From the NCBI GenBank assembly GCA_026419785.1, contig JAODTK010000999.1, positions 682,001 through 746,000 of the forward strand: a stretch of 64,000 nucleotides of DNA. The letters run 5' to 3'. The notes below the pieces were generated by a model, which worked only from the letters and a program-made list of their open reading frames with translations, ran no database searches and was not told where the DNA came from. Position 1 is the first letter of the stretch, and each line of letters begins with the position of its first letter. The DNA comes from Sclerodactyla briareus. Lineage: Eukaryota; Echinodermata; Holothuroidea; Dendrochirotida; Sclerodactylidae. Positions 1 to 64,000 of this stretch are shown piece after piece. A program made the position numbers and the translations under genes.

Positions 1-1358
1 GCAGCAGACAATTTGGGTCATTTTCAGATTATTTCCGTCAAACTTTTTGTCAAATTTCTCATGTCTCCAGAATTGTTTGCGTCCCCCGCTCCGCGCCTAA
101 TAGTTCCATACTACGCCAATCACGTAAAACCTCCATACTAATGTGCACGATCCCCCTGCCCTGTTGTAATTTTTCGTTACACATAGCTTTTATATCTTCT
201 ATTAAAAACAGCATGTCCAGGCGGCAAAGCCAATCTGAACAATAAGATCAGAAGTAGACTGTGTGGCAGTGTTGAGAAAAGATGGAATGGCTTTGGATTC
301 CGGCATTGTTGTTAGTGGTCTAACCATATGTTTACCACACTTGCAGATGACACTTATATATGGACATAATCACATTTGCCAGAATCTGACAAATTATGGT
401 TCACGGGGCCCACTGTTACGGAAAAGATAGGATATACAGCACGCGCAGCGCGATTTTTTTTTGCATTGCGGCTTCTCAACCAAATTTAAACCCATCTAAT
501 AGAAAATTTGAGTTAGAACATTTTGTTTTAAAGTCCGTACTGTACTATGATTATAGGATTTTTTTTCTGGACAGTCCACAAATTTGGGTGGTATAGTTTA
601 TATCATGTCCCCCCACCCCGTGATCGCCGCCCATGGCCCCCCATCAGTCATCCTTTGATAGATGTTGGCTAAACTTGGGCACAACGTTTGTTTACGCTTG
701 GGACATGTGAAAGGTCAGGAGGGTCAAAGGTGCATTTGAGGAACAACATTGGTCCTATGTGGAATTGCCTTTGTAGCGCATTCTCATTCTTTGATTGATT
801 TTTGACCAACTTAGTTACAATGATCATTGAAAGCTAGGGCAACTTGACTTTGGCAAGAGTAACAAGTCAACTGAAGGGGGCACAATATGCCATTGTTCAA
901 ATTTACCTTTTGGCCCGCAATTGTTCATTCTTTAGAATGGTGACCACTTTTACAGAGATCCAGTGACTCTAGTGCACTTTGACTCGTGAAGGTCAAGGTT
1001 TGAAGGCATTGGTTGATAGTAGTATGGCTAGAAATTGTTGAACATTCTGGCCGAGGTCTGACAAAATGTCCAGATTTGTCACCGAGTGCAAAATTTGTGA
1101 TTATAAAGGCCGCATGTTTGAAGCTTGGTACATTGCACTGAAATACCAGGAATACCTTCGCCATTTTCGCCGGCCAAGTGGGGGCTTGCCCAACCAAAAC
1201 TTTCTTGTTACGCTCCCCGCCCACCCATGACGCTTAGATAGTATTCTTGTGCCTTCTGAATAGTCCTTGCCCCTCCCCCCCCCCTTGCCAGGCAGAAGAG
1301 ACTGGTGGGCGTCCACTTGACCACGCAGAACGCCTGAGAAGACCCCCAGGCCTTACAG
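1..1358. other. No gene recognised
   Basis: Mixed-composition sequence with a poly-C tract near 1265-1285 and only short incidental ORFs on both strands. Nothing in it was recognised. Confidence 0.6.
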
Positions 1359-2090
1359 TATGGAAACGCCAAAACAGATATTATCGATATTTATCGGATC
1401 AGTTCCTCATTATGCAGACCAATCTCCGTCACTAATGACAAAAAACATCTTTACTCATTAAGGCGACTCGGGTAGTCTGTCGCATAACTACATATTACTT
1501 TAATTTTCCTGGACGAACATGTCTTTGCACATAATGAGTGCCGTTTTGGACCATATGCTGAACTTCGTTGTGGATCAAACGCATTATTCAACAGACTTGC
1601 TACCGCATAAGAATCTTAGCGCATATTCGGCCACACCAGCGCCGCATAATGATTTCTCACTCTCTCATTATTCGACAATCAAAACTACTGACGCATAATT
1701 TACTTCTTACCCATTATCCGGCAGCCACCAGCGCCGCATAATGATTCCTTCCTAATTATTCGGCAGAACACACGACCGCATACTTACTTCTGCCCTCACT
1801 ATTCGGCAGCCGATACTTCCGAATAATGGTTCAAGAAATTTTGAGCAAAGGGCTCTCACCGCATCAAAGCAATAGGCGCAGAAGACTGAGAAAACTGCAC
1901 CATTCGCACGAAACACCAATATTCGAATCAGATGGCTCTCCTGCCATTTTCAGGACTCCATCTGGTAAACCATACTAACTACGGAAGCTGACAGGTACGG
2001 CAGTTGTTATGTGTGAGTGGCGCGATATTAGGTGTCAGGTTGAACAACCAGTTATGTGTCCGTTTTCTGTTATATGTGAGTGTCGGTTTG

Positions 2091-2156
2091 ACTGGCAATC
2101 CCACTGGCAATTTCAGTGGCAATTCTGGTGGCAGTTTAGGTGGCAATGTCAGTGGC
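2091..2156. repeat. 12-bp minisatellite (GGCAATTTCAGT-like)
   Basis: Five to six diverged units of the type GTGGCAATTTCA follow one another at 12-bp steps inside the core of foldback element A. In one frame they spell an apparent WQFQWQFWWQF peptide, which is an artefact of the repeat. Confidence 0.75.
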
Positions 2157-2261
2157 GGTATAGACCCGTTTCAGTGACAATTTCAGTGACAATTGGAAGG
2201 GTCCTCGATGGAATATCTCTGAAGATCATGGCTATGGTAGGAATGGAACCCACGATGAAGA

Positions 2262-3240
2262 AATGTAAGGATTACTATCGATTAGTTTTCGGAATTTTAA
2301 CTGTCATTTCGTGATTGCCTACTGCCATAAGTCGCGGGAAGTGCCGCCTCCCTGCAATCTGATGAAGGGGGGGGTGGGGTCTGTCAGACTATTTTCTTGT
2401 ACGGTTCACGGGCAACTCTGGTGGTGCGCATTGTAATGAATAAAAGGAGATCACGTTCCCTTCAAGAGTGTTTCTTGATACATTTCAGAAATTTATTGTC
2501 AATTTTGGGGATGTTGCTTACTGCCATAGACATGGGAAGTCGTTGTCCCGGCCCTCCTTGGGGTTCGTAGGCTCAAAAGTTCCCTTTGTACCTATACGAG
2601 ACCATTAATGCTGGCCCAAATTGTAACGAATAACCATCGATTATACCTTCAAGCCCGTTCTTGACATACGGATTTCTTGGATTATTGCCAATTTGTTTTT
2701 TTTTTAGAGATGTGCTCACTGCCATACAGCGCGGAATTGCCGTTTTCCCTGCAAACCTAGTGGTCTGTAAAACGAAAATTTGTAACTTTTTACCTACGCG
2801 TCCACTGATGGTGGGGCTGGCCCGAATTGTAGGATACCTATCGATCAGTTCCCTCAAGAACGTTTCTAGAAATGAATTCTGAAATTTATTGCCAATTTTA
2901 GGGACTTTGCTTCTGCCATACCGTCCGGGAAATTCCGTTTCCTGCAATTAACTTATCTCGGGGGGGTCTGTAAATTTTTTTTTCTTTACTTTGTACCCTA
3001 CGCGTCAACAACTGGGACGATGGCCAATTGTACGGAATAAAGATTGATCAGTTCCTTCAAGATGTTTCTTGAAATAAAGAAATCGGGGGAATTTATTGTA
3101 CATTTATGGATGTTGCTTCCTGCCACTATGCCCCAAAGTGCCGGTTCCTGCAATCTGGGGGTCCTGTCAAACGAAAAATTTCACTGTACGCTACGCGCCA
3201 ACCCATGGGGCGCTCCGCTTAGATGGTGCTACCCTCATAT
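2262..3240. repeat. Tandem array of five ~200-bp units
   Basis: The phrase CTGCCATA and its surroundings recur at about 2322, 2521, 2719, 2913 and 3120, a step of 194-207 bp. Each unit has the same order of landmarks: TTCCTTCAAGAGTGTTTCTTG, AATTTATTGCCAATTTT, TTGCTTACTGCCATA, GGGAATTGCCG, CCTGCAATCT, GTCTGTAAAACG and TACGCGTC. Units differ by substitutions and small indels, suggesting an old array. It fills the core of foldback element A. Confidence 0.85.
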
Positions 3241-3300
3241 TCCCCCCACTCCCCCCCCCCCAAAGAAAAAAATAACACCAAAATCCTGGATGCGCCCCTG
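3205..3300. mobile_element. hAT-like MITE end (fragment)
   Basis: The right end reads CTGGATGCGCCCCTG, the complement of a hAT-type terminus starting CAGGGGCGCATCCAG. It abuts the inner inverted arm of element A at 3301. It shares CGCTCCGCTTAGATGGT (3211-3227) in inverted orientation with the complete hAT-like MITE at 52365-53405. I could not find a matching left end, so only one end is claimed. Confidence 0.5.
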
Positions 3301-4899
3301 ATTTACCACTAACTTGACACCTAATATCTCGCCACTCAAACATAACCCCATCGTACCTGTCGGCTTCCGTACAATCGCCATGGCAGAGAGGACGTCAAGG
3401 TAATACGCATTGCCGAAACGGCCATATTCAGATTACTCTTCTGCAGAGTTACTCGTTCGGCAGAGGTTTTCTTTCTCATTCTGCAGAGTTTTTCTCATTT
3501 TGCAGATTTTTCTCAATTCTGCAATAGGACCTGGCGGCAGAATGACAGAGTCGTTAAGTCTTCTGCTGCTGCTATGACGGTCCGAACATAAATAAAAATC
3601 AAGTTATTATGGCTGCCGTCTTTGTTGTCGAATAATGACAAAAAAAGTCATTATGTTGCAGTAATGATGCAATAATAGTAACTATGTCATATGCGCGCTA
3701 GTGTTCAGCTGGCCGATAATGACAATTAGTCTTATGTGACCATATGAGCTGCCTATAATGAGTAAGGAAGTCATTTTGCGGCGGCGATGGCTTCGAATAT
3801 GATAACATTTCCCATAAAAGGAACAATATTGTCAAATGGCAACTCAATTATGTGGCAGGGCAACGTTATTTTGAAAATAGAATAAAAGAAATTGCCGTTA
3901 TCCGATCGCATAATGAGTGCATACATATTTCTGTATTATGCGACAGAAAATTTGTCTTGCATAAATAATGATAAACTGCATCGGAATAGATAATCGAATA
4001 ATGTCCGTTTTGGCGTTTCATATTACAACAGCGAACGATAGACCTAGAGAAAGGTATATAGTTGGCCAACTATATCCCTCTCTATTATGGAAAGCCCTGC
4101 TGGGCAGAAATACCATATTTAATTGTCTACATATATTCCATTTTAGGTAGCATATATTCCATTTTATGGTAGCATATCTTCACAGCCAATTGGGAAGGCA
4201 AGGAATAGATAGGTAGCATTAACATCGATTTATGGTAGCATTAAATCGAATTATTCTAACCATAGATTCGATATATGCGACCATAATATTCGAATATATG
4301 CTACATATATTCGAATATATGCTACCAATATTTCGAATTTTATGGTAGCATTTCAATCGATATATGCTGCTACCATAATATTCCTGCCTGTCCTAGTGGC
4401 CTTGATATATGCTACCATAACTGAATAATGCTCCATAAAATCGAATTTATGGTACATTAATCGAATATTGCAACCATAATCTTCGATTTAATGCTACCAT
4501 AAATTCGTGTATATGCACAATATAATTCGGCCCAATCAACTACTGGAAAATATTAACCATCCCTATTGTCATTTGCTTACCACCAACCGTAGACAATAAT
4601 TCTTTTTCCCGGCACAAGTTTGCATTTGCCTCTCTTGGCCCCCTCTCGCTATATAGCTATGGCTGCGCCGGCGCCGCGCCGGGTCAATTGTCAAAATGCC
4701 GCGTACCAACAGATACGGAGGAATTTTCTTATCAGTTCGTCGTCGTAAATAATGGCTGCTGTCGGGTTTTTTCAACTTATAACCATATTGGGAAGCGGCA
4801 GAACATGACAATCAGCGAGAAGGTTTTTCAGTCACTCGAGATGTGTTGACTAGACTAGTATCTGAGAGAGCTCTTCATTATGCCAAATTGGGCGACTCG

Positions 4900-5960
4900 T
4901 CTCCACAGGAAACATCACAGCATCGATCCTATTGAAGGTTCTAAAGATGAATCGACCTCAATGGTGGACCGTATTAAGAACAAACACCAAATCCTGAGGT
5001 TCACAGCTGAAAGCTCCCGACTCTGAAGTCACTTATCTCGACTGAAAATATTCAAAGGGGAAATTTCCGTCAAAATCGGGCCTACTAGCACCAAAGTCTA
5101 TACCAAGCCCACAGGAACCTTCCAATATTTAGATCGTAACTCTGCACACCCCCTATCCACTTTCAAGGGCTCATCAAGGGAGATCTTACGATACTCACGC
5201 CTCTGCAGCAAGCGGCGACCTTCATAGATGAAGAGAAATTCCTTCATGGAAAAGTTCCTACTACGGAACTACATCAGAGAGGAATAACACTGCCTCAAGT
5301 GCGGTCGAGTTTGGGCAACCCAGCCCAGCCCCCGACGCCAGGGGACATTCCCACCCGAAACACAGTCGGACCCTCCATTGGTGTTTTTCAAGATAACCTA
5401 TACAAACCCCACCTCAAAACGATGACCTTAAAAGGCCTTAACAGAACACTGGCACCTCATCAGCGGTAACCCCGACTTATCACGTCTATTTCTCCCTAAA
5501 AGCCCCAGAATCGCTTACAAAAGGAGAAAATCTAGAGATTTACTAGTTAAATCCAGATTTCCTGCTAGCGTACTATGGCAACCAAGGGGAGACAGATATT
5601 GTTACTTCTGACGATGACGCCCACTAGAACGATTCTAATCGCAGCATGTTAGATGACCCCTAGCGGCATTCTTAACTTTGGAGACGCCACGCCCCTTCCG
5701 TAAGGCTACCACTGATGGATGCTCCAAAATACTACCGCGAGCAAAACTATATTCTGGCGTTAGTCTCAGACCTTTCAAACAAAAAGGCTCTAACAGTTTA
5801 CAATAACACGACTCAATTGCGCCTCATGGGCCACCTCCATACCACAACTTTTTAGCACAGATCCGGCGAAAAATCGATTATACGAGCCCAGATTCCACCC
5901 ATGCTCCCTGCACAATAAACCCTGTTCTCCAGGCTCCTATGATCCGCGACACTAAATGGT
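4900..5960 (+). mobile_element. Penelope-like element fossil, copy 1
   Basis: Fragments of the reverse-transcriptase C-terminal region are recognisable: KVYTKPTGTFQYLDRNSAHP near 5090-5150 and HWHLISGNPDLSRLF near 5440-5510, followed by RRKSRDLLVKS near 5525-5560. These blocks are typical of Penelope-like retroelements. The copy is broken many times, looks old, and sits between the arms of foldback element B. It shares its family with the copy near 20 kb. No intact endonuclease was recognised. Confidence 0.7.
5704..5760 (+). ncRNA. Hammerhead-ribozyme-like motif, Penelope copy 1 (degenerate)
   Basis: CTGATGG at 5712-5718 is followed by a 5-bp stem TGCTC/GAGCA with a 14-base loop, then AAAAC at 5743-5747. 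This is the layout of a hammerhead core: CUGAUGA, stem II, GAAAC. Two core positions differ from consensus. ACCA before the core can pair with TGG at 5754-5756, as stem I would, just after a TTC cleavage-type triplet. Penelope-like elements are known to carry hammerhead motifs, which supports the reading. Catalysis is unlikely in this copy. Confidence 0.5.
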
Positions 5961-6688
5961 GCACCGGCGACCCCCCCCCCCCCGTTTATTCTTTTATTCT
6001 TTTCATTTTCATGTGTCGGATCAGCGGCGGCCTACATAACGACGCGTTTACGTACTACAGTCATATATGGGCATACAGCATGCATACAATGTTCATATGC
6101 GCGCTGCCAACTCGTTAGCCATATTCTTTTACACAGGAATAGACGATTCCTACAAGCCAATGGGAAGGCGGATAGGTCGCTTAATCTAACATATGCTAGC
6201 TACCCAGCCATTAATTCGAATATATGGTAGCATTTAATTCGATTTAATCTACCATACATTTCGAATATATGGTAGCATCTATTTCGAATATATGGTAGCA
6301 TATATTCGATTTAATGCTACCATAAATTCGAATATATGGTAGTCATATCTTGAATATATGGTAGCATATATTATAGTCGATTATGGTACACAATAATTCG
6401 AATATATGGAGCATATATTCGAATATATGGTAGCATATATTAAGTGATTTATTGTACATAATTTCATATATGTACATATATTCCGAATATATGGTAGCAT
6501 AATATTCGATTTAATTCTACCATAAATGATTTAAGCTACAATGAATTCCTTCTTGCTTCCATTGGCTGTGCATTATGCTACCAAAATGGAATATATGCTT
6601 ACCATAAAATGGAATATAATTCTATCCATAAAATTGATTATATGGTAGCATTACTATGGTATGGTCTGTCGCAGTCAGGGCTTCCATA

Positions 6689-8224
6689 CTCCTTATTCAT
6701 ATAGACGCTATGCTACATCCACATCCATAGAGAGATGTCGTCAATTTACAGTACAATCATGTAAGGATAACCTGCAACTGTGGAGACTTTTTAACTGGTG
6801 AATAACAGTCGAGACTCTGAATTGAGGTAGATAATGGACAAGGCGCAGCCGAGTCCGCTATTAAGCTAAATTCGAGTCGAGACTGTTTATACACCAGTGA
6901 CAAGTCGAACTGCTGTAGTTTTTCTATTCTACACCCGCAAATCAAGAATTAGCCAAACGATTAGAGGATATCATGTCTCTAGATCTATCTCTACCATTAT
7001 ATAAGCATCTAGGGTACTATTGCGTTGGTTCAATCGAAGTAAATCGCAATCGCGTACCATACACAAAGATTGGCAGTGCGTGTGGTGCGTACTTCCACGG
7101 AGACGCATACAAACCAGCGTGCCAACCGGAGGGTTCTGCGCGGTGAACCCTGGCGTCTCCATGCAACGACAACGCTCGTTTTCGCTCGTTCCGTTGAGCA
7201 TTTACGCCCTCTGAGAGCTCGTAATCTGAAAACCTGCCTATAAATTAATTTATAGGTCAGTGATACTGAGCCGGATCTGCGCGTTGTAACATCAACTTCC
7301 AAAGGCTCACGAACACCTTACATTCGCGTTCAAAAACTACTTGCGTTTTACTTAACACCAAGCGCAAATCGAGCAGTATTCGATTGTTGGTGTTAACTAC
7401 TCTGACGCTGACTTGTTATTGCACCAAATATAGTCCGCTACGTAATTGGATTAGCCAATCAAATCCTGTATTTGCAAAACGGATGCTTGGGTTGTAAGGA
7501 AGAATAGAAGGCGCTATTTCAAAACAGGTCGGAAGTCAATTTTATACACCCTTGTGTATCACACCGCTCGGTGTCCCACATCGCGCACCGGACTGTGAGT
7601 CGCCCAAATATTCAATATCGCACACTCGCACATTCGCTGCAGCTGACAAAATGTGCTCGTGTAACGTTAATAATTTAGTTTATTTATTATACAATCACTG
7701 ACCGCCGGACATCCAGCAGGTTTGCCACAACGATGGAGAAAATTAATAATCATACTGGTTTAACACTTGGAAACAAGAGGACTATTGGTTGGAAACAAAA
7801 GGAAATACAGTTTTTACTGGAGTAAGGCTCGAGTCTGACTCGTAAACCAATTTACAAGTTAGGCAAACCCGGTCCTAACGTTATCTACCTATTTAAACGG
7901 TTTCGCGCAGGGCTGGTATTGGAAGCATACTTTCACAAGAGTCTGGTCTAAAGATTTTGTAGAGCCTATGTCGTTTTCTGAAAATTTGCAACATGTCGTA
8001 ATCCCCCCGCCATTCTGACGTGCTAATTCTTCCAATCTTCCATAGTCTGTCAAGTGGTTTGCCTGAGTGTAATGACTTCAAAAATATATTCAAATTCATG
8101 TGAGCGTTAGAAATGTGAAAATTGACATGTTATGGACTTATAACTTTATTACAATTACATAACCATTAGGCCCAAGTAAAATAATTTTTTTAAAACATGT
8201 TTATGTCCTGTTTTTTCAAAAATG
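6689..8224. other. Non-coding, nothing recognised
   Basis: Somewhat CpG-richer than the rest around 7020-7650 (for example GTGCGTGTGGTGCG and CGCACACTCGCACATTCGC), with overlapping short ORFs on both strands and no recognisable protein. A promoter cannot be excluded but no transcript model supports one. Confidence 0.45.
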
Positions 8225-8410
8225 AGGAGGATTCGGGCCCGCCCTTTTTTTTGGGGCGACCCCGATCATTGCCTCTCGAAGATGTTAATATGAAACAGGT
8301 CAAGTCGCCCTTTTGGACTCGCCCCCAGTACCCAGTAGTCCGCCCATTACGGAGGTCGCCCCGGTCAGCTCGCCCCCAAGCAAGTCGTGCCCCAGGGTTT
8401 GACTCGCCAA
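8225..8410. repeat. GTCGCCC/GACTCGCCC interspersed repeat, copy 1
   Basis: The stretch is built from repeated GTCGCCC, GACTCGCCCCCA and GGGGCGAC phrases. The same vocabulary recurs at 11586-11712. GC content is far above the surrounding sequence. It is probably a dispersed repeat; no family is assigned. Confidence 0.5.
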
Positions 8411-11400
8411 TTTTGAGTCCCAGTCCCCACAAGCATTTTCATCCGTAGCAATTTAGGTAGAGTCAACTTGCCCACATATGGTGGCACACCCCCTTAGTAG
8501 GCCCTCCTATTGACTTACACTTAAACGGAGCTCTTTCCCCCCCCCTACAGCCTAGTGGGGAATTGCGCCAGGTAACATGTCACCCACCATTTGATAGCTA
8601 ACAACGTGATCTATCACAATGGCCCCTCCAATTTACTCATATACCTCGACCAGTGAATTTTTTGCAGCTAGAGCAGTGTTTCGACCTCAGCGGACTTGTG
8701 TTCGGACACCCCTGGCACTAGGGGAAACCCCATTCTGACTGTGGGGCAGCGTGAATTCAAAAAAAAAAGAAAGACCCGGGCAGATTCAACCCCTAATTCC
8801 ACCATTTTGTACTTTGTGGGATCCACCTTTCGCCGCTTATGGCATATAGGATCCACAGAACAGAATAAACCCTCATAATCAGCCTCAAAGAAAAAATTGT
8901 GGATCTATTTTTTTGAAGGGTAACACTCGGCAGATGCACATCCGTCCTAATTGGGGTGTGCTACCATTCGCAACGCACTGCAGTTTTTTCTTCTCCATAA
9001 TATAATTGGCCAAGTAAGTTGATCGAGTATTTTAATAGGCTCTTTGACTGCAGATTTAGAATAGGCTAAGGGTTAGCAGGGTTCTCCACAGGTCAAAATT
9101 TTGTCCGGGTGGTGGTCGCCGTCCTGGGGAGGGTCTAAGGGGTCTAAGGGGTGTCCCCTCCCCTTTGAAAATTGTGAGACTCGAAAAGTGGGCTAGATGC
9201 CAATGGTTGCAATATTTGGTTTCCATAATTTGCTTTGCATGTATCTCCCATAAATCTCCATTTACAGGCAAGTGTTTTCAATTTTCCATTTTCCAACGCA
9301 GCAGAGTGAAAAAAAAATCTTCAAAATTGCGGCAAAATAGTTGAACGAAACTGTCAGCAAGTCGGCCATTCGAACTGTGATGCTTCCTTGGCCCACTATT
9401 TCTGGAGGAGATGGTAGCCAATACCATGTCTATTCGTTGAAGTTGGAAGCTACAAAGCTGAGTAGTATTAGAAGCGATGTGAAACATCGGCCCCTGCTCC
9501 GGGTCCCACTAGACCCCACATCCTCGCCAACCTGAACTTCCCCACCCTAACCCGAAAAAACCCTCCCGCCCCCCACTTCCCCGTCAGCAATCACTTTCTG
9601 AAGTTGGATGCACCCAACCTTTCACATCATTATTTTCTCATACGCACTACGACAAAATCAAGTGCATTGAACTTTTTGATTTTAACAGTATCCAAGCCAC
9701 CGTGTATTATAATAAAATATATTTCGAGCACAGTCCTAGAGCAGTTCCCAATAGCATCTACCCAGATCGCGGCGCGATTTTCTTTAAAGCTGGTGTATTG
9801 ACTGTTTAACTGTGGATCAATTTGGTTACGCGCACTCCGAACCCTTGGCCTTCGATTCTAGTGATTTTACGAATGTCCCAACCAATCCTGGCTAATTGAC
9901 GATCATGGCGCTTGACTTTCTGGGGCATTAACTCTTCCATGTTTTCTCCATCTCCATATAAATCAGAGTCTAGCCGCGAGGACAGACCGGCGGACATTCA
10001 AAGTCTCAGATATCGGCTGTTTTTGTTTTCTTTTTCTGAACCCTTCCTTTTTCAAGGGATTTTTTTCTCTTAAAAAAAAAATTTGGAACCTTTAACATCA
10101 TTGTAGTGTTCACCTATTCAGCGGTTTCGGTAATCAGAATTGGTCCGATTATAGCATGATCGGAATCGGTATCGGTAAATTGGCCGATCAAGAGTTCCGA
10201 TCATAACTACAGATTATTGCAAAACCTTATAGCGACCTAAACTGGAAAAATTCTTGCTCAAATTTGACCAACACGATCGCTGAATATCGTGTATGCTGAT
10301 TGCGGAAACAAACCATGTTTTGGGGGGGTAGTTTGCTACATGTTTTTCGGCACCGTCGCCCCTCTCTCCCTTTCGATATTACAACTCCCAACATGAACAC
10401 ATCACTCACTGCATGTACAAGTAGCCTAAACAAGCCCAATTAAAAACAGCATGCTGCACTAACGATTTTATAAATACCGAAGCAAATCACGACCTCAAAA
10501 GTTGTTGTAAATGTGATAAAAACCATTGGTAAAGCTGTTAATTACAATGTCTTGCTCCCATTATTCAGTAAAATAATTCCATTGATTGAAGGAGTTGTAA
10601 TGTAGGCTCACTCAAATACCAGCTGATTTTTACAACAAATCGGCGGTCCCCGACCTGTGTTCCGAGATTTGGCCCTAACTATTATGTCAATACAAAAGTC
10701 CCAGTGTACTGTATGCGAGAGAATCAGCCTGATGTGGATGCGACTGTCTAAAATTCATAGCAGAGATGTACGTACCTGCATACCGTGTTGGTCCTATATG
10801 AATCATGTGTAGTTGACCTGTGGTGTATGCCACTCGGTGATGACCGAGCATTGAGTGTGTAGCGCACGCACGTGGAGGCGGGGAATCTTTTCTTGCTTCT
10901 TGTGTATAGACTGTAGCTGCGGCAATCGGAACTTGAGAGTCCAGCTTATGTCATGAGTGTAGGTTTTGAGAAAAGACAAACAATGCAGGATTATGACCGC
11001 AGCAGAAACGAAACTGTTTTTATCATGTAAATTCGCAATGAGTGACATTTGTACAGGTGCTGTGTGTTGTTTTTGGTCCGGGGCGGTCAAGGTTTGGGTC
11101 CGGGCGGTAGCTTCTGTCCGGCGCTGTGGCCATTTCAATTTTTGTCCGGGTGGCGCGCCCGGCAAAACCCGTAGTGAGAACACGGTGTCAGGAAGAGGTA
11201 ACAAGTTGGGGTCAGTCTCTTCAGTACGGTAGCTAGCCTTGGCTCATGACACTCCAAGTTACAGTAATAATCATTAGGGGCGAGTATTAATATCTGTGTT
11301 ACTCGTGGCAGTGAACACACATTTCATAATTCTTCTTCATTCTCTTCCTAAAATTACATGTCCATTTCGTAATCAGGAAAGAGAAAGTTTTGTTGGTCCC

Positions 11401-11585
11401 TATTTGTTTTTGTAGTGTCCCAGTTGTTGAGGAACTCCAGCAATCTGGCCAAGGTGGTTAGAGTCAAAAATTTTGAAGGTTTGAATATTCTAATCAAGAA
11501 TTTTTCAAAAAAATGTTGAAACTGAAATATATAACAATCACTTAATGCTTCAACACCCAATATTGTTCAAACGAGTTTGAAATGT
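8411..11585. other. Intergenic, small repeats only
   Basis: TTTTGTCCGGGTGG occurs at about 9100 and again at 11140 next to GCGCGCCC, suggesting a shared dispersed repeat. The 10115-10210 repeat lies here. The 133-codon minus-strand ORF at 10803-11204 overlaps an 88-codon + strand ORF through this GC-rich repeat and resembles nothing known. Confidence 0.45.
10115..10210. repeat. GGAATCGGTATCGG-type repeat fragment
   Basis: GATCGGAATCGGTATCGG, TTGGCCGATC and GGTCCGATTATAG repeat the theme ATCGG/CCGAT in both orientations over about 95 bp. It looks like the end of a short inverted-repeat element. The family is not identified. Confidence 0.35.
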
Positions 11586-11712
11586 ATGGCCAAGTCGCCC
11601 AGTTCAAACTCGCCCCCAGACGGGATTCAGTCGCCCGGCCTGCGGGCGGGGCGACTTGACTCCCATCTGGGCGATTACGTGTGCGAGTAGGAAGTGGGGG
11701 CGACTGACTCGC
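11586..11712. repeat. GTCGCCC/GACTCGCCC interspersed repeat, copy 2
   Basis: CAAACTCGCCCCCAG, CAGTCGCCCGGCC, GGGGCGACTTGACTC and GGGGGCGACTGACTC lie within 127 bp. GTCGCCC and GGGGCGAC around 11630-11655 can form a GC-rich hairpin. The motif content matches 8225-8410. Confidence 0.5.
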
Positions 11713-12386
11713 ATTCGTTCATATACCACATTACCAGATGGGTGTCCCACATGTAGGCTAGGCCCCAGCTCGAACTAATACTAAAGGCCTAATAGCCATT
11801 ATAACCAGACTTGCCTAATAACCATTTCTAACTTAAAATGCCACCTGAGAACTAACCAGACTTAGACAGGTTTGAAAAGAGAAAAGGGGCAGGTTAAGGC
11901 AGGGTTTTGCCACTTGGACATTCTCAGAGTAGGTGGCCTCTCATCTTTCCTTTTTATTTAGGTTCCTACGGGCTACTACCTAAACATGCTTCAAATAGTT
12001 CCTTGGTCAAGAAGCAAACTGATTCCATGAGTTTTAGACTCAGATATTCTTTCAAAAAAAGTTATGCGCCTAAATGAAGAACAGAAAGAATTTTTCAAAT
12101 TCCTCCAAAACGGGCGGCAGGAGACGCTAAACTTAAATTCTTTTTATTTTGCCTTATATTCGATTTGCCAGAGATGTCGGCAGATGAGTTCCATTGTGCA
12201 AATTATTCATGGAACCATCATAACACTGCACATGTAAATTCAAAAAATACCCCCTGCAACCAGAATGCGGTTTCGTCGTTATGGGTCTTTCACATCATCC
12301 ATCACAGCACGCATACGTGATTTTTAATGTTTTCGCTTTTTTTTTTTGAAAGTTAACATTCCCACACTAGGAGGCCTACATTTACA

Positions 12387-12660
12387 GGTATACTGGCACA
12401 CCATCCAGTCGGGTCACCTAACTGTCACAATGACTTCTTCTGTGTTTAATAATGCATTATTGTGTAGCAATGACCGACTCATGAACACTGACCGACTTAT
12501 GATACATCTCACTATATACAAGTTTAAGGTCTGATTTTGCAATATTGGTGTGGCCATCAGTCCAGTCACCTGTCATGTCACTTCTGTGCGTTTGATAATG
12601 CATTAATATGCACTGATGTACTCAGTCTGGATTGACCTTCATGATACACACATAATGTTC
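12387..12660. repeat. Diverged tandem duplication, ~155-bp unit
   Basis: Two consecutive blocks share landmarks in the same order: TCCAGTCGGGTCACCT then CCAGTCACCTGTCA; TTCTGTGTTTAATAATGCATTA then TTCTGTGCGTTTGATAATGCATTA (split here by indels); and TATGATACATC then CATGATACACA. The steps are about 150-160 bp. Nothing coding is seen. Confidence 0.55.
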
Positions 12661-15600
12661 TAATACTATCCGAGTGTTCCGAATATGCAAGTTACACTGT
12701 ATATGGGGTAATCGGATTGCGTGCAACTATGAGGCTTGTCTCACGGCGTTTGGTGATGAGCCAAACATTACTCTATACAACCCTTGTCTTGATAATTTTT
12801 TTTTCTACCCCCTTTCTCTCGTTCGTTCCCTGTCTCCCCTCAGATTGGTTTTATCGAGCACTGATGCTTTTTTTTTTTTCCCCCACAGACGGAGAACTTC
12901 GTACATTGCAAACCACGGACTCAAGATAGTATATGTTTCGTGCAGTTGTGGGCAGTATCAAATTTTATATTACCGCTTCGCGTCCCAACTCCCAAATTCA
13001 TTGAATTTGGCCCGTGAAATTTCCAAATGTTTTGAAGAATGCATGGGCAATGGTGTCAGCTTTTGATAAACAATCAATGATTCTTGGAAATGACGAAGTA
13101 TCACAATAAATTTCCTGTATTATTCATGCCTCGCTTCAACCTCCCAAAAGTATTTTTACATTGACACATACTGGCAAAGTGTGTGTCCGACTTTACATTG
13201 AGCGTATGTGAAACAAACATTTGCATGAGCCTGAATTTTGAAGCGACGTTGCAGGAGTGCTTAATATATAACGATGTAATAGATTCGCTGAGTTTGGTTG
13301 TTTATCTTCAATATATCCAAACGCAAAACTGGGAGGGAGCAGGATCCATCACGAATTTGACAGAAAATTTTGTTTGGTTTGGTATATATACATGTATGAA
13401 AGTGTTTTTATTAAAATGAAGTTCACTCGTGAAGTGGACTATATTGTCTTGTTTGTGGTCAATTTTCTTCTGAGCCCCGGTTTGGCATCCTACTGATGAA
13501 GACCGATGACGTGTTTTGAACATTCTAGTTGCGTCTATTCTCGGATACGTCGCATCATTAGTAACCAGTTTACGGAAAGCTAAAGCCGTCACGAAAACTG
13601 ATACCCCGCACGAATAACGGAATACCCGCACGAATACGTTCCCCCTCCTCCCCCCACTATAGAAGTAAGAGCGCTTTGTTTTTGATGGGTATGTATCAAC
13701 CAACTTGGAGCTTGGTCTTTGGTAAGGGGGGTTTGGTAATGATATGGAGGAGAAAAGTTATTTGAATTCCTTTTCCCCTCCTTCTTTCCCTGTCCCTCCT
13801 GCTCTGCCTTTTGGAGATTCTTGCTGCGTACTGTCTACGCAGGGGGTGGCATATCCATGTCCTAAACTGTATCTAGACTCACTGTGTACTGTACATGCAT
13901 GCAAAGTAAGGCCTACTCGAACGTTCAGCTCTTTTGTCTAACCGAGTGGTTGTTGGAGCAATAGAGCGTCGTCTTTCCACCCGGGAACCAGGACTTCGAT
14001 TTATACCAGTCGTCATACCGAAGATACAAATTGTACTTGTTTCCATCTCGCTGATGCTTCATCAACCAACCACTCATTAGGGCTTTAGGGGGCCTACATA
14101 GTGGCACAGCCTACCCCATACACTGGCTAAGACGGTCGAGGCCTACTTCCACTATTTGGCTACAGTAATCTAAACAACCTTTTGGGAAAAAGTATTTGTT
14201 TCTCTCTCTTCATCGAGATATGTCATATATGGGCTTTCAAGGGTTTGTATAGTGCTGGCTGTAAAAGTTTGGGTCAAGTCATGTCATTTTTGTGGCATAA
14301 ATCGGCCAGCCATGTCATTTCATGGGAAAATAATAAAATCTCATCTTTTGGACCTTTCGGTCCATGCATTACTTACTAAATTTTGGGTCCAATCTACCCA
14401 AAAAGGTGTCTATGACCCAGAGTAGCACCATCTTCGTGGGCCTCCAGTGCCAGGTTTCTTTTCCGCTAGTGGAACAATGCTCATTAGTCCTGATTTTTTA
14501 AGCTTCCCGATGTTGAGCAGTTGTGATCCTTTCTCTAAATTTCTGAGTTCTTTCCCTGTGTTGCCAGAAGCGTCTATGTTGGCAGCTGTTTGGACGTAGA
14601 TGGATCAATTTAGGCCTATGAGTCTCTTCGTGGCAACCCTAGACAACCATGCTTGAACCGCATGTATGATCAAATCCTGTGAACATGTGTGCACTCAGAT
14701 ACACCCACCACTTGGTACTGGTGACGGTAGAGATGGGCTCGACCAGTGAATGGACTATCCCAGCGTGTCCCTGATCTTTTCCCTCCGTTCCCCTGCGCAG
14801 TAATCGCACTGCTCCTGCAGTATTGGAAGCCATAGGGACTGAGACTATTCCAATGTTCCCGAGGTTCGATTTCCCGAGATTTGATGTCCCGGGTGCCATT
14901 AAAACTTATACTTAACGGGGAACATTGGACTCGGGAACATTGACCTCGGCCACATCGGACCCCCGGAAACATATCGGCCAACCACAGTGTACCCAAAAGT
15001 TGTGGGGGGTCCTGACCCCTCAGACCCCCTAGTGGCTGCGCCCTTGTTAAGGTCAGAAGGGAAGGCAGACTAGCTCAGTTGGTATAGCTCCAGACGCCAA
15101 ACGTTGATTGGCAAGTTCAGAGCCCATTGAAAGCTACAGGGATGTTCCGACATGCTGTTGGACATAGCATTCCCCTGAAGTGTCCACTATGACCACGTTT
15201 AGAAGTGGGACCCTTGGAGGTGATTCCAGAAGAGTAGTGAGTGCCACGTGGGGCAGCCTTATTAGGGAGTTCCCCTGCCTGTAACGAAGCGCCATCTGAA
15301 ATGATGTGTGTTGTATTGTGGAAGGAATGACAGTCACTGATGATCAGTGGTATTTATCTGGACACACTTTGAGCATGTCTTTGACTTGCCAAAGCGGATA
15401 GGCCCTATATATCAGGCTACCTATATATATATTAGCACCATATATTGTTAATCGGGAATATGTAATATGTGTGAAAATCAAAGCTTGACTACATGTAAGA
15501 TTTATGCATATGCATGTATGGTCTTCCTAAAATATATTTATTTGACCTTATCTTAACATACGTCACCCAAACCTATCATGTACGTGTTTGTTCCATGCCT

Positions 15601-18600
15601 TTCACACATGATTCTTTCATGTATTTCTCGATTTGGCTTGTTAAATTGCATGTTCGCAACTAAATGCCTCATTTTCGTTTGTTTCTTGGGTGTGAATATC
15701 AAAGCAGTAATTTTTTATTTCTAGTGAATCCTGACGTCTCCTCTCAATCATAAATAATATCATCTGAAATAATGGATAATTGATACAGTGGCACTCTCCC
15801 ATCTCTTTCAGGGTTTCACAATTATCCAGCATGGTGTACTCCCGGGGACTCCCATAAAAATATGCTGCCACCATGCACTTCCTTCTTTTTTTAAGTCATC
15901 ATCACAATAATTGCCACCGTTTTCAGGGTAGTGCAAGACATCTGAGGAGACAAGCTTTCCCACAAGTGTGGAAAACCCTTTCTGGCTTCCATTTTTGTGC
16001 AAACTCTCATTATATTTTTTTCCTGCGCTCTCAGACTGAGCAAATATGCCTTTCTCTCAGGTCAAAAATAGAGGAGTAAGTGAGTGACCTAATACTACTA
16101 GCAGAATAGCAGGTAGTACAGTATGTACCGGGGGGTGGGGACCTTTATTGTCAGACATGGTGGGATAAGTTCATAGAAGGTACATTAATAATTCCGGAAG
16201 GAAGCAGGAGTTGTTTGAATTTTTTTTTTTTTATAGACGTTGTAATGTTTCAAAAACAATGATGGGCTGTCAGTAACTGTAGCCTCTGGTCTGAACTGTA
16301 AGCAGGTTTTCTGAGAGGTTGTATTATTTAAAGAGGCAGGCAGCACGCACAAGGCTTGGGAAGTCTGGCCATTTTCATTGAAGAGTTCTAATCTAAGACA
16401 AGCCTAAATTGAAAACCCTGTGTAAAGGACCAAATGAGCACCTGGGGCAGGTACTGTATATAACATTCCTCTTCCTTTTGTGAGGCGTCTTCTGTCAACC
16501 TTCATTTGAGAGAGGCGCCATATAAATGTTACTTTTTTAATCTCTTTCATCATTATCTTCTACATTAATTTTTGTCGAGTTTAGACTAGTTTGCTTCTAA
16601 GTGAGTTTCTGGTCCAGTTGATCTGAGTTATATTTAATAGGCGTATGATGGGAACCAAGGTTCAGGCTGTTTGCTATCCTATACATTGACAGGCATTCCC
16701 TCTTTGCTCCCGACAATCGGATAGTTGATTAATATCCTATTTAACAGCTGCTTTGAATGTTCTTCTCCACACAAAATGTCACAGATGCCAACCTAGGTAT
16801 AAAAATAGCCTCCTTGGCCGACCCCTTGTGGTAGTTGTTAATGTTGACTCAAACTTGACTGCTTCATCAGCACAAACTTAACACTATAGGCTATACTTGG
16901 GACAGCCCAAGAGCGTGAGTCTTGTCGAATGTGGTCCTGTATATAATCCAAATGAAATGGCATCCCCAGCCATAGTCAACTTAACTTTTGGTCATGACAT
17001 CTAAGAAAGTGACGTATTCAGTCACTTATTAGAATCTGATATGCAATGACCCACATTGTATTGGTTATTGGTGAATCATCCTATAATCAACAAGCACAAA
17101 CCTAGGCAACATTGCTCATTTGCTTGTACTGGAATATACACAAGACAGTGGTGACGATCTGAACCAAAATTATGTGAGTTGGTACTCTTTATTGAAATAT
17201 CCACAATAACAAACTGTACAATGCAATATTACTTGATTGATTGCTTGAATTGTAGTTGAAATCATATTCTTTTGCTTTGGGAGATATAGATTAGATTTAG
17301 TCAGTGGTCAGCCCAATAAGGGGAATTTCCATTTGAGATATTAGTTCTATGATTGGGGAGGTTCCGTGGGGGGGGGGGGGGTGGGGGGGGGGTCGGGTGT
17401 CCTTCAGAATGGAGAGTCTTCCATGGTAGTCTGTCAGCCTCTGTATGTTGTAGTTATCAACTGATGAATACTTATCCTCATCTTTTCGGAGTCCCAGCCA
17501 AGGGGACGCTTCTCGGACCGCCTGGCAATGCCACAAACTTCAATTTCCTCTACGGGCGCCGTTACTTAATATATGAAGTTCGTTGTGTATCATCGTTTCA
17601 GCAGTACCACCGTCCCCAGTGGCTTTTTCCCAATTGTCTTGACTAACCTCAAAATCAAACCTCCCGCGTTCAAACAAACTTGTTCCTAGTGTCACGTGGT
17701 TACAGGCTGGCATACATCAAACCTTGTCTTTTACATTGTCTGTTTCCTATTCCAGCTGGATCATAATTTATGATATGTATGTGCAGTGCTGGTGGATTTA
17801 GTGTATTCAATTGGAGAGTGACACAATGACATTTACTCGTAAGGTTTGTTATAACCTGGCGCAGACAGAATCAAATGTTGAACTTGGATGAAGATGAATT
17901 GGCTGAAGTGGTAAGTTCACAGAAATATTTTTCCAGTCCACAACAATCCAGCCAGGGTTAGTGCTACTCAGAGTCTCGGGGTAATGAACACCAGTTTGGA
18001 CCCCCAAATTTAGATAATGTGTGTCACTAAAGGGTTCAAAAAGGGGGGAAATTTGACACTTTATTCGAGAAATGACTGTGCTCTGTCGTTTTAGGTGCTA
18101 AAACCCCGGATTGGACCCCAAAATTTCAGCGCCATCGCTATCGCCATCGCCATCCACCACTCCATCAAAAGTATTAGACCTCCGGAGAAAATGCTACATA
18201 AGTCTGATGCTTCTCACATGATCGAAATAGACCAGCCGATGCTAATTATAAAAAACCCCAGAACTAGTTAAGACCAATCCTGCTTCTACATACCCGACCT
18301 GGGAACGTGGTACACACCGTATCTACACTTCCGTATTGCCTGTTGCCTTCAGCAAATGATTGGGCCCATAAAATTGGTGCTCTGTGCTTGGAAATGTCAG
18401 CCATTCTTCTGCCAAACTGCTGTATTGCATACCGTTCACCATTATTGACTATCGAATACCCTTCATGCTTGGTTCAACACTGACTCACCCCTATGTCAGT
18501 TAGGCTATTTGTTAACAATCAGTTCAGTGGTCCAGTTATGCAGCCTATTCAGGTGCCCCGTGTGGGGATACCAGCAGGACAGCTGTGATAATAGGATTTT

Positions 18601-19929
18601 ATTGTGCTAAATCACTCACCATACACTCACTGATGTGGTATGCCCCAAGGTAACCACCAAGTGTTACTCTTCTGTCTCAGGCCCCCCTGTTGTGGTTCAA
18701 TTTCTTCCTGTTTCACCTAGAGCTGACTCTCTGATTTAAGAACTCCACAGCTAGGTGCCAACAACCTTGGAAATCTTGTTTAATTCTGGTCACATTACTC
18801 AACTTGCAGAATTCGCCCTGCATGCTGCCAATGTCGTTGACTATCATTGAATAAATGATTCAGAGTAACTAAGGGGCTTTTCCGAATTGTGTCAATCTCA
18901 ACATTGCTTTTTCGAATAAGACAAATTTTCCTTAGGGAAGTATCGGGATATTATCATTAGGATTCTTGTGTTTCAGTGTAACATAGAAGCAAAGTAATAC
19001 TGTAGGTCTGTTTAGGGTCATAGTGAAGTAGGTGATAATGGTATGTTGCCAAAGATCATGGTGGTACACTGGCATTTTGATGTTGCCCAAACGGACACAA
19101 TAAATCTACATGGCTCCGCTGTGGAAAATGCATATCGTATTAGCACAAAATGTTATAAATTCCCCCCCCCCCCCTCCCATCCTCTCTAGTAGGAAACAAC
19201 AATAATTGGAATATGAACTGGTCTTATGTAGAATCTTGTCTTTACCCCTGAAATGCTTTATGGTTAACATGAGTACTCTCGACCGTTATAGGCTTCATTT
19301 TACAGGCCTACATCTTTTGCTCCGTTGAATCCATTGTTCACTGCATCCAATGTGAGCCAGTGACTGAGTGGTGTGCTCAAATCTCTCTTGTATGTCATTT
19401 AAATTTAGGGTTTGGATCATAGTTCAACTTCAATTCAAATAGAAGAATCATACCATGTGTCAGATTCTCCTGAATGCAATGCTTATCAGCCAGAGGTGAA
19501 CATGGCAGATTCTGGACTATACTTCACTGTTTTGGTATCAGATTTGGGAATGTTTGCAGTTTGGTATTGGTCCACTCCTAGTCTGCTACAAGTGACTTTC
19601 CCCGCGTTCACAAATGCTTACGCGCGCGTCATCAAACCACAATCCACTTAACGAGGTCACCTGTGGTTACAACGGATTCTGTTCACATGTGATTACGAGT
19701 GTGTGATCGTGATGACGCGCCCGTCATCAGGCAGTGCGAGCGGTTGAAGGACCGAGGTGCATTTATAATACTTGCGTATACTGTGTGCTGCTTCCATCCA
19801 CTGTGTTTTGACTGCATGGAGACCATTTTCGCAAATGTGGTAGCAGTGCATGCATGTCGACGGGAGACGTATCAGTTCTTACTTAATTCAATGGATCCCA
19901 GTGTTTTAACTTTCTGCCGTGTATAATTG
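12661..19929. other. Intergenic, no gene recognised
   Basis: Contains the tRNA-like head at 15064, a G-rich tract at 17370-17393, a short ATCGCC repeat near 18130 and a C-tract at 19162-19176. Several ORFs of 60-130 codons overlap low-complexity or repeat-like sequence. CTGATGAAGACC at 13493 resembles a hammerhead start but lacks a paired stem II and GAAAC. Confidence 0.5.
15064..15136 (+). repeat. tRNA-like SINE head or tRNA pseudogene
   Basis: GCAGACTAGCTCAGTTGGTA contains a near-perfect RNA polymerase III A box (TAGCTCAGTTGG). A B-box-like GTTCAGAGCCC follows at 15114-15124. The spacing suits a tRNA or tRNA-derived SINE. A clean anticodon stem and acceptor stem could not be drawn, so a functional tRNA is not claimed. 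Confidence 0.5.
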
Positions 19930-20800
19930 CGTGGCTGAATTTCCTATCATTCAATCAAGCAAACATCCGCAATTGCTCAAGTAAATATGACCCCAACTCA
20001 ATGGTGGAACATATCAACGCATTACACCCACTCCTCATGTTTACGGCGGAAATTTCTGATACTGAAGTTACATTCCTTGATCTAACGATTTCAAGGGAGA
20101 CAATAGCCGTCATAACGGCCTTCTAGATACAAAACTCTAAACAAGACTACAGAAATTACCAATGCTTAGATCGAAACTCGGCTATACCCAAGCCACCTTC
20201 AATGGTTTTTTAAGGGGACGTCCTAGGGTATAAACACCTATGCACAACGGGATAGACTACATCGAGAAAAGAACATTTCACAGGAAACCTTCTGCTCTGT
20301 AACTACACGGAAGGAGAGGTGGGGCCCTGCCCACCGTGTCCAATGGCTATCAAGCTTAAGGATTGCGAACAATATGCGAAGCCTGCACAAACGGCGCGGA
20401 AGTAAGAACCACCATTGGTGCCCAAACTGGCATACACACCCCATATTGAAACCAGGGACCCGAAAGGTCCTCAACTAAGCATTTGTACTTAATAAACAGT
20501 CACCCGAACTTTCCCAACTGTTTCCTAAAAGCCCCATAATGCCTACAAAAGAGCACAAAATCTGGAAGATTTACTAGTTAAATCCACATTACCACGCAGG
20601 CCTATGCACACGAAGGAACAGAAAGGGAAGACGATACTCTTCTCAATGAGTTGATCGCCGCACTATAAAACACTACAAAACAACTCTTAAATGTTGTATC
20701 AAGAAAGAGACAGCGCCACAATCGGCGTACCACTGATGAAGCCTCAAAATATTAATGAGGGCAGAAACTATTGAACAAAAGTTACGAATACGACAGAGAA
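19930..20800 (+). mobile_element. Penelope-like element fossil, copy 2
   Basis: Recognisable fragments include DPNSMVEHINALHPLLMFTA and EISDTEVTFLDL near 19990-20085, a block equivalent to the YLDRNSAHP block of copy 1 near 20155-20195, and remnants of the PKSP..RK.RDLLVKS block near 20530-20585. Nucleotide similarity to the copy at 4.9-5.96 kb is evident throughout, including TAGATTTACTAGTTAAATCC-like wording. The element is broken many times and looks old. The direct phrase ACGAGGTCAC occurs on both sides (19653 and 21001) and could mark terminal repeats; this is uncertain. Confidence 0.7.
20724..20790 (+). ncRNA. Hammerhead-ribozyme-like motif, Penelope copy 2
   Basis: CTGATGA at 20733-20739 is exact hammerhead core sequence. 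It is followed by a stem II candidate, GCCTC pairing with GAGGGC across an AT-rich loop with one bulge, and then exact core GAAAC at 20764-20768. ACT/AGT (20766 and 20780 areas) could form a short stem III. Stem I is imperfect: CGTACCA before the core has only TACG after it. The position downstream of the coding remnant is the same as in copy 1. Hammerhead motifs in Penelope-like retroelements are established. Confidence 0.6.
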
Positions 20801-23193
20801 TTTAGTCGCAATATGAAATAGGATGTGAACGTTAACTTGAATTCTGTAAATCATGAAAGAAACTGCTGAAACTATTCCGAATTCGAGCTAGCAACACATC
20901 GCATATGTACTGTACTGCAACTACACCAATTATGCTACTGTACCGCACCGAAAGTACAGCCACTGAGTTGCATTTTGGTATAATTGTGAAAACACGACTT
21001 ACGAGGTCACGTTAGCCTTGTAAACGAGTGATCTTGATCTTAACATGCCTTTTTGATGACGGGTTTATGACGCGAGTGGATCTTGATGGATTCATGGCCC
21101 GTGATCTTGATCCGGAGGCGCATCTTGATGACGCGTCTGTTCACATGCCTTTTTGATGACGAGTTGATCCACCTTGCGTTATCTGATGACCGTGCTAATT
21201 CATTTTGAACGCAGTCTTGTTTTCAAACTCCCAAGTTTTTTTTCCCTTAGGACCATGTTACCCCAATCTGATGGTCATATTCGTGTGGATTTAGAGTGAA
21301 CGAAAGAGTGACAAGGGGTCATTCCCATCCGCTGAACTCTTAAAGGTATCTGAAGTCCCACATTTAGTTTGGTCTGTTTCTTACAGTTTATAAGACCAAT
21401 TACTTTTGTTTGGTACCTGTAGCCAATATCAATGTCTGCAAGGTTCACCTCGTACCTTGCTGAATGTTTTCAGGATGGTCTTGGAATTCATAACATCGTA
21501 AGTTTAAGCCCTTTGGTAAAACCATCAACATTGTTCTCACTAGTATTCAAGAAGTAGGCATGTGTCAGGTGGGTAGAGTGTGGATTCGCTTCTGGCAGAT
21601 GGAATCCACGGTTTTCTTAAACAAGGTATTTTGGCCTGGTCCTAACATAGTGGGGCTTGTTGTGATTTATCTTTGGTTTCTACCGACGTGACTGTGACTG
21701 TTGTTTTGGCTATCCCGCCCTTCCTTTAGGGGGTTGTTAAACAGGGGGTCTCACTGTCATTGATGCTGAATGAGTTTGCACAGAGAAGACTGTGGTTGTT
21801 GTACAGTACATCCCCAGGAGCTAAGAAACAGCCTTTTGATCTTGTTCCCTCAATACATAGTAATCTTGTTTGGATACATCTATGTTAAATTGGGAGTCAT
21901 TTTTATCGCATTCATTTTGCTTACAGCAATAACCTGTTTAAATGCATTATTTTAATTCAACATGTCTCCTATTTTGAAAACTGTTACCAAGAATGATATT
22001 ATATGTCTGTTATTTGATGACATCTTATTCCATCAATTCATTGATTCCTGCATTCCTATGTGGAATTTTTTGTTCCCTCAGCACTTCAAAACTCCAAATT
22101 CTAATTCCAAATGATAACTTTTGTCCTTTACTGAGTATTGGCAGCAATTAGGTTCAGTACCCTAGGCTAATGTAGGCCTCTGCCAGAGCGTGGCTGTGTC
22201 CTGTGGGCTGGCTTCATGTGATAGCATCTGCTAATATTGGATGTTGGTGTGATTCATGACGTTATCTCAAAAGATGTGTCCCGTGTGATCTTAGGAAACA
22301 ACTGGTGTAGTCAGCCATTAGACAATCAGCCCAGCCACTGGTGCTTGTATTACCAGCCACCAGGGTCACACTGTGGGGAGGAAGGGTGATGTGAAAGTAG
22401 TTGGTAATTGAATTTAGAGATTGAATCATAAATCATCCCCTTTGGTTTTGTTTCCCAGTGTTTCGGTCTCTGTTGGTAGTCTGATAGTAGTATATACTGG
22501 CGAATGAACTGGCCCTCTATTTGTAACAGATAACAAAGATAGTTGCTGCAGTTTTCAGTAATTGAACAGTGGATGGTTGGGACTGTCATTGTTCATTGCT
22601 TCAATAGCACATTATTATTTTCAGTGTTTCCTCCAGAACTGTGGCAAGTCTATCCGGTTCACTTTATTTCGATCTGAGACTTCCTTCGAGTGCTGTGTAG
22701 CCCTAAAAACACACATATTACGCATTTCATTATATGCAAATCGGTATTTCAGCATCTCAGTCCCATTTAGGGTTAACGATATAGTAATGTCTGCTAATGT
22801 GGTACGTTAGTTTCCTATATTGCATAATTATAAACTGACCATACCATATTTCGAAACGAACAGATATCTTGTCAACATACGACAAAAACGCTCCCAGTTT
22901 GGTGCAGTAGTCACTCTTCCTCTGCCATTTTGTTAAGTTCTCTGATGTAGTAAAAAGGTGGATGATAATAATTTTAAGATCCAAAGGTATCTGTATTAGA
23001 CATGTGGGATTCCTCACTCTCCCTAGTGCTCTCTATTTATGTGAACATAGCCAGTATTCTTAGATGTGCTCATATTTTAATGGACACAATTTGGGGGAAA
23101 TCAGCTAAAATAACTGACATCTTTTAGGGAAAATTGTGAAACTTGGGCAAGTTTTGATTCTTTGACGAAGTCAGAGGAATATATTGCAGGCAC
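20801..23193. other. Intergenic, no gene recognised
   Basis: Between 21000 and 21190 the phrases GTGATCTTGATC, GATGACGCG and CATGCCTTTTTGATGACG recur, probably part of a repeat flanking the Penelope-like fossil (GATGACGCG also occurs near 19712). Beyond that nothing is recognised. Confidence 0.45.
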
Positions 23194-23232
23194 GTTGTGT
23201 TGTGTGGTGTGTGTGTTGTGTGTGTGTGTGTT

Positions 23233-23266
<34 letters not shown>

Positions 23267-23353
23267 GTGTGTGTGTGTGTGGGTGTGTGTGTGTGTGGTT
23301 GTGTGGTGTGTGTGGTGTGTTGTGGTGTGTGTGTTGTGTGTGTGTGTGTTGTG
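23194..23353. repeat. (GT)n microsatellite with TTGTG interruptions
   Basis: About 160 bp of GTGTG interrupted by TTG and GGT. It gives spurious Cys-Val and Thr-His reading frames on the two strands. It directly precedes the ~300-bp tandem repeat. Confidence 0.95.
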
Positions 23354-23365
23354 ACGCTCAGCTTG

Positions 23366-24378
23366 TAAACACGATAACTTGATCAGGTCTGAGTAGGTCA
23401 GGCTCATACGTTGTAGTGTGTTTCCCCATGATGATCCATTAACTCTATTGTTTTGGGTCCGGTCAGAGGTCTCTTAGGTCACACGTCAAAAGTCTGAAAG
23501 ACCTTGTACCACTTAGTCCAGAATAGATGGTCCGATCAAGCTGAAATTCGTGTACCGCTTTCTTATGAGGAGTACAGGAACCCTATTGTTTTTGGTTCAG
23601 TTGGTAATGAATTTTGGTTGAAAATAGGAAATTTGTGAAAATTTGATATTTTAGCCTGTAAACACGATAAATTAACCCCACCTGATGGACGAAGCTCATA
23701 CTTGGTACGTGTGTTCCCCATGATGAGTACATGACCCTATTGTTTTTGGGGTCAGGTCAGAGGTCACCAGAGGTCAAAGTCTGAGAACATGTATAAACAC
23801 GATAGTCCAGAATGGTTGGTCCGATCAAGTGAAATTTTGTGTATAGCTTCTTATGGGGGTACAGGAACCCTATATGATTTTGGTTCGGTCAGAGGTAAAT
23901 TTTGTAGAAAATGGAATTTCTTTGAAAAGTCGATATTTTGGCTAATTCTTTCTGTTCTGGCGTGAACACTATCACTCCGACCCACCTGGATGGGATGAAG
24001 CCGTCATACTTGGTACGTGTGTTCCCCATGATGAGTACATGACCCTATTGTTTTTGGGGTCAGGTCAGAGGTCATCTGAGGTCACCAGAGGTTAAAAGTC
24101 TGAAAACCTTGTTTTCAGGTTAGGACTGAATTTTGGTTGAAAATAGGAAATTTGTGAAAATTTGATGAAATTCCAACCCGATCAAGTTGGAATTCGTGTA
24201 TAGCTTCTCTTATGGGGAGTACAGAAACCCTATTGTTTTTGGTTCAGGTCAGGAGTGAATTTTAGTCGAAAATGTGAAATTTGTGAAATTGTATTTTCTT
24301 AGAGGCCAATTTCGACCTTGTAAACCCATCCTCGACCCACCTGATGAAGCTCATACTTGGTATGTGTGTTCCCCATCT
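23366..24378. repeat. Tandem repeat, ~300-350-bp units, about 3 copies plus a partial
   Basis: The phrase CTCATACTTGGTACGTGTG followed by TTCCCCATGATGAGTACATG recurs at about 23400 (diverged), 23690, 24005 and 24350. Between them the order is GGGGTCAGGTCAGAGGTCA, then GTCCGATCAAG, GTATAGCTTCT, GGAACCCTATTGTTTTTGG and GAAAATAGGAAATTTGTGAA. Units differ by small indels. Similar GGTCAGAGGTCA-type tandem repeats are common in marine invertebrate introns. No coding potential. Confidence 0.85.
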
Positions 24379-27300
24379 ATCGATCTATTCAGTGGTCAAC
24401 AAATGCCTTTTTGATTCATGCCTGATGTTCTTTCCACCTTTCATGAGAATTGACCAAAGAGGGGTTCATGTCTATTATATCGGTGTACATTCCACAAATT
24501 GGACTTAGCCCAGACATGATGTTTACCATATTGGCCCTTGGGATCGATTATTGCAACTCTGGTATGGGAAGCAGGGGTGTGTTGTTTACCTTGATCTGCT
24601 CAAACACCCTTTACTGTTGGTGGTAGTTGTAGAACAGGCCTTTGGAACTCCTAACCTGTTATACGAGGTGACTGAAAGAAATGGCCGTACCTAATGATTG
24701 GTAGTACAATCCAAATTATTCAAATGCTAAATATTTCACTGACTTAATCAAGCATTGTTATGGTCATGGAACCTAACTTTGTCCTGACATAATTTCAACC
24801 TCATTGGCCTCTGTTTATTATTGCAACAATTCTACTTTGGCCCAGGGGTTTGTACTTCGTCTCAGAGACTAAGATAACCAGAATAGATATATGGGCCCCG
24901 TTCTTGGGCTCGAAGCTTCATTATCAAGTTCAATTTAATCTGTCATCGTCCATTAGTTTTCCGGATTAGAAATGCTCTAGGGCTGTGTGATACCCTGTCA
25001 GTGAGTAGTATATACAGTGATAAACACCCAGTCAATATCAACCCTCACAATGGTATCTGTTGTTCATACAAGGGTCCTAACCTCCCAAACCACAAACGTT
25101 GTTAGCCTTCACCAGTCACCCTGACCCAGCTTTGACATTGAACTTGTATCACAATCTATTGGGACCACCCCATAGCTCTGTTGCCCTGTAATTGATCACA
25201 GAGCAACTGAGGTGCCCTCATCATTTGAGCTTTCAAGTCATAGCCTGAAGGGAGGCATGTGTGTTTAGGTACGCTCTGTTGAGTCATGGTTTTCAAATGT
25301 CCTGCATACAACATTGGAACTATACACATAGGAGAGCATGAAATAGTCTACTACAGCGAGAACCTTGGCAGATTTCTCCGTGGGGGCCTCACACAGTCGC
25401 GTCAACTTGTTTCAAAACCATGGAATGACAAGCCACTGGTGGAACAACTGCATCATCATCATCAGTAGTATGGGTAGATGTCTTATAGGGGGTCCCGAAC
25501 CTATGGGAGGATGGGAGCAGTGGGACAGCATGGCACTACCACACAAAACACAGTGGAACCTGGAGGGTCAATGGGAACAGCACAAAAAGTCCTATAACAG
25601 GGATCATGCTCCTTTGGCTGCAAGCTTTCATATGTTGCACTTAAGTGGTTGAGTGTGGTTCAACAAGTTATAAATAATCAAAAATCTTACAATGATCATG
25701 TCTTGGCTTAGGTTTGCTATAACTCTTGAAAACATTGTGACCCGTTTTGAACAACAATGGTCATGAAGAGGAATGTGAAGGGCCCACAACCTTCATTTGT
25801 TGTTTGAGGGAGTTAGTCCGCTTTGTGCCCTGAGACATCAATATCTGATAACATTTATGTGCGACAGAGTTCAACTATTCCATTTTAAAGACGCATGGTA
25901 GTGATGTTACTTCAACGAGCGTGCACAGGGTGTTATATGAATGAAGGTGTTTTCCATGATGTAATATGTTATAGCAATAAAACCTAGGCATGTTTATTAG
26001 TGTTTCTTGCCGCTGTGGGATAGTTTCTGGTAAATTCTGTGTGGTGTTGTATGCCTTGTAAGACTTCTCCAAAATATGTTTCATTGAGTGATGTGTTAGC
26101 ATCTCAACAAGACCAATTGTGCCTTGAGAAAGCTTTTTGGTTGTAATGACCCATGAATGATTCTCATCATTTTCTTGGTATGACATCAGTAAAGGTTATC
26201 TGCTCTCGCAAACAAGCTATAACATTGAATTATTCATTGTATATTATCGTTTTGAAGGATCTATCAAAACAAGACACCCAATTTGAAGATTCCAGCATGC
26301 TGGCCTTGTTGAAGGGCGGGGAGGGAGGGGGGGGGGCACCTGAAAACTCTACAAAGTAAAAGGGTACTTTGCGCCTTGATAAAGACTGACGGAGACGGAA
26401 AAAGTTTCCACAATGGCTCTGGTTGTGTTTTAACAGCCCAATTACCCCTCGGACAAAGTGAAAATTAGAAATGGTAATGTCACATCAAAAGTGTAGGTTT
26501 CATGGAGTAGATGATGTTAGATTTTCGAAACATAAGCAGCAATAGAGATATTCCTCCGATATTTTTTAACTCTAAGAATGTTTCTACAACTATTTACTAC
26601 TAAATATGCAAAAAACAGGCCTCATTCAAAGCTCCAAAGTTTATTCCAAAGATAATACCATGAGCTTTGCAATGTTTGGTGTAAAGCTCAACAGTATGGC
26701 AAATAATGCAAATAATTTGTCTCTAAATACTCATAACATACAAACAGTTATCGCAGAATACACAGAAAAAGAAAACAATTTAGACATTAATTTTAAGAGT
26801 TTCCTATTTAAAGACCAAACACATTCCATTGGCTGTTGAGTCTTTCCATTGTGTGTAATCATTGTGGGTGACATATATAAGTAGCACATAAAAAGTTGGA
26901 CAAGCCTTTCTGGTCTTGAACTTTTAGCTATGCACAATTTTGTGAGACGTAACAAACATGATTAACAATGGGTCAAGTTGAAAATCTGCCAAATACTAAA
27001 TTTCATGAGTTTTCTTTGCTTGTAAACAGTGCTGGACACTAAGCTAATAAACAGGTTATTTCCACTAAGATGTATTGTGGGAATTTCTCACAACAAATAG
27101 CAGGAAAAGTGGCTTTCGTAAAATGTGAGACATTTTAATCAGAAAAAAAAAAAATGATGCAAAAGGCAACAGCCCATTTTATGTTGATTATTTTCATAGT
27201 GTGTAATAGTTTACCTGTAGGGGCGTATATAACAACAAACACAGGTTGGGGTAGGGGAAAAAACTTTGGCTCCTAAACTTTCAAGGAGCACCCAAATGTT

Positions 27301-29358
27301 TAGGACGTAAAAACATGTCAACAATTTTGCTGTTTTGTATTCCTGGCAGATATAACAAAAAAAAGGCATACCCTGAGAAGGAATAGAGTTTGTAGTCACC
27401 CCAAAATAATGGAAAAAATATTATGTCCGGGCATCAATATTAGGGGACGTCTTTTTCAAATACTGCTATAAATTTGGTCTACTATAACAAGGTAATGGTT
27501 AGACTGTATGGACCTTCACACATGAGGATTTTTTCAAATTTTGGTTTTTCCTATTTCAAAGTTCTGTAACTGAAGTGAATTACAGTACACCAATGTTTCG
27601 CTTCAGAATTACAGTACATAATGTTAGCTCAATAATACAATGTGTCACTACCAAGATTGCTTTGTCCATCCTGTTTCGAAGTAAACCATTCTTTCAAACG
27701 TCGAATCCCTTCTTCACGGAATTTGCTCTGTGTAACGTATAAGAAAAAATGAAATTCGGTTCAAACCGCCGACGTGTGTCTCCCTGCGAAATGGGCTTTG
27801 TAGACTTCGTTTGAAGAAAGCTCAATAAAATAGGTCCATTGACCTTGGTGGCTTTGAATGCCTACCTGTTGCTTAACCTACGACCCAACAGTGTAGTTCT
27901 CACTCTCCAAGTTCTTGTTCAAATTCTACAAAGTTAGTAAAATCTCAAATTGAACGCAAATTTGACCACTGGTGACCTTGAAATTACCGTCATGGTTTTC
28001 GGGATAGCTTTTGTCCCCACGCAGCAGTTTCATGTAAATTGACCTCTGAGGTACCTTGAAATCACTGTCATGATGTTCGGGACCATTGTTTGGCGACGGC
28101 CAGGTGGCGGGCAGGAGATGGTAAGTACATCCCAAAAACCATAATATCTCCGAACACTTAGAAAAGTGTTGCGGGGATATAAATTATAAAACAGTTCCAA
28201 AATCCAATGAAAACAAAATTTATGGATAACAGTCGAACACATGAACAGGTGTACTAGTGAATGATCAGCCATGAAAGTCAAACGCATTTCTAGGGCGGGG
28301 GTGAGTCTACTGGTTAGGACCCATGCCAGCACTTGTCTGCAAATCTGGCCTTTCAAACCACAAATAGGCATATATTTTGAGGTGATGTGTGTGCAGCAGT
28401 TAGAATTTGTGGAAACGGGAAGGAATAGTGGTGATTTGATTGCTTAACAGGGAAGGTGGGCCTGGTGTGGGGTGGATTACTGCAACGATTTCACTTCTTG
28501 GAATGTGACACAGTCCGAGTTCAAACGTGTAATGAAATTTTAGGTTGTCGTTGTCACGGGACACATTGATGATAATACCTGGCCACCGTTTGTCATTATT
28601 AAATTGCCCAACCAGTGGTCCAACATCGATGCTGTGAAAAAGACATTAGGAATTCATCCCGGTGGGACTTAGTTGATTCCGATAAATGTGATGTCTTTCA
28701 TGGTCATCGAATAAATTATGCGTATTTTATGTGACTTTCCAAACTTCGCAAATCTGAACAAAACTGGTGATACGGGCTACATTTGGTTTCCTGTACATTA
28801 TTTAAGGTCATTTAAGGCATCGTGGGTCAGATTTGCCTGATTTAGTTACTTTTTTTGCAAAATAACTTCCATGAAATTACACAAACTTGGTGGTGAAAGC
28901 TACTGTATCTTGGTTTATGGATCAAAAATCAATTTGTTAAATACCTCTTCTCAATGATGCAAAATGGGGATATTCGTGGGTGTTCTTATCTGCTACACAT
29001 GCCACTTCATACTATGTCCCCGTTTAAAAACTTCCTTATCCTATGGCCTTTTGACTTTGTACTCCATTAACGTTTACTACTGCTGAGTAGTCCAGATGTA
29101 CCAGTTCAGGTACTGTCCCTCCTGTATCAGTGAGCAGTAGCTGGTAGTCCGAGACCCCAGAAATCCATGGACAACTAGAACGTTACAAGATATGTTAGGT
29201 AGCTCTGATTGAAGGATTTTTGGATGCAGACTACAGACCAAATTGCCTGAATTTGTTCACGCGTATCTGGTAGTGTATACGGTCTAATATACTAGTCCAC
29301 ATCCCATAATGTACAGTAAAATCTCTGAGACGAGTCACAATGAAAATGTCAACTCTTT
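24379..29358. other. Intergenic, no gene recognised
   Basis: AT-rich, with a G-tract at 26315-26337 and an A-tract at 27145-27157. Short ORFs only; none has a recognisable domain. Confidence 0.5.
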
Positions 29359-30299
29359 GTTACGTCTGAAACATATAGCGGGAAGGGGGCATTTTTCTGG
29401 AGAAATTCAGTGATACAAAAAGGTTTGTAAAATCATTGGCTGCAAGGATTCATTAGGTATTGGTGCGTGAAGTACCAATTTTGTATTTTGAGCTGTGAAC
29501 AAATCATCCGTTGCGGTCGCAAATGGTGACCCTCCTGAAATTATGGACTTTACCTCAATTATAATGGGGAAAATTTAGCTTAATTTTGCGAACGTTGGGT
29601 CCCAATGTGTTTAGTGCTTTCTGACATAGTGTACTCAGAAACACTCTCCAATTACAGAAGAATCACCCATCACTCTGAAGCAGTGTGATGGAACAGAACA
29701 ATATCTGTTGAAATTCCGTCAACAATATCAGCTGTTACGTCCGAACAATTTCAGTTGTGTGGTACAAGAAGCTGCTTTGATTGAAGTGAGTTTATTGAGG
29801 TAGATTACATCTGTACTGCTAGAAGATAATGTGAAATTTTACGTATTAGATACTGATACATGATCTGGGGAAAATATATTCATTTTCTGTTTCGGACGTA
29901 ACATAGTTTGGCCGTAACAACTGTTTTGACGAACTGGTCCTTCTGTCAGTCATTGTTGAGTGTAGAAAAACTGCATAATTTTTGCTCGCTGGGAGTAGTG
30001 GTGAATAGCTCAACCAAATGTTCAAATCCGTTTTCAATCATAATTTTTTTTTCTCCCTGACCATCATAAGATTGTGTCAAAAGACGTGTTTCGGACGCAC
30101 ACGGTGTTGACGGAATTGTCCTGTATTTTTTCAAATTGTCATAATTTTTCGAGGGTAAATCCAGATTATGGAATATACCTCACTTTATGTCGACACCCAC
30201 TGCTATGCTACTGATGCTAAAGCTAGCAATTTCTTTGGGCATGCTCTTTAGCTTCAACACCCAGTCACCAAATGTTGACGGAAATGTTACGTCCGAAAC
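29359..30299. repeat. Cluster of GTTACGTCCGAAAC motifs in both orientations
   Basis: GTTACGTCTGAAAC (29359), GTTACGTCCGAACAA (29734), GTTTCGGACGTAAC (29889), GTTTCGGACGCAC (30088) and GTTACGTCCGAAAC (30286) lie within 940 bp, three forward and two inverted. Four are near GTTGACGGAA or its complement TTCCGTCAAC. The spacing is irregular, so this is not a simple tandem array. It could be a degraded inverted-repeat element. No gene is visible in the stretch. Confidence 0.55.
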
Positions 30300-31266
30300 A
30301 AACACTTTTTAATCTGCCCTTTTTGAACACGGACCATTTGAACATGTGTCATCTCTACATGTTGGCACTATTGCAGGTTTTATTGACATGAAAAACATGA
30401 GGCAATTATCTTGTAGCAATTAGTACATACATTTGAAATTGTTGACGGAAAAAATGATAGAATTCTGAGGTCAATTTTGCTAGTTTGCTCACCGCAAATA
30501 CTATTAACAGTGAAATTTTTTACTAGTTCAGCTATGGTAGCTCGGGCTATGCGCATATTGTAAATCCAGCCTGACCAATGTTCAAAAACAGCATGCTTGT
30601 TAGTCACAGCCAAAAACCCATAACGGGCTAATTGGGCTAAGTTAAAAAACAGCACCATAATATGAATAAAATCCATGATGGAAAGATAGAACGTACCACA
30701 AGTTAGGCCATATTACATGACCTTTCCTATATTCCAATAATTCTTTGAACTGTTTAGACTTAGGGAAGTATATTCTAATGATTCAGCAAATAGTTCGGTA
30801 GACTACACAATTCTACTATTGCCATGTGGGCGGTACCACATACAACCTTGAACACTAAATTGGCCCAAATTTATTCGGTTGCTCGCGGTATGTAAGAATA
30901 TGCAATGTTTTGTTGTTAGAGCAATATTTTGTCACCAGGATTTTTTCTTTCAAGAACACATGATCTAAAGTAAAGTAGAATGTCTGCAATTTTAACATCA
31001 AAATCGTATTTTATTAATTGGTATCATGCTGCCACACACTATCTAAAGCATCTGTACCCCCATGTGTGCATAATTGTCTCACACGCCCTGCTGTAGGTCA
31101 AAACGACATTACACTGCAGGCATGCAGCGTGGCAGAATCACTGTCTCGTTCAACCTATTCCCTGCAGTAAGCTAGTCTGTAACTGCCAATTACATCTCTA
31201 ATAGTATTTGTTAGCATCCTCCGCGTTTCCGAGGAGCATCTTCCACGCGGAGGTGGAAACGATGAG

Positions 31267-31503
31267 TCATTCAGCGCTCCGTGTGTACCTTGGGTGCCGG
31301 GGCGGTCGAGATGATACGCACAGAAGTGCCGCAATGTCTGCCGCGAGCTCGATGCTGCAAGCGGCGGCCCCTATGATGACTGGATAAACTCCTAGCGTAT
31401 TTAGGGACTCTTTTGCCATTTCTTTCAGTCGGGGCGTCTGAAGAGCACTCAAGTTTGTCTTTGTATCAAATACCGCTCTCAGCTTCTTGCATATTTCCCC
31501 CAT
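31267..31503 (-). CDS. Unrecognised 78-codon ORF
   Basis: The minus-strand frame begins MGEICKKLRAVFDTKTNLSA and continues with an alanine- and leucine-rich stretch (VIIGAAACSIELAADIAALL). Its composition is more protein-like than neighbouring random ORFs and its local GC content is higher. No family is recognised and no splice or poly-A signals stand out. It may be a remnant of an unidentified gene or repeat. Confidence 0.15.
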   Translation of the reverse strand: MGEICKKLRAVFDTKTNLSALQTPRLKEMAKESLNTLGVYPVIIGAAACSIELAADIAALLCVSSRPPRHPRYTRSAE

Positions 31504-32269
31504 TTAATGATTCCTGCAGATTACATCTGGGTTTGGCATTGTCACAACTATCAATCGTTTATCACGTGAATTCCAGGCTGTAATTATAAGATATTGAGTT
31601 GTGTTTCTGTATTAGATAATTTTAGTCTCAGTTCGGGTAGATTGGTGGGCCTATCTAGAAATGGTAACAATGCTTCAGTTTGGTATTATGATGAGTCATT
31701 TGAATATAGATAATTTTTTTTTGTCTGTTGCCATGCATATTGCATCGTAGAACAGGCTCTCAGCTCCGGTGCTGTAGTTTGAAGTAGTTTGACTAGGTAC
31801 TAGATTTTGAGAAATTTATCATATATTAATAGGAGGCTGGAATCAATTTCCTTGTTCCTGCTTGAATTCATCCTGCACCATTTTGCACTTGTGGGGAATG
31901 AATGAACATGCCTTTGGGTATTCCTTTTGTCATACTAGTAAGAAATTGGAACCTTTCGTGAAAAGTTTGTTACCATGGTTTACCACCACCGAATTTACCA
32001 TTGTCATTTTAGGGCTCAGTCGGGGACAAGGCTGTTTTTAAACATCACTTGAGTAGATTGATGTTGGTGCTAAAGTGATTCAGCGTTGATATATGCGAGA
32101 AATAAGCATTCAATTATATTGAAAAATGATGCCACTCGTTCGTACTCAGCTATAAGAACGTCGTTAACATTGCAGCACTCCTTTTCTCTTTTGAGAGAAT
32201 GGTGACAGGTCCCCGTGAATTTAAGAAAGCCGCCGGCTGGACCAAATGTTTCTTGTTTTATTCATTGTA

Positions 32270-32354
32270 GTGCTTATTCAGTCAATACAATAGATTACTA
32301 CAGTATTGGTAGCTTTGTGGGCTGGAAAGGAGGACATGAATGGAGGCTGAATGG
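32270..32354 (-). mobile_element. CATTCAGCC MITE, partial copy
   Basis: CAGTCAATACAATAGATTAC, GGTAGCTTTGTGGGCTGG and GGCTGAATGG match one end of the MITE at 42168-42515 in reverse orientation. Only about 85 bp are present. Confidence 0.75.
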
Positions 32355-35300
32355 AAACTCAACCACCCTGAATAGTACCCTTTATTGAAACCCTCACGTC
32401 TGACAGTCGCATGACTAATCACTCCATTTTTTTCGGGTCAGAGCTTTTCACATATGTCTTATACACAGCCGCAGATTTAGTGGACAATGATCTTTCAGGC
32501 AAAGAGATTCAGAGGGATTGTTAATGGAGGGCCTTTAAAGGCTATGTATACTTGAGTAACTAGATTCAGGTGGAATGCAGGAACTCTTCAGTATGTGCTG
32601 GTATTCGTGATAATCGGGCCCTGGTGAACAGAATCAAAGTGGGTAGGATCAAAGGTGGGCAGATCAAATATGACCCTATTTACAGTATTTGATGCACCCA
32701 TCTCTTTGTATGCCTTGGTCACATGTTTTTCAGATGTCCCCTCCAGTTTTGGACTGAGAGGAAAGTATCATTACACCATAAACAGCCTTATTACAAGCTC
32801 CAGGGGTACTTTGTAGGACATTTATGGTAGAACAAGCTCATGTGTCCCTGTGACTATTGAACAGTGGACTTGAACGTCTACAACATAAGGAAAAATTCGT
32901 TCTCACCATATGTGCAACTTTGAGTGAGATGGTATGTATTGAAACTACTCATGCATTCAGGGTCAATGGAGTTGTTTTGACGCTAATTAACTTAAGTTCA
33001 GTGCAACTCAAAATATACATAGAATCATGTCACTGATCCTTCTCATTTGTATTTCGCAAGTGTGCAAGGTACATGTAGATACAATGCATGCTTTGTGACT
33101 TACTCTAGCCTCTTAGTTTTCAGATCTTAGCTCGTTCCTGGGTACAATTAGTACTAGATAATCAGAATGAATATCTATTTTGATGGTAAGTTCCTCTGTT
33201 TATTTGAAGAGCTACAGTTATACACTCTCGGAGAAATCTTTGAGAGCCCACGATCTACACACCACCCCTCTGCTCAGTTGGATTCTATATCATCCACAGA
33301 AAGTTCATGAATGTAATATTGGATGAGCTAGTGGGTTCCTGTACTTCCTGAGGTTCCTGTAGATTTTCTGGTCATGTAGCATACAACCCATCTTTTTAGT
33401 CATTTTTTCCCAAACATGCCCTTTGATCTTCCAACAATTTCAAACCAAAAGTTACAGATTTGTGAACCCCGCGGGATTTTGGTCTCTCAAACACCTACAC
33501 AATAGTACCTCTCAGTCAGCATGATTATCATGTGACAAGAACTGAAAGTATCAGAGTTATGGCAGCTTGGCTGGGGGCTATTGCTAATTTTTACCAGTGA
33601 CAGAAATTTTGCATTCCTCGGGACAGTCCTTCTACAGCTCGTTTTTAATGAAGCAATTACAACGATCACTGTAAATCTTTGGTTTTTTCTTTAGTGTAAA
33701 CCTGACCTCGTGGACACATCTTTCATTAGGGTTTCAGGACCCATTTTGTGGTTATATATTGGGTACTGTGGTGGCTAACCACCTTTCAACTCTTGCCTAA
33801 TCTCATTTATTGCCACCAGTATTAGCCTTCATGGCCACTCCAGAGAGATACCTTTGTCCTTGAACATATTTCCAGGTATAATTTCCAAATCGTGCAAATC
33901 AGTGGGGGGTAAATGCCTTCGAAAATATTAGGACAAGAATAATCCTGTCCACAATGTACAAATAAACCTACATCTTGGGCTCGGTGCTGTGCCATCTCAG
34001 ACGAGAATGTTGTCTACAAACATCTTTTTTATTTGTTGACTCAGAGGGCTGGTGTTGGTTAATTTCTTCCTTTTGAGGTTACCATGGAGTGGACTGTTCC
34101 ACCTCGGTCACAGTTATCTGCTACATACTTTATTTCAGGTGAGACACAGGAAGTCTCATCTGCTGGGACCATAAGCCCACCTATTATCTACTGCTGGTCA
34201 ATGGCATGTATAGAATGTGACCACAGGAACTCCAAGTCAGACATAGGGATGTTTGGATATCCCATTTCACTTTATTATTTGTGATTAGTTGTCAATGCCT
34301 ACAAATAACTTCCTCTGGGATTTGTCACTTACCGTAGGCCTCTTGTAATTTCAAATGACAGCAGTTGGGAATCTTTTAGCCTAGAGTGATCTACTGTTGT
34401 CCATTTTGAGGACATCTGACTAAAAACTGATGTTATTTTCATGCTTGTTTTCTTGCTCATGGTTTTCTGTATCTATTGAAGAGCTGTTCTGAAGCTGCCT
34501 AACATTTAGGCCTATGGTAGACCTACATTTATTTGCAGTTATGGTTGATATCAGAGCAGGTATGTTCATTTTTACACTGTTTGACTTTGACACTAGGAAA
34601 AGTTGCTGTTCCCGAAAATTATAGTGAAAAGAGAATGTCTATGAATATGTTTCTGGATCATTCTTGTCCAAAAAGCTTTATTTCATGTTTCCTGCCCCCT
34701 TCATTTCAACTCAATGGCTTGCTTTTCCGCTGTGCTGCACCCATAGCGAGATGATCTGTGTTGATCAAAATGTCTTGTAGTCCAATCTTTCGATAGGGTA
34801 TGAATACGTATAATGTCTTCTTGTATACGAGTACTGGGGCCAATCAAAATCCCGCACAGTGTAAAGTCTACACAAGATCAATGTCCAGACAGATCCCTTA
34901 ATTAAACTTGACCACGTTCAGTTGATGTCTGTGTGAGAGCTAATCGGCTGCTGCCTTCATGCACTGCGCCAATGGGAATGCACCATAGCCGCATTGCACC
35001 GTGAATATGGGACCCAATTTAATTGAATCCCTAGAGCCCATGGGATGTTCTAACAGTTGCCAGTTACAATGCTGAATATTCTTAGGAGTGTTTAAACACA
35101 TGATGATTGGATTGTTATATATATCCTGAAGATTATGTATGAAAGGACGTTATCGCTGTGCAAATGCAAATGTGCAATGTGTTTGATGCATCGCATTGAG
35201 GACAATGCATCTTAACAAAAGACTTGTTCTTGCCCATGGCCTCAATTTCTTATTATTATTTCATATTTCGTATATGGTCATATCCATTTATACTCTCCTA

Positions 35301-35492
35301 TGTTCAAACCAACTAAAAATGAACCTGTGATAATTTTGTTTGTTTTAATCTTCAGGCCTGTGTGTACCAAGATAGCGGGATGAAACATGTATCAAACCAA
35401 GGAGTAATAAAACAATTTATCTTCCTATCTTCCTCGGGCGCGTTTTTTGGGACTGCCCCAAATCAACCCTTTACTGACAGCAAGCTAACACT

Positions 35493-35888
35493 TTGTTTCT
35501 GATACGATTCTCATGCTGCACTCAGGTAGCAATAGAACCTGATAATGAATATATTGATTTGTCACAACTTGTTGCCAGATTGGCATCCATGCCTAAATCC
35601 ACCCTGATTAGAACTGCTATTGTACCACAATTGACTGTTAACCAGGATTATAAAGTGGTCAGTAGAATTTCATCTCTCTCAAAAGGTCTATTCAATTGCT
35701 GGAGAATAATAGCGAAATTCCATTTGCTTCACGAGTCAAGTGATTTGTTCTGGCAGGAAGATTATTCCTCATTTGTGATAGCACTCATAGTGGTGCCTTT
35801 GAATGTTAATAGTGGAAATTCCAAAAAGATTCTGATTGTTACTGAAGATAATCTACTGTATCTGTATACCTGCTCCATAGTGAGGTGA
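35493..35888 (+). CDS. Unidentified ORF / possible exon upstream of DAAM
   Basis: An open frame of 131 codons, long for this window. After an acceptor-like TGCTGCACTCAG ending at 35524 it reads VAIEPDNEYIDLSQLVARLA then SMPKSTLIRTAIVPQLTVNQ, which looks like ordinary protein with balanced composition. The later part (from about 35660) looks less convincing. I do not recognise the family. It ends 190 bp before the first DAAM exon found, so it could be a last exon of a neighbouring gene, an upstream alternative DAAM exon, or chance. Confidence 0.25.
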   Translation: MFLIRFSCCTQVAIEPDNEYIDLSQLVARLASMPKSTLIRTAIVPQLTVNQDYKVVSRISSLSKGLFNCWRIIAKFHLLHESSDLFWQEDYSSFVIALIVVPLNVNSGNSKKILIVTEDNLLYLYTCSIVR

Positions 35889-36076
35889 CTGGAGAGTTTC
35901 GCTTGAGTCGTACCAAAGACTTCCAAATGGAACCAACTGTCATTGTGTGGGTGCACTCATAGGCTTTGAAATTGAATTTTAAAAGAACAACATTGTAAAA
36001 GGTTATAAGAAATGAAAAGTCAAATCGCAAGCATAGAACACTATCTAAAGCGGGTCTGAATATGTTGTTTTTGCAG

Positions 36077-36299
36077 GAGTCGTCATCCACACAATCCACA
36101 GACAAGAGGAGTACATGGGCTAGCAGTCTCCGTTGGTCTACCGCCATCATGCCACGTAAGAGGGGAGGGATCTGTGCCTGCTTCGGCAGCGATGAACCCC
36201 CAGACATACAGATCAACATGGAGGAACCTGCATCAGGTGCAGGCAGAGGAACCCATGCCACCCATCGATGAACTCGATGTCAAGTTTGAGGAACTTGTG
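36077..36299 (+). CDS. DAAM: DAAM exon 1: 5' UTR plus N-terminus
   Basis: A strong acceptor (TTGTTTTTGCAG) ends at 36076 and a GTATGT donor follows 36299, so an upstream non-coding exon is likely. The chosen start is ATG 36149, which gives MPRKRGGICACFGSDEPPDI; vertebrate DAAMs begin MAPRKR and have a cysteine-rich CCF segment here. The last 20 codons read EEPMPPIDELDVKFEELV, matching the PMPPVEELDVMFSELV of DAAM1, but they lie in the +1 frame relative to the ATG. The coding part is 151 nt, one more than a multiple of three, while the join to exon 2 should be phase 0. One extra base between about 36215 and 36250 explains this; as written, the ATG frame stops at 36269. The frame is also open upstream of ATG 36149 back to the acceptor. 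Assembly error is the simplest explanation, decay the alternative. Confidence 0.78.
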
Positions 36300-36684
36300 G
36301 TATGTAGTACCTGAGAGTGTGGGGTGGGGAGTGCCACTCCCAAACTGCAATGACTGGGGTTACCGGTACCTCAGATGTCAATGACCAGAATATTATAAGG
36401 AATTGAATAGTCCAATCAGGTAATGCAGGGGAATCTATATTTATTGTTGATGAACAGAATATAAAGTTTAAGGGGCATTGTGGTCTGGTAGAACTGGCGA
36501 ACAATCAACGTCATCTTTTGCACAACAGGAAACAGACCTTTAATTTAGTAATAATACAATATATTGTCACTATGATATGTCAATGCAATGAATCCAATAT
36601 TCGCCAAACGAATTTTGCTGTAACATCATGCATCCTAAGTCTCATAGTATAGGAATGGATATTTTACATTTTTCTTCACTTCAG

Positions 36685-36774
36685 GCCGAGTTGGATTTAC
36701 CAGAGCAGCACAGACAGCGAATGTACAGCCTTCCCCCGGAGAAGAAATGGCAGATTTATTGCAGTAAAAGAAGG
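36685..36774 (+). CDS. DAAM: DAAM exon 2: GTPase-binding domain start
   Basis: This 90-nt exon is phase 0 at both ends, with a TTCTTCACTTCAG acceptor and a perfect GTGAGT donor. It reads AELDLPEQHRQRMYSLPPEK followed by [10 protein letters not shown]. Vertebrate DAAM has [30 protein letters not shown] at this point, so about two thirds of residues are identical with no gap. The EKKWQIYC signature is characteristic of the DAAM GTPase-binding domain entry. It is the only DAAM exon here that needs no frame correction. Confidence 0.93.
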
Positions 36775-38796
36775 GTGAGTGTAATCCCTCACACAGCTCA
36801 AAACATGGGTGTCAATCTGACTTGGGACAAGGAGGAGGGGGGGGGGCATCATTCTGGTGTGGGACAAGGAGGAGGTGGGTCATGTCCCGAGTGCCACACA
36901 TACTGAGAATGCTCCCTGTTGAGAGCAATTCAAACATCACTCCTACATTCATGTCCCCCCCAGTGATTGAACTTGGATTGGACTCTATGCCTAGGGGTGG
37001 GGACAGGATTGAGGAACTACATGACTTATGAGGATCAGGCTGGAAGAGGGTTCCAAACATCACCTACTTGTATTTTGACTTTGTGACCTGTTGCAAACTT
37101 ATTTTACCATATGAAGAGAGTGCGGGGGAATTTTCAGGCTTCTCTGACTCAATTCATAGATCAAATTTCACAAGATTTCTGCAACAAGTAAACAATGACA
37201 CTTCCCAACCTAACTAAGAACAAGAAAAAGGCACTCATGAATAATTCTTCTTTCGAAAACCAAGAATGATCCAATTCAAAAGGAAAATCATGAGGGATTT
37301 CACAAGTGGGTATGCAGGCAGGTTAAGTGGTTCTATTACTCCGCATGTCATTCCTTTCCTAATCTGGCCGAGTTTACCCTCAATAGGATTCCTATGGAAT
37401 ACATCATCAATGGCCGCACAGAATAATGTTTAGAGACTGTTCATAGATGACTTTGCTTTCAGAGGATTTTCATGGCTCTCAGAATACATGGAATGTCAAA
37501 CAATAGTAAAAGTGGTACAAGTAATGTGGGATTGAAACTTGACCTCACTGTGAGTCAGTTTATTTGGAATTTTGAGAGCATGATTCTTCTTGTGAGTGGT
37601 ACCATAGGGTTTGCAATTTTACTAAATAGGCCTATGGCGGGAGAGAGTATCGAATGCTATCCATTAAGTTGTTTCACGCATGTAGGAACACCGAATAGGT
37701 TGTATCAGCTATCCAACAATGGCTCATCTGCCCATATTTTTGATGGGTTCTGCTGTTCTGATTACTGTCCCTTAGTGACATAGATACCCTGTGTTACCAG
37801 AATGGACCCATGACCATCAATGGTTTGCTGATCGGGTAACCTTGATCATAGATCAATAATTGCTTGTATTCTCAGTGTGGGGCCAATTAGGCTGACCTGT
37901 CCTTGTTTTGACGGTCTCTTCCTCTCTAGATGTTGAACTTCACCGGATGAGGTCCAGATGTCCTGATATTCTTCTTGCTTCAAAGCTACCCTGTTATAAT
38001 ATTTTGAAGGTTGGCTGGCCTTCCACTGTGCTGCTTTCATGCTGATAAGTTCATGAATGAAGCAAGGAAATTATACTTGATGTCTATGCGTAGTTCTCGT
38101 GCCTGTCTTGCAGTCTTCATATTCTTACTACAAATAAATTCAGGTGATGGAGAGACAATGATGGTACTAAAGTAATAAACTACCTGTGATTTGTGAAAAC
38201 AGACACCTTTGCATAATGGAAGTGACGTTTTCCTCAGCGTGCAATACAATCACCATATAACGTATGTGTGGTGTGAGCTAGTAAATGATAGCAATGCACC
38301 ATCAAGCTGTTCATGTGGAAGTAAAGGAACAATTTCATGCTTTGGAGGAGATGATGTCTTTGAATTACATTTGAACGAGAGGGCAATACCCGGTGTAGCA
38401 GGATCTCATCTGCGAAAGTTGAATTGTTCCATCATTTCTACCTGCAAATGTTTTGCAAGTTTCAAATATGTATGAAAATGGCCGTTTTTCTCTGGCACAA
38501 CTTACGCTTTTTTACATTGTTTACAGAATTGAAATCATTAAGCCATTGAAATTGGCAAATATCTTGAAAAATATTGGAAATTGGTAAGATTGAAGAATTG
38601 CCCCAAAATGTGTTTTGCTCCCCAATGTGTTTTCCCCCCAATTTTTTTCTCTCACAATTCTGATGTAATCACCTAGTTTTGAGGGGAATATATGTTTTGT
38701 GACTGATCATAAATTTCACTAATGATAATGGTCTACTATGTTTGGCCATTCCCAAGTAGAGAGTTTGCCGAAAAAAACCATCAAAAATCTGACAGA

Positions 38797-40145
38797 CATG
38801 CAGACTCACTCACTCACTACCCATGGGGGCACATTGCCTGGAAGGGCACCTTGCGCGGCAATCTGACCACTCCAGTCACCCGGCTCCTCTGGGCAAGCGA
38901 CCAGCCTGGGCCTGACCCATCCACCTAACTCCATGAGGTAGCCACGAAGCTGCGCTAACCAAGAGTTACGAGGCTGTCCTGGCAGGCGGCCCCTACCCAC
39001 CGGATCCCGTTCAGACAGAATTTGGTGGACAGGATTGTCTGCCGGAAGGTGAGCCATATGCCCGAAGAAGCGCAGTTGTCGATCAGGAATCAGGCAGCTG
39101 ACCCTCACGATCCCAGCCTCCTCAAGCACTCTGGCATTAGACACATGGTCCTGCCAGCGTTGACCAAGGATGCGACAAAGCGAGGTAGTCAAGAAAGAAT
39201 CCAGCCTACGCCTCATCCCAGCATCGAGCGTCCAAGCCTCGTAGAATAAAGCAAGAGACTGGAAGCACAACAGAGCCGAAAACACGTAGCTTGGTTCTTC
39301 TGCTGATCTGCCAGACGCCACTATACAGGAGTGACCTCATTACTCCATATGCCAGCCCAAGGCGTCTACTAACCTCAGGCTCGCAAGACCCAGAGCCATT
39401 GATGACACTGCCCAGGTAAAGAAAAGACTCAGGACTCGACCACTCTCACCCAACACCGGGACCGACTCGACAGTAGAATCCTAGATGCCCAAAAGACTGG
39501 ATCTAATCTTGGCCCAAGACACCTGTAGGCCCGGCGGATAGGCTTCCCGACTCAGTGTTTCGAGAGCAACCACAAGAGAATCCACCAACTCAACGAGTGA
39601 TGCAGCATCATCAGCGAAGTCCAGGTCACACACCTGGACATCAACCGAATGAAACCCCCACATCCTGGTGTCACCACCTGCCACCTCCACTCCATCATCC
39701 AGTCCATACAAGTGTTGAAAAGTGTAGGAGCCAGAGTGCAACCCTGCCTCACCCCAAACCATGGTGAAGAAGTCGAGAGACCACCAGCACACTTCACAGC
39801 ACTCTCAGTACCAGAATACAGAGAGGAATTAAGGCGCACGAGAGAGGGGGGCACACCCCGCTGCTCAAGGATTCTCCACAGAGCATCTCTTCTACCACAC
39901 GAGTCAAAAGCCTTGCGGAAATCAATATAGGCAACAAGAAAGCCCTTATTGAACTCGTGCATCCGCTCAGACAACACACGGAGGGCCAAGATACGATCCA
40001 CTGTGGACATCTTGGGAGTGAAACCTGACTGCTCAGGGCACTGGTGCACAAGTAGCTGATGACGAATTCCTGTTCAGGAGATGATCTACGAGAGACCTTG
40101 TCCGCAGGCACCTGAGAGGAGTGCTAGGTAATTCCCCTGTGTTAA
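38797..40145 (-). mobile_element. 5'-truncated LINE with reverse transcriptase, antisense in DAAM intron 2
   Basis: Read on the minus strand, 40049-39793 encodes the RT palm and fingers (EQSGFTPKMSTVDRILALRV, then AYIDFRKAFDS and GVRQGCTLAPTLF). The next frame carries the catalytic FADD box at 39618-39607 (VCDLDFADDAASLVELVDSL). FLYLGSVINGSGSCEPEVSR lies near 39440-39360. The last frame, 39321-38806, has the C-terminal block WQDHVSNARVLEEAGIVRVS and RQLRFFGHMAHLP. At least two frame changes and a stop separate these parts, so the copy is dead. The 3' end runs into a short GTGA repeat near 38805-38815, a tail type used by several LINE clades. The C-terminal block resembles RTE/Rex1-type non-LTR elements; the exact clade is not settled. 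The 5' end near 40145 is approximate. Confidence 0.88.
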
Positions 40146-42167
40146 GTGCCCGACACACAGCCGGAAATACCAGCACACATGCTCACACACGAACACTTCC
40201 ACAAGTGCACCTCATTGCTGGATCACCCAACACCCATGGGTACCCTACCATGGGCTCTACACCTCAGCGGATTGGTTCTTAGTCACCACTATGGTTACAC
40301 ATAGCAACCATTGCAATAGCAACTAGCAACAGTAAATATAGGTGAAATGGCAAAACTGACTACAATATTATCCCATCAGGCCTTTCTGGGCTGATGAGAA
40401 AATCGGGAGAGGAGTGGCTTGCTGACACTATAGAACCTTTACCTAGATTTTCCTTTGACATATCCCACTCTCCTCTCTTGTACAATGAATGAGGAAGCCA
40501 GATTCAGCAGTTATCACTGTCAGTGGGGGTGAATTGTGGATGAATCCATGATACTCAATGAGCCTGGTCCATGGTTTATATTTAATTAGATGATATGCTA
40601 TTGTGTCAGAGGGTCATAGGGGTACACTGGCTGGTCAACGTGGAATCCCCTGATATCCTACCAGCAACTTTGCAGATTTCCCCCCATACTCTTAAACACC
40701 TGAGAAGATTGGTGTTGTTTCAGAGACTGGTGAGAGTCTCGATCTTCGTCCAGTTTTAATCCGGTTTCATCCCCGGCATGGGGGTAGCCGGATCACCTCA
40801 CAGCAACAGCCCTTCGTCTCTCCACCTCGCTCGATTTGAGGCAAAATAGCAAAATTCATTCCACCATTTCCACCTCCTCGTACAACTTCTGCACCGATCC
40901 TGCCATCTCTCCACATCTCCTTTTGCAACTTTCACACACAACTCTCTGTGACAGGAAGTAAAAATATTTAAGATAGAGCTATGGGGAAGAATCTCATCTA
41001 TTTCCCTGAGTTGTTTAGTGGTGAGCATGTGCCCTTACAACCCACTGGTGAAAAGGCTTGTAGGTATCTTTTCAAACTGACTATTGAAGAATCCACCGCA
41101 TATCACCCCCCCCCCCCCTGGGGTACTTGCTGTATTTTAGCACAACAATAATATGACTGTTTGTAAAAATGAGAAAATCTGAGGTTCAATATTGATCTCT
41201 TACTACCAGGCAGTTGTTACTTTGAGAGAGATACATGGACCGCGATTGTGTACTGTAATAATGTAATTGGTGCTTGTCAGCATGTACATACACTTTCTGT
41301 TATTGTGAATGATTACAATACCATGAAAAGAGCATGTCCTGTGCCCCACGGGATTGTTTTGATTTTGTTTGTCATCCTATGGAATAGTCGATAATCCTAT
41401 AGGAATAAGCTTAGTGTATAAACAGGATGTCTTAGGTCCTTTTCAGTAGAACATATCCTAGGATTAGAACCGTGAGCCCCGTCCGGAGTCATTCATTTTG
41501 AAAATGATGCAGGTGAAGTTAGACAAATTGAAAGTTATAAGTTCCTTTGTAGTATCGTGTGAAATACGTACATCCATCAAGCCTTGGGGACTTAAATTGT
41601 ATTCTGCAAATACAAACTTTTGTATCACTCTGATAAGATTTCTATCTAGTGTTTGTGCTCTTTATAGGCTCTTTATAGGATATCACTCCAATTGTCCCAC
41701 AACTGAGGAAGGGACTATGTGTACTGCTGATTGACCCAGAGAGAAATTAGAGGCATTGAGTCACAGCTCTTTGTCAGTTCATGCAGCATTGAACAACTAC
41801 CACATGCTCATACAACTTGATCATGCTAGTTGTTGGTATACTGGTATATGCAGTTACTGTATGTAGCTTGTAGGATGTCAGAGAAGTGAAGCACAACAAT
41901 TCAAAAGGGTAATCCAACGAAAGCAGACATTGCCAGGCTGTCTGTATAGCTAGCTACTGCCACAAAGATTCCATTATTTGGGGCAAACATGTTTTCAGAC
42001 TCAGAAATCACTGAACTGAAAGATTCAGATCCTCTGTTGCCATGATTCTTGGAAACTGACTATTGTGGCAGATTCATACATTTATGTGTCATTATTCTGG
42101 ACAGGGGCCCATTGGTTGGAGGTTTGTTGACCCTTCTTTGGTACATTAGTTGACTAAGTTTAGAGTT

Positions 42168-42515
42168 CCATTCAGCTTTCATTTCATGTCCCCCTTTCCA
42201 GCCACAAAGCTACCATACTGTAGTGAATCTATTGTATTGACTGATAAAAAAACTACCTTTGGAAGAAAAAAAATGAAACATAGTATTAGATAAAAATTCA
42301 TAATTTTGTGGAATGGGTCCATGTGGCGAAACACATATAATTGTTGCGGCCGGCCAGCTTTTTTGAAAATTCACAGGACTGTTCACCATTTTCTCCAAGA
42401 AAAGGAATGATTTGAGTGCTGTAATTTTGACTGAATTTCTGGTAGGTGAGGTATGATGGCCTTCATTTTCAAAATCATTGATGCTATTTTCTCGATTGTT
42501 TCAAAGGCTGAATGG
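42168..42515 (+). mobile_element. CATTCAGCC MITE, copy 1 (348 bp)
   Basis: It starts CCATTCAGCTTTCATTTC and ends CAAAGGCTGAATGG, giving ~10-bp terminal inverted repeats (CATTCAGCYTT). Internal landmarks shared with the other copies include CCAGCCACAAAGCTACC, GGTCC.TGTGG, TTTTCTCCAAGA and TCATTTTCAA. There is no ORF. No consistent target duplication is seen, so the superfamily is unknown. Confidence 0.8.
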
Positions 42516-45500
42516 AAGTATGTTTCAAATTTTCCCCCACTTCCTCAGCATGTGTGGAGGGTCTAAGGTAGGGTGTGCTCAGTTGGCCATTGACACTAGC
42601 TTTTCAACATAGTCTCAGTGGCATCATGATTCAGCTTTGGTAGGGGGAAGGAAAACAGTGAATCATGAGTGGGACTTGTGAGTGAAGGTGAATTAGGCCA
42701 TGCAATATTGGTGAATTTTGTCTTTTGTTTAGTTCAATTTAAAGATATTTTCACCCAATAGGATCAATGGAGAATGTAGGTTTACTCTCCCACTATGCAC
42801 TACTGATGTACATAGAATATCAGAATACAAACTGTTCTCCACACAACTTGGCATATTTTAATTCTCTCCAAATCAGTGTACTCGTTTTGACTCCATGGGC
42901 CTCAATCAATAGTTTGAGTTAAATCATTGATAATTCTAGTGCTGTCTGTTCAATTGCAATAATTTTATGGTCGTACCTGAGGGGACCTACAGTGTGTGGG
43001 TCATCATATGTAATAAATGTCACCATCCGGGAGTTTACTACCATTTTAGTGTTTGCTTTGGGGGTAGATGAGTCAGAAGGCCCATTCCCCGAATTTCATG
43101 TTATTGCCATTAAAATTCGGCAGCACTTCTGGGGGTTCAGGCCATTCACAGCTGGGTGCATGGAATGGAATTTCACTCCCCAAATCGGCAAAAATTGAAC
43201 CGTTATTAGTCTGGGTGATCTAGTCACCAGGGAATGTGAAGTACAAGGGTTTGCTTGTCCAGACAGGAATATTCAGCAAACCAAGGAACACCATTCTGAT
43301 TGATCGATTCTGATAACAGAAAGTGAAGCTTCCAAGCCATTTCCTTTGATGTGGGATATAAGTGAATTTTTCAGAAAATTTGGAAATCAGTTGAAGAATG
43401 GTCTGTCTGGCATATAGGATTGATTTTATCTGATACAGAGAACCAAAGTTTTTTTAGACCTATTTTGCCTTTCTTGGGATATTTCCTGCTCTCTTGCTTT
43501 TCACCTTAAATGACAATCCCATCTATGATTGAACTATAGTTGATGGCAAATTCAGACAGTGCAGGTGGAGTTTTGGGTCATTGATTCCAAGACATTTTCA
43601 GGTTCCTCAATAGGAATCGGGAGGTTTGGGATTCTCTGAGTCGGTCATACCAAAGACCATTTCATGCATGATGCCCCACATGGGTAACTGAGTAGGGTAA
43701 TTTAATAATCCAGTGCCCCACAATGGGGAAATAGGCAGTGGGTGCCTCACTAGCTGCCCCACTAGCAGAAAGAAGGCATAAAACTATATAAAGTATGCAA
43801 AAGAGTACTGCTCATTAGAAAACGGTTGACAACCGTATCAGTCTGTGTGGGACCATTCCCTGTGTGTGTGTAGGTGGCCCATTGTTTAAAGGTGGGAATT
43901 GCAACTATTGCAGTGTATGAAGTAAGCCGATCATAATAGGGTATCTGATATATGGGGCTGTAGCTTCACACCTAATGTGGAAATTCCACTGTCACTGTCT
44001 TTGATATGAGCAGTTTGTTAAAAGATTGTCAATTGACTGTTTCCTTTGGGAGCTATGGTTATAATGGGGTGCATTTTTGTCGTCTGTTTAGATCACTGTT
44101 AGTTTCCAAATATGGTCATTGACGTACGGTATATCTATATGCCGCTTAAAAACTAACGCCCAACTAAAACGCACCCATTAAAGGCCTAAAACTGCTGATT
44201 TCAGCATTCCCGTTTTTTGTAGTCCATATGGATGAACGTATTGTACTCAATTCATTCTAATCGTGTAACGAACTGGCCTGAATGAAATGACCGACATTGT
44301 TCTCGCAATTCAGGGCCCACCATATAAGCCATATGTTATTCAAACCAAGATGATATTAGGTTACCTGTGTTTACAATGTGTTGCTGTGCGACATTCCCAC
44401 ACTTACAATGTTTTCAGTGGTCCAGTTGATTTACCACTCCCCTCCTCCAACCACTGAGCAGTAATCCAGAACTTCCCCAGTCATGATGCCTAGATAACCA
44501 TAGGAGCTGATATTTTAATTACCCAGATATTCTGCGGGTGCGATAGTCTGGTATTCTAGTTAAAGCTACACTCCGATGTTGGCATGTGGAAGCAATCCTT
44601 GGACACCTACCCGGAGTTCCTGTTTGGTATCGAATGCTAACAGCCTTGGACTCGCAGCACAAAAAAGGTCCCAATTGATTTTTGGAGATTCCCAATAAGT
44701 GGAGTATTATTACACAAGAAAAGGAAAAGGCATGTAGTAACAGGTATATTGTAAGACATTACATGTAAAACACGTTACCTTACTAAGCGTTCCTGTGAAG
44801 GACTAAAAGAGTGAGTGAATGATAGCAGTATTGCTAGTAAATTTGAATTGATTAGCAATTACTTCATCCTAGTTAGCAGTTCTGAAATTATCACTGCTTA
44901 TTTGCTGTCATCCCATTTTAATCATCTCGTGAATAATTATGCCTCAGACATAGATGAAAAGTATTAATATTAACCCATCTCCTAGTCTGTTTTGGTCTCG
45001 CCTGAGCATAGTTCAGAATGAGACTTAGCGGTCACTTTAGGGCATTAGTTGGTGTGTATGTGTTTTTAGTCCCTCAAAATTTTAACATAGAATCAGGTCA
45101 CTCAGTGTGTCTAAATTTCCCTAATTTAATTTAAGGTTTGTTGGATTCCATGGAACAAATTTAATGCAGTTCACCGTTGGGTGGGTCCCTTTATATTTAA
45201 AATTGGAGATGGGTAAATGGAAGGCATAATGTGCCTAACTTGCCTGTTTCATGCAATTCCAGGTCAGTCACAGTCCCAACACTTTCATAACGACGTAACA
45301 TACCCTTTTTAGACATGTCCACCAATCATCCTGATGAATTTTGAAATTTGTCACTGATTCATGCCATTCATGGGTAGCTGCTCTCATGGGCTGATAAACT
45401 ATATCCACCTCTATATGATTTCACACTGTTAGTTATCGCTATAAACTATCTTCACCCACCCTGACTGATCACCATTGGTCATGGCAAACTGAATTGGGTG

Positions 45501-47945
45501 GGGAACTTTGATCCATTCATTTGCATCATGCAGAAGGCTGGTTGGTACCAAGTGGCTAATAGCATTTCTCAGACATGTTTAACCATGTGAGTCAAACATC
45601 TCTATTGACTGATCAGAGATTATCTTTTTGTAGAAGTGTTTGTGTTTGGAATCCTTTGGTCTGTTATTCAAGTCCAGAAACACAGCACAAGCAATGTAAA
45701 TGAAAGCTCACAAACCTTGAACCAAAATTAGATAATTGCAGCCTTGAAATTTGTTGAACCTAGCAAAACTGACTTTTGAATTGATGATATTTTGTTTCAG
45801 TAGTTGTGGTCGCAAAATGAGTCATTTCAACCTGATTCTGTGTTGGTGGTTCTTTTAGTTTTGAACCAACTTTTGACCAACACCTGCTCATCTGTACTGT
45901 TCTAACTGCTACACTGTATCCTTATTAGTCTGGATCAGGTGACATATTGGAAAGATTAAGATTAGTGTTGGCAAATTGAGAAGAAAAAATGTGCGGGGTT
46001 CTTAGACACCCGTATAGGCAGTTATCAGACTCCTAAATATTAAAATATTGGCAAACCCCATATTGATCTGATTTTCTGATAGGGGAGCCTATGAAATGGG
46101 AAACTTGCCGGGTGTGTTTTTTATTGGGACAATGATCCGGAACTATCACATTAAAATTGATTGATATGGTCCAGGCGCATTGCAACGACAAAATGAATTG
46201 GTGCAGAGGAACATTACGAAGACAGAACTATCCCATTAACTGTGACTCAGGGCCATCAGGGCTAACTTTCCTGTAGATCATCACCAAGTTCGACAAAATT
46301 TAATTTCAAAGCATCAGTCTGATTTTCGCTGTGCTCTTATCAGTAAACAAAATCACGAATTGTTTCAAAATGCAGGTGCACTTTCATTATGGCGTGAGCC
46401 TTGATTTGAATGAATATTGTAACATGCTATTCCCTGAGTGGTGATGTTTTGCTGAATTTGCACCAATCAGTTCGGGGAACCAACCTAACTATGCACATCA
46501 ATTTCATGTTATTTTTATGTACGACTACCTTATATGGGCATCTCAGCTTTGAATTCCCATTGAAGGGTCCCCTTATTCGAATTTAAAAAAACGAGTATTT
46601 GCTAACCTAATCCAAACCGTTAAGAAAACCGTTTACCGTCAAAAAAAGAACCCGACAAAAAATACAAATGGTTTTTGGATACGCCATCTGTCGTCAAAGA
46701 CTGCTAAATGTCTCTTCATTCGTTTGTTGTTGGCCCCAACGTTTCTCCAACAAAGCACGTTGCTTCTGAGGCGGGTATTCTGCGACAACCAAAAGCAGTC
46801 TGCAGAATTGTGATGACTTAATTAGGACTGCCCGGCCTATCTAATGGTCGTCATAACAGGCTGCTCTCCGGTAACATCGGCATAAAACAGAGTGAGTCAC
46901 CCTCATGGAATTAAACCATGAGTCAACCTCCTTCATTCCATTACCACCATCCTCTTATAGTATATTGCTCAAATCATCTATTTATGGGAAATTTGGTAGT
47001 TGCCATTTGGTGTTTGCTATTCAAACTATTACCCCAATATAGCATGCACTAATCCTAATGGCGTGGAAAATTGCCAGATGGAGTATTGCGATTTCATACT
47101 AGTAGCATTCCGCCCTCATGCCATGTGGGCGAAATTATATAAGTTGGGCATTTTGGTAAGTTGTAAAAGGTATAGAGCAAAGGAGTGGGAGCCTGAAGTG
47201 TTTGTTGAATACATATGCTTGAAAATCTATATTGTGACACCATCTTGGCGGATGGTTCTGGTGGAAACGGATTTTGTAGTTTGAAATTGTTGCATTTCTT
47301 TAATATTCGGGTGACAGAATTCCCCAGAGTTTCTGAAGGAAAAAATGTCAATACAGTTTCTCCATTTATAAATCTGGGTTGGCAACCCTACCACTGTGAC
47401 GCAATTAGTTGAAGTCATGTGTAGATATAATGGACAGCTTTTTACCACACCAAATTCGTGGCCTCAGCGCTGTCATTTATTTGCCACTTTGTTGTGTTAC
47501 CATATAGGCAGTTAATCTTGTCATATGCACTTGTGGGGACTGCAGCAATTCACCTTGATTGGTGTGAATGTTTGGATCTATTGCTTTCGAACTGGTCGTC
47601 CATGGAATTTTCAGTTTCGACGTGAAATTGTTTCCGTGGATTTTGAGCAGCTGGTATGTCAATATTCTGGTATAACAACTCTCACATTTGATAAGTGCAC
47701 TTGAGCTAGCTGATAAAATTCATTGTGGTGAGCCAGACAGTTTTTTTGAACCTATAATTTGTATGACATCAGTCTAAGGAGCTTGTTTCTTCCTATCTTC
47801 TAAATCCTACGCTTGGCGATTTACATGGAGAGCATGCAAAAACTGCTGTTATCATTATTGTATACCTTTTTCTGGGCAGATCCAAGTAGCTCTTTGTTTA
47901 TAAACTCAACTCCATCGCTCTCTCCCGGTCTCACACCCCTAACCC

Positions 47946-48000
47946 CCTCACCCAATTCCTCACCCCTCACCCAATTCCTCACCCCTCACCCAATTCCTCA
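47946..48000. repeat. 19-bp minisatellite, ~3 units
   Basis: CCTCACCCAATTCCTCACC repeats nearly perfectly three times. Confidence 0.9.
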
Positions 48001-48589
48001 ACCATGTGGTAGGAAGGAATCCAACCTACCCCCAGATCCTGTTTGACCTTTGGTGGCCCCTATCCACAGCAAAGACTGTTATACAATCAATAATGCCCCT
48101 ACAGGCTAGTGAAAATAGACATGCAGGACCTGGTTCACGATTGTTGTTCTAGGGCCCAAAAGACTATTTCACAGTGATAAATAAACCTATGTGCTTGATG
48201 GGGCCCAGTTTATATAGGACATGAATCCACACAGCGAACAAGCCATGGTATAATCTCTCCCCTGTAAAGGTCTTCAATGAAGATGTTCCCTCCCAGTTCA
48301 ATAACTAATAGGACTGATGTTCAGTTTTGTTCCCTTTGAGGGTGACTGAAGGGGAGGACTGAACCAGACCCCACACAGTTGTTGATAAACTTGACCTGTT
48401 TACACAGGTAGTAGGTAGGCCATTACAAACACATTCAACAACAGGTGTGTCTCCATGTTGTGAACATGCAGTTAAAGCTCCGCCCCTCTCCCCCCATGAT
48501 AGGCAGTGTAGTGTGTGTATGTCCTATAGCCCCCATCCAGGTTCATTATATCTATGTAAGGAGCATGAAATCAGCTGACAAGGAGTAGT

Positions 48590-48720
48590 GGTATTTCAGG
48601 GAATTAATGAACGATAAGAGCATTTGTTGCGGAATTAAAACCGGGATGACGTCATCATAGGAGGTTAGAAAAAGCCTGAAGCGCAGCCAAGGGCTTTACC
48701 CGACTATTAAAACGTTTCAA
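48590..48720. repeat. Probable dispersed repeat with a TGACGTCA palindrome
   Basis: GATGACGTCATC (48645-48656) contains the full CRE/ATF palindrome. It is followed by GAAGCGCAGCCAAGGGCTTT, wording typical of short dispersed elements rather than a promoter. It is far from any recognised start site, so a regulatory role is not claimed. Confidence 0.3.
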
Positions 48721-51700
48721 TACGGTATTTGTCATTATTCCAAGGCATAAAATTCCCACTATTTACTTTACTGATTGTTCCATATGTAAAAAGTGATAAT
48801 AATGCCTAAAAAATTGGCAGCAGCAAAATGTTTCAAGGATTGTTTGATGAAACGTGCAAGCTACACACGCAAATATTTATGAATCCTGCATAAGGAACGG
48901 TTATGTTGCATAACATGCACAAGCTTGCAATTTCGAGCTGAATAAGATATATATTTCCATCCAAGGCTTGCTTGGTTGGGTTGGTTCCATTGGGAACTCT
49001 TTGGGCAAAAGAACCATCTGTAAAAACAACCATATCAACAAGGAGATTTAACGAGAGATGAAAGGTCAAAATGAAAGCGTAAATGTGAGGTTTTATCAGT
49101 TGCTAATCCTCCGAGTAATTGTTCAGGAAGCCATTTTTTACCAGATTTAAAGGCTAACATTGTTTGTAACACTACACACACCATGACCAAGATTTTGAAT
49201 TGCATTGTATGTCTTGTGTGACTGGTCTCGTCCTGTTGTTATACAGTCCTGTAGATTCACCCAGATTTAGACAGCACAGGTCTGAGGATCCATGATCATG
49301 ACATGCACTTACATCTGCTAGCAGGGCGTAGGCACCTGGGGAAGTAATAGCCCTCTCCCTGCTGAGCCCTCGCCTAAAACCGTCAATTCATTCTTCTGAG
49401 CCTCTGAGGGCATAGCGTGGATTAACCCAGGTCACACCTCCCTGTTTGGAGTAAGTTCAACATGCTAGCATTTTAATAGATTCTTTGACAGCTCTATGAC
49501 TGAGGGGAATGGGGGAATTGATTTGGTAGTGTCAAGTGACTCATTCCCTCAAGTGGAAATACAGGATAACTGCAAGAATTTCAGAGCTGAGACCTGAGGG
49601 ATGATTCTAGCAAGAGTAGTGTTTAAAGTGACTGTAGAGAAGGGAAAAACAAGGCTCTGATATTTTTCCTTTTCACTCCAGTATGAGTATCGGCACACTT
49701 ATCAGATTACCGAGGTGAAAAGGGGGATGGGATCTGATTGAGTCTTCATGGACTGGGGAGGGCAAGGGGAGCAAGACGACTACCATTGTGGTACAATACA
49801 GCCCAATCATTATTTTCGGGGATTTCACTGACACTTTCGATTTCAAACTCGCTCTCCACCAGTAAATCGAAGTTATGGTCAACACAATTCATATAGTCCC
49901 CTTGGAAGGATGATACCATCAGCGACTTGTTTCCTGGTATTTTGCTGACATTCTGCTTGTTGGGGTTAACTCTGAATTCCTTGGATGTCTAACACGACTG
50001 TTTTTGGAGGACTAAAAGACCATCAGGAATTGCAGGTACCTTCCGTATTGTTCATTGCCAATGTGGATTTCCCCCCCCCCCCCCCCAATACCCTGTATAT
50101 AGAGAAGAGAAGAGATCATGTTATAGTGCTACATGTAAGCACTAAACCCACATGATCCTTTAAGATAGCCCATAGCTGGTGTTGCTTCCTCTTGAGCTAT
50201 GGGTCTGATGATTGGAGGAATGAAAACTAAATCATGCATGTAACATTATTGTCCCCTTAGGGGGCAGCATGAAAGAATGACTTTTCTTGAAGACTTGATC
50301 TCCCCGGATGCTGTGTGATTTAATATCTCAGAGAAAGGAGGTTATGGTTAGCGTTAAACTCTTCATGCCTCGGGATCAGTGACTGCTTGTTTATAGAAGG
50401 CAATGGACCACTCCCTGTCTATGTTGGCAATGTTACTAGCCATGACAACCCCAAATCCACCACATGTTAATGTGTTCAAGTAAGAAGGGTAATGGATGGA
50501 ACATATTCCTTTCCTTAGAAACATCAAACACATAGGAGTAGTTTATTGACTTCCTCTCCTGCTAGAAACTGTAGTGTAATACCATGTGGTGGTAGGTGAC
50601 AGGCCTAACTTAGTTTGTTCGTCTTTGCTAGCGGGGTGATAGAGCAGGTCTGTGTAAGTGGTAGCAGAAAGGGGGAGCTGGATGTGCAAAACATTCTCGT
50701 TGGTTTTGAAGCAAGTTGAGCAGATTCCAAGATTGGATGCCAGGCATATGTCACTGATACGTCAAGCTCTAACAAAAAAACAACCACCTGGGGGCTTGAT
50801 CACTTGAGTAGAATGAAGTAAATTACAGTACCTATATCATTGTGTCAACAGGTTATCGCTGTTGCATTTTGGTCAACTCACGACACATGCACTTAGGTGA
50901 AGGACTGATTAAACACTCACATAAACCTATTATCTAATTGGCATGTCAAAGTTGTTGTAAGGTGTCGAGGCAGGCTGTCCTAGTCAAAAGATAGCAGAAA
51001 TCTGTTGCCAAATTGAAAAGTTGACTATGTCACTGATAAACCTAATAATCCCCTGAAGAATGTTCCTCACAAAATGAACATAACAGCATCGCAGGTCTCA
51101 GCAATCAAGTGAAATATTCAAAGAATGAAAATGCGAACAGTTTTCGATTGACACAGACTATCATAGAATGTGACTTTGTCTTGCCTGAACTTGGTTCAAG
51201 GAGAAACATAGTGGTCACTTGTGTGTGTGTTGGCCTGTTTTGTTTGTCCATCTGTCTGTCTGTCTATTTGTGCATCCAGAATTTTCTAATCCGTGAATGA
51301 AATGCGCAATTTTTCCTCAGGAGGTGCCATGGTCGGGTATTTTCAGGCAGCTCCAATTTTTTCAAGATTGTTCACAAGATATCTCATAATCAGTAAATGT
51401 GTTGGTGATGCAGTTCAGTTGCATAGGACAAAACTATGTATGAAATGTATACAAACTGAATAGATTTGTACATAGTATATTGCAATTGAGTTAGTCTAAT
51501 TGGCATCATGTGCAATTTTTTTTATGGGAAGTTAGATTTTAACAAAAACTGGTGGGATGGGGTACGTCCCGTCCGATAAACTATCAGTACGTAAAGGTCA
51601 CTGAAGGTAATTTAATGTGAATATTTTGCATGATGCATGCAAATTCCTGAGGTTTGTCAGATTTACACAAAACATTTGTAGGTGTGGTCTATTCTTGGTT

Positions 51701-52364
51701 GTGAGAATTATGCTTGTAAAGCCAGGGTCACTGGAGGTCATGCAAATTTCCAAAGTTCGTTCGATTTCCATTTTACTTGATAGATGTTGGCTGTTAGTAT
51801 ATATTCCAATGTTGCAACCAGGCAACCCACTCGCCAGGGTTGGCCTGGCCATTGTAGGGCCTAAACATGACAAATAGAGATGGCGTGTCTATGATTAGAA
51901 ACCTGTTTGTTTATGTCAACATTCAACAGCAGTGTATTGGCAGTCTCTGATCTGTCAAATCCAAGTAAGATGGAGCTGGATCCCTTCCTGGCAAAAGTAA
52001 TTGCCTGACCCCGCTGTGACCCCTGGAAATCCCTAAAATACTTGGACAAAGCCAAATTGAGACAGTTCATGTATTATTTGTGGTGTGTTGTTTTCTCTGT
52101 GAGGTTATGGCTGTCTTTTGTCAGAGGCCACTCATCTCCTAAGGGGAGGTATAGCAGCTGCCAGTGATGGAGCTTGTCAGGAAGGAAACAGGCTGTCAGC
52201 TGTGCCCCAGCTTCTTTGACCCAGGGTGGTCACCTGTAGGTCAGAGTCCCAATGGCATATATGCTTCATTCATTCAGCGTTGCCATATTCAGGGTTGCCA
52301 AATTGTGAAATTTTATTTTATTGGGCAACAAAATAGTACAAACACAAAATTTTTTGAGAGTCAT

Positions 52365-53405
52365 CAGGGGCGTCGGAGCCTTTCGAAAGTGGGGGTGACA
52401 CATCGAATGCAAATGACCATCTAAGCGGAGCGCCACCATCAGTTGGCGCGGAGCGTCCAAAAAAAGTTGAGATTTTCATACCTAACAGATCGACGGAAGC
52501 GGCACTTGCCAGGCTCAATAGAACCCATATACATGTGTGGGAGTTGAGTAAAAGACAGACAAAAAAGTTGTCATTGTGCATACTAAGATGATTTACCAGA
52601 TATCACACATGTAATTACTATTAATGTTTCTACTCTGGCTTCGTTTGCGTGGGATCCAGGGGTCTACCGAACGGTCTCTGGTGGGATCAAAGGGGGAAGC
52701 CATAAGGCGAACGGGACCACTCAAATTTGGGAGCAGAAAATTTGTACCCCAAAACGAATTTTACAATCGGTCATTGGAAACTTACCGGCGCGCGCGAAGC
52801 GCGCGAGAAAAAATAGCATGTTTTCCGGGCATTTTATCGAAAAAGACTGTGCAAAAATTTCAGGCATTTTTTCACTTGGCTTTTTTCCTTCCCAAATTAT
52901 CCACAAATTTTCGCCCGAATTTTCCATCTCAGAAAAATTGGGGGGGGGGGGGGGAGCGGGCAGACTGCCCCAAAGGCTTTGAAAGTAATCGATAGTGAAC
53001 GAACTTGAGTGACCGAAATGATGTTCCAAGCATGAATTGAATATTTAGCCTACAACGCCTGGAAGAAAAACGCTATTGCGCGGGAAACACTTAAAATTAA
53101 AATTATATATGCAATTCGAGAACTCGGTATGAAGCATGGGTAATCCTTCCACTTCGGCCCTAGTCGGGTCCGGATCTTCACCTGGGATCCGCACCGGGAA
53201 TTAGTGGACTTGAGACAATTTCCAACGCGATTATTGTTTGGTTAGACAGAAATTGAATCAGTTTTTAGAGTGATACAAAATCGGGCATGTGCTATTATTT
53301 TTATTACAGTCCGGAAAAGTGGGGGGGACAAACGATATATATCCCCCCCACTTTTGAAAGTGGGGGGACATGTCACCCCCCGTCCCCCACCTGTTGACGC
53401 CCATG
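52365..53405. mobile_element. hAT-like non-autonomous DNA transposon (1041 bp)
   Basis: The left end is CAGGGGCGTC (52365) and the right end, read on the minus strand from 53405, is CATGGGCGTC; 9 of 10 bases match as inverted repeats. Both sides are flanked by AGAGTCAT (52357-52364 and 53406-53413), a perfect 8-bp duplication. An 8-bp target duplication with termini starting CAGGG is the hAT signature. No transposase frame is present. The interior has a perfect 7-bp GC hairpin with a GAA loop (52789-52805), a 14-G run near 52938, and clustered GTGGGGGGACA / CCCCCCCAC stretches near the right end. Confidence 0.85.
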
Positions 53406-56154
53406 AGAGTCATCCTATATGTTGGAAAATAGTCTCCAAGTTAGATGATGTTCAAATTCATAAAGATAACCTTCAGGCATGCAATATTAATTACCCATGT
53501 GCCTGATTACTACACTAAAAATGTGCATTGAATATTTATTAGATGGTCATTATTTTAGTAATCTTTCACTGGTGTGTCCACTGAGAGCTGACTTGGCAGA
53601 AAGTATAATGTCATTTACTATCTTCTCTGTAGGCTACATGTTATCATCAACCTTTGGGCTATGTGCGTCTGTGCGTGGGGTGAGATAGGAATGAAAGTAC
53701 ACTGTAGGAATGCCTACAGCGACAATTGTCTAAGGATTGACAACCCATATGTGACCCGTTAATAAAACTCTCCAGGTACTTTGAAACTTAAAAAAATGGG
53801 GGGGAATTAGTTCCAAGAATATTTTCCAGCTGTGCTACTTGTCCAGATACCTCTTGTATGAAGTTTGAAGTTGAGAAATATGACAGGCCTGTCCAAGCCA
53901 TCAGAATAGGCTAAACTAAAACATACATGTCAGCCCTGGGATACTCTCATAGCGCTATCATTACAACCTATTTTCAAACTGTCATCACCCTTGAGAACAC
54001 TACCGATCATTTCCATCTTTTTGGATGTCATTTTTGAAAATTATGTATTGTGGGGGGGGGGGTGGTATAGACTTGTGTCCTGGTAGGATGTGTAGTTTTC
54101 AGCGGGGAGTTTTGAAAGATTGATTTGCACACTGTATGTGCAATGCTGAGTGGCCAGTGTACCATTATGACCTTTGACACAATAGCATTGTCATTTCTTA
54201 TAACTGTGAACCGGCTCATTAAAATGTGGCACTCAGGAATATTTTGGGGACTTGGTGAAGCAGTGAGGTGCTATTCCTGTAGCATTCCTTCACCAGTTCC
54301 CCTGCCCCCACAACAGTGCAATGCAATTTCCAGGCTGTAAAAATGGCCCAGAGGCCCAAGGACTTCTGTCCGGCCTGTCGCTGTTGGGAGGCTGGGAGCT
54401 GTGCTGACAACACACACTTACTGTATGTTTAAGACGGAGCTAGTTCGGAGTAACACACTTGGTATACTTCAGGTTGACCAGTGGAATTCACAGAAATATA
54501 ACACTGCCACTCGGCCTTCATGGACCTATCCTGTTTCTGTCCATTTTGGCCCATGAGGAGATAATGATGTGCCTCTCACCCGGTGCCGGGACTGAAAAAT
54601 ATTGCCTTTACTTGCTACACTGAACTATTCAGTATCGGGCACCTCCCCTCCTGAAACTCATTCAATGAATGCTACCTGTATCAGACCCACATATTCTTAT
54701 GCAGTAGTGTATTAATTGGTAGGCGATACTAGCTAGGCTAGTAATATGCAAATGATTGTCAAAGCCTTTCAATTTTGTAATTTCAAGGGGATCATTTGAA
54801 TTGGTTGTGAATAACTCATTGGCATCTTTGCTGGTATGTGCATCACTAGCCGCAATACAAATTGGATAGGCATACACTTGCTCTGAGCATCTGGTATCTA
54901 GCTAGATAAGTAATACTTTAATTTCCCAGGTATTCCACCAGTATATTGCTATTGATTTGAAACCTTGCAAGGGTATTATTGTGGTTAGGCCATTTTCTAG
55001 GAATTTATGTAACCAATTGAAAATGAGAAAGGGTCTCAATCTTCATGTAATACTGGTCTAGGACACCTAACATCATTTGCTTGTCATGACAAAAAGGCAA
55101 AATACACAGTGAAAATATGTGACATTCTGCATGTTAATCAACTTATTCTCAAGCAGGTATGGTCAGTAATCGCTCACAGCCTTACTTACTCAGCTGATTT
55201 GTTTAAATGTATGCAACATTAAGATGTATATGTTTCACTACAGGTGAGAACACAATATATTTCATCCTACCACTCCCAGCACTGTAGGACATACACCAGT
55301 GGCACCCCATACACAACATGGAAAGTCATGGAATTACAATGAAGAGAATGAGGCGAATTGTGCAATGTATTGAATAATCTGATAGTTAGGTGACTTGCAC
55401 ATAATAATTATCTGTGACTTAGGCAAGCTGTGAGTCATGGAAAGTTATGAAATTGCGTGAGTGAAGTTGGCGACTTCACCATAATACTGTTACAGTCCGG
55501 GTGTTCTTGGCAACTGTCATCTTCCCCAGAGCATTATTGCACAAGGCTGAGATCCACAGGAAGTGCCTGTAGGCACACACTGTTGTAATGAGCTCATTAT
55601 GCTGGTGCCTCTAGCTCCGCAAGGTTTTCACACAACTACGTTGAGGTTTCAGGGCATACAATCTAAATTTATCGTCATGATGCAGAGGAACCTATAAAAG
55701 TCTCTAAATGTGAATTTGAATTCATTGGCTGGTATTAAAGCTATGTTTCATAGAGGTAAATAAAATCTCCATGTATGCTCACATGTTTTTGATATTGAGG
55801 AGTGCTGTAATTGGGGTATTCTTTAGTAAAGGATTAACTATTTATAGCAACAGTTTCAACCATTGAGAGGTTAACTGACCTAGGCTGTTCACACCTGTAA
55901 AGCTCTTTGTATTTCAATTCCATCTGGCCCCTACCCCGAAGGCAGCATGCTAACATCGGTACATGTTTGTCATGAACTTGAGGTGCATTTTCCCTCCTTT
56001 TTGGCCTCCACACACTGTGGCCAGTGTTGTAGTCTGGACCGGTCTGAAGACTTGAAATTGCTGGCCAGAGACGGAGACCCAATTCACCCAAATACATACT
56101 GTGCAAAGCCCGTTGAGAAGGCTGCTGGTCTTGGGTCTCTGATCCCCTGGTTTT

Positions 56155-57081
56155 GACTTCAGTAATGCTAGTGACAATGCTGTGCTTTCCTCGTCCCCAG
56201 AAGCGGAACGATTTTGTCTATAACAGTTCCCCAGTTGCCAGTCAGCTGAACAATGATCTTCATTCTATTTTGAACTGGGGCCCTGCTAATTTGGTACCTT
56301 CAACCAATCTAAAACTCAGAACTGCTGATTTCTGGTCGGCGTGTTTCTGATGCACCAGCTATTTTCATGGATGACCAGATCATCCCTCAGTCTACTTCTC
56401 TTAATATCCTTGGTATGGAATCAACAACAACCTGTCATGGAACTCTCATATCAAGTCTAACGCTACTAATGCTTCTAAAAAGTTGGGCTTCTTATTTCGC
56501 GCAAGGAAATACTTCACCTCACAACAGCTAATTATGCTTTACAAAGCCCAAATTCACTCCCTAAAGGAATATGGTTGCCATATTTGGGGTGGGGCTTCGC
56601 CATCCTCTCTCAGTGTCCTTGATCATATCCAGAGGAAGGCCATTCTTCTCATCAACGATGATCATCTTACCTCCTCACTTCAGTCTCTATCCCATCGCAG
56701 ATCTGTATCATCTCTCTGCCTCCTTTACTGTTACTTCTATGGTCAATGTTCTTCTGAGCTTGGGGATGCTGTTCCTCCTTTTACTCGGGTTACTCACCAT
56801 ACTCGCTCTTCTTCTTCCAGCCACCCGTTTTGGTTGCATCTTCCACGTCATCGCACCGAAACCTATGCTCGCTCCTTTTTTCCTCACACTTCGCGTGCCT
56901 GGAATAGGCTTCCTCGGAATGTATTTCCTCCTGATTTTGACCTCCAGCGGTTCAAGAGTAGAATCAACAAGCTGGATCTCTCCTCTTTCTTTTAGTCTCT
57001 TGTGCTTGCGGGTTGCCTCTTTTTGTTTAGGCATTATGGGTTGCCTCTTCCCCATGTCACTTTGTTGAAAAAAAAAAAAAA
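56155..57081 (+). mobile_element. 5'-truncated LINE (CR1/L2/Jockey-like), sense in DAAM intron 2
   Basis: The upstream part reads VASQLNNDLHSILNWGPANL and DAPAIFMDDQIIPQSTSLNI, the region just after the RT catalytic core. A continuous frame then runs from 56483 to 56992: LGFLFRARKYFTSQQLIMLY, QIHSLKEYGCHIWGGASPSS, and a closing block TSRAWNRLPRNVFPPDFDLQ, typical of the C-terminus of CR1/L2/Jockey-type LINEs. The insertion ends in a 14-A run (57068-57081), so it arrived by target-primed reverse transcription in the sense orientation. The catalytic YADD region and everything 5' of it are absent. The unbroken 170-codon C-terminus suggests a fairly recent copy. Confidence 0.88.
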
Positions 57082-57762
57082 TGTGTGCAGTGAGGGGGGG
57101 GGGTAAAATAGGATAATGCCACTCCCCCTATCCCCAATTAAAAAATTAAGCCAGGAGTGGAGAGTTTTGCCACAGTGGTACCAATTATCTCGACCTATTT
57201 CTGTTATATAGTCCCCTATCCATCAGTGCGACCTCTGGTCGGTCGGCCTGCAGTCGGATGTCTCCAGTTACTGAACCTCTGAGTGGCTTGTGCTCCATAA
57301 AAATGTCTCCATATTTGACATACCTGCTACAGCACCAATTGGGTATCAAGCTCTCCAGTATGAAAATAACACCCTTCAAGAAAGAGGTAGAGGTGTTCAG
57401 CAACAAAAACATAGGTTGTTCAAACTCTCCACCCCTCTAATGGACTAGGATGAATGGGTGCTATTGTTGTGGCTCATGTTATAATACCTCCCTGGAGCTG
57501 TTTGGAGAACTATGCCATTACATCATGAACTGAGCCTGCTCGCCTGCTTTTTGGTATCTGACTGTTTATGTAGACTTGTCTCTGGGTATAAAATGCTTTT
57601 TTATAGCCACTTGATGGCTTCCTGGGGCCCCCAATGTGCTGTGGTTTCTCTGTTAAAGTTGCATCCCTCACCCTATATGAGTCAACTTTCGATTGCTCCA
57701 AACTTGCACCATAAGCATTAGCTACAATATACTCTTAACAATCGTGTACTACATTACAGTTA

Positions 57763-58100
57763 CATTCCGGCCTTTTTTCCTGTCCTTTCTTCCACCAACA
57801 AAAGGCCACCCATTCTTTAGTGATCTATTGTAGTGACTAATACAAAACAAGCATACAACTATTTTTGATTGTGTGTAATTTTCGTGAATAGGTCCCTGTG
57901 GCCAACATTATACCTTTGTTGGACGGCCTGGCTGTTTAAAGTTAAAAAAAATTGCCAGACTGATCAACATTTTCCTCCAAGACATAAATGATTTGTGTTG
58001 TAATTTTGAACAAAGTTCTTCTTGTAATGAGGTATCGAACGAATGCATTCATTTTCAATATCAATGGTGCTTTTTGCCTCAAATATTCAAAGGCTGAATG
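57763..58100 (+). mobile_element. CATTCAGCC MITE, copy 2 (338 bp)
   Basis: It starts CATTCCGGCCTTTTTTCC and ends TTCAAAGGCTGAATG. It shares TAGTGACTAATACAA-like wording, TAGGTCCCTGTGG, TTTTCCTCCAAGA and TTCATTTTCAATATCAATGG with copies 1 and 3. It is more diverged at the left end. It lies 326 bp before DAAM exon 3. Confidence 0.78.
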
Positions 58101-58426
58101 TAACTTCAAGATTACACAACTGGCGAAAATCCAGGAAATTCATCCTGTTTGAATCGTCATGTTGGTTCTATGTTGCCAAATCTTGCTAAATCTTTCCGTA
58201 CATTTTATTGAAAATCCACCTTATACCTAACCCCCCACAACATACCGCCCCTCTTGTGCCATGTACAAGGGATTTCCCCTTTGAGAGCCATGAGAGTAAT
58301 TGTTTTCAGTACAAGGGAAGACTATAAACTTTTCTATGGCATGTGTTTGTTGATGTGTAATTATTTCCTGGTTGTAATTTATGAGGTTGCTTGATACTAA
58401 TTCATCCTTTTGTTTATGTCATTCAG

Positions 58427-58488
58427 AACAAGACGCCCCAAGTTCAGGATTGGCCCGACCCTACCGGAAGAACTGAAGGCAATGACCT
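58427..58488 (+). CDS. DAAM: DAAM exon 3: WPD block (frame-disturbed)
   Basis: The acceptor TTTATGTCATTCAG precedes 58427. In phase 0 after exon 2 the exon reads NKTPQVQDWPDPT, then a different frame gives EELKAMT up to a possible GTAATG donor at 58489. Vertebrate DAAM2 at this point has a charged linker, then SWPDYYIDRINSMAAM. W-P-D, the spacing and the following hydrophobic-x-x-M pattern agree, but about two single-base shifts are needed to keep one frame through 62 nt. Phase then joins exon 4 as T|CT. Placement between exons 2 and 4 in the right order supports it. This is the weakest of the five exons: the length is short and the donor is not a consensus GTRAGT. Confidence 0.5.
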
Positions 58489-60202
58489 GTAATGTTACCA
58501 CATGCTCCATAATGCAACATCAGAAGGGGATGTTTTTATTTGCACCCAGAAAATATGTAGTTCAATTTGTCAAAACAGATCCAAAAGAGTGAATAACTTG
58601 TACCTCTATGATGGGTAACCCTTTGTGTATAATTTGCGTGAATGCAGCAGGACCAGTCATTACTACTTTTATCATCAACAACCGTGTGGTAGGACATTCT
58701 CAGCCCTTAATATTTTTAGGTATTTCTACGAATCTTTTTCCTCATGTTGGTACAGTTAGGTATATTAAAGTTAACAGCCCATTTGTAGTGACCAAACTCT
58801 TGAAATGGTCCCATGGATTCAAATTTGTGTGCCTGGTGACATAGCTTGGGAAATACCCAGGCTACACCCTTGCCAGTCTGTTTAGGTCCCCCCTCTCTTG
58901 TCTTGCAAGCTATTTTGCCCTTTGCAAGACATGTTTTCCATAAATCCAGTTCCCTTCTTTACAGTCAATCTACTACGTGTATGGATTACACCAGGGACTT
59001 CATAGGAACGGAATGGTTTAATGCATCAACCCACGCCTGCTGCATTAAAAGCCTTCACCTTTGTCCTTATACCTGGTGATCTAATCTTACCCACATGGCT
59101 GCTCATGAACCTCCTTCCCCCGCTATCTCCTGGTCAAAACACCCTGTAATAACCATTCTACGTGCCGGTCTCCATAACAGCACCTGTGTGGGTGGGATGA
59201 AACGTGAACTGAGATGTGTCGTCGATTACCTCTGGTCCAATAAAATCAATTTGAAATAGAGCGGGTGCTTTTGGTAGAGACTTTTCCTGGCATATGTGCA
59301 TCCTGCAATCATTCAAGCTCTATAGATAGGAATGACTTGTTTGTGAACCCAATGTTTGCTACTTTATCACCCCTAACTGGCTCCGGAAATTATTATGAAT
59401 TAGAGATCGGTGGATTGGATTAAAAATAACTATATAGTATATCACTGGTTGTTTTGATTTGGCTAGAATCATGAACAGAGAGTGGGCTACCCTGGAAGTT
59501 ATGCAAGGACAACTCTGGTTCCAGAATATTGAATTTCAAAATTCAAGCTGAGAATGTGTCATATTATTATAAACATAATTTGTTAAGCATGATGTGATCG
59601 TATTTTGGCGAAATTCTCAAAAATAAAAAATGTAGAAAACCTGGCTCTTATTCCAAGATTAGAGTGTTAGATGGGTAGGAATTACATGTACACCAGTGCG
59701 TCCGTAATCACAAGATTAATAACTATCAAAGTCCAATTGTCAGGTCACTCTAATGGTCTCTCTCTAATTCAATCCCAATCAAGTCTAACCTATACATGTC
59801 AATTAAAGTGGAATACTTGACCCTCGAACTCGGGCCAGGAGCTACTTTTCATCTAGTAAATAAATCAAATGTTTTCCACTGAGCCGTTACCCCTTGATAT
59901 CCTCGTGGCGGAATGCATAGACAAAGCCAATTTACTACTGCTTGTATTAAGCTTCCTCGGTAAAAGTGGCCAAAATACAATTAACTTCAATATTCACACT
60001 ATTAGGTTAGAATTGACCCAGTTATGTAGCCTAACGGCACTGTCCAGATTGAATAAGTACCTGATCCTTTCTGCATACAGCTAATCAAGTGTCACATCCA
60101 ATTAAACTATCCAACTGAATGTGAGGGGGAAAAAAAAAAAGGAGGGTACAGCTTTTACTCACCTACTGAAGGATAGGAGGTCCCTGGTATAATTAACGTT
60201 TT

Positions 60203-60504
60203 CATTCAGCCTTTGAAATATTCGAGATAATGTCATCAATGATATTAATGGAAGCCATTGTTCAATACCGCATCTTACTTGAAGAACATCATCAAAATTA
60301 CAGTATTCAAATCATTTCATCTTGGAGAAAATTGTTATTCTCATAATGCTGGCCAGCCTCCCAAATGTATATCTTCCCACACAGGACCTATCCACAAAAT
60401 CACAATTTTTAATTGTGGTTTTCAATATCAGTTCATACAAAAGATTAACTACATATGGGTAGCTTTGTGGCTGGAAATGAGGACATGAAATGAAGGCTGA
60501 ATGG
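60203..60504 (-). mobile_element. CATTCAGCC MITE, copy 3 (302 bp)
   Basis: In + coordinates it starts CATTCAGCCTTTGAAATATT and ends GAAATGAAGGCTGAATGG, so it is inverted relative to copies 1 and 2. GGTAGCTTTGTGGCTGGAAA (60457 onwards) and ATCTTGGAGAAAATTG match the complement of copy 1. It lies in DAAM intron 3. Confidence 0.82.
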
Positions 60505-61223
60505 ACTGTAATAGAAGTTTAATGAATTATTCAATAGCATTTGATTGTTGGGCTGTGATTTGCTAGTATTCAGTGTCCTGACTGCCTGCCCTATAATTAC
60601 TTCTCACTGGAAGGTAGGGAATATTACAGTGCTATTTTACCCCTGCACCAATTAGTGACAGCATCTACGCAGTGACCAAAAACAGTAGTGGAACTGCCCA
60701 TTCTGACAAGAGAGTATAGCAAAGTGTCACACTATTTAGTAACTTTACTGACAACTCAACCACTTACTCCCTCCACACAGCGCTTTACAAGAACGACAAC
60801 CTTGTAATTATATAATGTGTACGTTACATTGATATTGTTCGAACGATCTGGTTTTGGTTGTTATCATTAAGTTAGGTGCTGTAATCTTACATAGGAGAAA
60901 GCCCTGATTGGCACTCAGAATCCAAATATGTTGGGTAAACTTGTCCAATTTTAATTGACCACCCGAGGCATGTTTTAGATAAACTCGCAAAAAGGAAGGT
61001 CTGGTCTATCACGAAGTCCCCTTGTAGGTATTAATCCTGCATGTCATATTCAAGCACAATTGTTATCGTGGTGCCAGACAAGAAACCTGTGGGCTGACAT
61101 TTTTTGTGGCTACAGATTCTGTTGTTCATGCAATGTAATTGCAATTTCGTATCTAATTCCTGACCTTGACAAAATCTCTTGTCATTCTATCCCTCAATGT
61201 GTTCCGTAAAATGTTTTTCGCAG

Positions 61224-61312
61224 CTGTAATCATCACAGACGATGATGAAGGCTTCGAACAAGACGAAGATGGTGGATAGTTTTAAGACTGCCCCTCGAAC
61301 TCAGCCAATGAG
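61224..61312 (+). CDS. DAAM: DAAM exon 4: acidic linker and FKTAPRTQPMR block
   Basis: The acceptor ATGTTTTTCGCAG and an AG|GTGAGT donor bound the exon. Its 3' half reads NKTKMVDSFKTAPRTQPMR, matching the vertebrate sequence RSKTIESLKTALRTKPMR at the start of the FH3/DID repeats. Its 5' half reads VIITDDDEGFE in another frame, corresponding to the acidic EKEEEEER stretch of DAAM1; the two halves differ by one base near 61255-61262. The exon ends in phase 2, after AG of the arginine codon, the same codon position where the vertebrate PMR|FVTRF boundary is expected. Without correction the first frame stops at TAG 61277. The PMR block is diagnostic for DAAM. Confidence 0.78.
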
Positions 61313-63409
61313 GTGAGTTTCACTGATAAGGAAATCTGCCCATTTCTTCCTTGGGCATTCAGTTCGGGCATGTTGATTCTGATCAATGTGAAATTTTCTT
61401 AAAATGTCATCATTTGCTAAAGTGACCAACATTATTTACAGCAAATTTTCAATAAAATCCCCTAGTTATTAAATGAAATTCACATGGACAGTTTGAACAT
61501 TTGATAGCATCTCCCATGCTTGCATTGTAAACTTGAACGAACCAATGCGGTTGAGGGAGTGGAATGTGGCCAAGGTATTCCCTGCTTTAAAGCCCTACTG
61601 TTATAGCAACAGCCTCATAATTTCAACTGTTTTAACAAATACTGTGACATCGGCAGGACGGGACCCTGCCATTTTTGTAATGCATACTTTACAGCTGTCT
61701 GCACACATGCAATGGCTCACAAATGGAATCGGTATATATTTGGGTATATTTCAGGTTACCTCAACTTCACTACTGTGGTTATACATGAGGCAATCATATG
61801 ACTGATATCAAATAGCTAAAACTGTTCTGCCTTTTTTGGCAAAAATAGTGATTGGTACATTTTACACAACTCGGTGGGTGTGGACGAAGAGTTGGTACTG
61901 GTGATTTTAAGGTCCTGGACGTCAGTTTTTTTTTACGATCTTCTAACTTGTTTGTATTCAAACGAACAGGAGGATGTTGACTACAGTTGGTCCAGAGCAC
62001 CAGTTTTGTACATTTTGAAGTCACTGGGGGTCAACCTGGACATTATTAATTTGTGCTTTCCTCCTCTGAATGAGGTCCACAAAGGTCCCTTCTTCAGATA
62101 ACACTCTGTGTTTACCCGTCGGCACATGTCTAGTGGATACTTTCCTTCATCAGACAGCTCCTGCAGTCGCTCCATGAATCATTCTACCTCTGGAGATCAA
62201 CGTCCAGACAAGTCCTACTGGTGAATGTTATTTCCCTGTCATAATGTTGTTTCTCTCACCTCCTCTCTCTGTTATTTAACTTGCTGCTCGTTCTCCAGCC
62301 ATGGATGTCCCATTCAGCATGGTCACGTTGCTGATACTTGTTATGCATTATTTCATTAGATATGAACACGTCATAAATGTTTCTAAGATGTCTTTGCCGA
62401 GAGGCTCCTGAGGTTTCTTGCCTGAAGCTTAGAACAACAGGGAAAATGGGCAATCTCTTTCCTGTAAGCGGAGAAACTTGCATGGACAATTTCTATCTAA
62501 GCAGAGATAAACATAGTTCCTGCAATTCACAAGTTGATGTAGCCAACAGTCATCAGCTTCTAAGCCTATTTTGGAAAATTAATTGAAAATTAATGGCACA
62601 AGGTTCAGAACAATCAATTGAAAATGGTTCCTAGCAAATCATGACCTAGGTTTCGTGTGATCTAATTTATCAGGTATACCCTGCGATGTTTGGTATTCCT
62701 CCAGCTTTTGATCCTTTTCCTGGAGCTTGATGGGTTGGCCGGTTTCTTCTGGAATTTTGCACCCGATGGACATCAGACAATGGAGATGGTTCCACACTCC
62801 TGCATAGGCCTGTATCAAGGCCCTCATGAATAATTCAGTAAGTGAAATGACATTGCAATTTCAAGAACTAATCTAGCTCTGCACTTCATCATGGAGGATG
62901 GACGGAGTTCCATTATGATTAACTTTGTGATATATATTGGCAATCTAAGCTCATTGCAAATATGTTCTGTTTTAACGACAGTGAACCTCTCATATTTGGG
63001 TATTTGTCCCCACAATCAATGTCCCAGAAGTCATTGGTTTGGACATTGTTCAATCCCCCAAATATTCAGACGATAATCTCACCATCAACCATGAAATGAC
63101 TCTTGTTGCGAATCGCTCCACAGAGTAAAATGTTGTGGACTATCCACTCACCTTTAATTTTTCTCGTACCTGAGCTATGAAGCGAATCGACCGAATAATT
63201 TGATACTTCGAGCTCTATCTCATCTTGCTCCCAAAGATTTCAAAACCAATTTCATTGACTCACTCCGCCTTAGCTTATCCAACTTGTACTCGTTATCATG
63301 ACATGAGCTTAGCTGCAAAATAATGCCTAATCTAGAGACTGTTTAGCCCTCGAGGTATTCAGATACCTGTTTCTCTGACCTATTCACACTTCTCTTTTCC
63401 GCTGGGTAG
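61313..63409 (+). other. DAAM intron(s) between the PMR and ILGG exons
   Basis: A GTGAGT donor starts it. The DAAM region of about 45-55 residues beginning FVTRF and ending MNNSQGR should be encoded here and was not found in any frame. A plausible unused acceptor, TTGCTGCTCGTTCTCCAG, ends at 62299, but what follows does not match DAAM. The stretch 63020-63330 contains protein-like fragments (VIGLDIVQSPKYSDDNLTIN) of unknown origin. Confidence 0.5.
61981..62175 (-). CDS. Unrecognised 64-codon ORF in DAAM intron
   Basis: The minus-strand frame MERLQELSDEGKYPLDMCRR continues with a lysine-rich stretch and stops at 61981. A 9-A run follows on that strand about 45-55 bp after the stop (61926-61934). 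Composition is protein-like, but I recognise no family. It could be a fragment of a retrocopy or a LINE 3' region, or chance. Confidence 0.15.
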   Translation of the reverse strand: MERLQELSDEGKYPLDMCRRVNTECYLKKGPLWTSFRGGKHKLIMSRLTPSDFKMYKTGALDQL

Positions 63410-63594
63410 CCAATGTTCTTGCCCATCCACAGCGATCAACATCATCTCACAGAGCTTAGCAACAGAGAACATCACTACTAAGATTCAAGTCCTTTAGATT
63501 CTTGGTGGGGTCTGTCTTGTTCCAGGGGGTCACAAGAAGGTCCTGGATGCCATGTTCCACTATCAGAAAAATGCCCAGAAAGAAAGAGATTCAG
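63410..63594 (+). CDS. DAAM: DAAM exon: FH3/DID repeat, [16 protein letters not shown] block
   Basis: The exon reads ANVLAH, then in the next frame [20 protein letters not shown], and ends [20 protein letters not shown] plus [12 protein letters not shown]. Human DAAM1 has [62 protein letters not shown], a close match across about 60 residues. This is part of the armadillo-like FH3/DID domain that binds the C-terminal autoregulatory region. Borders are TTTTCCGCTGGGTAG| and |GTAATC. Two defects are visible: a one-base frame change between 63424 and 63435, and TAG at 63495-63497 where the family has glutamate (VLEILG). A one-base G-to-T difference would account for the TAG. Family identity is very secure; whether the defects are in the genome or in the assembly cannot be told here. 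Confidence 0.92.
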
Positions 63595-64000
63595 GTAATC
63601 AGAATATGACGCTGTTGTTGGATTCCCATTAATAATTTAAATTATCTCAGATCCGAGATACGCGCAAAATGCCTACATCACAATAGCGAAATATCCCCTA
63701 CTGATGTCACTAGGTGTAAACAACAGCACACTCTGAACAAAGTCAATGGGACAGTTTTTCTTGACATAGCATATCAAACTAGTTTCAGATAGGTTCATGT
63801 ACCATCTCTTCAAGTTGGCACAAGAGGTGAAATAAGTCCAACAATATTTTGCACCTGTGTAGCTCTCAGCGGTAATGAATAACATTAGGCCACTGTGCGT
63901 ATTTGCACTGACAGTAACGGCAAATCAGAATAACTCTTTAAAAAAAAAAAATTTAGTATATAAGAACTTATGGTTAATGGATAGAGGCCAGGATAAGATC

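Follow-up and report, generated by a model that had tools for sequence, protein, structure and literature searches.

Most of what is known of foldback arms comes from Mutator-like elements and from Galileo. The TU elements of sea urchins have iterated short repeats in the outer arm and 8-bp target duplications, and Galileo, a P-superfamily transposon of Drosophila, makes 7-bp duplications and has tips unlike those of the elements described here. Galileo has been described as having long terminal repeats that are repetitive internally, as undergoing rearrangement of its arms and as comprising subfamilies (PMC3573991, PMC3688188). Tm1 from Meloidogyne and Tetris from Drosophila, both Mutator-type, have composite terminal repeats in which a unit recurs, in Tm1 usually one of 14 bp (PMC3169594), and both have non-autonomous copies (PMC3169594, PMC4079207). 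The signature described for IS3EU/GingerRoot transposons consists of TA..TA termini and usually a 6-bp duplication (PMC10045372), with TAYGG..CCRTA ends, 6-bp duplications and terminal repeats of more than 30 bp in the fungal families (PMC12730594). No foldback of IS3EU type was found in the literature that we searched.

Here, we analyzed a window of 64,000 nucleotides from the holothuroid Sclerodactyla briareus (contig JAODTK010000999.1; the window is the whole stretch examined), which carries two foldback elements, A (1359..4022, 2664 bp) and B (4086..6688, 2603 bp), at the positions, with the nearly equal lengths and with the 63-bp gap that a first-pass annotation had given. A and B each represent a multi-copy family of foldback architecture, the two being distinct and diverged, and they are probably non-autonomous DNA transposons of the cut-and-paste type that belong with IS3EU/GingerRoot. 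If so, foldback arms with IS3EU tips would represent a further, independent origin, suggesting that end recognition has repeatedly been solved by means of arm arrays.

Genomic copies and a shared tip

The boundaries of both elements lie at TATGG..CCATA and were set by end-to-end relatives on other contigs, C2484 for A (76% identity) and C2538 and C2876 for B (79% identity). Three more A relatives (C2887, C2145 and C2877) gave two overlapping matches apiece, and there are more copies with A ends; the other relatives of B are partial. Second genomic copies with matching ends thus exist for both elements, and the copies are dispersed over many contigs with differing immediate flanks. In both interiors there is a segment of which independent copies are scattered through the genome. 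With A as query, 2347 first-look candidates were obtained, and most rows among the best 40, which were scored, are confined to 2190..3248, a common dispersed repeat that is matched in 4 of 9 A relatives. With B as query, many of the rows among the best 40 scored of 198 candidates are restricted to query positions 866-1953 (4925..6012 in the window), a segment found whole in six and partially in two of the eight relatives that are at least 1.9 kb long with both ends present. At C1915, adjacent B copies have similar right flanks.

A and B both begin TATGGAA[A/C]GCC.....GGACA and diverge after that, their ends being fixed by the genomic relatives. The alignment of 20 ends from each family places the tips at 1359..1379 (+ strand, TATGGAAACGCCAAAACAGAT) and 4002..4022 (− strand) in A and at 4086..4106 (+ strand, TATGGAAAGCCCTGCTGGGCA) and 6668..6688 (− strand) in B. 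Of the first 21 positions, the two end consensuses have 15 in common, an agreement with a chance probability of 1.7e-5 when the position is fixed, and of the next 13 they share 6, so that the similarity of ends claimed in the first-pass annotation runs for about 21 bp, past the 15 bp within which a loss of similarity had been taken to speak against it, and fades afterwards. Beyond the tips, window A and window B have nothing else in common at blastn E ≤ 0.1, and their arm units are as unlike in sequence as had been described. The 21-bp tip is the sole sequence found common to A and B; judged from the sequences, it may reflect either common descent or merely the same transposase recognition tip.

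Target duplications and the probable assignment to IS3EU

Flank agreement at 6 bp reached 0.72 in 17 B copies, 0.64 in 11 copies of a third family, D, and 0.55 in 11 A copies, compared to 0.24-0.39 at 4, 5, 7, 8 and 9 bp across the three families (0.24-0.34 in B alone). Some degraded ends had been placed by hand for this count; when it was repeated with automatic boundaries from the tip consensus alone, the 6-bp agreement was 0.72 in B, 0.62 in D and 0.48 in A (0.40 for A at 5 bp). Flank 6-mers are exact in 6 of 17 B, 3 of 11 D and 1 of 11 A copies and lie within one edit in 10, 4 and 3-4 of them, respectively, whereas shuffled partners gave means of 1.2, 0.45 and 0.45 and maxima of 6, 3 and 3; the pairs are at least two edits apart in 7/17 B (window B included), 7/11 D and 7/11 A copies. 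Both window copies have imperfect duplications, A with TTACAG (1353..1358) and TTACAA (4023..4028), at edit distance 1, and B with CTCTAT (4080..4085) and CTCCTT (6689..6694), at edit distance 2. The 6-bp target duplication is firm in B and D and weaker in A. Further, B and D have CpG-centred target sites, which are absent from A: CpG occupies target positions 3-4 in 30 of the 47 B ends, no other offset exceeding 6, and in 1 of 23 A ends. This is a specific, testable property.

Because TATGG..CCATA ends are combined with 6-bp duplications instead of duplications of 8-10 bp, the IS3EU signature fits and that of Mutator/Foldback elements does not. The left and right end consensuses can be aligned over 56 positions in B and 82 in A, in line with the terminal inverted repeats of more than 30 bp in fungal IS3EU families. 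Compared to IS3EU/GingerRoot elements, A and B differ in their arms, which are hundreds of base pairs of short units in both orientations, in that no transposase was seen in the parts of A, B and D scanned, and, for B and D, in the CpG-centred target, of which the consulted parts of the two IS3EU/GingerRoot papers make no mention.

The arm architecture of short repeated units is equally that of Mutator (FB/Tm1/TU) and P (Galileo) foldbacks, and most described foldbacks seem Mutator-like, with Galileo P-like (PMC4079207). That A and B belong there and merely chance to start with TATGG is nevertheless very unlikely, given the 6-bp duplications of B and D: agreement at 7 bp (0.26-0.34), the length seen in Galileo, and at 8 and 9 bp (0.24-0.31) stays at background in all three families, in contrast to the 8-10 bp of Tm1 (mostly 9 bp) and of Tetris, both of which also have other tips. 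The kinship with sea urchin TU elements and the 8-bp duplication proposed in the first-pass annotation are not supported, given duplications of 6 bp and tips of the IS3EU type. The tips of hAT and Polinton elements differ from TATGG, and the five-base TATGG tip agrees with the published TAYGG; we thus regard it as unlikely that the IS3EU match is a coincidence and that A and B are mobilized by another superfamily with 6-bp duplications, for instance a 6-bp hAT, a Dada-like or an undescribed one, even though no transposase is linked to them in the loci and frames scanned and PMC12730594 mentions hAT families with duplications of this length. Almost certainly, the elements are not satellite arrays that grew by local duplication and fold back on themselves. 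The tandem-like arrays of the arms and the neighboring copies at C1915 would suit such an origin, but common ends, 6-bp duplications and the spread over many contigs with differing immediate flanks stand against it, and tips, copies and unit arms together support the view, already taken at first pass, that A and B are foldback transposons.

Under the IS3EU reading, the tips would be recognized by a transposase supplied from elsewhere, which would probably recognize the repeated units of the arms too, as the THAP domain of Galileo does with its arm repeats. It would join both ends, cut, and insert with a 6-bp stagger, with a preference, for B and D, for targets that have a central CG step. The arm arrays would alter through gain, loss and replacement of units, and the transposase would keep tip and target choice constant.

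Neither tblastn with seven relic pieces against loci L009-L074 nor a Pfam search of 16 chosen frames (13 of them in A, B or D loci) detected a transposase. Long D copies lie on C234, C241, C2487, C617 and C2802; in the 13.5-kb element on C234, 5 kb were read besides the ends. Relics of PF24764 (integrase core), which we take to be the IS3EU transposase, occur at four genomic loci, and this profile was found in none of 14 control genomes; PF13683 (IS3-like) has no match in this genome and matches in 8 of the 14 controls. At three loci covered to about 4 kb on either side, the PF24764 relic is not enclosed by any convincing pair of TATGG repeats, and none of the inverted repeats around the relics (7, 3 and 4 pairs) has TATGG ends. 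C3014 yielded three weak TATGG pair candidates, with a similar single one in each of two of three shuffled controls. The relic there is bracketed by D ends that face each other over a distance of 23.7 kb and have unequal flanks. Apart from a repeat of about 310 bp at its edge, the relic region gave no further scored match in the genome, a protein query included. A common autonomous body of the C234 element and the C3014 region is not supported by the interior segment that they share, since this segment belongs to a dispersed repeat with 1305 first-look candidates (best 40 scored). The integrase-like relics could not be tied to elements A, B or D.

Arm arrays and their proposed turnover

The arms of A (1359..1950 and 3400..4022; inner limits approximate) consist of CATTATTCGGCAG / CGCATAATGA units in both orientations, and those of B (4086..4530 and 6190..6688; inner limits approximate) of phased units of about 22 bp, TATTCGAATATATG[CTACC] and its reverse. 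In the outer 600 bp per side of the window copies, with 1-3 mismatches permitted, each of seven unit motifs (three from B, four from A) occurs 3-12 times, compared to means of 0.10-0.56 and maxima of 2-4 in 300 dinucleotide shuffles, and none of the seven was found in the middle of these copies. A and B thus have the long terminal inverted repeats of iterated short units typical of foldbacks. The unit arrays of the first-pass annotation are borne out, but not their alternation: orientations are mixed, with neighboring units of unlike orientation in 133 of 301 cases (15 B copies). Spacing in B is regular: of the 295 spacings of up to 110 bp, 247 deviate from a multiple of 22 by 3 bp at most, where a uniform distribution would give about 94. 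There is no sign of arm homogenization within elements, left-right similarity being 0.611 both within and between 15 B elements and 0.538 within versus 0.557 between 11 A elements. The B copy C1915b, which has no left end, was included in the unit motif count and left out of the duplication, orientation, homogenization and phasing counts.

Genomic copies with the same ends and other arm units, as envisaged at first pass, are represented by D, which looks like a sister family of B: its tips are near-identical, its target is likewise CpG-centred and its spacer similar, whereas its arm units are unlike, ATGCTACC occurring 204 times in 22 B arms and not once in 5 D arms. As far as sequence comparison goes, this supports replacement of the arm units throughout between B and D with hardly any alteration of the tip. 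Arm turnover under fixed ends, suggested earlier for A and B, is thus supported for B versus D. The B/D pair offers a natural experiment on the rewriting of arm arrays under retained tips and target choice. We tentatively suggest, as a possibility about which we remain doubtful, that IS3EU-type transposons evolved foldback arms whose units were swapped as whole sets under a fixed tip and CpG-centred target because transposases dock at these units, which are spaced in phase with two helical turns and co-evolve with diverging transposases.

A candidate family C from a pattern search (L056-L061) was rejected, since homology continues upstream of TATGG in several pairs. On C2949 there is an A-like tip that is not followed by an A-type arm and has no partner within about 3 kb.

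The very large hairpins proposed for each arm are borne out for B, whose arms fold strongly (z = −12.9 and −9.6), but hardly for the window copy of A, whose arms barely do (z = −2.5 and −1.2). A also contains an inner inverted repeat of 36 nt, its left copy (2006..2041, + strand) being 92% complementary to the right copy (3311..3346, − strand).

Two families with a common tip

We searched the genome (319 Mb, 3171 contigs) for relatives of the two foldback elements, A (1359-4022) and B (4086-6688). Whole-element searches recovered relatives spanning all of B on two other contigs (C2538 and C2876, 79% identity; best 40 of 198 candidates scored) and, among the best 40 of 2347 candidates scored for A, one relative spanning the whole element (C2484, 76%) and three each covered by two overlapping matches (C2887, C2145, and C2877). 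The window copies of A and B have no sequence in common at blastn E<=0.1, the tips being too short to score, and A and B are therefore two separate families. The similarity of their ends proposed in the first-pass annotation is borne out by the consensus sequences of 20 aligned B ends (TATGGAAAGCCCTGCTGGACAGAAATACCATATTTAATGCTACC) and 20 aligned A ends (TATGGAACGCCAAAACGGACATTATTCGATTATT): 15 of their first 21 positions are identical (chance of at least 15 matches at p 0.26, 1.7e-5), as are 6 of the next 13. The shared part is therefore a tip of about 21 bp.

In one A copy (L025:1471-1487, contig C3156), the left tip is doubled head to tail, with 16 bp of tip followed by the full tip. A miniature of about 300 bp (L054:25-324, contig C2279), possibly a MITE, has B-like tips with an edit distance of 1 between its ends, similar units, and differing flanking 6-mers. 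Within the window, a palindrome, TATAGTTGGCCAACTATA (4057-4074), lies in the 63 bp that separate A from B, and positions 23514-24084 hold about two tandem copies of a 308-bp unit (79% match), with a TG run close by, at 23196-23353.

Arms and interiors

Unit motifs in the arms of the window copies are many-fold commoner than in shuffled sequences, and those of B keep a phase of about 22 bp: of 295 spacings no longer than 110 bp, 247 deviate from a multiple of 22 by at most 3 bp. Their orientation, initially described as alternating, is instead mixed, opposite neighbors accounting for 133 of 301 in B. The suggestion that the arms could form large hairpins holds for B, whose arms fold on themselves far better than shuffled sequences do (z -20.2 in C3061 and, for the two arms of the window copy, -12.9 and -9.6), but less so for A, where self-folding is weak for the window copy (z -2.5 and -1.2) and moderate in C2887 (z -5.2). 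Such arms might act as transposase-binding arrays, an idea that draws on Galileo (PMC3688188). By eye, a CACAGCCAATGGGAAGC-type spacer seems to bracket the B arrays (4181-4209, 6150-6176, and 6544-6570), its copy on the inner side of the right arm lying in inverse orientation; family D has a similar spacer.

The interiors of B (4925-6012) and A (2190-3248) have many stand-alone occurrences in the genome (best 40 of 198 and best 40 of 2347 candidates scored, respectively). Among eight B relatives of at least 1.9 kb with both ends, the interior is matched whole in six and partly in two, and for the A interior 4 of 9 relatives give a match. Acquisition of each interior probably preceded the spread of its family, or of part of it. 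A Pfam scan of six frames gave no family at its cut-off. By eye, positions 2320-3150 of the A interior resemble some five diverged copies of a unit of about 195 bp (..CTGCCATA..GGGAA..CCTGCAAT..), forming a satellite-like core within the transposon.

Family D and probable turnover of the arms

A degenerate tip pattern, with 26 matches compared to 3 in a reversed control, led to copies of a third family, D, on contigs C1260, C2041, C2282, and C421. Its tip is B-like (TATGGAAAGCC[C/G]TGCTGG), the spacer is alike in both families (computed consensus CACAGCCAATGGGAAGCAAGGAATATAT in B and CACAACCAACAGCGATCAGAATATAT in D), and the TATTCGAATATAT unit core is common to them, with a different unit joint. 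Counted on both strands over 600 bp from each end, AT followed by GCTACC has 204 occurrences in 22 B arms and none in 5 D arms, whereas AT followed by GCACC, GCACG, CCACG, ACACG, or ACACC totals 33 in the same D arms and 10 in the B arms; permitting one mismatch yields one B-type unit in the D copy on C2282. Copies with B-like tips and other arm units, which the first-pass annotation had proposed to look for, exist in the genome. A search with D ends gave at least 139 matches (best 40 of 90 candidates scored), and facing ends, paired by eye, are separated by 0.5 to 24 kb.

Among the A and B copies for which arm similarity was measured, the left arm of an element resembles its own right arm no more closely than it resembles the arms of other elements, and within-element conversion is therefore not the visible cause of arm turnover. 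Palindromic CACTCTATTAGAGTG units occur in a dispersed repeat (L060 and L061, contigs C1908 and C2377) that was rejected as kin, a nearby TATGGAANGCC match being due to chance.

Target duplications, superfamily, and target choice

In elements whose two ends had been placed (17 in B, 11 in D, and 11 in A), agreement between the left flank and the right one peaks at exactly 6 bp (0.72 in B, 0.64 in D, and 0.55 in A, some degraded ends being placed by hand), compared to 0.24-0.39 at 4, 5, 7, 8, and 9 bp, which argues against the 8-bp duplications envisaged earlier. Placement by tip consensus alone gives 0.72, 0.62, and 0.48, respectively, the A value barely exceeding the 0.40 at 5 bp; the 6-bp length is accordingly secure in B and D but less so in A. 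Excerpts of two papers describe IS3EU transposon families as ending in TA..TA, with duplications that usually measure 6 bp (PMC10045372), and, in fungi, in TAYGG..CCRTA with 6 bp (PMC12730594); our elements have both the terminal signature and the 6-bp duplication (weaker in A). In contrast, the 8-10 bp duplications given for Mutator-type foldbacks in parts of PMC4079207 and PMC3169594 are not seen here. A search of the open-licence literature turned up no account of foldbacks of the IS3EU kind. In passages of PMC8268682, two oyster satellites carry the label IS3EU, hinting that this group is associated with tandem arrays elsewhere, and "foldback" appears in the reference list only.

Relics of the PF24764 integrase core gave five matches in the genome, on C2228, C3014, C2120, and C720, and a PF13683 search of the genome gave none. 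The C3014 relic (frame score, 4.3e-8) is flanked by a pair of D ends that face each other at a distance of 23.7 kb (C3014:491818-515474; L072, L044, and L073). This case is only a lead, since the flanks at the two ends are unequal, no second copy of the relic region occurs among the scored genome matches, and the interior segment that it shares with C234 is a common dispersed repeat.

Exact duplications were GACGTT, CCCGAT, CGCGTA, CCCGGG, CACGAG, and CACGTG in B, GGTGGG in A, and, in 3 of the 11 D pairs, AACGTG (C2768, 6954 bp), CCCGGG (C234, 13.5 kb), and GGCGCA (C2055, 2.9 kb). Two or more edits separate the flanks in 7/17 B pairs, including the window copy (CTCTAT/CTCCTT), 7/11 D pairs, and 7/11 A pairs; the divergence and many indels of the copies may be the reason. 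Of 47 B ends, 30 have a CpG beginning at target position 3 (at most 6 of 47 at any other of the 11 offsets tallied), as do 1 of 23 A ends and 2 of the first five D ends; by pairs, this CpG is present in 11/17 left and 14/17 right B flanks and in 7/11 left and 8/11 right D flanks. In 15 B elements with both flanks counted (30 flanks, those of the same element being non-independent), C occupies the third position 28 times, G the fourth 24 times, and T the fifth 16 times. Compared to 0.49 at 7-64 kb of the window, a thin single-window control, the CpG observed/expected ratio in 300-bp flanks is 1.00 for 17 A copies and 0.93 for 24 B copies.
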